Assembly (NCBI RefSeq): GCF_014202425.1
Contig: NZ_JACHGT010000017.1
Coordinates: 124,001 to 188,000, forward strand
Direction of reading: 5' to 3'
Origin: Phytomonospora endophytica
Lineage (GTDB): Bacteria; Actinomycetota; Actinomycetes; Mycobacteriales; Micromonosporaceae
Length of the DNA: 64,000 bases
Part shown: positions 1 to 64,000 of the stretch, piece after piece
Layout: each line of letters starts with the position of its first letter
Position numbering within the stretch: the stretch's first letter is position 1
Made by a program: the position numbers and the translations under genes
Notes under the pieces: model-generated
Told to the model about the DNA's origin: nothing
Database searches by the model: none
The model's input: only the letters and a program-made list of their open reading frames with translations

Positions 1-682
1 CGTGTACCTGTTCGACGGTGGGCCGGGGCTCGGCGGGCAGATCGTGGGCGAGGGAGGCCGTCACCACCGCGTGCCAGGCGGCGGCGTTCTCGGCACTGAC
101 GTCGGACAGGGGGACGAGATCCATGAGGGGCTCTTCTCGGTCGGTGTGGCGTACCAGCGGCCAGTCGATGGCCACACGGGCGGCGTTGGCGAGGTAGTTG
201 GTGAAGGCGTTGAGGGCCACGAACGCGATGACCTCGACGATCTGGCCGTCGGAGACACCGGCCCGGCGGGCCCCGGCGAGCTGCTCATCGGTGACGGCAC
301 CGTGGTCGCGGATCACCGAGCGGGCCAGGGCCAGGACGGTCGCGGCCCGCGGGGTGTCGGCCTTCCCGTGCCTCGCACGGGTGGCCTCGGCCTCGGTGAG
401 CCCGGCGACCTTGGTCCCGAGGAAGGAGTGCGCCGACAGGCCGTAGTCGCAGCGGTTCTCCTGCGCCACCAGCAAGGCGATGCGTTCGAGCACGTCCGCC
501 GGGAGGGTCTTCTCGGTGCTCAGTGCGCTCAGTACACCGACGTAGCCGTCGAGTACCGCGGGGCTGTTGGCCATCACCTTGACCAGGTTGGGGACCACCC
601 CCAGCGCCTGGTGCGCGGCGGTCAGCAGTCGATGGGTCTCGCCGGTGGCGGTCTCCGGGTCGACGAAGGGGAGCGCTTCCAT
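1..682 (-). CDS. Carboxymuconolactone decarboxylase / AhpD-like protein (3' end outside window)
   Basis: The minus frame is open from ATG 682 to the left edge (227 codons seen). The protein begins MEALPFVDPETATGETHRLL and keeps the helical CMD/AhpD fold signature around residues 65-90, with Glu75, Cys78, Tyr80 and His85. In AhpD-type peroxidases this motif is C-x-x-C-x3-H; here it reads C-D-Y-G-L-S-A-H, so the second cysteine is Gly81. Redox-active dithiol chemistry is therefore doubtful, and a decarboxylase-like or non-redox role is possible. It is divergent from the SARP regulator at 761, with 78 bp between starts, so the two may share a control region. The family call is firm; the substrate is unknown. 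Confidence 0.8.
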   Translation of the reverse strand, partial: MEALPFVDPETATGETHRLLTAAHQALGVVPNLVKVMANSPAVLDGYVGVLSALSTEKTLPADVLERIALLVAQENRCDYGLSAHSFLGTKVAGLTEAEATRARHGKADTPRAATVLALARSVIRDHGAVTDEQLAGARRAGVSDGQIVEVIAFVALNAFTNYLANAARVAIDWPLVRHTDREEPLMDLVPLSDVSAENAAAWHAVVTASLAHDLPAEPRPTVEQVH

Positions 683-760
683 GGGGTAATCGTGCTGGTG
701 GCCCTTGATAGATTCCCGATGCGATCTCTACGCACGACTCGGCGGCCAGAGGAGAACGGC

Positions 761-3655
761 ATGCGCTTGGCGATCCTCGGCCCGGTCGAGGCGGTGGGCC
801 CCGGTCCGCGAACGCCCGCGCTGGCGCCCCGGCACCGGGCGGTGCTCGCTTATCTGCTGCTGCACGCGGGAACCGTGATCAGTACCGGCCGGCTGATCGA
901 CGCGATGTGGGGTCCGGCGCCGCCGGACTCGGCCCGCGCGCAGATCCAGACCACGATCGCCGCGATCCGGCGGATGCTGCGTGAATCGGCGGCCGACGCG
1001 ATCCTCGCGACACGGCCCGCCGGGTACGTCATCACCCCCGCGCCCGGGCAGCTCGACCTGACGGAGTTCACGAACCTCCTCACCGAAGCGCGTACCGCCT
1101 CCGCGGACGAGGCCGCGACGCTGATCCGTTCAGCGCTGGCGTTGTGGCGCGGCGAGCCCCTGGCCGACATCACCGCCCACTATGTACCGGCCACCCGGGC
1201 CAGGTTGAACGGGCAGCGGCTGACCGCCGTGGAACAACTCGGCGACCTGGAACTCGACGCGGGCCACCACGACGAGATCATCGACGAGCTGGCCGCCCAC
1301 CTCGCGGCCAGCCCATCGCGGGAACGCCTGTGCCGCCAGCTGATGCTCGCCCTGCACCGCGCCGGACGCCAGCCCGACGCACTCGCCGTCGCCAGGACCT
1401 TCCGGGCGAACCTCGCCGAACAGCAGGGCCTCGACCCGGGAACCGCGTTCACCACACTCGAACAAGACATCCTGCGCGACGAACCCGGACTCCGGCCCCC
1501 GGCGCCCGCGCCCACCGAACAGCGACGCGTCAACTTCCTGCCCTACGACGTACCCGACTTCACCGGACGCGACGGCGAACTCAACGACCTGACACACCTG
1601 TGGACGGGCCGCGACGACGGTGTCATGACGATCTCGGCGATCGACGGGATGGCGGGCGTCGGCAAGACCACCCTCGCCGTCCACGCCGGACACCACCTCG
1701 CCGGGCACTTCCCCGACGGGCAACTCTTCGTCGACCTACAGGCGCACACCGCCGGACAGGCACCGCTCGACGCGAGTGCCGCGCTCGCGATCCTCCTGGG
1801 ACAAGTCGGCGTTCCCAGCGAACGTATTCCCGCGACGCTCGCCGACCGCTCCGCCATCTGGCGCTCCGAACTGTCGAAGCGGCGGGCCCTGGTCGTACTC
1901 GACAACGCCCTGAGCACCGACCACATACGCCCGCTGCTGCCCGGCACCTCCCGAGCCCTCGTCCTGATCACCAGCCGCAGACGGCTGATCGACCTCGACG
2001 GCGCACGAGCACTGTCCATGGACGTACTGCCCGCCGCCGACGCCCTGGGGCTGTTCACCGCGATCGTCGGCGAACGCGCGAAGGCCGAACCGGTCGCCGT
2101 CCTCGACGTGCTCCAACTCTGCGGGTTCCTGCCCCTGGCGGTCCGCATCGCCGCCGCCCGCCTCCACCACCGTCCACGATGGACGGTCGAGTACCTGGCG
2201 ACCCGACTCCGCGACCAGCGTCGCCGACTCGCCGAACTGAACACGTCCGAACGCGGCGTGGCGGCCGCGTTCACCCTGTCGTACCAGCAACTGACCGCCG
2301 GCCAGCAACGCATGTTCCGGCTCCTCGGGCTACAGCCGGGCCGCGACATCGGAGCCGACGCCGCCGCCGCGCTCGCCGGCGTCTCCTTCGCCGAGGCCGA
2401 AACCCTGCTGGAGGACCTCCTCGACGCCCATGTCCTCGCCCAGCACGAACCCGGCCGCTACACCTTCCACGACCTGCTGCGCGAGCACGCCCTGGCCACC
2501 GCCACCGCCGAGGAACCCGAAAGCGGCCAGCGCCAGGCCCTCGACCGGCTGATCCACCACTACCTCCACACCGCGAGCGTGGCCGTAAGCCTGCTGTATC
2601 CCGGCGAACAGAACCGCCTACCGCGGATCCCTACACCCGAGACCCCCACCGCACTACCGCGCGATGAAACCGAAGCGCTCACCTGGCTGGACACCGAACG
2701 CGCCAACCTCGTCGTCTTCGGCCGCCACACCGCCGACCACGACCGGCCCGCCGACACCGGCCGTCTGGCGATCACCATGCACCGCTACCTGCTCGGTCAC
2801 GCACACCAGGCCGACGCGATGGCCTTCCACGAGCTCGCGCTGCGCACCAGTCGCCACAACGGCGACCGGTCCACCGAGGCGCGCACCCTCCTCGACGCCG
2901 GTGAAGTGCACTACTGGTGGCACGGCGACTACGAGAAGGCCGGTGAACACTACCGGCGCGCCCTCGATCTCGCACGCGACAGCGGCGACCGCGTCGCCGA
3001 GGCCCGGGCGTCGCAGAACCTCGGCATCCACGCCCAACGGCGACGTGCCTACGAGCAGGCACAAGACCACTTCCGGTCGGCCGTCACGCTCTTCGGGGAT
3101 CTCCACGACCACGGCGGCGAAGCCAGATGCCTCACCGAACTCGGCATCATCCACCAACATCACGGCCGCTACGAAGACGCCCACGAGCACCAGCGTCGCG
3201 CGCTGTGCCTGTACCGCGAGAACGGTTCCCGCATCGGCGAGACCATCGTCCTCAACAACCTCGGGCTGCTGTGCCGGCGCGAAGGCCGCCACGACCAGGC
3301 CCGCCGTCACCATCAGGACGCTCTGGAGCTGTGCCGTGCGTACGACTTCCCCGGCGACGAGGCCGAGTCCCTCAACGCCCTGGCGGAGGCCGCCCGAGCC
3401 ATGGGCGACCTGGCCCAGGCCGTCACCGAACACGAAGGCGCCCTCGCCATCGCCCGCGAGGTCGGCTACCGCCCCGAACAGGCCCGCGCCCACGACGGTC
3501 TGGCCCGCGCACACCGCGACCTCGGCGACATGGCGAACGCCGGGACTCACGCCCGACAGGCCCTCGACCTCTACATCGACCTCGACGTCCCCGAAGCCGA
3601 CGAGATCAGCGCCTTCATCACCGAACTCCACCTGACCGGACACACCGACGGGTGA
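761..3655 (+). CDS. AfsR/SARP-family regulator: OmpR-type DNA-binding, BTAD, NB-ARC and TPR domains
   Basis: The 964-residue protein starts at ATG 761, preceded by GGAGAA at 751-756. An OmpR/PhoB-type winged helix (about 1-90) is followed by the bacterial transcriptional activation domain (about 95-245, ending LHRAGRQPDALAVARTFR). An NB-ARC STAND ATPase follows, with P-loop GMAGVGKTTLAVHAG near residues 295-310 and Walker B LVVLDNA. The C-terminal third is TPR-like repeats (about 700-955). Proteins of this build activate secondary-metabolite or stress genes after nucleotide-driven switching. The open frame continues upstream of 761, but that part lies antisense to the CMD gene and has no matching domain. 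Targets are not evident; the divergent CMD gene is the nearest candidate. Confidence 0.92.
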   Translation: MRLAILGPVEAVGPGPRTPALAPRHRAVLAYLLLHAGTVISTGRLIDAMWGPAPPDSARAQIQTTIAAIRRMLRESAADAILATRPAGYVITPAPGQLDLTEFTNLLTEARTASADEAATLIRSALALWRGEPLADITAHYVPATRARLNGQRLTAVEQLGDLELDAGHHDEIIDELAAHLAASPSRERLCRQLMLALHRAGRQPDALAVARTFRANLAEQQGLDPGTAFTTLEQDILRDEPGLRPPAPAPTEQRRVNFLPYDVPDFTGRDGELNDLTHLWTGRDDGVMTISAIDGMAGVGKTTLAVHAGHHLAGHFPDGQLFVDLQAHTAGQAPLDASAALAILLGQVGVPSERIPATLADRSAIWRSELSKRRALVVLDNALSTDHIRPLLPGTSRALVLITSRRRLIDLDGARALSMDVLPAADALGLFTAIVGERAKAEPVAVLDVLQLCGFLPLAVRIAAARLHHRPRWTVEYLATRLRDQRRRLAELNTSERGVAAAFTLSYQQLTAGQQRMFRLLGLQPGRDIGADAAAALAGVSFAEAETLLEDLLDAHVLAQHEPGRYTFHDLLREHALATATAEEPESGQRQALDRLIHHYLHTASVAVSLLYPGEQNRLPRIPTPETPTALPRDETEALTWLDTERANLVVFGRHTADHDRPADTGRLAITMHRYLLGHAHQADAMAFHELALRTSRHNGDRSTEARTLLDAGEVHYWWHGDYEKAGEHYRRALDLARDSGDRVAEARASQNLGIHAQRRRAYEQAQDHFRSAVTLFGDLHDHGGEARCLTELGIIHQHHGRYEDAHEHQRRALCLYRENGSRIGETIVLNNLGLLCRREGRHDQARRHHQDALELCRAYDFPGDEAESLNALAEAARAMGDLAQAVTEHEGALAIAREVGYRPEQARAHDGLARAHRDLGDMANAGTHARQALDLYIDLDVPEADEISAFITELHLTGHTDG

Positions 3656-3975
3656 AGGCGCTGGTCGGCGATGACGCCCGGAACGCCGCATCGCCCACAG
3701 TGGTCTCCACCGCCGCGGCCATCGTCGATTCGCCTCGATTCCAACGGATTCGAATGATCCCTGGCCGCCGCGTTCCGGTCTCGGTTCACTGGGCCTCGTT
3801 CACCACTTCGCGGCTCCGGCACTCGGAGAAACGCGAGGAGGCGGGCTGAATCCGGGATCGGGGCGGTGTTCCCACGAGGCGTTGAACTCCGGGGGCGGGC
3901 GAATGATCGGTCGCGCGGCAGGGCTTCGTGAGGCCCGCCCTCCTTCCCGGGAGACCCTTCGAGGAAGGAAACAAC
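3656..3975 (+). other. Intergenic region, no gene seen
   Basis: These 320 bases lie between the SARP gene and the I36-type gene. No convincing ORF, RNA gene or strong hairpin is visible. The promoter of the downstream secreted protein should lie here, but no clear -35/-10 pair could be picked. Confidence 0.5.
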
Positions 3976-4545
3976 GTGCGACTCCAACGAAAGACCCGAA
4001 GGCCGATTCTCACGTCCATGCTGATCACGTGCGCGGCCATCGTGATCGCCCTGATCGGCGGGGAGTCGGCAGCGGTGGCCGCACCCGCGACCGGTTCCTC
4101 CGTCCAGGCGCAGATCGACGCCCTGCTGGCGCAGCACCCGGACGGAAAGCAGATCAACGACAACGAGATCGCCTGGGAGAACGGGGCAGTGGTCCTCACC
4201 ATTCCGGCGGCCGGTCAGCCGACCGCCTACGGTCCCGGCGAGAAGGCGGTTCCGATGGGGACCCCGAACTGCTCGTACTACTGGACCTGCCTGTACGAGC
4301 ACGCGAACTACGACGGCCGCCGGCTCCGCTTCTCCTCCTGCGGCTACATCCAGGATCTCGGCGGCTACGGCTTCAACGACCAGACCACCTCATGGCACAA
4401 CAACCAGTCCGGAGGGGCCCGCACGAGGGTCTACGACTGGCGAGGAGCCTGGGTGCAGCTCTGGGCGACCGGGGAAGCACAGTCGTGGAACCCCAACGTC
4501 GGTAAGGACAACAACGACAAGGCCGACGGAATCAAGGCCTGCTGA
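3976..4545 (+). CDS. Secreted peptidase inhibitor family I36-like protein
   Basis: GTG 3976 is chosen because GAGGAAGGAA lies at 3961-3970; this gives 189 residues beginning with an Arg/Lys-rich n-region, a hydrophobic core (LITCAAIVIALIGG) and an Ala-x-Ala cleavage site before APATGSS. A charged pro-region follows. The C-terminal half carries the I36 signature: Cys pair in PNCSYYWTCLYEHANYDGRR, then a Gly/Tyr-rich segment with FNDQTTSWHNN. The I36 prototype (SMPI of Streptomyces) inhibits metalloproteases, but many relatives are only structurally similar. It converges with the next gene and overlaps its end by 14 bp. Inhibition of a host protease is an inference. Confidence 0.75.
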   Translation: MRLQRKTRRPILTSMLITCAAIVIALIGGESAAVAAPATGSSVQAQIDALLAQHPDGKQINDNEIAWENGAVVLTIPAAGQPTAYGPGEKAVPMGTPNCSYYWTCLYEHANYDGRRLRFSSCGYIQDLGGYGFNDQTTSWHNNQSGGARTRVYDWRGAWVQLWATGEAQSWNPNVGKDNNDKADGIKAC

Positions 4546-7102
4546 CGGGGCGGGCCGCGGTCGGTTCTTCACAAAGAGCCGGCCGCGGCCCCTCGCCGTG
4601 TGCGGGTCCGTCGAGGCCGCGCAGACGTTCACGCATCGTCTCGGCGTACCCGTGGCCGAGGTTGGTGTAAAGGCCGAGCGCTTCGCGCCAGGCTCCCGCG
4701 GCGGCGTCCCGGTCGCCCAGCTCCGCGTGGACGTCGCCGAGACGGCCGAGGGTTCCGGCCTGCTCGTAGGCGTTGCCCGCGTGGCGGAACAGGTCGAGTG
4801 CCCGCTCAAGGTCGAGGATCGCGCCCCGGGAGTCACCGAGGCGGTGGCGGAGGTAGCCCAGACTGTCGCGGGTATGGGCGATTCTGGTGCGGTCGCCAAG
4901 CTCCTCGTGGATCGACAGGGCCGCCAGGCACGGTTCGACGGCCTCGTCCAGGCGACCCAGTTGGGCCGACAGCCAGCCGATCGCGTTGAGCGCCCGCGCC
5001 TGGCCGGGACGGGACCCGCCGACCCGCTCCAGGATCAGGGCCTGATGGGCGTGGTCCAGGGCGGCTCCGAATCTCTCCGCGCGCTCCTCCACATAGGACA
5101 GACCATGGTTCACGGCGGCCTGGCCCGCGACGTTCCCGGACTCACCGTAGAGGCCGAGCGCCCGCTCAAAATGGAACCGGGCACGCCCGAGGGCCGAGTG
5201 GTGGATCGCCGAGGACGCGAGGAAGCGGTGACCCCGGGCCCGCACCTCAGGGTCGCCCAGGCGATCGCCCGCTTCGAGCGCCAGACGCGCGGCCTCCAGC
5301 TGGCGCCCCCACAGGCCGCTGTCACCGAGGTGGTTCAGGATCGTCCACACCAGCCGCCACACGTGGTGGTCGCGCCCGGTCTCGGCGGCATGGGCGACGG
5401 CCGCGAGCATCCCCCGGTGTTCGGCGTCGAACCACGCCGACGCCTCCTCGAAGCCGGCGAAGGTCTCCGGCGCGGTACCGGCGGCCGGTTCGGTCACGTC
5501 GATCGGCTCTCTGCTCGGCTCGATCGCCCTGGACGCCGCGACACCCGAGTGCAGCCAGTGGTCGAGCCCGCGTTCGATCGCGTCTCGCCGGTCGGCGGCG
5601 CTCTCGTGGGTCTCGGCGAGACCGGCGGCGTGTTCCCGCAGGAGATCGTGGAAGGAGTAGCGGCCGTTGGCATCGAGTGAGAGCAGGTTGGCGTGCGTCA
5701 GCTCCGTCAGGAGCCCAGGTACGTTGCCGGTGTCGGCCGCCAGGACGCTCGCGGCCCACGGGATCGAGAAGTCGGATGTCCGATGCAGGCTCAGCATGCG
5801 GTACGCGCGCTGAGCACCCGCACTGAGGCGGTGGTGGGAGAGGTCGAGAGTGGCCGTGATCGCGGTATCCGGGTCGGCGGGTCCGATCGCCAAGGCTCCG
5901 AGGCGGTCGGCTTCGAGCAGGCGCGTGTAGCCGGCGACGGTCTCGCGGCGCGGGTGATGGTGGGTCAGATAGTTCGCCGCGGCGATCTGGAGCGCGAGCG
6001 GCAGTCGTCCGCAGGCCTCGGCCAAGGTGTCGACGTCCTCTTCGGGGGTGTACTTGACGGCGAGCCGGCCGAGGAGCTCGCGCAGCAGGGACGCGGCTTC
6101 GTCCGGCCCGAGGACGTCGACGGCGACGCGGGACAGGCCGCTGCTGGTGACGTCCAATCCGGACAGCCGACCGCGGCTGGTGACCACCGTGAGGCACTTC
6201 GGATCGGCCGGGAGCAGCGGGCGCACCTGCGAGGCGGCATGGGCGTTGTCGAGCACCAGTAACACGGGGCGCCCGGTGAGCGAACGCTGGTAGAGCGCGT
6301 GCTGCGCGTCGGGGTCGGCGGGGATCTCCTCGGGACGAACTCCCAGCTGGAAGAGCAACCGGATCCGTGCCGTCTCGGTGTCGACCGGCGTGGACGTGCT
6401 GTAGCCGTTCAAGTCCAGGTACAGGGCGCCGTCGGTGAGGGTCGCCTTCACCTGGTCCGATCGGGCCCAATGGACGGCCAAGGCGGTCTTGCCGACGCCT
6501 CCCATGCCGGTGAGTGCGACGAGGACGCCCGTCCCGCGCCCGTAGTCGCCCAGCAGCCGGTCCAGGCGCCGCAAGGCCCTGCGCCGCCCGGTGAACGACC
6601 GGTTCGCCCCCGGAAGCGCACGTGACTCCCACACCACCCCCGGCCCGAAATCCGGGGCGGCGCCGGTGAGGCGCCGGCGGACCTCGTCGAGCCCGACCCG
6701 CTGATGCAGGTCGAGTCCGAGCGCGGCATGGCTCAGCAGCAGGTCGAAGCGATCGGGACTGTCGGTGGTCGGAGGTGCCGGCAGATGCTCACCCTTGAGC
6801 CAGTTGTAGATCGTGCTCATCGACACGTCCTCGGTCGTCGCGGCGATCTCGCGAACCGTTCGTCCCGAGTCGGCGATCCGCGCCCGCAGCCAGGCACCGA
6901 GTTTCACGGGGGTGTCGAGGTGATCGAACTCCCCCGCCTCGAACGCGGCCCCGCGCCGAGCGGCCGACAGCCACCGACGCACCACGCCGGCGCCCACGCC
7001 GAGTTCGCGCCCGACCTGCTGCGGCGAGATCCGGTGCCGTTCCATGTGCGCCGCGAGCCATGTCGCGAGGCGCGCGGCCGTGCTGGTCTCGGCAGATCGC
7101 AT
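4532..7102 (-). CDS. HTH / NB-ARC / TPR regulator (STAND ATPase)
   Basis: The 856-residue protein starts at ATG 7102, with GGGGGAC just upstream. Two helix-turn-helix-like segments lie in the N-terminus (about 10-45, and 75-105 with STIYNWLKGEHLP). The NB-ARC domain follows with P-loop GMGGVGKTALAVHW at about 199-212 and Walker B VLLVLDNAHAASQVRPLLP. Winged-helix and TPR repeats occupy the C-terminal half (LSYVEERAERF, LNAIGWLSAQLG, RDSLGYLRHRLG). It differs from SARPs in having XRE-like rather than OmpR-like DNA-binding and no BTAD. Such proteins are putative nucleotide-switched transcription regulators. Targets are unknown; the 7.2 kb intergenic inverted repeat is a candidate operator. Confidence 0.85.
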   Translation of the reverse strand: MRSAETSTAARLATWLAAHMERHRISPQQVGRELGVGAGVVRRWLSAARRGAAFEAGEFDHLDTPVKLGAWLRARIADSGRTVREIAATTEDVSMSTIYNWLKGEHLPAPPTTDSPDRFDLLLSHAALGLDLHQRVGLDEVRRRLTGAAPDFGPGVVWESRALPGANRSFTGRRRALRRLDRLLGDYGRGTGVLVALTGMGGVGKTALAVHWARSDQVKATLTDGALYLDLNGYSTSTPVDTETARIRLLFQLGVRPEEIPADPDAQHALYQRSLTGRPVLLVLDNAHAASQVRPLLPADPKCLTVVTSRGRLSGLDVTSSGLSRVAVDVLGPDEAASLLRELLGRLAVKYTPEEDVDTLAEACGRLPLALQIAAANYLTHHHPRRETVAGYTRLLEADRLGALAIGPADPDTAITATLDLSHHRLSAGAQRAYRMLSLHRTSDFSIPWAASVLAADTGNVPGLLTELTHANLLSLDANGRYSFHDLLREHAAGLAETHESAADRRDAIERGLDHWLHSGVAASRAIEPSREPIDVTEPAAGTAPETFAGFEEASAWFDAEHRGMLAAVAHAAETGRDHHVWRLVWTILNHLGDSGLWGRQLEAARLALEAGDRLGDPEVRARGHRFLASSAIHHSALGRARFHFERALGLYGESGNVAGQAAVNHGLSYVEERAERFGAALDHAHQALILERVGGSRPGQARALNAIGWLSAQLGRLDEAVEPCLAALSIHEELGDRTRIAHTRDSLGYLRHRLGDSRGAILDLERALDLFRHAGNAYEQAGTLGRLGDVHAELGDRDAAAGAWREALGLYTNLGHGYAETMRERLRGLDGPAHGEGPRPALCEEPTAARPVSRP
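4552..4591. terminator. Hairpin between convergent genes
   Basis: Arms 4552-4569 and 4574-4591 pair over 18 bp with two G-T wobbles (GGGCCGCGG against CCGCGGCCC at the base) around a 4-base loop. It lies just after the I36 gene stop and within the last codons of the convergent regulator gene, so it probably terminates the plus-strand transcript. Confidence 0.6.
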
Positions 7103-7194
7103 ACCGTCCCCCGGTTTCCGGTGCGCCGGTCATCCCCATGACCGACTCCACCCCAACGTATTCAAACCAGTCGATTTCCGCAACGGGAATGCGA

Positions 7195-7215
7195 TGAGGC
7201 GGTCACCTCGCCTCA
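7195..7215. promoter_or_regulatory. Inverted repeat TGAGGCG-N7-CGCCTCA, candidate operator
   Basis: Perfect 7-bp arms (7195-7201 and 7209-7215) with a 7-bp spacer lie 93 bp upstream of the HTH/NB-ARC regulator start. Spacing fits a dimeric regulator site; autoregulation is an inference. Confidence 0.4.
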
Positions 7216-7262
7216 CGGGCTGCACGACCCCGGCACACCGCACGGGGATCGTCGCCTCAACG

Positions 7263-7296
7263 CCGATGGCCGCGGAGGCGCCTCCGCGGCCATCGG
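7263..7296. terminator. Perfect 34-bp palindrome, terminator of the secreted-protein gene
   Basis: A perfect 17-bp self-complementary arm (CCGATGGCCGCGGAGGC and its complement) lies 11 bp past the stop of the minus-strand gene ending at 7308. No T-run follows, as is usual in very GC-rich actinomycetes. Confidence 0.7.
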
Positions 7297-7307
7297 GTCC
7301 ATGAGGT

Positions 7308-8714
7308 CTATCGCTTGAAACGGATCGGTCTGCTGTCGTCGCAGGTGTCCCAGTTGAAGTGGGGCTGGGGATCGCCGTAGCCGCCGTATCCGGCGAGCAC
7401 GATGCCTGTGGCGTCCCTGTTCACGCTGTCGATGCGGACGGTCAGCTCGAACGTGCTCGTGCGGCCGACGAGGAACCCCTGGTGGACGTCGCAGACGTAG
7501 CGCGCGGGCGGATTCTCACCGCGACCCGCGCCTTCCTCGCAGTAGTCGCCGAACCCGGTCACCACGACACCTTCGGGCAGGTCGAACCACACGGCCGTCA
7601 CGTTGCTCAGGCCACGGTTGTCGGGCAGCATCCCGGGCCCTTCGTCGCCGACGCCGATCGTCAAGGTCGCCTCACCTGTCCGCGCGGGCAGTCTGCCGGC
7701 GGTCGGTACGAGGTTCGGACGGTTGTCGCCGGTGATCTGGATGAAGAACGGACCGTCCCAGTCCTCGTTTTCGACGACGACGCTTTGTACCGGCGCGTCC
7801 GGCGGCGCGGGAGCCGCGTCCACCACGGTCAGCTTCGGGCCGGTGCCCGGACGCGGGTCGGGCAGGTAGGTCTCCTCACCGGAGGCCACCCAACCGACCG
7901 TCGCGTCGGTGAAGCCGGGCGCGTAGGCGTCGCGCCTGACCTTCAGACGCACCGGAGCCGACAGCTCGTAGGTGCGGCCCGGTTCGAGCACGACCGGGAA
8001 CGCGCACTCCAACCTCATCCCCATGCCGCTTTCGTAGTCGGAGGTCAGGCAGTTGGCCGGAGCCTTCGACGGCGCCTTGAGACCGGTGGCGGAGACCCGC
8101 AGCCTCGGGTTGTAGATCGGCCGCGTACCGGTGTTGGTGACGGTGACCGGGATCTGGGCGAGTTCGCCGATCCCGGCGGTCACCAGGGGCATCTCGCCGA
8201 GCCCGAACGCGACACCGTCGATCACGCTCACCGACTGGTCGCCCAGCCCGGTGTCGGCGCCGTCCCCGGTTACCCGCATATGCAGCCGGCCGGCCCCTTC
8301 CTGCCAGTCGCGAGTGGTGAGGTGCAGCTCCGGAGCCGGCAGGCCCACGATGGACTCGTCGCCCAGTTCGGCGTCACCGAGGGCGCAGGTGAACACGTCG
8401 CCGAGTCGGTCGCAGGACACGATCCCATCGGTGTCACGAACGTCGACGTCGGCGAAGCCGGTCAGCTCCGAGACGTCCACGGTCAGCGTGACATTCGTGA
8501 CGGTGACGGGCGGCGCGAAGGTGTAGGCGCTGACCGGGATGGCGTGCACGGTCGTTCCGATGCCGACGGGCACCCGGACGTCCTGCCAGTCGCCGACGCT
8601 CAGGTAGGTGTCCTCGGGGTCGGCATGGGCGGGTACGGCGTAGGTGAGCAGAGTGCCGGCGAGGAGCACGGCCCCGATACGCGCGAATAAACGCGACGAT
8701 GGAATGCGATTCAC
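7308..8714 (-). CDS. Secreted beta-rich protein of unknown function
   Basis: The GTG start at 8714 is preceded by GGGGGATAGAA and gives 468 residues. The N-terminus has a Sec signal peptide (RLFARIGAVLLAGTLLTYAVPAHA, cleaved near residue 31). The mature part is rich in Val/Thr/Gly with alternating hydrophobic strands, looking like several immunoglobulin-like (CARDB/DUF11-like) repeats, for example VPVTVTNTGTRPIYNPRLRVSATG near 190-215. Cysteines occur in pairs (CDRLGDVFTC, CEEGAGRGENPPARYVC, CDD near the end), suggesting disulfides outside the cell. No catalytic motif was found. Terminators bracket the gene, so it is probably monocistronic. Confidence 0.75.
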   Translation of the reverse strand: MNRIPSSRLFARIGAVLLAGTLLTYAVPAHADPEDTYLSVGDWQDVRVPVGIGTTVHAIPVSAYTFAPPVTVTNVTLTVDVSELTGFADVDVRDTDGIVSCDRLGDVFTCALGDAELGDESIVGLPAPELHLTTRDWQEGAGRLHMRVTGDGADTGLGDQSVSVIDGVAFGLGEMPLVTAGIGELAQIPVTVTNTGTRPIYNPRLRVSATGLKAPSKAPANCLTSDYESGMGMRLECAFPVVLEPGRTYELSAPVRLKVRRDAYAPGFTDATVGWVASGEETYLPDPRPGTGPKLTVVDAAPAPPDAPVQSVVVENEDWDGPFFIQITGDNRPNLVPTAGRLPARTGEATLTIGVGDEGPGMLPDNRGLSNVTAVWFDLPEGVVVTGFGDYCEEGAGRGENPPARYVCDVHQGFLVGRTSTFELTVRIDSVNRDATGIVLAGYGGYGDPQPHFNWDTCDDSRPIRFKR

Positions 8715-8899
8715 TTCTATCCCCCGTTCGTGCGGTCCCGTGGGCTACGGGACACGACACGATGGTCACGCCGGAAACGACCTCGCCGGTTGCGCCGATC
8801 CCCCAGACGGCGTCGGGAACGAACCGATCGACGCCGCCACCCCAACTCGACATCCTCCGTCGGTTCGAAACCGTGTGCCGGGCAACCGATCCTGCCTGT

Positions 8900-8951
8900 C
8901 CCCCGGGACCCCGCCGACGTGACGGCGCACCGGCCGGCGGGGCCCCGGGGG
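8900..8951. terminator. Long GC hairpin after the GDSL esterase gene
   Basis: CCCCCGGG at 8900 pairs with CCCGGGGG near 8951, extended inward by CCCCGCCG/CGGCGGGG with a bulge. It lies 14 bp past the esterase stop and closes the minus-strand enzyme operon. Confidence 0.65.
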
Positions 8952-8964
8952 ATCCGGCACGGCG

Positions 8965-13272
<4,308 letters not shown>

Positions 13273-13296
13273 CTCTGCTCCTTTGTCGCCGTGGGT

Positions 13297-13329
13297 GCGG
13301 GTGCGGCCGGTGGTGCCGACCGCACCCGC
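13297..13329. terminator. Hairpin between GH10 and GH27 genes
   Basis: GCGGGTGCGG (13297-13306) pairs perfectly with CCGCACCCGC (13320-13329) around a 13-base loop, 24 bp past the GH10 stop and 25 bp before the GH27 start. It could be an attenuating rather than absolute terminator inside the five-gene enzyme cluster. Confidence 0.55.
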
Positions 13330-13352
13330 GCCGGTTCAGGGGACGGGGTGGC

Positions 13353-16821
<3,469 letters not shown>

Positions 16822-17019
16822 GGCGGTGCCTTTCCACTCGGACGTGGCCGGATCGCGAACTCGGGCGTGGCGGCTCGACTCGTCGTCCGCGCCGGCCTGT
16901 GCTGAGGAGTCGCCGGGACTCCGTGGACCTTGCCGGTGAACGGTGTTGCGAGCACACCGCCGCACCGGAAACGGGTACGCCGCGGGATCGGAACCCAACG
17001 CCCCGCGACGGACTATTTT

Positions 17020-17042
17020 CGAAACTTTTCGCGAAAGTTACG
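17020..17042. promoter_or_regulatory. Tandem LacI-type operator candidates in the GH43/lacI divergent promoter
   Basis: CGAAACTTTTCG (17020-17031) and CGAAAGTTACG (17032-17042) lie end to end. Each is one change from the palindrome CGAAASTTTCG that is typical of LacI-family xylan regulators of actinomycetes. They sit 95 bp before the lacI start and 198 bp before the GH43 start. Binding by the adjacent LacI protein is an inference. Confidence 0.55.
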
Positions 17043-17136
17043 CTTCCGTGACTATAGGGATCAGGCACGGCACCGGTCAAGCACTCCCCCGGGACGAAAC
17101 CGAGGACGCCGAGCTCACTGCGGCTAGACTCTCGCG

Positions 17137-18177
17137 ATGGCTTCCACAGGCGACGAGGCTCAGCCGGGCGGCGAGCCGCTGACCATCGCGCAGCTCGCCG
17201 AACGCGCGGGGGTCTCCATCGCGACGGTGTCCAAAGTGGTCAACGGCCGCCTCGACGTCGCCCCCGACACCCGCGCGCTCATCGAAAGCCTCATCCGACG
17301 GCACGGCTACCGCCGCAAGCGGCGCGCCAGCGAGGCCGCACCGCTCCTGGAAGTCGTCTTCGGCGAACTGCACGGGCTCTACGCCGTCGAGATCCTCAAC
17401 GGAGTCGGCCACGTCGCCCGCGACCACAACCTCGGCGTCGTGGTGTCCGAACTGCACGGCCGCCACACCCCCGGCCGCGGCTGGTTCGAAGACGTCCTGA
17501 CCCGCCGCCCGATCGGCGTCATCGCGGTGTTCGCGAGCCTCACCGCGGACCACGCCGAGCGGCTCCGCGGCCGCGGCGTGCCCCTGGTGCTCCTCGACCC
17601 GACCGGCGACCTCGACGACGGGATCCCGTCGGTGGGCGCCGGCAACTGGAACGGCGGCCTGGCCGCCACCCGGCACCTGCTCGCCCTCGGTCACACCAGG
17701 ATCGCGGTGCTGACCGGACCGCCGCACATGCTCTCCAGCAGGGCGAGGCTCGACGGCTACCGCACGGCGATGGACCTGGCCGGTGTGCCCGTCGACCCGG
17801 CACTGGTCCGCATCGGCGACTTCCAGATCGCCGACGGCCGGCACCTCACCCGCGAACTGCTGCGCCTCCCCGAACCACCCACCGCCGTCTTCGCCTGCAA
17901 CGACGCCGAAGCCCTCGGCGTCTACCAGGCCGCCACCGAAGCCGGCCTGCGGATTCCCGACGATCTCAGCGTCGTCGGCTTCGACGACCTCCCGATGGCC
18001 GAATGGAACATCCCCCCGCTCACCACCGTCCGCCAGCCGCTCAGGGAAATGGCGGTGAGCGCGGCGACGATGCTGGTCACCCTGGCACAAGGGGAAGAAC
18101 CACCGCAGCGCCGGGTGGAACTCGCCACCGAGCTGATCGTGCGCAGCAGCACCGCCCCGCCCGCGAAAGCACGGTAG
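17137..18177 (+). CDS. LacI-family transcription regulator, probable xylan/arabinoxylan repressor
   Basis: The 346-residue protein starts at ATG 17137; no clear ribosome-binding site precedes it, so leaderless or weak translation is possible. A LacI helix-turn-helix (residues 15-45, TIAQLAERAGVSIATVSKVVNG) and hinge helix are followed by a periplasmic-binding-protein-like sensor (about 68-335) with RLDGYRTAM and DDLSVVGFDDLPMAEW, the usual family landmarks. It resembles xylan-locus repressors that release DNA on binding xylo- or arabino-oligosaccharides. It is divergent from the GH43-GH10-GH27-esterase cluster and followed by the sigma-CBM42 gene. Candidate sites flank it at 17020-17042 and 18224-18234. 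Confidence 0.9.
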   Translation: MASTGDEAQPGGEPLTIAQLAERAGVSIATVSKVVNGRLDVAPDTRALIESLIRRHGYRRKRRASEAAPLLEVVFGELHGLYAVEILNGVGHVARDHNLGVVVSELHGRHTPGRGWFEDVLTRRPIGVIAVFASLTADHAERLRGRGVPLVLLDPTGDLDDGIPSVGAGNWNGGLAATRHLLALGHTRIAVLTGPPHMLSSRARLDGYRTAMDLAGVPVDPALVRIGDFQIADGRHLTRELLRLPEPPTAVFACNDAEALGVYQAATEAGLRIPDDLSVVGFDDLPMAEWNIPPLTTVRQPLREMAVSAATMLVTLAQGEEPPQRRVELATELIVRSSTAPPAKAR

Positions 18178-18223
18178 CCCCCGCACACCGGACGGCCAAT
18201 CCGCGACACCGCGCCCCACGGCG

Positions 18224-18234
18224 CCGAAACTTTC
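18224..18234. promoter_or_regulatory. CGAAACTTTCG operator candidate upstream of the sigma-CBM42 gene
   Basis: This is an exact CGAAASTTTCG palindrome 47 bp past the lacI stop and 82 bp before the proposed sigma-gene promoter. It matches the tandem sites at 17020-17042 and suggests that the same LacI protein also acts on the sigma gene. Confidence 0.5.
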
Positions 18235-18305
18235 GAAGAATGCCCGGCAACGATCGGCCGCGAGCGCGGGTCACCCAGCGACCAGATGCCCCGAGTAGCA
18301 ACGCA

Positions 18306-18334
18306 TTGACCCTTATCGGCCCTCGCGATAAGTT
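18306..18334 (+). promoter_or_regulatory. Candidate promoter with embedded inverted repeat, upstream of the sigma-CBM42 gene
   Basis: TTGACC (18306-18311), 17 bp, then TAAGTT (18329-18334) fits a housekeeping-type promoter. The spacer is covered by CTTATCG-N7-CGATAAG (arms 18312-18318 and 18326-18332), a perfect inverted repeat in the right place for a repressor or a second regulator. The sigma-gene ATG is 132 bp downstream. Confidence 0.5.
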
Positions 18335-18465
18335 GGCTGCCGACACGCGATGGGACCGCTCCCACGACTCTGCGTGAGCCGTCGGCACGGCCCACGGACG
18401 CCGGAAGGCGGCGCAGGTCTCCGCACGTCCGCCAGGCCGGCGGGCACTCCTCAAGGTGGTCGGGA

Positions 18466-19977
18466 ATGCGCATCATGGACGCCAGCCACGTCGACCTCGT
18501 CGTCGCCGCCCAGGGAGGCGACGACCGGGCACGCGACGCACTGATCGCGATGTACCTGCCGCTGATCTACAACGTCGTCGGACACGCTCTTCGCGGCCAC
18601 GCCGACGTCGACGACGTCGTGCAGGAAACCCTCCTGCGCGCCGTTCGCGACCTGCCCACCGTGCGCGACCCGAACAGCTTCCGGTCCTGGCTGGTGGCCA
18701 TCGCGATCCACCAGATCAGCAGCCACATGCGCCGACGCCGTACCGGCGGCGAAGTCCTCGCCGTCTTCGACGAGCGATCCGAGCCACCGCACCCGCAGCC
18801 GGGATTCGAGGAGACGACCATCCTCCGGCTCGAACTGTCCGAACAGCGCCGCCACGTCGCCCAGGCGAGCCGCTGGCTCGACCCCGAACACCGAACCACC
18901 CTCGCGCTGTGGTGGCAGGAGGCCACCGGCACCATGAACCGACGCGACCTCGCCGCCGCACTCGGCGTGAGCGCCGCCCACGCCGGAGTCCGGCTCCAGC
19001 GCATGCGCGAACAACTCGACCAGGGCCGCGCGATCGCCGCCGCGCTCGCCACCGAACCGGCCTGCCCGCGACTGACCGCCGAAATCGACGGCTGGGACGG
19101 CCGGCACAGTCCACTGTGGCGCAAACGCATCGCCCGGCACGTCCGCGACTGCCCGGCCTGCCGGACCGCGGCCGGATCCCGCCTTCCACTCGAACGCCTC
19201 CTGCTCACCTTCGCACCCCTCACCGTCCCCGCAGGACTCGCCGCCGGACTCATCGCCAAAGAACTGACGACCGCCGCGACGGTCACCGCCACCGGGATCA
19301 AGTTCGGCCTACTCGGAAAACTCGCCCAGGCGCTCATCTCCCACCCGGTCGCCGGAACGCTCACCGGGACCGCGCTCGTCGTCGCCGGCACGGTCGCCTA
19401 CGTCACCGCCCCCGAACCCCGGCCACCGGTCGTGGTCACCGCCCCGACAGCGGGCAAGCCCGAACAACTCCCGGCCACCCCCCAGGAAACCCCCGTCTCC
19501 CCACCACGCCCCTCCCCGTCCGACCCGAACCCACCGCGGAGCCCGCTCGTCCCGCACGGGTCCTGGTCACTGGAGTCGGTCGCCGCCAACGGCCAATACC
19601 TCACCCACACCGGAGACCTCGCCGCCCTCGCGGTGGCCGGCGACGAGCAGAACCGCCGGCGCGCCACCTTCACCGTCGTCGCAGGACTCGCCGACCCCGA
19701 CTGCGTCACCTTCCGCGCCGCCGACGGCCGCTACCTCCGCCACTACGAACTCCGCCTGCGACTCGACGCAGACCAGGGCACCGCCCTGTTCCGCGAGGAC
19801 GCCACCTTCTGCCCCGTCGCCGGAGCGACGGACGGATCGGTGACCCTGCGAGCGCACAACTACCCCGGGTCGGTCATGCGATCCCGCGACGGCGGCATCT
19901 TCCTCGACGGCTCCGACGGCAGCGAGGTCTTCGCCCGCGAGAGCTCCTTCGTCATCCGCGACCCGCTCACCGGCTGA
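18466..19977 (+). CDS. ECF sigma factor fused to zinc-finger-like motif, transmembrane helix and extracellular CBM42 (AbfB) domain
   Basis: The 503-residue protein starts at ATG 18466, after AAGGTGG. Sigma region 2 spans about 10-92 (VDDVVQETLLRAVRDLP), region 4 about 130-186 (NRRDLAAALGVSAAHAGVRL). An H-x3-C-x2-C motif (His225, Cys229, Cys232) resembles the zf-HC2 motif of anti-sigma factors. Hydrophobic segments follow, the best transmembrane helix being about 293-314, then a Pro-rich linker (316-362). Residues 364-503 form an AbfB/CBM42 beta-trefoil with repeated LFREDATFCP-like motifs; CBM42 binds arabinofuranose side chains. The predicted topology is sigma inside, CBM outside. It is flanked by lacI and GH127/GH62, so arabinoxylan sensing is the obvious inference. 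Domain calls are firm, the mechanism is not. Confidence 0.9.
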   Translation: MRIMDASHVDLVVAAQGGDDRARDALIAMYLPLIYNVVGHALRGHADVDDVVQETLLRAVRDLPTVRDPNSFRSWLVAIAIHQISSHMRRRRTGGEVLAVFDERSEPPHPQPGFEETTILRLELSEQRRHVAQASRWLDPEHRTTLALWWQEATGTMNRRDLAAALGVSAAHAGVRLQRMREQLDQGRAIAAALATEPACPRLTAEIDGWDGRHSPLWRKRIARHVRDCPACRTAAGSRLPLERLLLTFAPLTVPAGLAAGLIAKELTTAATVTATGIKFGLLGKLAQALISHPVAGTLTGTALVVAGTVAYVTAPEPRPPVVVTAPTAGKPEQLPATPQETPVSPPRPSPSDPNPPRSPLVPHGSWSLESVAANGQYLTHTGDLAALAVAGDEQNRRRATFTVVAGLADPDCVTFRAADGRYLRHYELRLRLDADQGTALFREDATFCPVAGATDGSVTLRAHNYPGSVMRSRDGGIFLDGSDGSEVFARESSFVIRDPLTG

Positions 19978-19979
19978 GA

Positions 19980-19998
19980 CCGCACACGATCGGTGCGG
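19980..19998. terminator. Short hairpin after the sigma-CBM42 gene
   Basis: CCGCAC (19980-19985) pairs with GTGCGG (19993-19998) around 7 bases, 3 bp after the stop codon. The stem is only 6 bp, so it may be a weak terminator. Confidence 0.35.
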
Positions 19999-20182
19999 CG
20001 TACCGGAGCCCCCGTCCATAACGACTTCTCCCGGTGATCCCTCTCACCGAGACGACGCAGCGAACACGCCGGGATTTCCGTTACGACAAGGCCACCGGCG
20101 GTGCCTCCTCTCATAGACGGACCGTTCACGTCGCCGACCGGGTTGGGCCGGCCGGCGCCGCCCACGTCCCCCGGGAGCACCC

Positions 20183-22108
20183 ATGTCCTCGACCCTCGAC
20201 CGCCGCCGCCTGCTCCAAGCGGCCGGAGCCGGCGCCGTCGCCGCCGTCGCCCCGGCCACCGAAGCGACCCCCGGCCCGGCGTCCCTCACCCCCGCACGCT
20301 CCGACATCGGCGTCTCGGCCTACGCCTTCGCACTCGGCCGAGTACGGCTCGGCCCGAGCCGGTGGCTCGACAACCAGCACCGCACCCTGGCCTACCTGCG
20401 CTTCGTCGACGCCGAACGGCTGCTCTACAACTTCCGGGCGAACCACCGCCTCTCCACCAACGGCGCGACCGCCAACGGCGGCTGGGACGCACCCGCCTTC
20501 CCCTTCCGCACCCACGTGCAAGGGCACTTCCTCACCGCCTGGGCACAGGCCTACGCCGCCCTCGGCGACACCGTCTGCCGCGACAAGGCCGACCGGATGG
20601 TCACCGAACTCGCCGGATGCCAGGCCAACAACAGCGCGGCCGGATTCGGCGCCGGCTACCTCGCGGGCTTCCCCGAATCCGACTTCACCGCACTTGAGGC
20701 CGGCACACTCACCAACGGCAACGTGCCCTACTACTGCATCCACAAGACCCTCACCGGTCTCCTCGACGTCTGGCGCCACCTCGGCAGCACGCGGGCCCGC
20801 GCCGTCCTTCTCGCGCTCGCCGGCTGGGTCGACGACCGCACCAAGCGCTTGAGCGCCGCCCGGATGCGGGCCGTCCTGCGGACCGAGTTCGGCGGGATGA
20901 ACGCCGTACTGACCGACCTGTACCAGCAGACCGGCGACGCCCGATGGCTGGCGGTCGCGCAACGCTTCGACCACGCCGCCGTCTTCGACCCGCTGGCCTC
21001 CAACCAGGACCGGCTCAACGGCCTGCACGCCAACACGCAGGTTCCCCAGTGGATCGGCGCCGCACGCGAGTACAAGGCCACCGGCACCACCCGCTATCGC
21101 GACATAGCGGCGAACGCCTGGAACTTCTGCGTCGGCGCGCACAGCTACGCCATCGGCGGCAACAGCCAGGCCGAACACTTCCGGGCGCCCCACGCGATCG
21201 CCGGCCACCTGACGGCCGACACCTGCGAACTCTGCAACACCCACAACATGCTGACCCTGACCCGTGAACTGTGGCAGCTCAACCCCGGCAGGGTCGCCTA
21301 CGTCGACTACTACGAACGCGCGCTGCTCAACCACGTCATCGGCGCCCAGAACCCCTCCGACCCCCACGGGCACATCACCTACTTCACCCCGCTCAACCCC
21401 GGCGGCCGACGCGGCCGTGGACCCGCATGGGGCGGAGGTACCTGGAGCACCGACTACCAGTCGTTCTGGTGCTGCCAGGGCACCGGCGTCGAGGCGGGCA
21501 CCAGGCTCACCGACTCCGTCTACTTCCACAACGGCACCACGCTGACGGTCAACCTGTTCCTCCCCTCGGTCCTCGACTGGAACCAGCGCGGGATCACCGT
21601 CCGGCAGTCGACGGCCTACCCGGCGAGCGACACCACCGCCCTCCAGGTCACCGGCGACGTCGGCGGGTCCTGGTCGATGCGGATCCGCATCCCCGCCTGG
21701 ACCTCCGGCGCCACGATCGGCGTCAACGGCACCGCCCAGAACGTCACCGCCACACCCGGCACCTACGCGACACTCACCCGCTCGTGGACCTCCGGCGACA
21801 CCGTCACCGTCCGCCTGCCCATGAGGGTCGCCACGCACGCGGCCGACGACGACGCCGACCTCGCCGCGATCACCTACGGGCCCGCCGTGCTGTGCGGAAA
21901 CTACGGCGACACCGCCCTGAGCGCACCACCCGCCCTCGACGTCGCCTCGATCACCCGCACGAGCACGACCGCTCTGGCCTTCACCGCCACGGCCGACGGC
22001 AGACCGGTGCGCCTGACGCCTTTCCACGACGCACAGGGCTTCAACTACGCGGCCTACTGGCGCATCGGCGGCCGCTCGGCCGGCAACGGCACCGCCGAGC
22101 GCCTCTGA
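20183..22108 (+). CDS. Tat-exported GH127 beta-L-arabinofuranosidase
   Basis: The 641-residue product of ATG 20183 (CCGGGAG upstream) begins with a twin-arginine-type leader (DRRRLLQAAGAGAVAAVAPA, 6-25). The (alpha/alpha)6 barrel resembles HypBA1. The zinc/thiolate active site is visible as Glu349 and Cys351 in TCELCNTHN plus Cys430-Cys431 in FWCCQGTG. By analogy Cys430 is the nucleophile; Glu331 (AEHF) is the likely acid/base. A beta-sandwich C-domain follows from about 445. GH127 enzymes release beta-L-arabinofuranose, here plausibly from plant glycoproteins or hemicellulose side chains. An exported rather than cytoplasmic location is notable for the family. GH62 follows 42 bp downstream and is likely co-transcribed. 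Confidence 0.9.
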   Translation: MSSTLDRRRLLQAAGAGAVAAVAPATEATPGPASLTPARSDIGVSAYAFALGRVRLGPSRWLDNQHRTLAYLRFVDAERLLYNFRANHRLSTNGATANGGWDAPAFPFRTHVQGHFLTAWAQAYAALGDTVCRDKADRMVTELAGCQANNSAAGFGAGYLAGFPESDFTALEAGTLTNGNVPYYCIHKTLTGLLDVWRHLGSTRARAVLLALAGWVDDRTKRLSAARMRAVLRTEFGGMNAVLTDLYQQTGDARWLAVAQRFDHAAVFDPLASNQDRLNGLHANTQVPQWIGAAREYKATGTTRYRDIAANAWNFCVGAHSYAIGGNSQAEHFRAPHAIAGHLTADTCELCNTHNMLTLTRELWQLNPGRVAYVDYYERALLNHVIGAQNPSDPHGHITYFTPLNPGGRRGRGPAWGGGTWSTDYQSFWCCQGTGVEAGTRLTDSVYFHNGTTLTVNLFLPSVLDWNQRGITVRQSTAYPASDTTALQVTGDVGGSWSMRIRIPAWTSGATIGVNGTAQNVTATPGTYATLTRSWTSGDTVTVRLPMRVATHAADDDADLAAITYGPAVLCGNYGDTALSAPPALDVASITRTSTTALAFTATADGRPVRLTPFHDAQGFNYAAYWRIGGRSAGNGTAERL

Positions 22109-22150
22109 ACCTTCACCCGACCCGAACCCCCCGAATACCAGGAGGAAGAC

Positions 22151-23683
22151 ATGCGCGACCATCTCCGGTGGTTCGCCCGGCTCACGGCACTGACGCTGCT
22201 GGCCGGGACGATCACCTTGACCGCGACCGCCGAGACGCCCGCCGCGGCCGACCCGCCGCCGCGCGCCGCGGCCGTGAGCTTCACCAGCACGATGATCGGC
22301 CAGGCCTCCGGCACCTGCGCCGACGTGCCCAACGGTTCGGCCGCCAACGGCACCCAGCTCCAGATCTACTCGTGCTGGGGCGGCACCAACCAGAACTTCA
22401 CCTTCGCGCCGGCCGCCGGAACGGCCGACCAGTACAACATCCGGACCGTGGCGGGCTCCTGCGTCGACGTCTCCGGCGCATCCTCGGCCGACAACGCCGC
22501 GGTCGTGCAGTGGACCTGCCACGCCAACAACAACCAGCGCTTCCGGCTTGCGCCGGTGACGGTCAGCGGCGCGACGAACACCTTCAACGTCGTGGCCGTC
22601 CACTCCGGCAAGTGCGTCGCGCCCAGGGCCGACGCCACCGCCAACACCACCCTGCTCGTGCAGGCGCCGTGCGGCACCGCCGCCTCGCGCGTCTGGCGGG
22701 TCCCGGGCTACACCTCCGGCGGTTCGGGCTCACTGCCGAGCAGCTACCAGTGGAGTTCCAGCGGTTCGCTGGTGGGACCGAAGAACGACGGCCGCGGCAT
22801 CGCCGGCATCAAGGATCCGACGGTCGTCCAGCACAACGGCCGCTACCACGTCTTCGCCAGCACCGCGAAGTCCGCGGGCTACAACCTGGTCTACTTCAAC
22901 TTCACCGACTGGTCCCAGGCGAACAGCGCGACCTTCCACTATCTCGACCAGTCCCCCGTCGGGGCCGGGTACCGAGCCGCGCCGCAGGTCTTCTACTTCG
23001 CACCCCAGGGCCTGTGGTACCTCGTCTACCAGACCGGCAACGCGTCCTTCTCCACCAACCCCGACATCTCCAACCCCAACGGGTGGACCGCTCCGCGCCA
23101 CTTCTACTCCGGCATGCCGCAGATCATCCGCGACAACATCGGCAACGGCTACTGGGTCGACATGTGGGTCATCTGCGACGCGGCGAACTGCTACCTGTTC
23201 TCCTCCGACGACAACGGCCACCTCTACCGCTCCGAGACCAGCCTGGCGAACTTCCCCAACGGGATGACCAACACCGTCATCGCCGCCCAGGACCCCAACC
23301 GCAACAACCTGTTCGAGGCCAGCAACGTCTACAAGGTCCAAGGCTCCAACCAGTATCTGCTGCTCGTCGAGGCGATCGGCTCCGACGGCCGCCGATGGTT
23401 CCGGTCGTGGACCTCGTCGGCGATCAACGGGGCATGGACGCCGCTCGCGGCCAGTGAGGCCAACCCCTTCGCACGCGCCAACAACACCACGTTCGCCGGC
23501 ACTGCGTGGACGAGGGACATCAGCCACGGTGAACTGATCCGCGCGGGCACCGACCAGACGCTCACCGTCAGCCCATGCCAGATGCGTTACCTGTACCAGG
23601 GCCTCGACCCGAACGCCGGCGGCGACTACAACAGCCTGCCCTGGCGCCTCGGCCTGCTGACCCAGACGAACTCGACCTGCTGA
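22151..23683 (+). CDS. Secreted GH62 alpha-L-arabinofuranosidase with N-terminal CBM13
   Basis: AGGAGGAAG precedes ATG 22151. The 510-residue protein has a signal peptide (to about AAA33), an N-terminal ricin-type trefoil (about 43-186) and a GH62 five-bladed propeller (about 195-510). Signature elements are SSYQWSSSGSLVGPK, catalytic base Asp222 (GIKDPTVV), Asp337 (YWVDMWVICD), acid Glu389 (LFEASNVYK), and a C-terminal NSLPWRLGLLTQ. GH62 removes alpha-1,2/1,3-linked arabinose from singly substituted xylose in arabinoxylan. It differs from the minus-strand enzymes in carrying the lectin domain at the N-terminus. A strong terminator follows, so GH127-GH62 form a two-gene unit. Confidence 0.95.
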   Translation: MRDHLRWFARLTALTLLAGTITLTATAETPAAADPPPRAAAVSFTSTMIGQASGTCADVPNGSAANGTQLQIYSCWGGTNQNFTFAPAAGTADQYNIRTVAGSCVDVSGASSADNAAVVQWTCHANNNQRFRLAPVTVSGATNTFNVVAVHSGKCVAPRADATANTTLLVQAPCGTAASRVWRVPGYTSGGSGSLPSSYQWSSSGSLVGPKNDGRGIAGIKDPTVVQHNGRYHVFASTAKSAGYNLVYFNFTDWSQANSATFHYLDQSPVGAGYRAAPQVFYFAPQGLWYLVYQTGNASFSTNPDISNPNGWTAPRHFYSGMPQIIRDNIGNGYWVDMWVICDAANCYLFSSDDNGHLYRSETSLANFPNGMTNTVIAAQDPNRNNLFEASNVYKVQGSNQYLLLVEAIGSDGRRWFRSWTSSAINGAWTPLAASEANPFARANNTTFAGTAWTRDISHGELIRAGTDQTLTVSPCQMRYLYQGLDPNAGGDYNSLPWRLGLLTQTNSTC

Positions 23684-23725
23684 CCCGCGAGCACTCCCGG
23701 GCGAGCACACCGCGCGGTGGAGTGC

Positions 23726-23771
23726 CGGCCGCCGCGGCCTGCGAACCTCGGTTCGCAGGCCGCGGCGGCCG
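23726..23771. terminator. Perfect 21-bp stem-loop after GH62
   Basis: Arms 23726-23746 and 23751-23771 are fully complementary (outer part CGGCCGCCGCGG) with a CTCG loop. It separates the GH127-GH62 unit from the ABC importer. Confidence 0.85.
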
Positions 23772-23839
23772 AGCGTCGTATGGCGAACCGACGGTCTCCG
23801 CTGCGACACGAGAAGCCGGGCGCGCCGAATCACCAGGAA

Positions 23840-23853
23840 TGTTTGCGCTAACA
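23840..23853. promoter_or_regulatory. Upstream LacI-type operator candidate of the sugar importer
   Basis: TGTTTGCGCTAACA is a near-perfect palindrome and is followed by CT, as is the second site at 24031. It lies 349 bp upstream of the binding-protein start. Its sequence differs from the CGAAASTTTCG sites around lacI. Confidence 0.5.
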
Positions 23854-24017
23854 CTAGGTGGGCCCGCACCATTCGCCCGAAGGAGTGTTCCGGGCCTTCC
23901 CAGCGCGCTGCCATTGCGGCGGTGCGCCCGGTTTTGTGCCCAGAACGCGACTTCCTTGGCGATGTCAGCGGCATACCGACGCGACTTCCGTTGCCGAACT
24001 GGAATCATCCAGAACCC

Positions 24018-24046
24018 TTGACGACAGCAATGTGAGCGTTAACACT
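24018..24046 (+). promoter_or_regulatory. Importer promoter overlapped by a second TGTGAGCGTTAACA operator
   Basis: TTGACG (24018-24023) followed after 16 bp by TAACAC (24040-24045) is a possible promoter. TGTGAGCGTTAACACT begins at 24031 and covers spacer and -10, the arrangement expected of a LacI-type repressor site. It shares TGT-N2-GCG-Y-TAACACT with the site at 23840. Confidence 0.5.
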
Positions 24047-24201
24047 GTCAGGCAGTCAAGGCGAAACGCGGCCGATATCCAGCGGTCACGATCGCCACCC
24101 CTCGACCTCATCGCGGCCCGGCCGAGTCCGGGCCGCGGCCGATTACCCGACGGGTGCGACACGAACCGCTCATCGAGCCGTCGACCAACAAGGAGAAGCA
24201 C

Positions 24202-25176
24202 GTGCTGAAAAAGCTCTTAACCACCCTCGCCACCGCGAGCCTGGCCCTGTCCGCTCTCGCCGCCTGCGGCGACGGCGGCGGTGACGGCTCCGGGGACGGC
24301 AAGACCGTCCTCGGCTTCGCCCAGGTCGGCGCCGAAAGCGCCTGGCGCACCGCCAACACCACCTCGATCCAGGAATCGGCCGCCGCCGCCGGGATCGAGC
24401 TGAAGTTCTCCGACGCCCAGCAGAAGCAGGAGAACCAGATCAAGGCGATCCGCTCCTTCATCCAGCAGCGCGTCGACGTCATCGCCTTCTCCCCCATCGT
24501 CGAGACCGGCTGGGACACCGTCCTCAAAGAGGCCAAGGACGCCAAGATCCCGGTGGTGCTCACCGACCGCGCCGTCGACTCCGCCGACGACTCCCTCTAT
24601 GTCACCTTCCTCGGCTCGGACTTCGTCGAAGAGGGCAGGCGCGCGGCCAACTGGCTGGTCGAGGAGTACAAGGACAGCGACGAGACGGTCAACATCGTCG
24701 AACTCCAGGGCACCACCGGCTCCGCGCCGGCGATCGACCGCAAGACCGGCTTCGAGGAGATCACCTCGGCCGACCCGAAGTTCCAGACCATCGCCTCTCA
24801 GGCCGCCGACTTCACCAGGGCCAAGGGCAAGGAGGTCATGCAGGCCTTCCTGTCGGCGAACAAGGACATCGACGTCCTCTACGCCCACAACGACGACATG
24901 GCCCTCGGCGCGATCCAGGCGATCGAGGAGGCCGGACTCAAGCCCGGCGAGGACATCAAGATCATCTCCGTCGACGGCGTGAAGGACGCCTTCGTCGCGA
25001 TGACCGAAGGCAAGATCAACGTCGTCGTCGAATGCAACCCCCTGCTCGGCCCGCAGTTGATGGACGTCGTCGCCAAGATCGCCGCAGGCCAGCCCACCGA
25101 GAAGCGGATCCTCACCGAAGAGGGCGTCTTCACCATGGACCAGGCCGCCGCCGAACTGCCCAACCGCAAGTACTGA
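24202..25176 (+). CDS. Sugar ABC transporter substrate-binding lipoprotein, YtfQ-like (furanose type)
   Basis: GTG 24202 is preferred over an earlier in-frame ATG because AAGGAGAAG (24190-24198) precedes it; this gives 324 residues. The leader ends in lipobox LAAC, so the protein is membrane-anchored. The rest is a type I periplasmic-binding fold like E. coli YtfQ, which binds galactofuranose, with NQIKAIRSFIQQRVDVIAFSPIVETGWDTV, YAHNDDMALGAI and a C-terminal TMDQAAAELPNRKY. The locus releases arabinofuranose, so L-arabinofuranose or galactofuranose is the probable ligand; this is inference. It is the first gene of a four-gene importer operon under the putative LacI-type sites. Confidence 0.9.
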   Translation: MLKKLLTTLATASLALSALAACGDGGGDGSGDGKTVLGFAQVGAESAWRTANTTSIQESAAAAGIELKFSDAQQKQENQIKAIRSFIQQRVDVIAFSPIVETGWDTVLKEAKDAKIPVVLTDRAVDSADDSLYVTFLGSDFVEEGRRAANWLVEEYKDSDETVNIVELQGTTGSAPAIDRKTGFEEITSADPKFQTIASQAADFTRAKGKEVMQAFLSANKDIDVLYAHNDDMALGAIQAIEEAGLKPGEDIKIISVDGVKDAFVAMTEGKINVVVECNPLLGPQLMDVVAKIAAGQPTEKRILTEEGVFTMDQAAAELPNRKY

Positions 25177-25204
25177 CCCGCCGCGACGACGAGAGGAGCC
25201 CGGG

Positions 25205-26746
25205 ATGTCCCCAGCGGAACCGTCGCCGACGGCACCGGTGCTGGAACTGTCCGGCATCACGAAACGATTCGCCGGCGTCACGGCCCTCGACGACGTCGAC
25301 TTCCGCTTGTTCCCCGGCGAGGCCCACGCCCTCGTCGGGGAGAACGGGGCCGGCAAGTCGACCCTCATCAAAGTGCTCACCGGAGTCCACCACCTCGACT
25401 CCGGCACCATCACCATGAACGGCACACCGGCCCATGTCACCGGACCCCAACAGGCACAGCAGGCCGGTGTGAGCACCGTCTACCAGGAACTCAACCTCTG
25501 CCCGAACCTCTCGGTCGCCGAGAACATCCACATCGGACGCGAACCGCGCCGCCTCGGCCTCGTCCGCTTCGGCGCGATGCGCCGCCGCGCCCGCGAACTC
25601 GTCGCCCGTCTCGGCCTCGACATCGACGTGTCAGCCCCACTGTCGGCCTACTCCCCCGCGATCCGGCAACTGGTCGCCATCGTCCGAGCCGTCGACCTGT
25701 CGGCCAAGGTCCTCATCCTCGACGAACCCACCTCCAGCCTCGACCGCGAAGAAGTCGACCAGCTCTTCACACTGATGCGCCGCCTGAAACACGACGGAGT
25801 CGCCATCGCCTTCGTCACCCACTTCATCGACCAGATCTACGACATCTGCGAACGCGCCACGATCCTGCGCAACGGCCGCCTCGTCGGCGAGTACCCGACA
25901 GCCGGCCTCGCCCACGTCGACCTCGTCACCAAAATGATCGGCAAGGAACTCACGGTCCTCGACGCCATCGAGGAACAACCGAAACCAGACCTCGCCGCCG
26001 TCGAGCACGGCGACCCGCTCCTCCGCGCCGAAGGCCTCACCCGCCGAGGCGGCATCCGGCCCTTCGACCTGTCCATCCACAAAGGAGAAGTCGTCGGCCT
26101 GGCGGGCCTGCTCGGTTCAGGGCGCACCGAAATCGTCCGCCTGCTGTTCGGCGCCGACCGCTCCACCGGCGGTCACACCCGCATCGCCGGACGCCGCACC
26201 ACACTGCGAACACCACGCACCGCGATCGCCCGCCGCCTCGCCTTCTGCCCCGAAGACCGCAAGACCGAAGGACTGATCGCCGACCTGTCGGTCGGCGAGA
26301 ACATCATCCTGGCCCTGCAAGCCGCTCGCGGCTGGGCCAGACCACTCCCCGCGCACCGCCGGACGGCACTCGTCGACGAGTACATCAAGGCCCTGCGCAT
26401 CCGCCCCGCCGACCCCGACGCACGAGTCGGCGACCTCAGCGGAGGCAACCAGCAGAAGGTGCTCCTCGCCCGCTGGCTGGCCACCCACCCGAACCTGCTC
26501 ATCCTCGACGAACCGACCCGAGGCATCGACATCGGCGCCAAAGCCGAGATCCAGCGCCTCGTGGTGACACTCGCCGCCGACGGCATGGCCGTGGTGTTCG
26601 TCTCCGCCGAACTCGAAGAGGTCCTGCGGCTCAGCCACAAGGTCGCCGTCGTCCGCGACCGCGAACTCGTCGCCGAACTCGCCAACGACGAGACCCTCAC
26701 CCTCGACGGTCTCATGGAGATCATCGCGAGCGGAGGCGGCCGATGA
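25205..26746 (+). CDS. Sugar ABC transporter ATPase with two nucleotide-binding domains (YtfR/RbsA-type)
   Basis: The ATG at 25205 follows GAGAGGAGCC. The 513 residues hold two fused ATPase domains. The first has Walker A GENGAGKS (about 44-51), Walker B VLILDEPTSSLD and a degenerate signature (SPAIRQL in place of LSGGQ-like). The second has a divergent Walker A region (GLLGSGRTE), a full LSGGNQQK signature and LLILDEPTRGIDIG. This asymmetry is normal for the CUT2 class that imports monosaccharides. It energises the two permeases that follow. The stop overlaps the next start (ATGA), showing translational coupling. Confidence 0.93.
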   Translation: MSPAEPSPTAPVLELSGITKRFAGVTALDDVDFRLFPGEAHALVGENGAGKSTLIKVLTGVHHLDSGTITMNGTPAHVTGPQQAQQAGVSTVYQELNLCPNLSVAENIHIGREPRRLGLVRFGAMRRRARELVARLGLDIDVSAPLSAYSPAIRQLVAIVRAVDLSAKVLILDEPTSSLDREEVDQLFTLMRRLKHDGVAIAFVTHFIDQIYDICERATILRNGRLVGEYPTAGLAHVDLVTKMIGKELTVLDAIEEQPKPDLAAVEHGDPLLRAEGLTRRGGIRPFDLSIHKGEVVGLAGLLGSGRTEIVRLLFGADRSTGGHTRIAGRRTTLRTPRTAIARRLAFCPEDRKTEGLIADLSVGENIILALQAARGWARPLPAHRRTALVDEYIKALRIRPADPDARVGDLSGGNQQKVLLARWLATHPNLLILDEPTRGIDIGAKAEIQRLVVTLAADGMAVVFVSAELEEVLRLSHKVAVVRDRELVAELANDETLTLDGLMEIIASGGGR

Positions 26747-27780
26747 GCCTCCTCCGGCACCGCCTCTTCTGGCCCCTGGCCGTACTCGCCGCGCTCCTCG
26801 CGGTCAACACCGCCTTCACCCCGGGATTCCTCGCGATCCGCGTACAAGACGGCCACCTCTACGGCAGCCTCATCGACATCGTCCGCTTCGGCGCCCCGCT
26901 GATCCTCGTCGCGCTCGGCATGACCCTGGTCATCGCCACCGGCGGCATCGACCTGTCGGTCGGCTCGGTCGTGGCGATCGCGGGAGCGCTCGCCTGCGAG
27001 TACATCGTGGACCTGCCCGACCAGGACGACCTCGCGGGCGTGCTGACCGCGATCGGGATCGCCCTGGCCGCCGCGGTGGTGCTCGGGGCGTGGAACGGAC
27101 TGCTGGTCGCGGGCTTCGGCGTTCAGCCGATCGTGGCGACACTCGTCCTCATGGTCGCCGGACGCGGTGTCGCACAGTTGATCACCGCCGGGCAGAACAC
27201 CTCGGTCACCAGCCCCACCTTCAAGGTCTTCGGCGGGGGCTATTGGCTCACCCTGCCCTTCCCGGTCCTGGTCGCCGCGGCAGCCTTCCTGCTGACCGCT
27301 CTGCTGACCCGCCGCACCGCCCTCGGACTGCTCCTGGAGTCGGTCGGCGGGAACCCGGCCGCCGGCCGCCTGGTCGGGATCCGCGCCCGAGGGCTCGTCG
27401 CGACCGTGTACATCGCCGCCGCCCTGTGCGCGGCGATCGCGGGACTGATGATCAGCTCGAACGTCTCGACCGCCGACGGGAACAACGCCGGGCTGTGGAT
27501 CGAACTCGACGCCATCCTCGCCGTCGTCATCGGCGGCACCGCCCTGACCGGCGGCCGTTTCCACCTGACCGGAACCGTCCTGGGAGCGCTCATCATCCAG
27601 ACCCTGTCCACCACGATCTACACCGTCGGCGTGCCACCGGAGACGACCCTGGTGTTCAAAGCCGTCGTGGTGCTGGCCGTCTGCCTCATCCAGTCGCCGC
27701 GACTGCGCGCGAAGTTCCGGCGCCGCCGACCGCCCGCGGCCGCACCGGCCGCGGCGGAGAAGGTGGAGGTGACGGCGTGA
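26743..27780 (+). CDS. Sugar ABC transporter permease, YtfT-like
   Basis: The 345-residue membrane protein has eight to ten hydrophobic helices and the CUT2 permease hallmark ATGGIDLSVGSVVAIAGAL near residues 65-83, then a second landmark LDAILAVVIGGTALTGGRF. The C-terminus is basic (KFRRRRPP). It overlaps the ATPase gene by 4 bp and the next permease by 4 bp. It forms half of the membrane channel for the pentose or furanose substrate; YtfT/YjfF heteromeric permeases are the established precedent for galactofuranose uptake. Confidence 0.93.
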   Translation: MSLLRHRLFWPLAVLAALLAVNTAFTPGFLAIRVQDGHLYGSLIDIVRFGAPLILVALGMTLVIATGGIDLSVGSVVAIAGALACEYIVDLPDQDDLAGVLTAIGIALAAAVVLGAWNGLLVAGFGVQPIVATLVLMVAGRGVAQLITAGQNTSVTSPTFKVFGGGYWLTLPFPVLVAAAAFLLTALLTRRTALGLLLESVGGNPAAGRLVGIRARGLVATVYIAAALCAAIAGLMISSNVSTADGNNAGLWIELDAILAVVIGGTALTGGRFHLTGTVLGALIIQTLSTTIYTVGVPPETTLVFKAVVVLAVCLIQSPRLRAKFRRRRPPAAAPAAAEKVEVTA

Positions 27781-28775
27781 CCGTCCTCGCCCGCCCCGGT
27801 CCGCCCGCCCACCGGCTGCGGACCGCGTCGCGACGCTACGTCTCCGTCCTGGCCACCACCGCGCTGTTGGCGCTGATGTACGGGATCGGCGCGGCCAACT
27901 ACGACGCCTTCGGCTACCCGCAGGTGGCCGTGAACCTGTTCATCGACAACGCGTTCCTGCTCGTCGTCGCCGTCGGCATGACCTTCGTCCTGCTCACCGG
28001 CGGCATCGACCTGTCGGTCGGCGCGATGCTCGCACTGTCCACGATGCTCAGTGCGTGGCTGGTCACCGAGTACGGCTGGCCGCCGGTACTGGTGATCCCG
28101 CTCGTCCTCGCCGTCGGCGCCCTCGCCGGAGCCGGGATGGGCGCGATCATCCACCACTTCGAGATCCAGCCGTTCATCGTCACCCTCGCCGGGATGTTCC
28201 TGGCCCGCGGCCTCTGCTACATGATCAGCGTCGACTCGATCTCCATCGACGACCCGCTGTTCACCGAGCTGGCACAGCAGCGCATCTGGCTCGGCGAGGA
28301 CCTGTTCGTCTCGGTGAGCATGCTCATCGCCCTGGCCGTCGTGGCGATCGCCTTCGTCGTGCTGCACTACACGCGCTTCGGCCGCAGCGTCTACGCCCTG
28401 GGCGGCAGTGAGCAGTCGGCGCTCATGATGGGCCTGCCGGTGGCCCGCACGAAGGTCGCGGTCTACGCCGTCAGCGGCCTCTGCTCGGCCCTCGGCGGCG
28501 TGCTGTTCACCTTCTACATGCTGTCCGGCTACGGGCAACACGCGATCGGGATGGAACTCGACGCGATCGCGGCGGTCGTCATCGGCGGCACCCTCCTCAC
28601 CGGCGGCTCGGGCTTCGTGCTGGGCACGGTGCTCGGCGTGCTCGTCCTCGGCATGATCCAGACGATCATCAACTTCCAGGGGACCTTGAGCTCCTGGTGG
28701 ACGAAGATCGTCATCGGTGTCCTGCTGCTGGCTTTCATCTTGCTCCAACGACTCATCGGATCCCGTCGCGCCTGA
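27777..28775 (+). CDS. Sugar ABC transporter permease, YjfF-like
   Basis: GTG 27777 overlaps the preceding stop (GTGA) and gives 332 residues; the open frame upstream is only the shadow of the previous permease. Hydrophobic helices and the motif LLTGGIDLSVGAMLALSTML (about 68-87) plus LDAIAAVVIGGTLLTGGSG mark a CUT2 permease, the second half of the heterodimeric channel. The order binding protein, ATPase, permease, permease matches ytfQ-ytfR-ytfT-yjfF of E. coli. A 16-bp terminator follows, closing the operon. Confidence 0.93.
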   Translation: MTVLARPGPPAHRLRTASRRYVSVLATTALLALMYGIGAANYDAFGYPQVAVNLFIDNAFLLVVAVGMTFVLLTGGIDLSVGAMLALSTMLSAWLVTEYGWPPVLVIPLVLAVGALAGAGMGAIIHHFEIQPFIVTLAGMFLARGLCYMISVDSISIDDPLFTELAQQRIWLGEDLFVSVSMLIALAVVAIAFVVLHYTRFGRSVYALGGSEQSALMMGLPVARTKVAVYAVSGLCSALGGVLFTFYMLSGYGQHAIGMELDAIAAVVIGGTLLTGGSGFVLGTVLGVLVLGMIQTIINFQGTLSSWWTKIVIGVLLLAFILLQRLIGSRRA

Positions 28776-28794
28776 CCCGCAGGACATTCCTACC

Positions 28795-28829
28795 CGCGAT
28801 GGGGGTGCGGTCACCGCACCCCCATCGCG
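28795..28829. terminator. Bidirectional terminator, 16-bp perfect stem
   Basis: CGCGATGGGGGTGCGG (28795-28810) pairs with its complement at 28814-28829 around TCA. It lies between the convergent importer operon and SDR gene and can serve both. Confidence 0.85.
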
Positions 28830-28861
28830 TCCGTCCACTCAAGACCCGGCACGGACGCCCG

Positions 28862-29587
28862 TCACCAGGGCACGGTGCCCGCGTCGTCGAAGAATCCGCC
28901 GGTCGGTCCGTCGTCGGGCAAGGTCGCCAGTCGCATCGCGATCGCCGCGCCTTCCTGCGGAGTGCGCACGCCCTGGAAGCCGTTGAGGTCGGTGGCGGTG
29001 AAGCCGGGGCAGCAGGAGTTGACCAGGATCCTGGTGTCGCCCAGTTCCCTGGCGTACTGGACGGTGATGGCGTTGAGGAAGGTCTTCGACGCCAGGTAAG
29101 CGGCGGGAACCGGCCCCATGTCGACGCCGGGCGTGGTCTGCAGGGTGAGCGAGCCGACGCTGCTGGACATGTTCACGATCCGCGGCGATGCCGAGCCGCG
29201 CAGCATGGGCAGCATCGCGTTGGTGACGCGGATGACGCCGATGACGTTGGTCTCCACGACCTCCCGCACTGTCGCGGGATCGACCGTGGTGGGCGTCTGC
29301 GGCACGCCACCGGTGATCGCGGCGTTGTTGACCAGCACGTCGAGCCCGCCGGCGTGACCGGCGACCAGCTCGGCCGCGGCGGCCGCGCTCGCGTCGTCGG
29401 CAACGTCGAGCGGAACCCCAAACGCGTCGATGCCGTCCGCACGCAGCTTCTCCACCGCGGTGTCCCGGCGCCACTGGTCCCGCGCGCCCACGCCGACCCG
29501 CCAGCCGAGGGCGCCAAGGCCCGCCGCGATCTCGTACCCGATCCCTTTGTTCGCACCGGTCACCAGCACGATCTTTCGTCCACTCAT
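28862..29587 (-). CDS. Short-chain dehydrogenase/reductase
   Basis: ATG 29587 is preferred to an earlier in-frame start because the Rossmann strand starts at once (KIVLVTGANKGIGYEIAAGL). The 241-residue protein has TGANKGIG for NADP(H), NNAAI (about 88-92), the catalytic Ser in NMSSSVGSL and the YLASK tetrad (Tyr and Lys). It is most similar to carbonyl-reductase-like classical SDRs of actinomycetes. It is divergent from a LysR regulator whose box lies in the shared intergenic region, a typical regulator-target pair. The substrate is unknown. Confidence 0.88.
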   Translation of the reverse strand: MSGRKIVLVTGANKGIGYEIAAGLGALGWRVGVGARDQWRRDTAVEKLRADGIDAFGVPLDVADDASAAAAAELVAGHAGGLDVLVNNAAITGGVPQTPTTVDPATVREVVETNVIGVIRVTNAMLPMLRGSASPRIVNMSSSVGSLTLQTTPGVDMGPVPAAYLASKTFLNAITVQYARELGDTRILVNSCCPGFTATDLNGFQGVRTPQEGAAIAMRLATLPDDGPTGGFFDDAGTVPW

Positions 29588-29644
29588 GTCACCGATCGTG
29601 GTGCCGACCCGGGTGCGGCGTCCAAGACCAACCGGGTGCACAGC

Positions 29645-29661
29645 GATACCGCACGGGTATC
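29645..29661. promoter_or_regulatory. LysR-type box ATAC-N7-GTAT
   Basis: GATACC-N5-GGTATC (29645-29661) contains the classical LysR-family pattern ATAC-N7-GTAT (T-N11-A core). It lies between the divergent SDR and LysR genes, 32 bp before the LysR start, as expected for autoregulation and control of the SDR gene. Confidence 0.6.
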
Positions 29662-29692
29662 AGCCGTGGTGAACGCCCGATATGATCACGCG

Positions 29693-30532
29693 GTGGAGAC
29701 CCGGGAGTTGCGATACTTCGTCGCCGTCGCCGAAGAACTGCACTTCGGGCGGGCGGCACAGCGGCTCACCATGGCGCAACCACCGCTGTCGCGCGCGATC
29801 CAGCGACTCGAACGGCGGCTCGGCGTGGTTCTGCTGCACCGCAACGCCCGCGGGGTCGCCCTGACCGAGGCCGGGTCGGTGCTCCTGCGAGAGGCCCGCA
29901 CCGCCCTCGACGCGGTCGAAGCCGCCGAGCGCCGCACCCGCCGCGCGGCCACCGAAACGCCCGGTCTGGTGCTGGCGACGAAGGCCGGAGCGTCCCGCGA
30001 GCTGTTGTCGAAGCTGCTGGACGGCTACGCCGCCGAACCCGGCGCGGTCGCCGTCGAGGTGGTCCTGTGCGGGCCCGGCGAGCAGGAGAGGCTGCTGCGC
30101 GACGGGCGCGCCGACGTCGCTCTGCTCCAACGGCCCTTCGACACCACGGCCGGATTCGACACCGAGGACCTGCACACCGAACAGCAGGTCGTGGTCCTGC
30201 CGGCGGGACACCCCCTGGCCGACCGAACCCACATGTCGATGGCCGAGGTCACCACCCTGACCGACCTGCCCCTGCCACGCTGGCCCCGACGAGACGGAAG
30301 CCATCCCGGCGGACCCGGCCCACAGGTCCGCGACCACACCCAGCTCTTCCAGCTGATCGCACTCGGACGCGCCTGCGCGATCGTGCCCGAATCCCTCCGT
30401 GCCACCCTTCGCGACGAGCACGCGACGGTGCCGGTCCCGGACGCACCGGCCGTCACCACCGTCATCGCCTGGCCGCCGCACAGCAGATCCACCGCCGTCG
30501 CCGACCTCGTCCGCACCGCGACGCGGCTCTAG
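29693..30532 (+). CDS. LysR-family transcription regulator
   Basis: GTG 29693 begins METRELRYFVAVAEELHFGR, the standard LysR N-terminus, giving 279 residues. The winged helix occupies about 1-60 (AAQRLTMAQPPLSRAIQRLERRLG), followed by the linker helix and an effector-binding domain (about 88-270). It sits divergent from the SDR gene with a LysR box between, so the SDR gene is the likely target. The effector domain is slightly short for the family. No further neighbours hint at the inducer. Confidence 0.9.
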   Translation: METRELRYFVAVAEELHFGRAAQRLTMAQPPLSRAIQRLERRLGVVLLHRNARGVALTEAGSVLLREARTALDAVEAAERRTRRAATETPGLVLATKAGASRELLSKLLDGYAAEPGAVAVEVVLCGPGEQERLLRDGRADVALLQRPFDTTAGFDTEDLHTEQQVVVLPAGHPLADRTHMSMAEVTTLTDLPLPRWPRRDGSHPGGPGPQVRDHTQLFQLIALGRACAIVPESLRATLRDEHATVPVPDAPAVTTVIAWPPHSRSTAVADLVRTATRL

Positions 30533-30677
30533 CCGGAGGCGGCACAACCTAGGGCGCAGCTCCGCCCGAACCCTTCGAGCCCGATGAGTCCTCATCCCGG
30601 AATCCGCCTGTTCGGCCGTACTCGAACACCACCCGGACGCGCAGGCTGACCGTGTAACACGACGCGGGAGGCGGCAC

Positions 30678-31799
30678 ATGACGGGCAAGTTCCACGTCAA
30701 CCACAGCGGCATGAGCTCGCTGACCAACAAGACCCTGCAACTGGCGAACGTGATCGTCGAGGTTCGCAACCGCACTCGCAAGTACGCCCGGCCGGACCTG
30801 CTGTCGGCCGGTTCGGGGCTCCTCATCCACGAGCTGTATCCCGGGGTCGACACCGTCTACCAGCAGTCCGAGCGCTTTGGCATCCGTACCGGGCTCATGA
30901 TCGGCGACCTCGCCGGCGGTGTCGCCGCCAGCAACAGCTTCTACGCCAGCGGCGACGCCCGCGCGGGAGCGAGTTTCGACGGCCTCATCATCGACCTGGG
31001 CGCGGACAACGCCACCGCGTTCGCCGGTCAGCCCAAGCCGGACGCGAAGTCCACGGCGTACGACCTGGGCTGCACCTGGCCCGAGGACCCGGCGATCCGG
31101 GACGGGGCACCGCAGACCAGTGACGCCTTCAAGTACGAGTTCAACGTCTTGGCCGGCGACATCCTCAGCATCAGCGAGGACGTGGCGGCACTGTGCGTCC
31201 TGCTGTTCGGGCGCGACCCCGTCGAGAAGTTCCTGAAACCCTTCGTCGGTGACTGGGACCAGTTGTACAAGGCGGGTGTGGAGTTCGAGCGCTACGAACA
31301 GTCGGTCGCCAAGACCGGTCGCAACCTCCAGTTCCTGTCGAACCAGATCCCCGTGGTCTGGGACGGCAACGCCGCCGGAAACGCCCGCGAGCACATGCTG
31401 GTCCTCGGGCAGCGCGTCGAGCAGCACGCGGCGCACTTCAAGAACGCCGGCACGCTCCTCAAACAGGCCGCGCAGGATGCCTACGACGCCTACGGCGCTC
31501 TGTCCACGGCGGTGAAGTTCATCATCGACCAGATGATCCCCGTCGCCAACGTCGCCTCGATCGTCGGCAAGAGCGTGAAGTTCCCGGCGAAGTACGCCTC
31601 GAAGGTCGCCGCGGCACGCAAGGAGTACGACTTCTCCACCAAGCGGTACGGGCTCTTCGACGACATCGTGAAGTACTCCAAAGGGATCCTCAACGTGCAC
31701 TGGGATCCCGGCGCCATGGGCATTCCCGACGTCGTGAACCCCGACCGGGGAGGCTGGTTCGGCAAGACGAAGCAGGGCCCCTACCAGCCCGCGAAGTGA
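30678..31799 (+). CDS. WXG-like, ESX/T7SS-type protein of unknown function
   Basis: GGGAGG precedes ATG 30678; the product is 373 residues without a signal peptide. The middle (about 200-285) is helical with a Trp-x-Gly at 228-230 (VVWDGNAAGNAREHM), resembling the helix-turn-helix of WXG100/ESX substrates and of N-terminal modules of polymorphic toxins. The N-terminal 190 residues and the C-terminal 90 residues, rich in Lys and Tyr, match nothing I recognise. No nuclease or other toxin motif was seen. The small downstream gene, 7 bp away, is a probable partner or chaperone. Assignment to type VII secretion is an inference. Confidence 0.65.
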   Translation: MTGKFHVNHSGMSSLTNKTLQLANVIVEVRNRTRKYARPDLLSAGSGLLIHELYPGVDTVYQQSERFGIRTGLMIGDLAGGVAASNSFYASGDARAGASFDGLIIDLGADNATAFAGQPKPDAKSTAYDLGCTWPEDPAIRDGAPQTSDAFKYEFNVLAGDILSISEDVAALCVLLFGRDPVEKFLKPFVGDWDQLYKAGVEFERYEQSVAKTGRNLQFLSNQIPVVWDGNAAGNAREHMLVLGQRVEQHAAHFKNAGTLLKQAAQDAYDAYGALSTAVKFIIDQMIPVANVASIVGKSVKFPAKYASKVAAARKEYDFSTKRYGLFDDIVKYSKGILNVHWDPGAMGIPDVVNPDRGGWFGKTKQGPYQPAK

Positions 31800-31806
31800 G
31801 GCGAGC

Positions 31807-32139
31807 ATGGCCGAAACCCCACGCGAGATCGTGACCCGCGTCCTCGACCACCGTCTCCTGACCGACATCCGCGACGAGACCGACGATCCCCTGCTCAAGG
31901 AGGTGGTCGACGAGATCATGGCCGGGCGCTACAGCTGGGTCGAGGCGATGCGGAGCCCCACGTACGGGCCGTCGATCGCCGCCATGGTCTCGGCCGGCGT
32001 GCAGGCGCTGAAGGAGTTTCCACCCGCCGCCATCGACGACGGAGTGCGAGAAGTGGACCGGCTCGTCGAACTGGTAACGGAGTACGGAGAGGCCGCCCTC
32101 GATCCGGACTGGTCGGCCCCGGCACACGCCGACCAGTGA
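31807..32139 (+). CDS. Small acidic helical protein, partner of the WXG-like gene
   Basis: The 110-residue protein starts at ATG 31807 (GAGGCGAG upstream) and ends before a bidirectional terminator. It is acidic and predicted mostly helical (EVVDEIMAGRYSWVEAMRSP, VDRLVELVTEYGEAAL). No known family was recognised. The 7-bp spacing and shared orientation with the WXG-like gene suggest that they are co-translated and may form a complex or an effector-immunity/chaperone pair. Confidence 0.65.
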   Translation: MAETPREIVTRVLDHRLLTDIRDETDDPLLKEVVDEIMAGRYSWVEAMRSPTYGPSIAAMVSAGVQALKEFPPAAIDDGVREVDRLVELVTEYGEAALDPDWSAPAHADQ

Positions 32140-32238
32140 CGGCGACGCACCGATGCGACCTGCCGGCGCGTACCGATCGGTGCGCTCTCGTACTCGCCCG
32201 CACGCCAGGACGAGACCGGCCGAAGCCACGCGGCCGAC

Positions 32239-32268
32239 CGGCTCCCGGGCCCATGGGCCCGGGAGCCG
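32239..32268. terminator. Perfect 30-bp palindromic terminator
   Basis: The arm CGGCTCCCGGGCCCA is followed directly by its complement (15 bp each). It lies between the convergent small acidic protein gene and VOC gene. Confidence 0.75.
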
Positions 32269-32274
32269 AAACGG

Positions 32275-32637
32275 TCACTCCTGGATGACCGACAGCCAGT
32301 TGCCCGCCGGGTCCTTGAACCAGGCTATGAGCGGCCCGCCCGCCCGGTTGACGCCCTTGCCGTCGGTACCGGGCAGCCGCTCGAAGACCACGCCGAGTCC
32401 GGTCAGGGCGTCGACGGCGGCCTCGATGTCGGGGACCGGGAAGTTGAGGATCGTGAAGGTCGCCGGCTCGTGGCCGGGCTTCGGGTAGACGAGGACGTCA
32501 CGGTCCCCGGCGATGTGCAGCGTCAGCATCCCGTTGGCCTCCGACACCCGCAGCCCGAGCGTCCGCTCGTAGAACTCGCGGGCCTTCGGCACGTCGTCCA
32601 CGGAGAACCCGCTGAACGCCTTGGTGTGCTCGAACAT
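32275..32637 (-). CDS. VOC (glyoxalase/bleomycin-resistance) family protein
   Basis: ATG 32637 follows GAAGGAGCGC; the product is 120 residues starting MFEHTKAFSGFSVDDVPKAR. The beta-alpha-beta-beta-beta repeat of the VOC fold is apparent: first module FYERTLGLRV, second module VDALTGLGVVFERLPG and a C-terminal FKDPAGNWLSVIQE with the metal-ligand-type Glu. Family members act as lyases, dioxygenases or drug-binding proteins; no specific role can be given. A short 34-codon ORF lies just upstream on the same strand. Confidence 0.85.
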   Translation of the reverse strand: MFEHTKAFSGFSVDDVPKAREFYERTLGLRVSEANGMLTLHIAGDRDVLVYPKPGHEPATFTILNFPVPDIEAAVDALTGLGVVFERLPGTDGKGVNRAGGPLIAWFKDPAGNWLSVIQE

Positions 32638-32666
32638 GATGCGCTCCTTCTGATCGTCGCAGGTGG

Positions 32667-32771
32667 TCACGGCTTGAGGTCGACGGCCGCGCGTACCGAA
32701 CCGTCCATGTAGAACGGGGTCGAAGCGTGCACGGCGACGAGGTCGGCGATCTCCTTCTCGGCAGTGCTCAT
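32667..32771 (-). pseudogene. 34-codon ORF, possible remnant of an NTF2/SnoaL-like gene
   Basis: ATG 32771 with GGAGAGG about 10 bp upstream encodes MSTAEKEIADLVAVHASTPF and ends VRAAVDLKP. The first 15 residues look like the start of SgcJ/SnoaL-like (NTF2-fold) proteins, but the remaining 100 or so residues of that family are absent. It could be a deletion remnant or a genuine leader-type small protein upstream of the VOC gene. Confidence 0.35.
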
Positions 32772-32920
32772 CGGACCGGTCCTCTCCGGTTCGGCGCTCC
32801 CGGTGGGCGCCTCTCACCCGGGACGTAGCGGCCAGCTCCCGGTTCTCGACACGGTCACCGAACCTTTTTCCATCCCGGCGCCTATCGTGTGGTCACACGC
32901 CCGCGACGACGGAGGCACCG

Positions 32921-33292
32921 GTGAAGTTCCTCATCCTGATCCACAGCAACCCCGAGTCCCGTGCGCTGTGGGAGGAACTGACCGACGAGCAGCGCACGCG
33001 CTTCGGGCGAGGCCACCTCGACCTCACCCGGCAGCTGACCGACGAGGGAGTGCTGCTGTCGTCGGCCGGGCTACAGGGCCCCGAGACCGCTCGCCGGGTC
33101 AGCGTCCGCGACGGACGCACCATCGCCGCCGACGGACCTTTCGCCGAGACCAAGGAGTACCTCGCGGGCGTGTACCTCGTCGAGGCCGACGACCTCGACC
33201 ACGCCACCGCACTCGCCGCCCGCGCACCCGACGCGGCGACCGGTTTCGTCGAGGTGCGCCCCGTGCAAGACCTGTCGTGGCTGGATGAATGA
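32921..33292 (+). CDS. YCII-related (DGPF) protein paired with ECF sigma factor
   Basis: GTG 32921 follows GGAGGCACCG; the 123-residue product starts MKFLILIHSNPESRALWEEL. It has the YCII fold and the family motif DGPFAETKEYLAG (about 68-80; DGPFxExKE). Such DGPF proteins are conserved partners of ECF42-type sigma factors. Its stop overlaps the sigma-factor start (ATGA), implying coupling. The exact role of DGPF proteins in controlling the sigma factor is not established. Confidence 0.88.
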   Translation: MKFLILIHSNPESRALWEELTDEQRTRFGRGHLDLTRQLTDEGVLLSSAGLQGPETARRVSVRDGRTIAADGPFAETKEYLAGVYLVEADDLDHATALAARAPDAATGFVEVRPVQDLSWLDE

Positions 33293-34485
33293 CCACCGAA
33301 CTGCTCCGGGAACTCACCCCGGAGGTCCTCGGCGCGCTCATCCGCCACTTCGGTGACTTCGAAAGCTGCGAAGACGCGCTGCAGGAGGCACTGGCGGCCG
33401 CCGCCGTCCAATGGCCGCGAGACGGCCTGCCCGGCAACCCGAAAGGCTGGCTCATCACCGTGGCGTCCCGCCGCCGGATCGGCCGGTGGCGCACCGACAC
33501 CGCCCGGCGCAAACGCGAAGAGACCGTCGCGGCCCTGACACCCGGCGGACCCGTACCAGACACCGACGACTCGCTGACCCTGCTGTTCCTGTGCTGCCAC
33601 CCCTCGCTGACGATGCCCTCGCAGGTGGCGCTCACGCTCCGCGCGGTCGGCGGCCTGACCACCGCCGAGATCGCGCGCGGACTGCTCGTCCCCGAAGCGA
33701 CCGTCGCGCAACGCATCAGCAGAGCCAAGGCGACCATCAAACGCGACGGTGCCCGCTTCGCCATGCCACCCGGCAGCGAACGCGGCGAACGACTCGCCAC
33801 CGTCCTCAACGTGCTGTACCTGATCTACACCGAAGGCCACACCGCCGGCTCCGGTGACCGCCTCACCCGGACCGAACTCGGCGCCGAGGCCCTGCGCCTG
33901 ACCCGCATGCTCCACACGACCCTGCCCGACGACGGCGAAGTCGCCGGACTGCTCGCCCTCATGCTCCTCACCGACGCCCGCCGCCCGGCCCGCACGACCC
34001 ACGACGGCACCCTCGTACCCCTCGACGAACAAGACCGCACCCGCTGGGACCACGGCATCATCGCCGAGGGCACCACCCTGGTCAGCAACGCGCTCGCCAG
34101 CACACCCATCGGGCCCTTCCAGCTTCAGGCCGCGATCGCCGCCGTGCACGGCGAGGCCGGACGCCACGAGGACACCGACTGGTAGCAGATCCGAGGCCTC
34201 TACGACCTGCTCGACACCCTCGCCCCAGGCCCGATGGTGACGCTCAACCGCATCGTCGCCGTCGCCGAGACCGACGGGCCCGACGTAGCCCTGGACGCCC
34301 TCGACGCCGCGGCGAACGAACCGGGCCTCGCCGGTCACCACCGCGTCGCGGCCGTGCGGGCGCACCTCCTGGAGCGACTCGGCCGTCCACGTGAAGCCCA
34401 GGCGCAGTACCTCGCCGCGGCGAAGGCGACACTGAGCCGGCCGGAGCGGGAATACCTGGAACGGCGGGCACGCGCGCTCGGGTGA
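33289..34485 (+). pseudogene. ECF42-type RNA polymerase sigma factor interrupted by an in-frame TAG
   Basis: ATG 33289 opens a 399-codon frame that is complete except for TAG at 34183-34185. The first 298 residues hold sigma region 2 (LGALIRHFGDFESCEDALQEAL), region 4 (GGLTTAEIARGLLVPEATVAQR) and most of the long C-terminal domain (NVLYLIYTEGHTA). After the stop the same frame continues as QIRGLYDLLDTLAPGP and ends ARALG, the normal TPR-like tail of the family. The break falls where relatives read TDW-x-QI. Either it is a recent nonsense mutation, a sequence error, or readthrough occurs. The C-terminal extension is known to matter for ECF42 function. Confidence 0.85.
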
Positions 34486-34627
34486 CCAGACGAGATGGAA
34501 GCCACGGTCGCGTCATGGCCGACCCCACCAAGAGCGGTTCAGTCCAACGTGGACGGTGCGGTAGCGTACGCGGTCCCGGCCGTTGCCCGCCGGGTTCTGC
34601 CCCGCCCCAGTGCCCAAGGACGCCCGT

Positions 34628-35197
34628 ATGACCACCGAACAGTCCCGATTCACGACGCCCATCGACGACTTCACCGTGCCCATCGCCCTCGAAACACCTT
34701 CGCTCGCCGATCCCGGGCAGCGGTTCCTGGCCCGCCTGATCGACAACGCCATCGGGATCGGGCTGTTCCTGGCCTTCCTCGTCCCGGGATTCCTGCTCGC
34801 CGAGAACACCGAACGCGGCAGTGTCGCGCGCACGGTCATGGTCGCCGGCTCGGCTCTCATCGCGGTGCTGTCGCCGCTGCTCTACGAAATCGTCCTCACC
34901 GCCGTGTGGGGTGCCACCTTCGGTAAGAAGGCGATGAAACTGCGCGTCGTGCGGGTGTCCGACGCGCGGATCCCCGGCTGGACCGCCTCGACCTTCCGCG
35001 CGCTCGTCAGCGGCGTCTTCGGCCTGGTCCCGTGCGTCGGCTACCTCGACCCGATGTGGTGCCTGTGGGACAAACCCAACCGGCAGACACTTCACGACAA
35101 GGCCGTACGCACCATCGTCATCCGAATCGACCACACGCCCTACCGCGAGCCCGCCACCCTCAAAGGCCCACCCGCGACCGACTGGCGGAGCCCGTAG
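34628..35197 (+). CDS. RDD-family membrane protein
   Basis: ATG 34628 opens a 189-residue frame. Residues 30-60 (PGQRFLARLIDNAIGIGLFLAFL) carry the Arg and Asp that name the RDD family, and two or three more hydrophobic segments follow (about 75-95 and 125-140). GATFGKKAMKLRVVRV and the C-terminal WDKPNRQTLHDKAVRTIVI are typical family landmarks. The function of RDD proteins is mostly unknown; some are transporters. No operon partner is evident. Confidence 0.88.
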   Translation: MTTEQSRFTTPIDDFTVPIALETPSLADPGQRFLARLIDNAIGIGLFLAFLVPGFLLAENTERGSVARTVMVAGSALIAVLSPLLYEIVLTAVWGATFGKKAMKLRVVRVSDARIPGWTASTFRALVSGVFGLVPCVGYLDPMWCLWDKPNRQTLHDKAVRTIVIRIDHTPYREPATLKGPPATDWRSP

Positions 35198-35839
35198 CGA
35201 CCGGCCCGAGGTCGGCGTCGGACTGAATGTCTCACCGCTGCCCTCGGCGTTTCGTTGTCCCCCAGGCCACGAACGCTAAATTCCGAGCGGTCCGATCGGG
35301 GCACCCTCACATCGGGGTGGATGGAGGTATAGAGGATCTCCACTCAAAGGCCAGGTCGCGCCGGGCGTGGGCCGGACTGGTCGGTCGAGCCCGTACAAAC
35401 GGGGGATGGACGCCTCGAAAGATAGGCTGTCAAGGGACCCCAGGGCGGTGAGAAAACCGTCCCTGAGCACGAGGAGCGCGCACGTGACCCTTGATGTGCC
35501 GACGACCCCCAAGCCCTTGCCGTATCGAAGCAGCGGTCCGCTCGTTGAGTGTTTGCAGGGCCTCGCGCCGATGTTCGGCGCCCTCCGTTCGGGCCGCGAC
35601 CGTAGCGCGTGCGATGCAGCCAAGGCATCCGACTACGTCACCCAGTTTGGGTGGGTGCGCCGTTTACTCGGTGAATTGATCGGCCACCCGTCCGCGTCTT
35701 CGGCGTTGGATTGGGTTCGGTGCGGTACCTTACGGTCGGCGACGCCGATGCAATGTGATCACGAAGCGGCCCGGTTCCATCGAAACATGAGGAAGACTTG
35801 CCTGCCACACCGCTCCGACGACCCCAAGGGAAGCACGCA
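35198..35839 (+). other. Long intergenic stretch with reduced GC; one doubtful ORF
   Basis: About 640 bases without a recognised gene. Composition is visibly less GC-rich than upstream. A 135-codon frame from GTG 35484 to 35891 has a good site (GAGGAG at 35471-35476) and starts VTLDVPTTPKPLPYRSSGPL, but it resembles no family, and it runs over the start of the next gene in another frame. It may be a small orphan gene or noise. Confidence 0.3.
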
Positions 35840-36655
35840 ATGCATACGAATGCCTACCGGAACATCCCTGGTTTACAGGTTGTGCCGATGACTAAACCAG
35901 CTACCACCGCCGATTACCTTGAGTTCGCGCTGTCCTTGGCTCGGCGCGCTGGAGGACTCATCGCCGACGCCTTCAACACGAACGTGCAGGCTGACGTCAA
36001 AAGCGACGGCTCACCCGTAACGGAGGTGGACCGGGAGATCAACCGCCTGGTCATCGATGCGATCCAGGAGCGCCATCCTCATCACGCCATTCTGGGAGAA
36101 GAAGGCGCGGTGGGTTCCGGGAAAGAGGAATTCAAATGGATATGCGATCCTCTCGATGGCACAAAACCGTTTCTACTCGGCGTTCCGAACAGTGTCTTCA
36201 TGATCGCTCTCATGCATGCCGGCAATCTACTTTTGGCCGTTGTCTACGATCCGTTCACTAAAAACATGTTTCATGCGATAAGGGGTCGGGGCGCATACTG
36301 CAACAATGACAGAATTCACGTCAGCGAGCAGCGGCTCGATGAGGGATACGTCGTCTTGGGCACCGACTCCTATCCGTTCATCGAGGGAATCCTTAACGCC
36401 GGTGGACGTGTCGAGCCCGTCTCGGGCAGCGGCTACAAGAGCATGATGATCGCCAAAGGCAGCGCGGTGGCCACGATCCGCCAGCAGGCCGACTTTCACG
36501 ACGTCGCCCCTTCCGCGTTGATCGTCGAGGAGGCCGGCGGGAAGGTCACCGGGCTTGACGGCTCGCGACTGGTTCTCGACCGCGCGATCGGCGGAGCGAT
36601 CATTTCCAATGGCGTCGCCCACGCCGAGCTCGTCGAACTCGCCCAAATGATCTAA
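35840..36655 (+). CDS. Inositol monophosphatase-family phosphatase
   Basis: ATG 35840 is preferred to ATG 35888 because AAGGGAAG lies 6 bp upstream; it gives 271 residues. The metal-binding motifs are EEG (about 103-106 in AILGEEGAVG), DPLDGTKPF (about 122-130) and the C-terminal HDVAPSALIVEEAGG. The Lys in DGTK is more like HisN or CysQ-type members than classic IMPases. It could dephosphorylate inositol phosphate, histidinol phosphate or 3'-phosphoadenosine nucleotides. It converges with the HAD gene, overlapping 4 bp. Its codon use (TTA, CTA, AAA) is less GC-biased than its neighbours, suggesting acquisition by transfer. Confidence 0.82.
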   Translation: MHTNAYRNIPGLQVVPMTKPATTADYLEFALSLARRAGGLIADAFNTNVQADVKSDGSPVTEVDREINRLVIDAIQERHPHHAILGEEGAVGSGKEEFKWICDPLDGTKPFLLGVPNSVFMIALMHAGNLLLAVVYDPFTKNMFHAIRGRGAYCNNDRIHVSEQRLDEGYVVLGTDSYPFIEGILNAGGRVEPVSGSGYKSMMIAKGSAVATIRQQADFHDVAPSALIVEEAGGKVTGLDGSRLVLDRAIGGAIISNGVAHAELVELAQMI

Positions 36656-37530
36656 GCCGTCAGCTCGTCCAAAAGCGTCAGCAGACCGAAGAGCGAGTCG
36701 ACGATGTGATCGCAGAAGACATGGGCGCCAGTCCCTCGAATGTTCCCGCTGGCGAAACCAACACTGCGGATCCCCGCGAGTCGAATGCTGCATACGCCGG
36801 CCGCGCTGTCGTCGACCGCCACAGCGTGGCGCAGGGCGGTGGGATCCAGCTGGGCTCCGCGCGTCGCGGCTTCCAGATACGGCCACGGATGCGGCTTCCC
36901 CGCGTTGGCACCGAACGGGCGTAGCCAACTGCTCCGCATCGGCGCACACCACACGCCGTCGCAGACCTCGGATCCACTGGCGCATGCCAGATGGTGGGCG
37001 ATGACCTCAAGCCCGACCCCGGCTTTTCGCTCGTTGCCGTTCGTTACCAGAATCAAAGGGACATCGTGCCTGCGAGCCCAGTCCCTCACCTCCCCGAATC
37101 CGGGCTCTAGAGAGATCTCCGCGGCGAGGGCGGGAATCGATCGGGTGAAGTAGAGGGCCTCGCAGACCTGCTCGTAGGTGGCCGCCAGCTCGGTCAGGCT
37201 CGCATCTAACGCATAGCGGCGCATGATGTGGGCTAAGTGCGTTCGCGTCGGCGCCCCCTGCAAGAGGATCCGATCCTCAGCCCGCAGGCGAATGTCGTTT
37301 CCGCCCGCGGCTCGTGCGGTCGCTTCGAGGATGTCGATCCAGAACTGTTCGCTTCTGAGGGTCGTCCCGTCAAGATCCATGAAAATGGCGGTCGGCGGGC
37401 CGGGCGGGCCGGACCAGTGGGGCATGGCGTAGGAGGCACTGACGCCATCCGGTCCGCTGATGGTGACCTGGGTGCCATCAGTGATGCGGATCCCCAGCGC
37501 GGTGAGGGCGGGGCTGGTGTCGTGCGACAA
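36652..37530 (-). CDS. HAD-superfamily hydrolase
   Basis: The 292-residue protein has an unusual 45-residue N-terminal extension before HAD motif I (MDLDGTTLRS, with the nucleophile Asp and DxD pair). A helical cap follows, then motif II (LILVTNGN), a Lys in NAGKPHPWPY and motif IV (AVDDSAAGV). These point to a beta-phosphoglucomutase or phosphatase-like member. It follows the membrane-protein gene by 6 bp on the same strand, so the two are co-transcribed, and it converges with the IMPase-family gene. The substrate is unknown; a sugar phosphate is plausible. Confidence 0.85.
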   Translation of the reverse strand: MSHDTSPALTALGIRITDGTQVTISGPDGVSASYAMPHWSGPPGPPTAIFMDLDGTTLRSEQFWIDILEATARAAGGNDIRLRAEDRILLQGAPTRTHLAHIMRRYALDASLTELAATYEQVCEALYFTRSIPALAAEISLEPGFGEVRDWARRHDVPLILVTNGNERKAGVGLEVIAHHLACASGSEVCDGVWCAPMRSSWLRPFGANAGKPHPWPYLEAATRGAQLDPTALRHAVAVDDSAAGVCSIRLAGIRSVGFASGNIRGTGAHVFCDHIVDSLFGLLTLLDELTA

Positions 37531-37536
37531 CGGACG

Positions 37537-38157
37537 CTACCTCCGCTTTTTGCGGACTACCGGTTCCTTGGCGGCATCCGGCTGCACCGCACTCGACTCC
37601 TCGTAGCCACGTTCGATGGCCCGGCAGTAACGCCTGAAGCGCTGCTCGACCTGAAGCAGCGTCAGCACGAGCGCCAGACTGGCCGCGACGAGCGCGCAGA
37701 CACGTGCCCCGGTCGCGTGGCGTGCAAGGGAGGCGATCAGGCCCGGCAGCAGAAGCAGCAGGCAGAGACACAAGACCCGCTCGATCCGCATTCGCTTCAG
37801 CTGCGACTCGACCTCCAGGTAGAGGTCGGGATTTCGGGCCATTATGGCCGTTCGCATGCGGCCGTGCGATATCGGTACCGCACGGGATCGCTTGACCTTG
37901 TTCAGCCGCCACTCGAATGCCAGCCGACTCATATTCTCCGCGAAAGTGCCCGCGGCATAGGCGAAGGCCGATCCTACGACGAACAATAAGGCGTCGGAGG
38001 GCGCACCGGCGAGGCCTCCGGTCAGCTGCTTCCAGACTCGGGCGGCCTCCGCGGGGAAGAACGCGTTGAAGGGCAGCACCAGCGCCGTCGTGAACAGCAC
38101 CCCGGCTATAACGAACTCGATCACATTCGACAGGAATCTTCCGAGAGTCTCGGTCAC
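37537..38157 (-). CDS. Membrane protein of unknown function
   Basis: The 206-residue product starts MTETLGRFLSNVIEFVIAGV. Hydrophobic segments lie at about 10-33, 55-75, 128-145 and 149-168, separated by a basic amphipathic loop (about 80-125). The C-terminus is charged and ends in KKRR. No family was recognised. It precedes the HAD gene by 6 bp, so it is the first gene of a two-gene unit in the lower-GC patch. Confidence 0.65.
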   Translation of the reverse strand: MTETLGRFLSNVIEFVIAGVLFTTALVLPFNAFFPAEAARVWKQLTGGLAGAPSDALLFVVGSAFAYAAGTFAENMSRLAFEWRLNKVKRSRAVPISHGRMRTAIMARNPDLYLEVESQLKRMRIERVLCLCLLLLLPGLIASLARHATGARVCALVAASLALVLTLLQVEQRFRRYCRAIERGYEESSAVQPDAAKEPVVRKKRR

Positions 38158-38488
38158 GCTCTGAGCCCCGCTCGGTCGGCCGACCGATCATCCCCAGTGG
38201 ACCGGTTCAGGCAACATGTAGCGAGAACTTTAGCAGAGGATGCGGATCGACCGACTTCGTCTGTCCCCATGGCGACACCGACGCTATTGCAAACCATTGG
38301 CAACGGGCGCCGGTTTGCGAGAGGCCATCCGTATCCTCACGACTCGGCCACCCTCGAATGGACCTTCCGCACCCCGCCGCACGACACGGGACGCACAACG
38401 GACCCGCTTCGACGACGTTCCCATGAGGACTGATCTCGAAGCTCCGGGCCGGACGCCGCCACCCCCACGACGCCCGGGTCCCGGCCCT
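38158..38488 (-). other. Intergenic stretch, no gene seen
   Basis: These 331 bases contain no convincing ORF. A short stem GCAAACC/GGTTTGC near 38288-38319 could form a hairpin. The promoter of the minus-strand membrane protein/HAD unit should lie near 38200. Confidence 0.4.
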
Positions 38489-39159
38489 TCACCCCAGCGG
38501 CGGCGCCGTGACCGCCAGGCAGTTGTCCCGCGTGAGCCTGTCGGCTATCGCCGCGCAGAACGCGGTGTCGGCGGGGAGCCCGACGTCGTCGGCGACCTCG
38601 AACGCCACAGCCGCGATCAGCGTCCCGCCGGCGTCCAGCGACGGGTCCACCGAGCTGGCGGCGTCGCCCCAGCGCTGTTCGTGCCACGCGTTGTCGGCGA
38701 CCGTCTCGGGCCGGGTGATGACCTTCGGCGGGAGCGCGCACTCGCTGGTGAAGGTGTCGATCTCGCCCGGTCCGCAGGCGTCGCCCGCGGCGGGGAAGCG
38801 CAACTCGAAGTCGTTATAGGTCAAGCTGACGTTCTCCACACCGCGATCGGCGGCCTCGCCGGTCACCGCGATGTAGATCACCAGCACGTGCGTGCCCGCG
38901 GCGGCGACCCGATCGGCCAGCTCCACCCCCCACGCGGTGTCGACGGTCTTGAGCCGCAGGCGGTACGGCGACGCCCCGTACTCGGCGTACAGCAGTTCCT
39001 CGCCGGGGAAATCGGCGAAGGAGGTATAGGCCGGGCCGGCCGGCGCGGAGGACGAGTCCTCCTGCGCCGTGCCGCCATCGGAGAAGGGCGCGACGTCATC
39101 GAACAACCGGCGAGGAGCAGCAGCGCGAGGCCCAGCACGGAAAGAGAGCGGACAGACAT
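38489..39159 (-). pseudogene. Lipoprotein gene with one-base frameshift after the lipobox
   Basis: From ATG 39159 the frame reads MSVRSLSVLGLALLLLAGCS, a lipoprotein leader, and then leaves the conserved frame. The body continues in the next frame from about 39106 (DDVAPFSDGGTAQ, then TSFADFPGEELLY). Comparison with the adjacent paralogue, where TGT TCC GAC GAC follows the lipobox, shows that one base is missing between 39100 and 39101 (TGT TC- GAT GAC). The rest, to residue 205 of the body frame, is intact and similar to the paralogue. It is either a recent pseudogene, a sequence error, or translated from the TTG at 39106 as a cytosolic form. Confidence 0.75.
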
Positions 39160-39845
39160 CAGCTTCGCGCCCCTTTCGGTGCGGGGACGGCGATGCAGTT
39201 GTCGTACTCCATCAGAATCGAGTCGCCGCCGCCGCAGAACTCGATCGCATCGGTCGCCTCGAAGTCGTCCCGGACGGTGAAGGCCACGACCCCGGCCGCC
39301 GTCTCGCCCGCATCGAGAGGGATACCCGCCAGACCCGCCTCTTCCCATTCGTACGTGCCCCAGTCCCGGTAGGGGACGTCCCAGAGGTACGAGGTGAGGG
39401 TGGCGTTGTCGTGACAGATCTCCTCCATCGACGCTTCCCGGCCGCCGAGCTTGTCGCGCACGCAGTCGTCACCCGATCCGAATCGCAGCCCCAGCGACAT
39501 GGCGTTCAGGTACGCCTCCTCCACGCCCCGGTCCGCCAGTTCGCCGGTCACCACGACATAGACCGCGAGATAGTGGGATCCGATCTGCGCCGAGGTGCCC
39601 GCCAACTCGGTGAGCCAGGCGGCCTCCACGGCCTTGACCCGTACCCGGTACGAATCACGGCCGTCGGTGTACAGCATCTCCTCGCCGGGATAGTCGGCGA
39701 ACGTCGAGTACGAAGGCGGAGCGGGGCTGGACGACTCCACCGCCTGCGCCGTCGATTCGTCCGACGACGGCCGGCCGTCGTCGGAACAGCCTGCGAGCAC
39801 CACGAGCAGCCCCAGCGCGAGCGTGGAGATGGAACGAACGGACAT
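39159..39845 (-). CDS. Lipoprotein of unknown function, paralogue of its neighbour
   Basis: ATG 39845, with GAGGAA 4 bp upstream, gives 228 residues; an in-frame TTG four codons earlier overlaps the ribosome site and is less likely. The leader ends in the lipobox LAGC, followed by a Ser/Asp-rich tether. The globular part has the motif TFADYPGEEMLYTDG and conserved cysteines (DDCVRDKLG, EEICHDN, FCGGGD, DNC). Its stop overlaps the start of the paralogue by one base (TGATG), so this is a tandem duplication in one operon. No known family was recognised. It is divergent from the SARP gene at 39992. Confidence 0.75.
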   Translation of the reverse strand: MSVRSISTLALGLLVVLAGCSDDGRPSSDESTAQAVESSSPAPPSYSTFADYPGEEMLYTDGRDSYRVRVKAVEAAWLTELAGTSAQIGSHYLAVYVVVTGELADRGVEEAYLNAMSLGLRFGSGDDCVRDKLGGREASMEEICHDNATLTSYLWDVPYRDWGTYEWEEAGLAGIPLDAGETAAGVVAFTVRDDFEATDAIEFCGGGDSILMEYDNCIAVPAPKGARS

Positions 39846-39991
39846 CGGTTTCCTCAATCTGTGTCTTCGCGCCGCCCTCGCGGCCGACGCCAGCGACTAT
39901 GACCTCGACCGGCTTCACATCGGCTTCATCGCACCCGACGACGGAATCCGCCCTGGTGAATCGGTGAGTTCGGCGGGACTAGAGTGGCCAG

Positions 39992-42832
39992 GTGTCAGAC
40001 CTCGCCCACACCGACGTCAGCACCACCCCGCCCGGCGGCACCATCGAGTTCGGCGTACTCGGGCCGTTGCGAATCACCTCCGGCGGCACCGAACTGAAGA
40101 TGACGTCACCGCGTTCGCGCGCCTTCCTGGCCCTGCTATTGCTCAACCCGGGACGGCAGGTAAGCCTCTACACCTTCGCCGATGCGATCTGGGGCGCCGA
40201 TCTGCCGCAGAACCCACGACGTGCGGTGCAGTTGTGCGCCGTACGGGTCCGCGCCCAGCTCGATCGGATCGGCGCCGGCGAGCTCGTGGTGACCTGCCCC
40301 GACGGCTACCGGCTCGATGTCCCGCCGGAGCGCACCGACCTCGGCCTTGTTGAAGCCCGGCTGCGCGAAGCCGACGCGGCCGCCGACGAGGGCCACACCG
40401 AACGTGAGCTGGCCGCGGTCACCCTGGCGCTCGCCTTGTGGCGCGGTGACCCTTTAGCCGACGTGCCTTCCGATGTGCTGCACCGTGAAATGGCGCCCGG
40501 CCTGCGCGAACAGCAACTGCGGCTGGTGGAACGCCGCGTCGACATCCTGCTGCGCAACGGAACCGTCGCCGACCTCGTCAGCGAACTGACCACCCTCACG
40601 GCGCGCCATCCGCTGCGGGAAGGATTCTGCGGGCGGCTCATGCTCGCGCTCCACCGCCTTGGACGGCGCGGCGAGGCCCTCGACGTCTACCACCGCTTCC
40701 GCCGCCTGTTGCGCGAGGAGTTCGGGACCGACCCCGGCGAAGCGCTGCAAGACCTGCACGCCACGATCCTGACCAGCCGGCCCGACACCGGCCCCGACGT
40801 GGCCCGCCTCCCCCTCCCGGTCCCGCGCGAACTCCCCTCCGACCTGCCCTCCTTCGCCGGACGTACCGAGCAGCGGACCGCACTCGACGGCCTGCTCGCG
40901 ATGGTGGACACCTCGCCCGGCCCGGTCATCGGCGTGGTCACCGGGACCGCCGGGGTCGGCAAGACCTCCCTGGCCGTCCACTGGGCACGCGGGATCGCCG
41001 ACGAGTTCCCCGACGGGCAGCTGTTCGCCGACCTGCGCGGCTACCACCCCGGCCAGGCACTGTCGGCACATCGCGTCCAGTCCCGTTTCCTGCGCGCCCT
41101 CGGCGTCCGAGGCGAGAACATCCCCACCGACCCCGACGAACTGACCGCCCTCTACCGCTCCACCCTCGACGGCCGCCGCATGCTCCTGATGCTCGACAAC
41201 GCCGGCAGCGCCGACCAGGTCCGCCCCCTGCTGCCCGGAACGGCGGGCTGCCTCGTCGTGATCACCAGCCGCGACGTGCTGATCAGCCTGATCGCCAGCG
41301 ACGGCGCCCACCGCGTCAACCTCGACCTGTTCAGCCTCACCGAGGCCCGCGAACTGCTCACCCGCCGGCTCGGTCCCCGGCGGCTGGCCGTCGAGGCGCG
41401 GGCGGCCGACGACATCATCGCCGCCAGCGCCCGCCTCCCACTGGCACTCGCGATCGCCGCCGCCCGAGCCGTCATCGACGGCGACACCCGGCTCAGCGTC
41501 CTCGCCGCGCAACTGCGAGACGGACTCGACGCCTTCGACACCGACTCGGCCACTACCGACGTCCGCGCGGTCTTCTCGTGGTCCTACCGGGCCTTGAGCG
41601 CCGACGCCGCCCGCATGCTGCGACTGCTGGGGCTGCACCCGGGACCGCAGGTGACGATGGCCGCCGCAGCGAGCCTCGCCGGACTGTCCCCCGAAGAAGC
41701 CGAGGTGAAGCTGGCAGAACTCGCCCGCGCGCACCTCGTCATCGAACAGCGCCCCGGCCGCTTCGCCCTGCACGACCTGATGCGGGAGTACGCCGTCGAA
41801 CTGGCCGCCGCGGAAGACGCCGGGACCGACCGCGATCGGGCCGTCCGGCGACTGCTGGACCACTATCTGCACAACGGATACACCGCCATCAACGTCATCG
41901 ACCCGATGCTGACCGGGGAGGGGCCCGCCGACGCGCTGCCCGAGGTCGTGCTGGAGAAGATGTCCGACCGCGAAGCCGCCATGCACTGGATCACGGCCGA
42001 GCAGGAGGTGCTCGTGTCCATCCTGGACTGGGCCGCCGACGCCGGATTCGACCGGCAGGTATGGCAACTGGTGTGGGTCCTGGTCCCGTACTTCGACCGG
42101 CACGGCAACTCCGCGCAGTGCGTCAAATGCCTGCGGGCGGCACTGAAGGCCGGTGAACGGCTCGGTGAACCGCTCATGCGGGCACGAGCGCATCGCGGCC
42201 TGGGAAACCTCTACTTCAGGACGGCACAGGTCGAAGACGCCGAACGGCACCTCGAAACGGCGCTGGCGCTCTACCGCGACAACCGCGACGAGTTCGGCGA
42301 GGCGCACGTCGAAATGGGCCTGGCGGCCTTCCGCGAACACCAGGGCCGGCACCCGGAAGCGCTGGAGCACGCCCTGCGCGCACTGGAACTGCACCGACGG
42401 CTGGGGGACGCCGGCTCCCACGCCAACGCCCTCAACTCCGTGGCCTGCTGCTACATCCAGGTCGGACAGCACCAACTGGCCCTCGACCACGGCCGCCGGG
42501 CCCTGGCCGCCTTCCGGGAGCTCAAAGCCCCCGACGCCGAATCGGCCGCCCTGGACACCATCGGCGACGCCTACCAGAAGCTGAGGCGATTCACCGACGC
42601 GATCGACAGCTATCACGAGGCGATCCGCCTGGCCCGGCAGACGGAGAACCGCGCCTACGCGGCCCGCAGCCTCATCAACCTCGGGGACACCTACGAGGCC
42701 ATGAACGACCCCGACGCGGCTCGCCGCGCTTGGCGCGAGGCCGAGTCCATTGTGGAGGAGATCCGGCACCCGTTCCTCGAAACGGTGCGGGCCAGACTCG
42801 CCGGTTCGGCCGCGCGCAACGGGTCGGGCTAG
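39992..42832 (+). CDS. AfsR/SARP-family regulator with NB-ARC and TPR domains
   Basis: GTG 39992 opens a 946-residue protein. After 17 residues the OmpR-type DNA-binding domain begins (IEFGVLGPLRITSGGTELKM), then the BTAD (about 105-255, FCGRLMLALHRLGRRGEALDVYHRFR). The NB-ARC P-loop is TGTAGVGKTSLAVHWARG near 315-332 with Walker B MLLMLDNAGSADQVRPLLP. TPR repeats fill about 730-930. It is divergent from the tandem lipoprotein pair, with 146 bp between the starts, so control of those genes is possible. The gene ends directly at an IS30-type remnant, but its C-terminus looks natural. Confidence 0.92.
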   Translation: MSDLAHTDVSTTPPGGTIEFGVLGPLRITSGGTELKMTSPRSRAFLALLLLNPGRQVSLYTFADAIWGADLPQNPRRAVQLCAVRVRAQLDRIGAGELVVTCPDGYRLDVPPERTDLGLVEARLREADAAADEGHTERELAAVTLALALWRGDPLADVPSDVLHREMAPGLREQQLRLVERRVDILLRNGTVADLVSELTTLTARHPLREGFCGRLMLALHRLGRRGEALDVYHRFRRLLREEFGTDPGEALQDLHATILTSRPDTGPDVARLPLPVPRELPSDLPSFAGRTEQRTALDGLLAMVDTSPGPVIGVVTGTAGVGKTSLAVHWARGIADEFPDGQLFADLRGYHPGQALSAHRVQSRFLRALGVRGENIPTDPDELTALYRSTLDGRRMLLMLDNAGSADQVRPLLPGTAGCLVVITSRDVLISLIASDGAHRVNLDLFSLTEARELLTRRLGPRRLAVEARAADDIIAASARLPLALAIAAARAVIDGDTRLSVLAAQLRDGLDAFDTDSATTDVRAVFSWSYRALSADAARMLRLLGLHPGPQVTMAAAASLAGLSPEEAEVKLAELARAHLVIEQRPGRFALHDLMREYAVELAAAEDAGTDRDRAVRRLLDHYLHNGYTAINVIDPMLTGEGPADALPEVVLEKMSDREAAMHWITAEQEVLVSILDWAADAGFDRQVWQLVWVLVPYFDRHGNSAQCVKCLRAALKAGERLGEPLMRARAHRGLGNLYFRTAQVEDAERHLETALALYRDNRDEFGEAHVEMGLAAFREHQGRHPEALEHALRALELHRRLGDAGSHANALNSVACCYIQVGQHQLALDHGRRALAAFRELKAPDAESAALDTIGDAYQKLRRFTDAIDSYHEAIRLARQTENRAYAARSLINLGDTYEAMNDPDAARRAWREAESIVEEIRHPFLETVRARLAGSAARNGSG

Positions 42833-42951
42833 GCACCGTCGCCGCCGCACTCAACACCCGCCCACGCAAAACGCTCGACTGGGAAACCCCAGCCGAGCGC
42901 CTCGCCACACTCCTCGCGGCCAGCCAAAACCAACCACGTGTTGCCACGGCC
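42829..42951 (+). pseudogene. IS30-family transposase 3' remnant
   Basis: In one frame the bases just after the SARP stop encode GTVAAALNTRPRKTLDWETP followed by AERLATLLAASQNQPR. This is the characteristic C-terminal end of IS30-type transposases (LNxRPRKTLxWxTPxE). About 40 codons remain and no start or DDE core is present, so it is an inert relic. Confidence 0.7.
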
Positions 42952-42992
42952 CCTGGAATCCACCATTCGCCCGGGCCGCTTCCCGTTCGGGG

Positions 42993-43370
42993 TCACGCGA
43001 TGAGCAGCAGCGCGCCGATCACGAGCATGGCCAGCGCGGTGGCGGCGTGCACGCCGTAAGCGGTCGCCTTGGGGCCCTTGGCGCGCAACACGATCAGCGC
43101 GTCTCCGGCCGGTACGACGGTGGCGGCCAGCATGACCGCGGCCAGCAGGTGGGGCGTCCCGCCGATCAGGACGACCAGGATGACCAGTCCCAGCCCGATG
43201 TCGCGCATGGCCTTGACCCGAAGCCACGAACGAAATGTGGGGTCGTCGGTGTCGGTCCCGGGAATGCCGAATCCGGCGGAGGCCTTCGGCACCCAGAACG
43301 GAGCGGTGCCCATGAATACGACGCCCACGCCGGTCAGCCCGGCGAGCACGGTGGCGATGGTGGTGAGCAT
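42993..43370 (-). CDS. DUF4267-type small membrane protein
   Basis: ATG 43370 with GAGGAA upstream gives 125 residues. Four hydrophobic segments (about 4-24, 55-72, 75-92, 103-122) and the motifs WVPKASAGFGIPG and VKAMRDIGLGLVIL match the DUF4267 family of actinobacterial and fungal membrane proteins. It lies 7 bp after the FAD-oxidoreductase gene in the same direction and is the last gene of a three-gene operon under the divergent MarR regulator. Function is unknown. Confidence 0.8.
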   Translation of the reverse strand: MLTTIATVLAGLTGVGVVFMGTAPFWVPKASAGFGIPGTDTDDPTFRSWLRVKAMRDIGLGLVILVVLIGGTPHLLAAVMLAATVVPAGDALIVLRAKGPKATAYGVHAATALAMLVIGALLLIA

Positions 43371-43377
43371 TGGTTCC

Positions 43378-44727
43378 TCAATCCTTGGCGGGGGCGATGT
43401 TGTGGTTGAGACGGAAGGTGTTGTGGGGGTCGTAGACGGCCTTGATCTCGCTGAGTCGCCGATAGTCGGCGGGGCTGTAGGCGGCGCGGACCTGGGACGC
43501 GGCGCCGTGACCGCTGAGGTAGTTGAGGAACCGGCCGCCGGTGTCCCACGGACCAAGAGCCGCGATGATGCGCTCGTGCGCGGTACGGATCCGGCTCAGC
43601 TCGGCGCTTGCGAGTGGGGACACCAGGTTGAGCAGGAACCGCGCGTCCCGGTTGCCGACGGCGTTGGGGATGGCCGGCGGCCGCGCCATCGCCCCGCCGA
43701 GGTGACGCAGCTCGACGATGTGCGGCGTCGGCTCCTGTTCCAGCAGTGCCGGCAGCGCGTCGGAGTTCAGATCGCCGAGCATGGCGGTGGACGATTCGGC
43801 GGCGGTCGGCGCGACGGGATCGTTGTGGATGACACCGGAGTCGGCGAAGGCCATCTTCCCGACGGTGTCGATCATCGTCCCCAGCGTCCGCAGTGGCGCG
43901 ACCAGGCTCTCGGCGGTGGCCAGATCGCCTGCGGTGTAGGAGATGCGGATGTGGACCGTCCGGCGTCCACGCAGGGGCTCGGGGATCGCGGGCAGGTTCG
44001 GCGACAGGATCGAGGCGATGGAGGAGTTCATCGCCTCGGGGACCGTCGCGGTCCATTGGAGGTAGGCGTCGAAGATCTCGGCGGTCCGCTCACCGGAGAA
44101 GATCAGGGTGCCGCCGTAGATGGTCGTGACCGGCACGAGGTCGATCTCCATCCCGGTCACCACGCCGAAGTTGTCGCGGCCACCGCGCAGGGCCCAGAAC
44201 AGGTCGGGTTCATTGTCGGGGGTGACGTGCCGCAGGTGGCCGTCTGCCGTGACGACGTCGAGGGAGCGCACATGGTCGGCGGCGTAGCCGTAGGTCCGCG
44301 ACAGCAGCCCCAGACCACCGCCGAGTGTGTAGGAGACCGCGCCGACGTGCGGTGCCGAGCCGGACAGTGGAGCCAGCCCGAACGGCGCGGTCTCGCTGAC
44401 CACCTGGTTCCAGCGCGTCCCGGCGGCGACCCACGCGGTCGCCGCGTCGGGATCGACCCGGACGGCGGCCATGCGCTCGGTGGTGATCAGGACGCCGCCT
44501 TCGGCGGCGACGGCGGCCGAGGCGTGTCCTGTGCCCTGCACGGCGACGGGAAGTCCGTGGTCGGCGGCGTGCTTCACGGCCGCCTGCACGTCGGCGGGGG
44601 TGGCGGCGCCCACCACCAGGTCGGGGCGGTGCGCGCGGGCGGTCTGCCAGCCGGTGCGCTCGGCGTCGTAACGCTCGTCATCGGGGGTGAGGACGGGGCC
44701 GGTGAACCGCTCGGTCAGCTGCTTCAC
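43378..44727 (-). CDS. FAD-linked oxidoreductase, berberine-bridge/6-hydroxynicotine-oxidase type
   Basis: The 449-residue enzyme has a PCMH-type FAD-binding domain at about 35-205 with VAVQGTGHAS, where the His is the usual covalent flavin attachment site. GGLGLLSRTYGYAADHV and FWALRGGRDNFGVVTGMEI are further hallmarks, and the C-terminal BBE segment contains DPHNTFRLNHNIAP. There is no second Cys for bicovalent flavin attachment. Such enzymes oxidise alcohols, amines or sugars, often in secondary metabolism. It overlaps the upstream esterase gene by 4 bp (ATGA) and belongs to the MarR-linked operon. Confidence 0.88.
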   Translation of the reverse strand: MKQLTERFTGPVLTPDDERYDAERTGWQTARAHRPDLVVGAATPADVQAAVKHAADHGLPVAVQGTGHASAAVAAEGGVLITTERMAAVRVDPDAATAWVAAGTRWNQVVSETAPFGLAPLSGSAPHVGAVSYTLGGGLGLLSRTYGYAADHVRSLDVVTADGHLRHVTPDNEPDLFWALRGGRDNFGVVTGMEIDLVPVTTIYGGTLIFSGERTAEIFDAYLQWTATVPEAMNSSIASILSPNLPAIPEPLRGRRTVHIRISYTAGDLATAESLVAPLRTLGTMIDTVGKMAFADSGVIHNDPVAPTAAESSTAMLGDLNSDALPALLEQEPTPHIVELRHLGGAMARPPAIPNAVGNRDARFLLNLVSPLASAELSRIRTAHERIIAALGPWDTGGRFLNYLSGHGAASQVRAAYSPADYRRLSEIKAVYDPHNTFRLNHNIAPAKD

Positions 44728-45551
44728 GACTGCTCCTTCTGGTTCTGCAGGCGGGTGGCGAGGAAGCGGCCGGCGCGCTCCAGCGCCGACACCGCCTCAG
44801 GAGACTCGCCGTGCTGGAAGACGTGCGGTTGCCGGGGAGCGACCTCCAGGGTCACCGCGACCTCAGCGGAGGCGGCGTGCCCGGCCAGGCGGACGGCGTC
44901 GTCCAGCAGGAGTTCGCTGGAGCCGGCCTGGATCAGCAGTGGCGGCAGCCCGGCGAGGTCGCCGAAGAGCGGGCTGGCCTCGTGGGCGTCGGCACCGTCC
45001 AGGTACTGCCCGAACAGCCAGGCGATGGCGTCGGGGGTGAAGATCGGGTCGACGCCGTTCTTGGTCCGCATGGTCTCCCCGCTGACCGTCAGGTCCACCG
45101 CCGGGGAGAACAAGACCGCGGCGGCCGGCAGCGGGAGGCCCGCGTCGCGGGCCCGCAGCATGGTGGTCACGGCCAGCGCGGCGCCGGCGGAGTCACCGGC
45201 GAAGACCACGCGGCGCGCGTCGAGGCCGGAGTCGAGCAGTTCGCGGTAGGCGGCCAGGCAGTCATCGGGCGCGGCGGGGTAGGGGTGCTCGGGGGCCAGG
45301 CGGTAGTCGAGCGAGATCGCGCGGCCGTCCAGGTGGCGCACCAACGCGGCGGGCAGGTGGGCGGTCGAGCGAGCCGATCCGACCACGAAGCCGCCGCCGT
45401 GGAAGTACAGCAGGACGTCGCCGCCTGCCGCGGTGGACAGGGCCAGTGCCGGCCGTCCACCGAGGGTCGTCTCCGACGCCTCGACGCCGGCCGGGATGGG
45501 GCGGGTGAAGAGCGACGCGAAGTGCGCGCGCTGTTCGGCGATGGCGGTCAT
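44724..45551 (-). CDS. Alpha/beta hydrolase, hormone-sensitive-lipase (HGGG) family esterase
   Basis: ATG 45551 after GGAGGAACG gives 275 residues. The oxyanion motif FHGGGFVVGS (about 72-81), nucleophile GDSAGAAL (about 142-149) and late His in RQPHVFQHG define the HSL-type esterase family; the Asp lies about 30 residues before the His. It hydrolyses short-chain acyl esters. It is the first gene of an esterase, FAD-oxidoreductase, DUF4267 operon and is divergent from marR. A 13-bp palindrome lies in the shared promoter region. Possibly the operon degrades or detoxifies a small aromatic ester; this is inference. Confidence 0.9.
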   Translation of the reverse strand: MTAIAEQRAHFASLFTRPIPAGVEASETTLGGRPALALSTAAGGDVLLYFHGGGFVVGSARSTAHLPAALVRHLDGRAISLDYRLAPEHPYPAAPDDCLAAYRELLDSGLDARRVVFAGDSAGAALAVTTMLRARDAGLPLPAAAVLFSPAVDLTVSGETMRTKNGVDPIFTPDAIAWLFGQYLDGADAHEASPLFGDLAGLPPLLIQAGSSELLLDDAVRLAGHAASAEVAVTLEVAPRQPHVFQHGESPEAVSALERAGRFLATRLQNQKEQS

Positions 45552-45578
45552 CGTTCCTCCGAGAATTTAGTCATGCTC

Positions 45579-45591
45579 CCTGACAGTCAGG
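45579..45591. promoter_or_regulatory. Palindrome CCTGACAGTCAGG, candidate MarR operator
   Basis: Perfect 6-bp arms (CCTGAC/GTCAGG) flank one central base, 28 bp upstream of the esterase start and 64 bp upstream of marR. The position suits repression of both divergent genes. Confidence 0.5.
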
Positions 45592-45654
45592 CAACCGTAC
45601 CATCCTGAATGATATTGTCAAGAGGCCTGATCAACCTGCGGTGAGGACCTGACG

Positions 45655-46098
45655 ATGACGACCGGAACCGGTGGACCGCCGCTGCTCATGCTGCTGACGC
45701 GGATGCGCGACACCATCCTCAATGGACTCCACGACCGCCTCGCCGAAGAGGGTTTCGAAGGAGTCCGCAGCGTCCACGGATCGGTCTTCCGCACCATCGA
45801 CCCCGAGGGCTCACGGCTGACCACCCTCGCCGAACGCGCCGGACTCACCAAGCAGGCCATGGCCGAACTGGTGATGGACCTGGAAAACCGCGGCTATGTG
45901 GAACGACTGGCCGACGCGACCGACCGCCGCGCGAAGATCATCCGGCTCACCAAGGCGGGCCGGGAGGCACAGGCCGCGGCGGCCCGCATCCTCGGCGACA
46001 CCGAAAGACGCTGGGCCGGACTGATCGGCGAGGAGCAGTTCGCCGCGCTGAAAGGCACGCTGGCACAGGCGATCGAGATCGAAGCCACGTCGACGTGA
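45655..46098 (+). CDS. MarR-family transcription regulator
   Basis: ATG 45655 encodes 147 residues. The winged helix-turn-helix spans about 40-105 (LTTLAERAGLTKQAMAELVMDLENRGYVERL, then DRRAKIIRLTKAGRE), with flanking dimerisation helices. It is divergent from the esterase/FAD-oxidoreductase operon and likely controls it through the 45579-45591 palindrome, releasing DNA on binding a phenolic or similar ligand. It converges with the NACHT gene downstream. Confidence 0.9.
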   Translation: MTTGTGGPPLLMLLTRMRDTILNGLHDRLAEEGFEGVRSVHGSVFRTIDPEGSRLTTLAERAGLTKQAMAELVMDLENRGYVERLADATDRRAKIIRLTKAGREAQAAAARILGDTERRWAGLIGEEQFAALKGTLAQAIEIEATST

Positions 46099-46212
46099 CG
46101 AAACGGCCCGGCGGACGAGTGGCGTGGGGACCCTGCGACGGCCGCTGACACACTGCGTGTTCGCCGCCGCTCAGCAGCCGGTATGCGTCAAGGCGATGTG
46201 GACGAGCAGCGA

Positions 46213-48048
46213 CTACGCATCATCGTCTCGCGTCCCGCCGAGATGGTCGGCGAGCCGGGCGTGCCGGAATTGGTATTCGGCGCCGACTTGCCGGAGCACG
46301 CCGCGCCGGTGGGCGTCGTCGAGGAACCTCATGAGACTGATGGGCAGCAGCCCGGAGCGGGACAGGACGAACGCGGTCACGATCAGCTGCCCGGACGCGG
46401 TGAAGACGAGCGGGCCCAGGAGGGGTGCTGCCCAGATGAAGGGCACCACGATCCAGTCCACCACGGTTTCGGGACCACGATTCCCGAACAACACGACCGT
46501 CCAGAAGCCGAGCACGGCTCCGATCCCGATCATGGCGTGCCTGTCTCGCCGGTGCCGCTCGACGGCCCCGTCGGCCTCGTCGAACCCGCCGGTGCTCAGG
46601 CTCAGATACAACGAGCCGACGAACGTCCAGGCGGCGACCAGGCCCAGCGGAATCGCGAGCCAGGACCGGCCGAACATGAAACAACCGAGTACGCCCACGA
46701 CCAGCCCTGCCGGTGTGGCTATGCGAAGCAGCGCGCCGAACAGGAACCTGGGCCGCCACCGCCAGGGTTTCGGGGCGACCGCGACCCGGCCGAACCCGAT
46801 CATCGTCAAGACGTCGCCGCCGAACGAGCGCGCGGCCTCGACCGTGCTCGGCAGCCGCCACCACGCGACCCTGCCGTTCTCGGCATGCCGCGCCAGGAAT
46901 CCGAGCCACCGCTCGGCGTCCTCGGCGGCGTAGACGGGAAGCCTCTTCGCACCGGGCCGCACCGGACCGCGCTCACGGTAGACGGCCGGGACGTACCCGG
47001 CGAGCAGAGCCTCCTCGATGTCCCCGGCGGCCCCCAAGGCCAGGAGTTCGCCGGGATCGGCGTTGGACCGGCCGTACTCCTCACGTGCGAGGAAGGCCAT
47101 GAGCGGCGTGCGCAGCGCCGTCGCCAACGGCCCGGCCGGCTCAGCCGCCAGGCGTTCCCGCACGCCCGCCCAGTGCGCGTCACCCCCGACGCGCCCCGCA
47201 CCCAGATAGGCCGCGACGTCGGCCGGATCGACGGGCGTCAGTTCCACGACGGCGGCCCGTGCCAAGGGCATCCCGGTGGCGCCGATCAGCTCCTCGTACT
47301 CGCGGGACCGGCAGGTGACGACGAACGGCCGGTCCGAGCCGACCGCCTCGGTCAAGGCCGCCGCCGCGGCCGTCCGAACCGGGCCGGTCATCTCGTCGAG
47401 CCCGTCGAGGACCGGAATCACGCGTTCACGTTCGACCAACCCGGCGGCTTCCTCCCTGGGCAGCCACCGGTACAGCCCGTGGAGCCGCTCAGCCAGCCAC
47501 GCGTCCAGGTGCTTCGTCGCCGGATCCCAGTCGGTCACGTTCAGCAGGACCGGCACCGGATCACCTTCCGTTCGCGTGGCCAGGATCCGGCGCACGAGCA
47601 GCACGGCCGCCGAGGTCTTCCCCGCGCCCGGCTCGCCGATGACGACGAGCTGGGGCGCTGGAAGCGCACGCCAGGCGTCGGCGATGGCGGTGACGTCTCC
47701 GGCGGCGTCGCCGGGGGCGGCGGTGACCGGCCGGCGGGTGGACGCCCAGCGCACGCGGAGAGGCTCGGGACGCTCCAGGCCCCGGACCGCGGACTCCGTC
47801 CGCCACTCGCGCTCCACCGCGCGGGCGAGCAGCACGGCTGGGTCCTCGGGCGCGCGCCGGTAGGTCGCGAGGAACGAGAAGACACCGGCCGCCAGGCCGA
47901 ACGCACCGATGACACCGCCGACGAGAGTGGCGACGGCCGCGAAGTCCTTGACCGGCGCGGCGGCGAACATGACCGCGAGGACGATGGCACCGGCGAGCGC
48001 GAACGCGGCCGTAATGAGTGCGGTGATGCGTCGTCGCCGTGAGGTCAT
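46213..48048 (-). CDS. Membrane-anchored NACHT-domain NTPase
   Basis: ATG 48048 gives 611 residues. Two N-terminal transmembrane helices (about 8-30 and 38-62) precede a NACHT module: Walker A VIGEPGAGKTSA (about 136-147) and Walker B IPVLDGLDEM (211-220), followed by FVVTCRSREYEELI. After a helical middle, four or more hydrophobic segments lie between about 445 and 575. The domain order, NTPase between membrane segments, recurs in actinobacteria, usually annotated only as NACHT protein. Roles in signalling or antiphage defence are known for soluble NACHT proteins, but no nuclease or other effector domain is visible here. It is divergent from the SARP gene at 48146. Confidence 0.8.
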   Translation of the reverse strand: MTSRRRRITALITAAFALAGAIVLAVMFAAAPVKDFAAVATLVGGVIGAFGLAAGVFSFLATYRRAPEDPAVLLARAVEREWRTESAVRGLERPEPLRVRWASTRRPVTAAPGDAAGDVTAIADAWRALPAPQLVVIGEPGAGKTSAAVLLVRRILATRTEGDPVPVLLNVTDWDPATKHLDAWLAERLHGLYRWLPREEAAGLVERERVIPVLDGLDEMTGPVRTAAAAALTEAVGSDRPFVVTCRSREYEELIGATGMPLARAAVVELTPVDPADVAAYLGAGRVGGDAHWAGVRERLAAEPAGPLATALRTPLMAFLAREEYGRSNADPGELLALGAAGDIEEALLAGYVPAVYRERGPVRPGAKRLPVYAAEDAERWLGFLARHAENGRVAWWRLPSTVEAARSFGGDVLTMIGFGRVAVAPKPWRWRPRFLFGALLRIATPAGLVVGVLGCFMFGRSWLAIPLGLVAAWTFVGSLYLSLSTGGFDEADGAVERHRRDRHAMIGIGAVLGFWTVVLFGNRGPETVVDWIVVPFIWAAPLLGPLVFTASGQLIVTAFVLSRSGLLPISLMRFLDDAHRRGVLRQVGAEYQFRHARLADHLGGTRDDDA

Positions 48049-48145
48049 GGCGACATGGTGGCGGAGCCGGGCAAGGAGTTCACTCCGAGCAGCAGTTCAC
48101 CCCGAGGGCCGCGCAATCGCCGGATCGTCCATAGTGGGCGCCGTG

Positions 48146-50923
48146 ATGTTCCGCCTCCTCGGCCCGGTGAGCGCCGTTTCCGTCGGGCCCGACGGGCCGG
48201 TGTCGGTGCAGCTCGGCGGTCCTCGCCAGCGGTCGGTGCTCGCCGCGCTCCTGCTGCACGCCAATGTCGAGGTTCCCTACCGTGCGCTCGTCCCGCTGGT
48301 CTGGGACGTGCCACCGGGTTCGGCGCTGGCGAATCTGCGCAAGTACGTCTGGCAGCTGCGCCGTGCGTTCAACGTCGCCGGGCTCCCGGCCACTCGACTC
48401 ACCGGTGAAGGCGGGGTCCTGCTCACCGTCGGACCCGGTGAGCTCGACACCGACGTCTTCACCGCGCACGCGGACAAGGGCCGGATCGCCTTGGCCGCCG
48501 GGGATCCGCGAACCGCCGCCGGCGAACTTCGCGCGGCCCTGGCCGCCTGGCGCGGCGACGCGCTCACGGGCGTCGAACCGACCGAGCGGCTCACCGCCGT
48601 CGCGCTCGGCCTCACCGAGCAGCGGGCGGCCGTCGAGCTTCTCCACGCGCGCGCCCGGCTCGCTCTCGGTGAACATCAGGACGTGGTCGGCGACCTGCGC
48701 GGGCTCCTGATCGCCGACCCGACGCGCGAGGAGGTCGTCCGGCTGTCCATGCTCGCCCTGTACCGCGCCGGGCGTCGCAGCGAGGCCCTGGCGCTGTTCC
48801 GCGCGACGAGCGAACGCCTCGCCGACCAGGGACTGGAGCCCGGTGCGCCGCTGGCCGAATTGCACCGCGGGGTCCTCCGCGACGATCCCGTTCTCGGCGC
48901 CGAGAGGCCACCCGTCACGCGTTCGGTCCCGGACAGCCCGGACGTCCCGGCGCAGCTCCCGCACACCGTGGAGGCCTTCGCCGGACGCGCGGCGGCACTG
49001 TCCGAACTGGACGGTCTGCTGGCCGGATCCCGCGCCGTCGCGGTGGTCTCGGGCTCGGCCGGGGTCGGCAAGACCACCCTCGCGGTGCATTGGGCACATC
49101 GTGCGCGAGGCGCCTTTCCCGACGGTCAGCTGTACGTGGACCTGCACGGTTTCGGTCCGGCCGCGGCCGTGGTGGATCCGTCGGAGGCGCTGAGGCGTCT
49201 CCTCACCGCGCTCGGTGCCGCCGGGCGCGAGATCCCCGACGGACTCGACGAACGCGCCGCCCACTTCCGCTCCCTTGTGGATGGACGCGGGCTCCTGGTG
49301 GTCCTCGACAACGCCCGCGACGCCGCGCAGGTCCGTCCCCTTCTGCCCGGCTCCGCCGGTTCGGTGACCGTGGTGACCAGCCGCGATCTGCTGTCCGGTC
49401 TGGTGACCACCCACGCCGCGCGTCCCGTCGTCCTCGGCGCGCTCACGTTCGCGGAGTCCCGCGACCTCCTCGCCGCGCGCCTGGGCACCGATCGGGTCGC
49501 CGCCGAGCCGGCGGCCGTCCGCCGCTTGATCGAGCTGTGCGCGCACCTCCCGCTGGCCCTGGCGATCACCGCGGCCCGTGCCGCCGTCAGTACGGGGAAG
49601 TCGCTGCACGCTCTCGGCGGCGAGCTGGCCGAAGCCAGACTCGACGCCTTCGCCGACCACGACCCCGAAGCCGACCTGCGCACCGTCTTCTCCTGGTCGT
49701 ACACGGCTCTCTCGGCACCGGCGGCACGCCTGTTCCGGCTCTTCGGGCTGCTCCCGCTGCCCGACCTGTCGGTGGCCGAGGCCGTCGCCCTCACCGGAAA
49801 CGGTGAAAGCGAGACGCGGGACGCGCTCGCCGAACTGGCCGCGGCACACCTGTTCACCGAACGCGCCCAGGGCCGCTTCGGAGCCCATGATTTGCTGCGC
49901 GAGTACGGTTCAGAGCGCGCGGAACTGGAGTGCGAGGAGGCCGAGCGCCGGGCCGCCCGCGAGCGGATACTCGGCTACCTCGCACACGCCGCGCACGACG
50001 CCTCCTCGGTCCTGCAGGCGGGCAGGAGCGAGTGCAAGTCACCACCCTTTGTGGACGGTGTGCGCCGGGAGCCCTTTCTGGACAAGGAGACGGCGGCCAC
50101 CTGGTTGTTCGCCAATGCCGACACCGTGCTCGCCCTGATCACCATGGCCACGAAGAACGGCCACGACGCCTTCGTCTGGCCGATGACCGAGGCCATCGCC
50201 TGGACGCTGAGCCGGGAATGGCGCTGGGGCGACATGCTGGCTTCCTGCAGGTCCACGGTGGAGGCCGCCGATCGGCTCGGCAGCAAGCCGGCGGCGGCCT
50301 ACGCGCATCGCATGTGCGGCTACGCACTGTCCTACCTGGCCGGTCCGGCCGAGGTCGATGAGCACTACCGTGCCTCGGCCGACCTGTACCTCGAAGTCGG
50401 CGACCCGGACGGTGTCGGGCAGCTGGAGCGGCAACTGGGCGGCGCGATGCTCCGGTGGGGCCGTCCACGGGAGTCGCTGGAGCACAACCGCCGGGCTTTG
50501 AAGATGTACCGTGCCGCCGGCAACGGCTCCGGTGTCGCCAACACCCTCAACGGGATCGGCTGGGCGCACTTCACCCTCGGCGAGTACGCGGACGCGCTGT
50601 CGGCCTGCGAGGAGGCCCTCGCCATCCAGCTCGAAGACGACGAGTACGGGGCCGTCGCCACGTGGGACAGCCTCGGACAGATCCACCTCAAGACCGGCGC
50701 GCACACTCGGGCGCTGGAGTGCGTGAAGGCGGCGGTCGCGCTGGCGGGCAGAGTCGGCGGCGAGGTTCTGCTGGCCCGGACCTATGAGGGCCTGGCGGAG
50801 GTTCACCGCACGATGGGCGACCCCGCGTCGGCCCGGGACGCCTGGAACCGGGCCTTGGCGATCCATCGTGAGCACAAGACCGGCGCCGACCGAGCGATCC
50901 GCCGGAAACTGGCCGAACTCTGA
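48146..50923 (+). CDS. AfsR/SARP-family regulator with NB-ARC and TPR domains
   Basis: ATG 48146 (or the in-frame GTG codons at 48143 or 48134; no clear ribosome site) begins MFRLLGPVSAV, the usual SARP start, giving about 925 residues. OmpR-type DNA-binding domain about 1-90, BTAD about 95-245 (LSMLALYRAGRRSEALALFRATSER), NB-ARC with P-loop GSAGVGKTTLAVHWAH near 305-320 and Walker B LLVVLDNARDAAQVRPLLP, TPR repeats about 720-900. The open frame upstream of 48134 is antisense to the NACHT gene and not part of the protein. Spacing suggests a shared promoter region with the NACHT gene. Confidence 0.92.
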   Translation: MFRLLGPVSAVSVGPDGPVSVQLGGPRQRSVLAALLLHANVEVPYRALVPLVWDVPPGSALANLRKYVWQLRRAFNVAGLPATRLTGEGGVLLTVGPGELDTDVFTAHADKGRIALAAGDPRTAAGELRAALAAWRGDALTGVEPTERLTAVALGLTEQRAAVELLHARARLALGEHQDVVGDLRGLLIADPTREEVVRLSMLALYRAGRRSEALALFRATSERLADQGLEPGAPLAELHRGVLRDDPVLGAERPPVTRSVPDSPDVPAQLPHTVEAFAGRAAALSELDGLLAGSRAVAVVSGSAGVGKTTLAVHWAHRARGAFPDGQLYVDLHGFGPAAAVVDPSEALRRLLTALGAAGREIPDGLDERAAHFRSLVDGRGLLVVLDNARDAAQVRPLLPGSAGSVTVVTSRDLLSGLVTTHAARPVVLGALTFAESRDLLAARLGTDRVAAEPAAVRRLIELCAHLPLALAITAARAAVSTGKSLHALGGELAEARLDAFADHDPEADLRTVFSWSYTALSAPAARLFRLFGLLPLPDLSVAEAVALTGNGESETRDALAELAAAHLFTERAQGRFGAHDLLREYGSERAELECEEAERRAARERILGYLAHAAHDASSVLQAGRSECKSPPFVDGVRREPFLDKETAATWLFANADTVLALITMATKNGHDAFVWPMTEAIAWTLSREWRWGDMLASCRSTVEAADRLGSKPAAAYAHRMCGYALSYLAGPAEVDEHYRASADLYLEVGDPDGVGQLERQLGGAMLRWGRPRESLEHNRRALKMYRAAGNGSGVANTLNGIGWAHFTLGEYADALSACEEALAIQLEDDEYGAVATWDSLGQIHLKTGAHTRALECVKAAVALAGRVGGEVLLARTYEGLAEVHRTMGDPASARDAWNRALAIHREHKTGADRAIRRKLAEL

Positions 50924-50934
50924 CCCGCGGCGCC

Positions 50935-50970
50935 CCGAAGGGAGGACCCCCGACGGGGCCCTCCCTTCGG
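50935..50970. terminator. Bidirectional terminator between convergent genes
   Basis: CCGAAGGGAGG (50935-50945) pairs with CCTCCCTTCGG (50960-50970), extended inside by CCCC/GGGG. It lies between the SARP stop at 50923 and the end of the repeat-protein gene at 50976. Confidence 0.8.
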
Positions 50971-50975
50971 TTCGG

Positions 50976-52712
50976 TCAGGACTGCGGGACCGTCGAGTCC
51001 TTCTCCTCGTCCTTCTTGTTCTCCGTGCCGTCGGCCGGTTCGTCGCCTCCGGACGGGATCGGTGCCATGTCGAGCTCCGCCTCATCCGCGGGGAGCTGGT
51101 AGCCGTCGGGGTTCGGCGCCGGGTTCGGGTTGTAGACCTCCTTGACGCTCATGTCGTACGAGGACGCCGGCACACCGAGACCGATGCCGGTCCCCACCGC
51201 ACCGCCGACCGGCCTACCGCTTGAGTCGAGTTCGACCTTGCCGGTAAGCGTGCCGATCTCGGCGGAGTACGCCCAGGAGACCTCGCCGGTCGCGGTGTTC
51301 GTGGTCTTCGTCAGACCGCCGTACTGCTCGACGTGGTAGTCGCCCGGCTGTTGATAGGTGCCGACCTCGGCGGTGCCTTCGAGTCCGATGCCGCCGCCCT
51401 GCTTGGTCGTCTCCAGGACCCGGCCGTCGTCGGTGAGGGTGTAGCCCTTACCGCCGAAGAGCCCCACGCCCCCGGAGAGATCGAGGCTCAGCCCGAGTCC
51501 CCAGGAACCGGTCGCCGGATCGATGTCCTCCGGGCCCGGGTCGTAGTACTCGACCCCGGGGGTGACGACCGTGTTGAGGCTCCAGTTCTCCTGCGGCTGC
51601 AGCGACGGCGAGATCGACGTGGTGGTGCCGATCAGTGACGGATCGACCGCCTCACCGAACTCCGCCGGCGGCGCGGTCCAGCCGTCCGGCCAGCCCGGGG
51701 CGCCGTAGGCGTCGAGGCCCACCGCGGTTCCCGGACCGTAGGGCGCGTCCCAACCGGTCACAGTGGACGAATCCAGCTGCGAGTACCCGGTGGTCGTACC
51801 GGTCCATGCCTCGACCCCGCTGAGTTCCATGCCCGGGGCGTAGGCGCTGTAATCCTGGACCGGCCCCGTGCCGGTCCCGAACGCGCCGACCAGGTCGGCG
51901 ACGACCGGGCCCTGTTCGACCGGTGCCTGCGGCTCGGCGGCGAACACGCCGTCCGGTGATATCGCCGTGAAGTCCGCCACCGGGCTGGAGTCCACAAAGG
52001 AGTCGAACTCGGCGACCGCCTCCTCGACACCGGGCGCGTACGCCGACATGTCGACGCTCGGGGCCATCGCCGTGTATTCGTTGACGGCCTCGGCGTCGAT
52101 CGCGGGCGAGGGCTCCTCCGCCATGGGGGCGTCGACCTCGACGGTCTCGGTCTCGACGGCGTCCTGGACGTTCTCCTGAACGTCGTCCGGCGAGACCTCC
52201 TCGCCGAGTTCCTCCTTCTGTTCGACCTGTTCGACCTGCTCGGCCGACAGTTCGACTCCGCGGGTGCCGACCTCGCCGGCGGCGACCGGGTCTTCGCCGA
52301 GAGCCTCCTCGCCGAAGGCATCGCCCTCGGCTAGCGAGCCCGAGTAGTCGTCGTACGAGTCCTCGTACGAGCCGTCCCCGTACGAGTCGCCGTAGTCGTC
52401 GCTCGTGTACGAGTCTTCCCCGTAGGAGTCATCTCCGTAGGAATCATCTCCGTAGGAGTCATCTCCGTAGGAATCATCTCCGTAGGAATCATCCCCGTAG
52501 GAATCATCCCCGTAGGAATCGCCACCGTAGGAGTCATCTCCATAGGAGTCACCGCTGTACGAGTCTCCGCCGTAGGAGTCACCCCCGTACGAACCGTCAT
52601 CCGCATATGCCATCCCCGACGCCAACATGCTCGCGAAGAACGCGCCCAACACCATCGTGGGCACGACCAAGGCGATCCGCAGACGTCGGCGGGCCGCTAA
52701 AAGCCTCACCAT
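50976..52712 (-). CDS. Secreted acidic protein with DSYGD pentapeptide repeats
   Basis: ATG 52712 is chosen for the GGAGGAGG site just upstream; the product has 578 residues. A signal peptide (RLRIALVVPTMVLGAFFASML...AYA) precedes about 14 copies of a DSYG(D/G/E) pentapeptide (about residues 40-115). The remainder is acidic and low-complexity (EQVEQVEQKEELGEE), then a Pro/Gly/Tyr-rich beta-like region with repeated 'YAPG' and 'SGGVGLFGG' segments, ending in a charged tail. No family or catalytic motif was recognised. Surface or matrix protein, calcium-binding or coat-like functions are conceivable but unproven. Confidence 0.75.
   Translation of the reverse strand: MVRLLAARRRLRIALVVPTMVLGAFFASMLASGMAYADDGSYGGDSYGGDSYSGDSYGDDSYGGDSYGDDSYGDDSYGDDSYGDDSYGDDSYGDDSYGEDSYTSDDYGDSYGDGSYEDSYDDYSGSLAEGDAFGEEALGEDPVAAGEVGTRGVELSAEQVEQVEQKEELGEEVSPDDVQENVQDAVETETVEVDAPMAEEPSPAIDAEAVNEYTAMAPSVDMSAYAPGVEEAVAEFDSFVDSSPVADFTAISPDGVFAAEPQAPVEQGPVVADLVGAFGTGTGPVQDYSAYAPGMELSGVEAWTGTTTGYSQLDSSTVTGWDAPYGPGTAVGLDAYGAPGWPDGWTAPPAEFGEAVDPSLIGTTTSISPSLQPQENWSLNTVVTPGVEYYDPGPEDIDPATGSWGLGLSLDLSGGVGLFGGKGYTLTDDGRVLETTKQGGGIGLEGTAEVGTYQQPGDYHVEQYGGLTKTTNTATGEVSWAYSAEIGTLTGKVELDSSGRPVGGAVGTGIGLGVPASSYDMSVKEVYNPNPAPNPDGYQLPADEAELDMAPIPSGGDEPADGTENKKDEEKDSTVPQS
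52408..52593. repeat. 15-bp tandem repeat encoding DSYGD
   Basis: The plus-strand unit is close to CGTAGGAATCATCTC, repeated about 12 times with third-position changes and two amino-acid-level variants. Near-identity of the central copies (52430-52520) indicates recent slippage or unequal exchange, so copy number probably varies between strains. Confidence 0.85.
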
Positions 52713-52847
52713 TGCCTCCTCCATCGAGCTCGGGCGAGCTCGCGATTCGGAGGTTAGTGACCCGAAGGGCCGGCGCCGGTCCATGGATACGAGACGTATA
52801 CGGCGACACCGGCCGACGCGGACACGGGATCGCACGACAGGTGACGG

Positions 52848-54062
52848 TCACGACTTGAGTTCGATGGCGATCGGATCGGTGTAGGCGGTGGTGACGTGGT
52901 TGGTACCGGGCACGGTGCCGGTGTCGCGACGGTAGAAGCGGGTGGTCAACCGTCGCTCCGCGGGATCGGCGAGATATGTCCACAGTGTCCGCTCGGGCCA
53001 TCCGTGGGACACTCCGGCGCGTGCGTTGTCGGCGAAGGCGCAGTTGACGGTGGCGAGCAGCGCGGTGATGTCGGCCCCGGTCCAGACGCCGGTGTGCGCG
53101 GCGATCGCGTCGGTGAGGATCCGGTGGCGCACGAAGGTGTTGTGCTCGGCGTTCGCATCCACCTCGGGGAACATGTCGGCGGTCGGGTAGGTGTGCAGCG
53201 CGTGGTTGGTGACCACCAGCGGAGCGTCGGGGCGGCCGTCGGTGAAGCGGTACTGATGACTGGCCTGGTCGATCTCGAACACGGTGGCCGCGCCGTCGGC
53301 GTCGGCGATGAGCCAGTGCTCGCCCTGAGCCATCGGGGTGAAGAAGTGCTGCCCGAGCAGGGCCGTCTTCGCCTCGCCGACGGTGGCGGCGTTGTCCAGG
53401 ACGAATCCGAGGACCTGGTTGGTCGACAGGCCCGAGTCGTACCCGCCGGCCGGTGACGCGCCAGGGTCTCCGTGCCCGGTGGAGTCGACCAGGATGCACA
53501 CGAACAACCCGGCGTCGTTGACGCCGTCGATCATCGGGTTGAGCAGGTCGTGGCTGCCGATCTGGAGTGTCGCCCGGCCGTCGTCGGGCCGGCACCTGTT
53601 CACCGTGACCCGCGAGTACGACGGATGCTCACCGGCATCGGGTTCGCGCCCGGCCATCTCGGAGAAGGTCAGCGTGTACCAGTCGAGGTTGCGGCCGACC
53701 AGCGGCCTGCCCACGTCGGTCAGCGCCGGCGGGAACCACACCGCCGAGCAGCCGTGCGATACGGGAAAGTCGTAGCCCAGGGCGGTCGGGTCGAAACCGG
53801 CACCGTCCTCGGCCAGCCCGAACGCATCGGCCACGCCCCGGGCCCGCAGGCCCAGCCGCGGCCAGTTCCGGTCCAGGTAGGCCAGCCGTGCCCGCCCGTA
53901 CAGCGGGTCGGCGTAGCGGGCCAGGCGACTCCCGTAGGCCGAACGCGCCAGTTCGGCCAGATCACGGCCGATCTGGCGGTCACCGCCCTCGACGGTCAGC
54001 TCCCGCACGCTCAGATAGTCGCCGTCGGCCGGCTCGAACAACACGCGGTCTTCGGTGATCAC
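52848..54062 (-). CDS. C45-type / linear-amide C-N hydrolase (Ntn family)
   Basis: GTG 54062 is chosen because GAGGGA lies 7 bp upstream; 404 residues result. A 104-residue propeptide is followed by the likely autocleavage nucleophile Cys105 in VSHGCSAVWF. Next come GRNLDWYTLTFSEM, the Arg/Asp substrate-contact motif of choloylglycine-type Ntn hydrolases, and VVTNHALHTYP. The family includes acyl-CoA:6-APA acyltransferase, acid ceramidase and bile-salt/penicillin V acylases, all cleaving or forming linear amides. It shares the GRN-(L/M)-DW motif with the enzyme at 59366, with the subtilase between them. The true substrate, perhaps an N-acyl signal or peptide, is unknown. Confidence 0.8.
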   Translation of the reverse strand: MITEDRVLFEPADGDYLSVRELTVEGGDRQIGRDLAELARSAYGSRLARYADPLYGRARLAYLDRNWPRLGLRARGVADAFGLAEDGAGFDPTALGYDFPVSHGCSAVWFPPALTDVGRPLVGRNLDWYTLTFSEMAGREPDAGEHPSYSRVTVNRCRPDDGRATLQIGSHDLLNPMIDGVNDAGLFVCILVDSTGHGDPGASPAGGYDSGLSTNQVLGFVLDNAATVGEAKTALLGQHFFTPMAQGEHWLIADADGAATVFEIDQASHQYRFTDGRPDAPLVVTNHALHTYPTADMFPEVDANAEHNTFVRHRILTDAIAAHTGVWTGADITALLATVNCAFADNARAGVSHGWPERTLWTYLADPAERRLTTRFYRRDTGTVPGTNHVTTAYTDPIAIELKS

Positions 54063-54285
54063 GGCCGCTCCCTCGCTCGGTGGTGCTGACTCCGGCCAGT
54101 ATCGACTGGTCACAGCCGTGCCGCGGGCCATTCGGCGAAGAGCCGGCCCGCCCGTGTCGCGGCCGGGACCGGGGTGGCGGGTCCTCGCCATGGCGAGGAC
54201 CCGCAGTGCTCACGCCGTTCCCACAGCAACCCGCGCATGCGACCGTCGACAGCGTTTCCACCCCTCGAAGTCCACTGGAGCCCCC

Positions 54286-57200
54286 ATGCCCCGCACCCCC
54301 ACGCCCGCGACGGGGAGACGGACGCGCACCACGGCGCTGTCCGTCCTCACCTTCTCCGCGGCGCTGCTGACCCCGGCCGCCCCGGCCCAGGCCGAGGTGA
54401 CCGACCCGGGCGGTGAGAGCCCGTCGGCGATCTCCGCGTTCGACGCCAAGGTCAGCGTCGGCGTCCGCGCCCAGCTCAGCGACCGGCAGCCCACCGACGT
54501 GTGGGTCAAGCTCACCGACACCGCGGACCTGTCGGCCGCCTACCGCATCGCCGACTGGACCGAGCGCGGCGAGTACGTCCTGGACGCCCTGCGCGCCAAC
54601 GCCGAGGCGTCACAGGCGCCGCTGCTGACGCAGCTCGACGCCACAGGCGCTACGTACACCTCGTACTTCATCTCCAACGCCGTCCACGTCGAAGAGGCCA
54701 CCCCCGACCTGGTCGCCTCCCTCGCCGCGCGCGAGGACGTCGGACGCATCGCCGAGTCGACGGTGCTGGAACTTCCCGCCGAGACCCGGGAGGCCGCCGC
54801 CGCGACCGGCACGACCGAGTGGGGCGTGGCGAAGATCGGCGCCGACAAGGTCTGGTCGGAATACGCCGCACGCGGTGAGGGCGTCGTCGTCGCCAACGTC
54901 GACACCGGCGTGCAGTACGACCATCCCGCCCTGGCCAACGCCTACCGCGGCAGCCTCGGAGGGGGCGCCTACGACCACGCCCACAACTGGTTCGATCCGT
55001 CCGGGGAGTGCGCCGAAGGCCCCTGCGACCCGCACGGCCACGGCACCCACACCATGGGCACCATGGTCGGCGACGACGGCGCCGGAAACCAGATCGGCGT
55101 CGCGCCCGGCGCGACCTGGATCGCCGCACGAGGCTGCCTGCCCAGCGGCTGCCCGGAGACGATGCTCCTGGGCGCCGGGCAGTTCCTGCTCGCCCCGACC
55201 GACCTCGCCGGCCAGAACCCGAAGCCGGAGCAGCGACCCAACGTCATCAACAACTCCTGGGGCTCCGGAAACGGCACGTCCGTGGACCTCTGGTACGCCG
55301 ACGTCATCAACGCGTGGAAGGCCGCGGGGATCGTGCCGCTGTTCGCCAACGGCAACAACGGCCCGGGCTGCGGCACCAGCGGCTCGCCCGGCGACAACCC
55401 CGGGGTCTACAGCGTCGCCGCGACGGCCTCGACGGACGCCGTCGCGTCTTTCTCCAGCCGCGGTGCCGCCTCAGACGCCGAGATCACACCCGACATCGCC
55501 GCACCCGGCGTCTCGATCCGCTCCTCACTGCCCGGCGGCAAGTACGGCGCCTCCAACGGGACCTCGATGGCCACCCCGCACGTCGCCGGCGCGGTGGCAC
55601 TGCTGATGTCGGCAGCGCCGAGTCTCGTCGGCGACGAGGCCGCGATAACCGCCCTTCTGGACGGGTCGGCCGTCGACGTCAACGACACCAAGTGCGGCGG
55701 CACCGCCGCCGACAACAACGCCGCCGGCGAGGGCCGCCTCGACGTGTACGCCGCGGCGAGCGCGGCACCGCGGGTGGCCGTGGGCGCGGTGACCGGGACG
55801 GCCACCGACGCCGACACGGGGCAGGCGATCGAAGGCGCGCGTGTCACCTTCACCGGACCACGCGGCACCTACGCCACCGCCGACGCCTCGGGCGCGTACG
55901 CGATCCGCCTGCCGATCGGGCAGTACGCCGTGACCACCTCGTACTTCGGGTACGAGACCGCGACCTCGGCGCTGACCGTCACCGCCGACGCCGCCTCGGT
56001 CGCGGACAGCTCACTCACCCCGCTCCCCAGATACACCGTCTCCGGGCTCGCCACCGACGGCGACGGCGCACCGCTCCCCGGTGCCTCGGTCAGCCTTGGC
56101 GGCACCCCGTACACGCCGGTGACCACCGGCGCGGACGGCCGATACACCTTCCCCGGTGTCCCCGCCGGCGACTACCGCCTCGGGGTCACCCGCAGCACCT
56201 GCGAAGTCCCCTACGCCGAGGACATGACGGTCGGCGGCGACACCGCGGCGAACGTTCGCCTGGCTTGGGTCACCGACGCCTACGGTTACGGCTGCCGCAA
56301 CGGGAAGACCGCGTGGGTCGAGGGGACCGAGAAGCTCACGATGTCGGGCGACCGGCTCGGGACGGCGCGCATCGCGTTGCCGTTCACGTTCACCCTCTAC
56401 GGGGACTCCTCCGCCTCGGCCTACGCCACCACCAGCGGCGTGCTGTCCTTCAAGGACGACGACGGCCAGGTCGGCCCCGTCAAGCTACCCTCCGGCCTCC
56501 ACCCCAACCACGCGCTGTTCCCGTTCTGGACGGACACGACTCTCGACGAGACCTCCGGGGTGTACACCGCGACACGCGGCAAGGCCCCCCACCGCGAGGT
56601 CGTCGTGGAGTGGCGCGACGTGCCGATCGCCGGGACGGGAGACCGGATCTCCTACGAGGTCGTCATCGACGAACAGGGCGGGATCGTGTTCAACTACCGC
56701 GGCCTCGGTGACGCTCCGGCCACGCGCGGGCAGAACGCCAGCATCGGCATCGAGGACCGCGCCGGAAAGCGGGGCTTCCAGTACTCGCTGAAGGCCGCGT
56801 CCCTCCACGACGGGCAGTCGATCCGCTGGGTCCTGCCGACGCACGGCTGGGTCGAGGGCGTGGTGACCGACGCCAACGACCGTCTGCCGATCGCCGGGGC
56901 CACGGTCGACGTCGCCGACGAGGACTTCACCGGCACGGCCCAGACCACCGACGCCGAGGGCCGCTACCGCCTTGAGGTCTTCAAGGGCAGGAGCAGTGTC
57001 GAGGCCGCCGAGGACTACTACGAGACCGACGACGACAGGGTCGACGTCCGGCGCCAGGGCCAGACCTTCACGGCCGACTTCTCCCTCAGGACGCCCGACA
57101 TCTCGATCGGCCGGGACTCGCTGGACCTGACGGTGCCCGCCGGTACCGGCACCACCCGGGAACTGACCGTCCGCAACGGCTCCAAGGACCGGCTGCACTA

Positions 57201-58116
57201 CGACACCGTCGCGCTCGGCGCGCTGCTGCCCGCCACCGGCGACGGCGGCACACCGGGAACCGTCGTCGAGACCTTCACGACCCCGACTCAGGCGTGGAGC
57301 GTCGCCCCGGCCGGCACCCGCTGGATCGGGTACGCCAACGGTTCCATCGCCGAACACACCGTCGACCAGGTGGCCACCGGCCGGAGCTGGCGCCCGTACG
57401 GTTACTACCTTCAGTCCTACGCACTCGACATGGCCTACGACAGCAGCCGCGGGCTGGTGTGCTCCATGCCCCAGGACATGGACTACGCGATCCAGTGCAT
57501 GGACCCCGACACCGGCAAACTCGTCAAACGCATCACCGGGTACCCGTCGAACTACGTGCAGAACAACGGGCTGGCCTACCGCGCGGACCAAGACGCGTTC
57601 TACGTCGGCAGTGCCCTCACCGGCCTCATCCACAAGGTCGGCGGCGCGTCCAACCCGGGCGCCCAGCTCGGGTCCTGCGCGACCGGGATGCCCATCTCGG
57701 GCCTGGCCTGGCACCCCACCTCGGGGCTGCTGTGGACGACCACCTTCGACTGGTCCGGGCTGATCTACGGGCTCAATCCCGATACCTGCGAGGTCGTGCG
57801 GACCATCGCCTGGCCCGACGCGGGTTGGATCCCCGGCGGCATCGAAGTCGACGAGCGCGGGCGGCTGACGGCGATCAGCCCGGGAACCGGGCGCGGCTAC
57901 GTCATCGAGACCGGTGACGCCGCGGTGATGAGTCCGGGCTGGCTTCGTCTCGACGGGGCGATCGGCACCGTCAAACGCGGCCACGACCGGACGATCACCC
58001 TCACCGTCGACACCACGGGCCTGGCGCCAGGCGTGTACACGACCGAACTGGTCGTGCGCAACGACTCCGGACGCACACCCGTGCAGCGGATCCCGGTGAC
58101 CGTCACCGTCACCTGA
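54286..58116 (+). CDS. Secreted subtilisin-like serine protease (S8), multidomain
   Basis: ATG 54286 (GGAG 5 bp upstream) opens a 1276-residue preproenzyme. A signal peptide (to about AQA36) and an I9-like propeptide (about 45-165) precede the S8 domain (about 185-470) with Asp206 (NVDTGVQYDH), His252 (HGHGTHTMGTM) and Ser427 (NGTSMATPHVAG); Asn323 in INNSWG is the oxyanion residue. C-terminal modules are two carboxypeptidase-regulatory-like domains (about 500-650), a beta region, a third regulatory-like domain (about 860-940) and a propeller-like segment. It resembles bacillopeptidase F-type proteases. Role: extracellular protein degradation or processing. A strong terminator follows. Confidence 0.93.
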   Translation: MPRTPTPATGRRTRTTALSVLTFSAALLTPAAPAQAEVTDPGGESPSAISAFDAKVSVGVRAQLSDRQPTDVWVKLTDTADLSAAYRIADWTERGEYVLDALRANAEASQAPLLTQLDATGATYTSYFISNAVHVEEATPDLVASLAAREDVGRIAESTVLELPAETREAAAATGTTEWGVAKIGADKVWSEYAARGEGVVVANVDTGVQYDHPALANAYRGSLGGGAYDHAHNWFDPSGECAEGPCDPHGHGTHTMGTMVGDDGAGNQIGVAPGATWIAARGCLPSGCPETMLLGAGQFLLAPTDLAGQNPKPEQRPNVINNSWGSGNGTSVDLWYADVINAWKAAGIVPLFANGNNGPGCGTSGSPGDNPGVYSVAATASTDAVASFSSRGAASDAEITPDIAAPGVSIRSSLPGGKYGASNGTSMATPHVAGAVALLMSAAPSLVGDEAAITALLDGSAVDVNDTKCGGTAADNNAAGEGRLDVYAAASAAPRVAVGAVTGTATDADTGQAIEGARVTFTGPRGTYATADASGAYAIRLPIGQYAVTTSYFGYETATSALTVTADAASVADSSLTPLPRYTVSGLATDGDGAPLPGASVSLGGTPYTPVTTGADGRYTFPGVPAGDYRLGVTRSTCEVPYAEDMTVGGDTAANVRLAWVTDAYGYGCRNGKTAWVEGTEKLTMSGDRLGTARIALPFTFTLYGDSSASAYATTSGVLSFKDDDGQVGPVKLPSGLHPNHALFPFWTDTTLDETSGVYTATRGKAPHREVVVEWRDVPIAGTGDRISYEVVIDEQGGIVFNYRGLGDAPATRGQNASIGIEDRAGKRGFQYSLKAASLHDGQSIRWVLPTHGWVEGVVTDANDRLPIAGATVDVADEDFTGTAQTTDAEGRYRLEVFKGRSSVEAAEDYYETDDDRVDVRRQGQTFTADFSLRTPDISIGRDSLDLTVPAGTGTTRELTVRNGSKDRLHYDTVALGALLPATGDGGTPGTVVETFTTPTQAWSVAPAGTRWIGYANGSIAEHTVDQVATGRSWRPYGYYLQSYALDMAYDSSRGLVCSMPQDMDYAIQCMDPDTGKLVKRITGYPSNYVQNNGLAYRADQDAFYVGSALTGLIHKVGGASNPGAQLGSCATGMPISGLAWHPTSGLLWTTTFDWSGLIYGLNPDTCEVVRTIAWPDAGWIPGGIEVDERGRLTAISPGTGRGYVIETGDAAVMSPGWLRLDGAIGTVKRGHDRTITLTVDTTGLAPGVYTTELVVRNDSGRTPVQRIPVTVTVT

Positions 58117-58129
58117 CCTCACTCCACCA

Positions 58130-58169
58130 GGGTCCGGCCGGGGCGCCAGCCCACGCCCCGGCCGGACCC
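58130..58169. terminator. 16-bp perfect stem after the subtilase gene
   Basis: GGGTCCGGCCGGGGCG (58130-58145) pairs with its exact complement at 58154-58169 around an 8-base loop. Confidence 0.85.
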
Positions 58170-58210
58170 GCCTGCACACCGTTGAGCAGGAGCACGTTCA
58201 ATGCATCCCC

Positions 58211-59005
58211 ATGGATCAACCTCCCGCCGATCCGGCCCGTGCCCTCCACACCCTCGTCGAGCATCTCCGAACCGATCTGACCGCCCTCGACGAACTCGGG
58301 CACGCCCTGAGCACCCGGTACTCGGTCTCCACGCGCCCGAATGAGGTCGACGTGGAGATCATCGAAGGCCTTGACGAGGTCGACCGGCTCTTCGAGGACC
58401 TCGGTGCCTCCGTCGAGCGGGAAATCCTGTCCATGTTCGGCTGGCGGGCATCGGCGCCACGCTCACCCGAGGCGACCGAACGCGGCCTGGCCAGCATGAT
58501 CGCCCTCCACGACCGGGGCGTCGCGGCACGCACGATCTTCATCAACCGGGTCGGCACCGTCCCCCATTTCGGGCCGCACGTGATGCACTTGCGCGACCTC
58601 GGGCACGAGATCCGGCTGATGCCGGCGATCCCCGTGCAGATGGCGGTGTACGACCGGCGCATCGCCGTACTTCCCGTCGATCCCGACGACACCGCGGCCG
58701 GAGCCCTCGTCATCCGCGGGCAGGTGCTGGCACGCAGCCTCGTGGCGGTCTTCGAGCACGCCTGGCAACACGCGGCGGTGCCCAGCGGTCCCCCGGGACC
58801 AGAACTCACCGACACCCTCACCGACCAGCACCTGCACGTCCTGCGCATGCAGGCCGGCGGCGCCAAGGACGAAGCGATCGGCCGGGCCATGGGCATCTCG
58901 CCGCGCACCGTCAGCCGCCTCGTCAGCGAGGTGCACGAAGCGCTGGGCACCAGCAGCCGCTTCCAGACCGCCGTGGTCGCGACCAGGCTGGGGTTGCTCG
59001 GTTGA
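58211..59005 (+). CDS. LuxR-type regulator with TrmB-like sensor domain
   Basis: The 264-residue protein starts at ATG 58211; an AGGAG lies rather far upstream (about 20 bp), so initiation may be weak. The N-terminal two thirds has the layout of TrmB-like/phospholipase-D-like sensor domains found in actinobacterial LuxR regulators (IEGLDEVDRLFEDLGAS, RTIFINRVG). The C-terminal LuxR helix-turn-helix spans about 205-260 (LRMQAGGAKDEAIGRAMGISPRTVSRLVSEV). It stands between the subtilase and an Ntn hydrolase and may regulate either. The inducer is unknown. Confidence 0.85.
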   Translation: MDQPPADPARALHTLVEHLRTDLTALDELGHALSTRYSVSTRPNEVDVEIIEGLDEVDRLFEDLGASVEREILSMFGWRASAPRSPEATERGLASMIALHDRGVAARTIFINRVGTVPHFGPHVMHLRDLGHEIRLMPAIPVQMAVYDRRIAVLPVDPDDTAAGALVIRGQVLARSLVAVFEHAWQHAAVPSGPPGPELTDTLTDQHLHVLRMQAGGAKDEAIGRAMGISPRTVSRLVSEVHEALGTSSRFQTAVVATRLGLLG

Positions 59006-59365
59006 ACCGTCGCCCGCCAGACGACGAGGAGCGACCCGTCGTGTCCGGCGACGGTGACCTCGTCGGCGCTGCCGTCACGAACATCCGCACCCGCGGCATC
59101 GCGCCGGCCAGATCCGCTGGAGCCACGGGCGGAGGCTTCGAGCGCGACACGGACCCACATGACCGGTTCTCCGCGCAGCGGCCGTTGCGCACGTCGCGGA
59201 CTGCTAGAACATCCGTCGCCCGACCCGGCCGAAACTCCCGGAAACATGATCAAGGCTCCGGGGCGTGTCCTACTGTCAGATCGCAGGTGGCGTGACCGGC
59301 GCCGGCCGCGCCGTTCGCCGTGAACGGCTGCGGACGCCGCCGCCTTTCAGGAATGCGGGGCCGAC
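59006..59365 (+). other. Intergenic stretch, no gene seen
   Basis: About 360 bases between the LuxR-type regulator and the Ntn hydrolase. Frames on both strands are open but show no recognisable domain and no convincing start site. Confidence 0.4.
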
Positions 59366-60322
59366 ATGTGCACGCGAGTGCTGTGGGACAGCGGTGAGGG
59401 CATGCTGGTCGGGCGCAACATGGACTGGCGCGAAGACCTCGGAACCAACCTGTGGGCGATGCCGCGCGGCGAGCAGCGCGGCGACCACGGCGGCGACACG
59501 AATCCGCTGATCTGGAGGGCGGAATACGCCAGCGTCATCGCGGGCGTCTTCGACAAGGCCGCGACCGACGGCATCAACGAGGCCGGTCTCGGTGCGCACC
59601 TGCTGTGGCTGGCCGAATCGGACTTCGGTGACCGCGACATCGCGCTTCCGGGCATACCGGTGTCCATGTGGACCCAGTTCTTCCTCGACCGTTTCGCCAC
59701 AGTCGCCGAAGCCGTGGAACACGTGCGGCGGCACCCGTTCCAAGTGCGTCCACAGGGCGGCCCGTCAGGAACCACGGCCACGGTGCACCTCGCCATCGAT
59801 GACGCCGGCGGCGACTCGGCGATCTTCGAGTACCTCGACGGACGCCTGGACGTCCACCACGGCGACCACTACGACGTGATGACCAACTCGCCGCCGTTCA
59901 GCGCACAGCTGGAGCACCTCAAACAGTACGAAGGCTTCGGCGGACAACTCCCACTGCCCGGCACCACCGAAGCCGCCGACCGGTTCGTCCGCGCCGCCTA
60001 CTACACCGACCGGCTACCGAAGGTCGACAACCCGCAACGCGGCTACGCCGCCCTCCTCAGCGTCATGCGCAACGCCGCACAGCCCTTCGGCACACCCGAC
60101 CCCAGTCGGCCCAACATCTCCATGACGATCTGGCGCACCCTCGCCGACCTGTCGAAGCGCGTCTACGCATTCGAGTCGGCCTTTAGCCCCGACATCGTCT
60201 GGGTGCACATGGACCGCCTGGACCCGACGACCACACAGCGCCTGGAACTCGTCGGCCACGACCTGAACGGAGACGTCACCAACCGGTTCCAGCCCTCGCG
60301 GTTCGCGTTCAAAGCCGCCTGA
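59366..60322 (+). CDS. Choloylglycine hydrolase / penicillin V acylase-like Ntn hydrolase
   Basis: ATG 59366 encodes 318 residues beginning Met-Cys, so removal of Met exposes the catalytic Cys2. Arg17 and Asp20 in GRNMDWR, the Asn in MTNSP (about 171-175) and an Arg near 230 correspond to the active site of bile-salt hydrolases and penicillin V acylases. No signal peptide is seen, so it is probably cytoplasmic. In soil bacteria such enzymes often hydrolyse N-acyl homoserine lactones or other N-acyl amides. It lies downstream of a LuxR-type regulator. Substrate assignment is open. Confidence 0.88.
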   Translation: MCTRVLWDSGEGMLVGRNMDWREDLGTNLWAMPRGEQRGDHGGDTNPLIWRAEYASVIAGVFDKAATDGINEAGLGAHLLWLAESDFGDRDIALPGIPVSMWTQFFLDRFATVAEAVEHVRRHPFQVRPQGGPSGTTATVHLAIDDAGGDSAIFEYLDGRLDVHHGDHYDVMTNSPPFSAQLEHLKQYEGFGGQLPLPGTTEAADRFVRAAYYTDRLPKVDNPQRGYAALLSVMRNAAQPFGTPDPSRPNISMTIWRTLADLSKRVYAFESAFSPDIVWVHMDRLDPTTTQRLELVGHDLNGDVTNRFQPSRFAFKAA

Positions 60323-60419
60323 ACGGCGCCATCTCCGAGGCGAAGTGCTCGCGCGGGGCATCGTGCCGTTCCCCCGGCTTGCTGAAGGGGTCACGGTGCC
60401 GCCGGAGTGTGGCCGCCGA

Positions 60420-60600
60420 AGCCGGAGGTGGTAGGCGAAGCCTGCCTCGTCGAACGGGGTCCCCGCATCGTGATAGAAGACGTAGCCTCCCTCGACGGGA
60501 CGAGCCTCCCGGATCGGGTAGCAACCGAAGTCCCGTCCGCCGGAAGGTCCCTCCGTACCGGCAGGTCGTACCTGTCCTCGGGAACGGGCAGTTAAGCAGA
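60420..60600 (-). pseudogene. Decayed, frameshifted coding remnant of unknown family
   Basis: On the minus strand a protein-like stretch PVPEDRYDLPVRRDLPADG (about 60595-60538) is followed, one base out of frame, by RDFGCYPIREARPVEGGYVF and YHDAGTPFDEAGFAY (60535-60430). The joined text looks like a real protein interior but has no start. It lies in the remnant zone next to the IS3 element. Confidence 0.35.
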
Positions 60601-60681
60601 AGCGGTCCTGATCGGACAACCGGGGGCGGTACGGGCGCCGCCAGCCGGGCCTTGAGGGCAGCGTGCTGACCAGGTTCGAGG

Positions 60682-60843
60682 TCATGCGTCTTTCAGTCGG
60701 AACAGTTGCGCCAAGGCACTTTCGTGACAGATCGCCTGCCACAGTGCTAGCCCGTCAGTGTCGTCACTGCGGTTGTCCACACAGTAGCCCGATTTCTGGT
60801 TACGGATGTATCGGTAGTACATCCAGCCGTTATTGGCGCTGTC
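60682..60843 (-). pseudogene. 3' remnant of a ricin-lectin-like gene, cut by the IS3 element
   Basis: The minus frame reads from the IS boundary into NGWMYYRYIRNQKSGYCVDN and then GLALWQAICHESALAQLFRL, ending KDA and a TGA at 60682-60684. The pattern (Y-x-I-x-N-x-x-S-G-x-C-V-D ... Q-x-x-C ... Q-x-F-R-L) is that of a ricin-type beta-trefoil repeat. Only 53 codons survive; the 5' part is missing. The sequence on the other side of the IS belongs to a different gene, so the join is not a simple insertion. Confidence 0.65.
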
Positions 60844-60867
60844 TGAGGTTCCCCCGGTTTGTCGGAG
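60844..60867. repeat. IS3 left terminal inverted repeat
   Basis: Starts TGAGGTTCCCCCGG and ends CGGAG; 14 outer bases are identical to the right repeat read inward, with three or four mismatches further in. Confidence 0.8.
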
Positions 60868-60869
60868 GG

Positions 60870-61766
60870 TTATGTGGGTGTCAGGGCGGGTTGGGGTTGG
60901 TTGAGCCAGGCGGTCTCGTATTCGGCTGGCGATAGCCAGCCGAGGCGGGCTTGGATGCGTTCGGTGTTGTACCAGGCATCGATATAGGCGAACAGAGCGT
61001 TGTCGGCCTCATCACGGGTCCGCCACGAGCTGCGGTAGACGAGTTCGGTCTTCAAGGTCGAGAAGAAGTTCTCCATGAGCGCGTTGTCGTAGGAGTCGCC
61101 GACCGAGCCCATGGATGCGGCGATCCCGTTGTCTGCCAGGCGTTGCGAGAACCGAAACGACGTGTAGGTCGACCCGCGATCCGAGTGATGAATCAGCTCG
61201 CCGGCGCCGATGTCGCGGGACCAGGTGGCGTATTCGAGGGCGCCGAGGACGAGGTCGGTGTCGCAGCGGTGGCTGGTTTTCCAGCCGACGATGCGGTTGG
61301 AGAACGCGTCACGCACCGCGGCCAGCCAGAGGATGCCTTCGCCGGTGGTGATCCTGGTCGCGTCGGCGACCCACAACCTGTTCGGGGCCGGCGCGGTGAA
61401 GTCGCGGTTGACCAGGTCGGGGGCGGGATCATGGCGCGGGTCGGGTTTCGTGGACCCGCCTTTCCAGCCACGACGCAGGAACGCGCCCTGGAGGTCGTGT
61501 TCGCGCATCAGGCGCTCCACGCGTTTGCGGGACACGTAGATCCCGCGGCGTTTGAGGATCTGGTGGACACGTGGACTGCCATAGGTGGCGCCGGAGTTGT
61601 CCCAGATCTCGTGGATCACCGACAAGAGCCCGCGGTCTTCCTGTTCCCGCATCGACGGTTCGTTCTCGCGTTGCAGCCACCCGTAATAGGTGGAGGGGGC
61701 GATGGCGAGGACCCTGAGGATGGGCTCGACTGCGAAGCGGTCTTGGAGCTCGTTCACGAGGCTCAT
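60870..61766 (-). CDS. IS3-family transposase OrfB (DDE integrase)
   Basis: ATG 61766 gives 298 residues. An HTH_21-like segment (REQEDRGLLSVIHEIWDNSGATYGSPRVHQIL, with the typical YGSPRV) is followed by the rve core. The DDE triad is Asp in WVADATRI, Asp in IHHSDRG and Glu in ALMENFFSTLK, and the C-terminus ends ARLGWLSPAEYE. It follows orfA in the same reading frame, separated by one TGA and four more codons, unlike the usual -1 frameshift layout of IS3 elements. Translation may be by reinitiation or readthrough. Confidence 0.95.
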   Translation of the reverse strand: MSLVNELQDRFAVEPILRVLAIAPSTYYGWLQRENEPSMREQEDRGLLSVIHEIWDNSGATYGSPRVHQILKRRGIYVSRKRVERLMREHDLQGAFLRRGWKGGSTKPDPRHDPAPDLVNRDFTAPAPNRLWVADATRITTGEGILWLAAVRDAFSNRIVGWKTSHRCDTDLVLGALEYATWSRDIGAGELIHHSDRGSTYTSFRFSQRLADNGIAASMGSVGDSYDNALMENFFSTLKTELVYRSSWRTRDEADNALFAYIDAWYNTERIQARLGWLSPAEYETAWLNQPQPALTPT

Positions 61767-61781
61767 GACCGTCGCCGGGTC

Positions 61782-62075
61782 TCAGTCGAGTTCCGAGGCG
61801 AAAAACGCTGAGGCGGCCTTCAGGATTTCGTTGGCGCGCTTGAGTTCGGCGTTCTCTTTCCTCAACCGCCGCAGCTCTTCGGTCTCGGCTGTGGTTGCCC
61901 GGTCCGAGCGGTGGCCGGCATCTGCCTCGGCCTGCCGGATCCAGTTGCGCAACGCTTCGGGGTGGATGCCCAGCTGCATCGCCAACTGCCGGATCACCGG
62001 CCTGGGATCGGAGTCCAGATACAGCCTCACGGCCCGGTCACGAAGCTCCTGGGGGTACTTACGAGGGGCGGACAA
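61782..62075 (-). CDS. IS3-family OrfA (HTH_Tnp_1 DNA-binding protein)
   Basis: TTG 62075 lies 5 bp after GGAGG (62081-62085) and gives 97 residues. The HTH_Tnp_1 helix-turn-helix (YPQELRDRAVRLYLDSDPRP, then QLAMQLGIHPEALRNWIRQ) is followed by a leucine-zipper-like coiled coil (EELRRLRKENAELKRANEIL) and ends KAASAFFASELD. It binds the terminal repeats and pairs with OrfB for transposition. Confidence 0.93.
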   Translation of the reverse strand: MSAPRKYPQELRDRAVRLYLDSDPRPVIRQLAMQLGIHPEALRNWIRQAEADAGHRSDRATTAETEELRRLRKENAELKRANEILKAASAFFASELD

Positions 62076-62114
62076 GGAAACCTCCTACAGGTCCATCAGA
62101 CCATGATCAAAAGT

Positions 62115-62138
62115 CTCCGAACAGCCGGGGGAACCTCA
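62115..62138. repeat. IS3 right terminal inverted repeat
   Basis: Reads CTCCGAACAGCCGGGGGAAC then CTCA, the imperfect complement of 60844-60867. Its last three bases supply the TGA stop of the truncated CoA-transferase on the minus strand. Confidence 0.8.
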
Positions 62139-62624
62139 GGCACCGGGATCCGGCACCGCCCACAAGTCGCCTTCCTTGCCCTCGACCAGGTCTGTCCCGG
62201 CCAGAGAACGGGTGACGGCATAAGGCAATCCCTGTGCGCCTGCCATGAGTCGCTGCTGAAAGCTCAACAGCGACCACAGTTCGGCCTCGAACGGATGCCC
62301 CTGCCGGAGATCGCGGTACAGCCCGCATGGCCGCGGCGACGGGTCCGTCTCGCCCAGAAAACAGGTGATGACCTTCCGCACGGCACCGGACAAGGCGAGG
62401 GCGTGCGCACTGGAGTAGATCGCCGGGATGCTGACGGTGAACTCACCACGCCCTTCGAAGGTCCGGCACACCGCGTGCATCAGCGCATTGGGCCTCGAAG
62501 GAGTCAGGGCGAAGTGCAAGTGCGTACCCGGACGCAGATGTGTCGTCACCAGTTCGTCGGGCCCGGCGGCGACGGGGACGCGCCCGCTCAGCGGTGCGCG
62601 AACACCCGGCTCGGCTATCCGCAT
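62136..62624 (-). pseudogene. CoA-transferase family I gene truncated by the IS3 element
   Basis: ATG 62624 (GGGGGAG upstream) overlaps the ketosynthase stop by 10 bp, so the two were translationally coupled. The surviving 162 residues match the subunit A type of family I CoA-transferases: LRPGTHLHFALTPSRPNALM, then VRKVITCFLGETDPSPR and LSFQQRLMAGAQGLPYAVTRS. The reading frame ends at TGA inside the IS repeat (VPDPGA-stop), so the C-terminal half is lost. The intact gene probably moved CoA between acyl substrates of the ketosynthase pathway; the fragment is unlikely to be active. Confidence 0.8.
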
Positions 62625-64000
62625 GCCAACTCCCCCGCCATGGAAAGTGGCCGGCGCATGGCCTCTGGCGCGCGGCTCAGCGCGACCACCGCCGTCTGGC
62701 TGCCGAGCGCGAACGCCAAGGACAGCGCGTGCTGGAACGCCTGTGGTCGTGCACCGCCCTGCACGTGGTCGCCGGCGCACTCCGGGTCGACCTGGACGCA
62801 TCCCACGGTCGGCGTAAGGACTTGCCGGTGCAACATCAGGGCGGTCGCGGCGACGTTGACGGCGGCGGACAACCCGAAGCTGTGCCCGTAGACGGGTTTG
62901 ACCGATCCCAGCGCCGGGCGCGTACCCGGTTCGGTGCCGAACACGCGGTCGACGATGCGGCACTCGGTGGCGTCGTTATAGCGGGTGGCGGTGCCGTGCC
63001 CACACATGTAGCCGACGTCGGCGGCCTCGATTCCCGCGTCGGCCAGGGTGCGGTTCACGAGGGCCGCTCCGTGCGCACCGGTCAAGTCCATCGTCGTCGG
63101 GTGCCCGGCTTCGCAACCGGAGCGCTGCGCGGTGATCTCGGCATACGCGACGGCTCCGCGCCGCCTGGCCGACTCGGCGGTCTCCAGGAACATCCACAGC
63201 GAGCCCTCACCGAACTGGAATCCCCGGCGGCGCTTGTCGTAGGGCCGCATCGTGTCGTCGGGATCGGTCGCACGGCACAGCACCCCGTCGCCCAGCGCCA
63301 GGAACGACTCGACCACCGACCGGGTGACCGGGAACTCGTACCCGCCCGCCAACATCGCGTCGACCTCCCCGGACCGCAGTTTGTCGAGCGCCATGCCGAT
63401 CGCCTGACTGCCACCTACGCAGGCATTGCTGAGCGTGACGACGGGTCCCTGGAGGCCGCAGTGGATCGCGGCGAGGCTGGTGGGCGATCCGGGGAGACTC
63501 TTCAGGGCCGCCTGGGGCCCCGGGGACTGACCCATGCCGAGCGTCTCATCCCACCATTGGACGGGCCCTCGCGACGACGAACCGACCACGCCGATCCGTT
63601 GCGGATCGATGTCCCCGTCGACTACCCCGGCGTCCTGTAGTGCGTTGGCGACCGACGCGATCACGATCAGCTGTTCACGGGAGTACTTCGCCGCGTACGA
63701 TTCCCGCAGATCGGGCAGGTGGCAGCGGTAGTCGAACCCGTCGACGACTGCGGCCGTTTGTGTTGGCAGGCCGGCGTCGACGAGTCGGGGCACCCGGGTC
63801 ATCTGGCTTCGCCCATCGGCCAGGTGCCGCCAGAAGTCCGTGGCACTGGTGGCACCGGGCATGATCAGGCCGATACCGGTGATAAGAACTCGTTGCGCAT
63901 CCGAGCCCGTGCCGCTCGGGCACCCGGGTCTTGTACCTTCGGGCGAGTACGGCGAGTTGCCCGTCTCCTTTGCGGAACCACCCTTTTCCGGCTCGATTTC
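62615..64000 (-). CDS. Beta-ketoacyl synthase (KAS II/type II PKS-like), 5' end outside window
   Basis: The minus frame is open from the right edge (462 codons seen). The condensing-enzyme core starts QRVLITGIGLIMPGATSATD, so the ATG at 63862 is too late; about 35 residues of Gly/Ser/Pro-rich linker precede it without a start codon, so the gene begins beyond the window or is fused to an upstream domain. Catalytic Cys is in LSNACVGGS (codon 63419-63421); the two histidines are in CGHGTATRYNDATE and KPVYGHSFG. All three are present, so it is a true condensing enzyme, not a chain-length factor. It is coupled to the CoA-transferase gene, suggesting a polyketide or fatty-acid-like cluster to the right. 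Confidence 0.88.
   Translation of the reverse strand, partial: EIEPEKGGSAKETGNSPYSPEGTRPGCPSGTGSDAQRVLITGIGLIMPGATSATDFWRHLADGRSQMTRVPRLVDAGLPTQTAAVVDGFDYRCHLPDLRESYAAKYSREQLIVIASVANALQDAGVVDGDIDPQRIGVVGSSSRGPVQWWDETLGMGQSPGPQAALKSLPGSPTSLAAIHCGLQGPVVTLSNACVGGSQAIGMALDKLRSGEVDAMLAGGYEFPVTRSVVESFLALGDGVLCRATDPDDTMRPYDKRRRGFQFGEGSLWMFLETAESARRRGAVAYAEITAQRSGCEAGHPTTMDLTGAHGAALVNRTLADAGIEAADVGYMCGHGTATRYNDATECRIVDRVFGTEPGTRPALGSVKPVYGHSFGLSAAVNVAATALMLHRQVLTPTVGCVQVDPECAGDHVQGGARPQAFQHALSLAFALGSQTAVVALSRAPEAMRRPLSMAGELACG

Follow-up and report, generated by a model that had tools for sequence, protein, structure and literature searches.

Why would a sigma factor carry a carbohydrate-binding module on its own polypeptide chain, and which genes would such a protein control? 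The question is raised by an open reading frame of 503 amino acids (18466-19977, forward strand) that runs from ATG to stop with zero internal stops and has a possible alternative start at M4 (18475). It lies in the window analyzed here, a stretch of 64,000 nt from Phytomonospora endophytica (NZ_JACHGT010000017.1, 124,001-188,000 of the forward strand; assembly GCF_014202425.1), within the gene order GH27-CBM13, GH10-CBM13, GH43-CBM2, LacI, sensor, GH127, CBM13-GH62 and sugar-transporter genes. A sequence-only reading had proposed that the protein is a one-component polysaccharide sensor, with a sigma factor, a zinc-finger-like motif, a membrane helix and a CBM42 domain in one chain, and that it switches on the surrounding locus; it called for a domain search, a structure prediction and a search for the same architecture next to arabinofuranosidase genes.

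Domain architecture and its conservation

The protein, hereafter the sensor, is composed as follows:

18466..19977, + strand, fused ECF sigma factor, ZAS-type anti-sigma segment, membrane helix, Pro-rich stalk and CBM42 (503 aa)
18493..19050, + strand, ECF sigma regions 2 and 4, residues 10-195 (TIGR02937, Sigma70_r2, model helices)
19063..19176, + strand, putative ZAS-type zinc anti-sigma segment, residues 200-237 (C200-X24-H225-X3-C229-X2-C232; 66/66 copies)
19348..19404, + strand, probable single membrane helix, residues 295-313 (Kyte-Doolittle 1.61; low model confidence)
19405..19554, + strand, Pro-rich stalk, residues 314-363 (seen in the sequence)
19567..19956, + strand, CBM42/AbfB beta-trefoil, residues 368-497 (Pfam AbfB, E 1.3e-36)

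Copies of the sensor were drawn from the best 80 of 94 confirmed loci plus 30 loci among the matches listed (61 genomes), and a copy was counted as full-length when its frame covered the query from residue 30 or earlier to residue 480 or later. There were at least 66 full-length copies (54 Streptomyces, 2 Catellatospora, 1 Kitasatospora, 1 Micromonospora and 8 others); this number counts the copy of the window itself (L001), and L002 does not differ from L060, leaving 64 distinct others. The sigma-CBM42 fusion is thus widespread. Since the identical architecture recurs in many other genomes, chance fusion or a sequencing error is unlikely as its origin, and the 66 full-length copies rule out a chance fusion, a frame error or an assembly fusion. 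At three loci (L085, L086 and L118) the frame with the sigma part is not the one with the AbfB part; these are broken genes or sequencing errors. For comparison we used a sibling panel of 40 regions around the best matches listed among those in 61 genomes, in which the tails vary.

Within the sigma part, TIGR02937 covers residues 22-185 (E 8.4e-19, above cut-off) and Pfam Sigma70_r2 covers residues 26-92 (E 6.5e-15), and ECF sigma factors of the PDB align with the sensor up to residues 184-187. The Pfam scan returned no region-4 family for the sensor, so the region-4 call rests on TIGR02937, the PDB matches and the helices between residues 114 and 195 of an AlphaFold model. This model (23 sequences, mean pLDDT 67.3, pTM 0.34) contains helices between residues 4-99, 114-195 and 201-237 and a trefoil at 365-498, with pLDDT below 50 at 94-119, 243-261, 266-358 and 469-488. 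Its two helical blocks correspond to regions 2 and 4 with no region 3, the arrangement of ECF sigma factors. Foldseek paired the sigma part with such factors at an rmsd of 14-19, and the way its two sigma domains pack therefore differs from that in the ECF structures. The assignment of sigma regions 2 and 4 to residues 10-186 in the sequence-only reading therefore stands, with region 4 lacking a Pfam match, and the domain search recovered both Sigma70_r2 and AbfB by Pfam.

The H-x3-C-x2-C motif noted earlier at residues 225-232 was placed exactly, and belongs to a larger set of four residues that includes C200. Both this motif and the three Cys columns (C200, C229 and C232) were present in 66/66 full-length copies, the distance from the first Cys to the His being 25 in 65 copies and 22 in one. 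Among the siblings with varied tails, H-x3-C-x2-C was found in 40/40, with a Cys 24-26 residues before the His in 36/40. The model blocks at residues 201-240 reached pLDDT 77-92, and no zinc-finger Pfam family scored above cut-off in the sensor (best zf-tcix, E 0.081). The C200/H225/C229/C232 layout presumably resembles the ligand layout of ZAS anti-sigma factors such as RsrA, and the segment after region 4 is read as a putative built-in anti-sigma segment of ZAS type.

The hydrophobic helix that had been claimed at residues 293-314 coincides with a Kyte-Doolittle peak at 295-313, but at 1.61 this peak is weaker than claimed, and the model is unsure of residues 266-358. A second hydrophobic stretch lies at residues 245-263 (1.90). 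Measured against ECF52/ECF53-type proteins, with one or two membrane helices, both values are marginal, and a 19-residue stretch of at least 1.6 starting at 266-380 was found in 39/66 copies. Such a peak, starting between 266 and 340, was found in 37/40 siblings, and the mean net charge around the hydrophobic stretch in the 66 close copies was +1.0 before it and -0.3 after it. Membrane insertion is therefore only weakly predicted, and a single crossing with the CBM outside would be the simplest reading of the topology; if both stretches crossed the membrane, the CBM would end inside the cell. One sibling frame of 1039 residues with an AbfB end (L143:7870-10986) has its sole strong hydrophobic stretch at 801-819, far from the zinc segment. 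The stalk contained more than 20% Pro in 51/66 copies.

The Pro-rich stalk and the AbfB/CBM42 domain, the latter assigned earlier to residues 364-503, were both recovered, and the predicted trefoil matched the solved CBM42 structures 6sxt, 9fnk (the CBM42 of RsgI5) and 3kmv in Foldseek. H426 and D445, both in the middle repeat, and C413 and C449 were each invariant in 66/66 copies; D481 was present in 65/66. The solved arabinofuranosidase B (1wd3) has cysteines at the positions aligned with C413 and C449, a pair that would be compatible with an extracellular disulfide. CBM42 is described as having up to three pockets, of which one may be nonfunctional, and Gln, His and Asp are named in one CBM42 pocket of SaAraf43A (PMC12493170). 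By fold and by sequence the tail is a trefoil with sugar pockets, the His of the last (gamma) repeat, present in 50/66 copies, being Ser473 in the window protein; its sugar-contacting residues are putative.

Tail types and neighboring genes

Tails in the sibling panel were typed by BLAST clusters, with 10/40 scanned by Pfam, and L118 was assigned to the CBM42 type even though a separate frame holds its AbfB part. The Pfam types were Glyco_hydro_cc, right-handed beta-helix, CAP and AbfB, several tails being without a family. The own genome holds a paralogue (G000:C10:74725-75480; L111:8126-9502) with the same sigma-ZAS-helix core and a CAP (cysteine-rich secretory protein) tail. In a tree of 48 sigma domains (the 40 panel loci less L147, 8 of the copies from the 80 loci and the window protein), the sigma domain of the window grouped with those of Streptomyces, Catellatospora, Micromonospora and L146 (support 99/97), and 12 other CBM42 sensors fell outside this clade. 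The CBM42 label changed 4 times on the best tree, and at least 2 of these changes are forced by well-supported branches; there has been more than one gain or loss of a tail.

The genes and sites near the sensor are listed below:

13353..14834, - strand, GH10-CBM13 xylanase, same locus (Pfam; no candidate promoter found)
14845..16998, - strand, GH43-CBM2, same locus (Pfam; no candidate promoter found)
17137..18177, + strand, LacI-family regulator that may control the sensor gene (Pfam LacI and Peripla_BP_3)
18351..18364, + strand, LacI-type palindrome TGGGACCGCTCCCA, 115 bp before the sigma start, between the LacI and sensor genes
20034..20047, + strand, CRP-type dyad GTGA-N6-TCAC, upstream of the candidate promoter
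20075-20108, + strand, extended motif TTTCCGTTACGA-N17-CCTCC (alignment of intergenic regions)
20080..20107, + strand, candidate target promoter GTTACG-N17-GCCTC, 75 bases before the GH127 start
20183..22108, + strand, GH127 beta-L-arabinofuranosidase, predicted target (Pfam GH127, E 1.2e-104)
22151..23683, + strand, CBM13-GH62 arabinofuranosidase, predicted target (Pfam GH62, E 1.9e-70)

The CBM13-GH62 gene starts 42 bases after GH127 on the same strand. At 49/66 loci, the next called gene downstream of the sensor has both GH10 and GH62 relatives, and two such genes were typed by Pfam as GH10-CBM13-GH62 and GH10-GH62. Within the panel, relatives of GH10, GH43, GH62 or GH127 occurred in 9/15 regions with a CBM42 tail versus 1/25 others (Fisher 1.5e-4), and relatives of pectinesterase or pectate lyase in 6/7 regions with a beta-helix tail versus 1/33 others (Fisher 1.2e-5); these p-values are optimistic, because the queries came from loci of the group concerned, the loci share ancestry and some regions are from the same genome. 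In 6/15 CBM42-sensor regions of the panel no arabinoxylan enzyme was nearby. The link to arabinoxylan genes drawn in the sequence-only reading is now partly supported, by conserved neighbors and a candidate promoter.

For glycosidase-core tails, a Pfam scan of 7 neighboring frames at 5/7 loci found zero carbohydrate enzymes, one frame being without a family, and the tail-neighbor rule is not demonstrated for this type. The beta-helix sensors near pectinesterase or pectate lyase genes (L126, L127, L137, L139, L140 and L141) are likely pectin sensors. Another sibling (L133:8284-10023), whose tail matched no type, has a GH62 gene in its region, where the extended motif also occurs with 2 mismatches (6006, -), and is perhaps another arabinoxylan sensor.

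A promoter-like motif downstream of the sensor gene

When 20 intergenic regions (19 Streptomyces, 1 Kitasatospora) were aligned, a conserved block emerged that was present at no more than 13 of 40 mismatches in 53/66 loci, the window having 16 and L003 having 17; it runs on into TTTCYGTTACG and CCTCC at a fixed spacing, window and L003 included. GTTA[CT]G-N16/17-G[CT]CTC was found within 450 bp downstream of the sensor in 59/66 loci, with a spacing of 17 in 55 and 16 in 4, and elsewhere in those loci once in 2,401,256 strand-bases, counts that must be read knowing that the motif was learned on mostly the loci where it was counted and that the Streptomyces copies are related by descent. Three facts go beyond this circularity: the motif stays with the sensor, its extended form has its single best match at the sensor in the own genome and in 6 of 8 further genomes, and a related form occurs at the siblings. 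Downstream of the sensor, the reversed pattern and spacings of 10-11 or 22-23 were each found in 0/66 loci, and GTTA[CT]G alone occurred in 61 downstream regions and at 194 places elsewhere.

The seven loci of the 66 without the motif are L004, L005, L006, L008 and L016 (panel L115, L116, L117, L120 and L142), which lie outside the window's sigma clade; L032, a Streptomyces locus absent from the tree; and L084, which is inside the clade. Accordingly, 10 of 11 tree rows in the clade have the motif, and the 5 full-length copies placed elsewhere do not. The motif remained with the sensor as the next gene varied from GH10-GH62 to GH127 to GH74-like, and was also present where this gene was GH10 without GH62 in the region (L003/L146), a 310-aa LacI-clustered frame (L002/L060) or an untyped 348-aa frame (L080). 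In the Catellatospora loci L060 and L080, the frame after the promoter is followed by an alpha-L-fucosidase-type gene (typed by Pfam on L060, the L080 gene clustering with it) and not by arabinoxylan enzymes.

No second copy of the motif was found on either strand of the 64-kb window, the sole copy preceding GH127-GH62. The extended form occurred at 7 places in the own genome, 1 at 0 mismatches and 6 at 3 (reversed control 3), and at up to 2 mismatches at 25 places in 7 of 8 further genomes (reversed control 12), 18 of the 25 being away from the sensor. The copy beside the sensor was the sole 0-mismatch match in 5 genomes and the sole 1-mismatch match in G063; it was tied at 2 mismatches in G061 and was not found in G067. 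A wider regulon was rejected, the next best places in the own genome having 3 mismatches and the reversed controls reaching 3 and 12, with weaker sites possible. We read these results as suggesting one target per genome. The proposal that the sensor switches on the surrounding locus is consistent with a candidate promoter before GH127-GH62, but with a single copy in the window it was too wide.

Among the siblings, GTTATC-N16/17-GTCTC was found 52-104 bp upstream of the sensor in 8/40, all 8 with non-CBM42 tails, the distance being measured from the residue aligned with the first of the window protein; against a background of 0.0033 per 350 bp, true hits included, the binomial probability is 1e-12 to 3e-11. 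The broader GTTA[TC][CG]-N16/17-G[TC]CTC occurred 13 times in 1,377,654 strand-bases of the 40 regions: 8 upstream of sensors, 2 downstream (L145 and L146) and 3 others. One of the sibling sensors with the motif upstream (64 bp before its start, as GTTATC-N16-GTCTC) is the CAP-tail paralogue of the own genome, L111. The regions of beta-helix sensors had no GTTA-type motif (0/7), and likewise none was found at the glycosidase-core loci L119 and L129. Single GTTA-type copies were seen 259 bp ahead of a frame that carries GH43, close to a CBM42 sensor from a different branch (L117:6710, -), 30 bp before a 466-aa frame divergent from the sensor (L123:8500, -) and opposite a called frame (L118, 10610). 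The sibling form GTTATC-N16-GGTCTC had 5 places at 1 mismatch in the own genome (control 1), which is nothing to build on.

We read the motif as a putative -35/-10 pair of this sigma group, which would lie upstream of the sensor gene in some branches and before the adjacent operon in the window's. A corresponding sensor-upstream motif for the CBM42 branch was rejected, since TTGGCTGCCNAC at 2 mismatches was at chance in the window (23 places versus 18.4 expected). Of 41 regions, those of the window, L145 and L146 have an exact TTGGCTGCC upstream of the sensor, and it is visible in L080. In most of the 20 aligned regions, among the rows listed, the sensor upstream resembles a vegetative promoter. 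Autoregulation is therefore not supported in the CBM42 branch.

Two other inputs may act at the locus. TGGGACCGCTCCCA, an exact LacI-type palindrome and the sole match to it in the window at fewer than 2 mismatches, resembles what we take to be CebR-type operators, and the LacI repressor may control how much sensor is made. With as many as 2 mismatches allowed, the window has 5 matches versus 4.8 expected, which is chance, and as a family-wide feature the palindrome was rejected, because most upstream regions lack it (present at no more than 2 mismatches in 6/41 panel and 6/66 anchor regions, both counts including the window). G[TC]GA-N6-TCAC was found within 450 bp downstream of 55/66 sensors and at 117 places elsewhere on that strand (1,215,478 bases). 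GTGA-N6-TCAC presumably matches the CRP-type consensus, and the target promoter may be under the influence of a CRP-type factor.

Proposed mechanism, alternatives and known systems

We consider it probable, at roughly two chances in three, that the protein belongs to the ECF52/ECF53 kind and, tethered to the membrane, senses polysaccharide decorated with arabinose as a one-component system in the way set out below. From the observed domains, motif and neighbors we infer how the chain lies in the membrane, that it binds its ligand, that the sigma domain is released and that this domain recognizes the motif. The sigma domain would be held inactive at the membrane by its own ZAS segment, and the extracellular CBM42 would bind arabinofuranosyl groups on (arabino)xylan. 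Binding would lead to cleavage in the stalk or helix, or to a change of shape, and so free the sigma domain, which would then transcribe from GTTACG-N17-GCCTC just downstream of its own gene and switch on the adjacent genes, GH127-GH62 here and a GH10-GH62 enzyme in 49/66 loci. In favor of this reading, SCO4117 shortened so as to lack its zinc finger, membrane region and carbohydrate module still modulates development (PMC5826349). The LacI repressor and the CRP-type factor may modulate this scheme, at the sensor level and the target promoter, respectively.

Release need not be proteolytic: the sigma domain could work while anchored, or be relieved by zinc loss or a conformational change. On inspection of the sequence no marked cleavage site was seen, and both routes have been proposed for ECF52 (PMC5826349), but the analogues RsgI and IutY are described as cut by membrane proteases (PMC8999054, PMC12203970), and we hold release without proteolysis to be rather unlikely. 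The conserved intergenic element could also serve a different regulator, whether LacI, a CRP-like factor or something else, with the sigma factor acting elsewhere or developmentally like SCO4117. A CRP-type dyad stands beside the motif, a LacI-type palindrome precedes the sensor gene, and SCO4117 (ECF52) is reported to act on development and antibiotics (PMC5826349). Against this, the motif consists of two blocks at near-fixed spacing, it stays with the sensor gene while the next gene varies, and its relative precedes sibling sigma genes, a placement that sigma promoters would be expected to have; a site for another regulator is, in our view, unlikely. That the tail merely attaches the cell to wall or substrate, the sigma factor being constitutive or stress-responsive, would agree with the occurrence of CBM42 domains otherwise in enzymes and with the altered sugar pocket of the window protein (Ser473). 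The fit of tail type to enzyme type in two separate classes (arabinoxylan and pectin) and the invariance of H426 and D445 in 66 copies make an attachment device improbable.

One described relative carries a smart00776 tail, which we take to be NPCBM. ECF52 is defined by the order zinc finger, membrane helix and carbohydrate-binding domain, and Pinto and Mascher proposed that it is activated via the carbohydrate module, by proteolysis or conformational change (PMC5826349). Its member SCO4117 of Streptomyces coelicolor is built like the sensor, with an ECF sigma factor, zinc finger, membrane region, Pro-rich extension and carbohydrate-binding domain, but it has the smart00776 tail, lies downstream of atrA, controls development and has the proposed motif CSGYN-17bp-SRHA (PMC5826349), whereas the window sensor has a CBM42 tail, a hemicellulase locus and GTTACG-N17-GCCTC. 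For ECF48, 52 and 53, a fusion with anti-sigma parts and proteolytic activation are expected (PMC8999054). ECF53 and ECF48 share with the sensor a predicted C-terminal anti-sigma fusion with a membrane helix, and some ECF52/53 share predicted hydrolase or carbohydrate-binding domains (PMC8999054, PMC10766802), which according to the second of these, a review on how hemicellulases are regulated, still await experimental validation (PMC10766802). The sensor has the ZAS segment after region 4, the Pro-rich extension and the C-terminal carbohydrate-binding domain of this type, an assignment made by architecture. The fused one-component idea of the sequence-only reading thus agrees with the architecture but is not new, having ECF52/ECF53 precedent (PMC5826349, PMC8999054, PMC10766802).

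The likeness it drew to clostridial RsgI holds as an analogy: RsgI5 of Clostridium thermocellum carries a CBM42 on an anti-sigma factor (RsgI_N-UNK-CBM42; PMC4711584), and its structure 9fnk matches the sensor's trefoil. SigI5 and RsgI5 are, however, separate proteins, whereas ECF regions 2 and 4 and the ZAS segment share one chain in the window protein; none of its 7 Pfam hits up to E 1 was an RsgI domain, the ECF sigma domain being in its place. IutY (ECF243) of Pseudomonas putida is likewise a sigma factor fused to a membrane anti-sigma domain, freed by Prc and RseP, but it serves iron-starvation signaling, and the passages that describe it mention no carbohydrate module (PMC8999054). The open-licence literature searched yielded no CBM42 member, target operon or promoter of the ECF52/ECF53 kind, and the additions made here are the spread, the promoter-like motif, the sibling motif and the tail-enzyme match.

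It is an even question whether these proteins form, in Actinobacteria, one family of tethered sigma factors built from modules. Its members would share the conserved sigma-ZAS-helix core and differ in an interchangeable extracellular module (CBM42, pectin-type beta-helix, glycosidase core, CAP domain or another) that is matched to a polysaccharide, and the window's CBM42 branch would drive one adjacent operon from GTTACG-N17-GCCTC. Such a family would be a plug-in counterpart, in one chain, of clostridial SigI/RsgI. The locus offers a concrete case: the class of ligand is likely, the target operon and the position of its promoter are predicted, and there is conservation in many named Streptomyces strains. 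If the reading is true, tail swapping would give one-gene polysaccharide-responsive switches, and the sensor would illustrate how plant polymers whose size keeps them out of the cell are sensed by soil bacteria.
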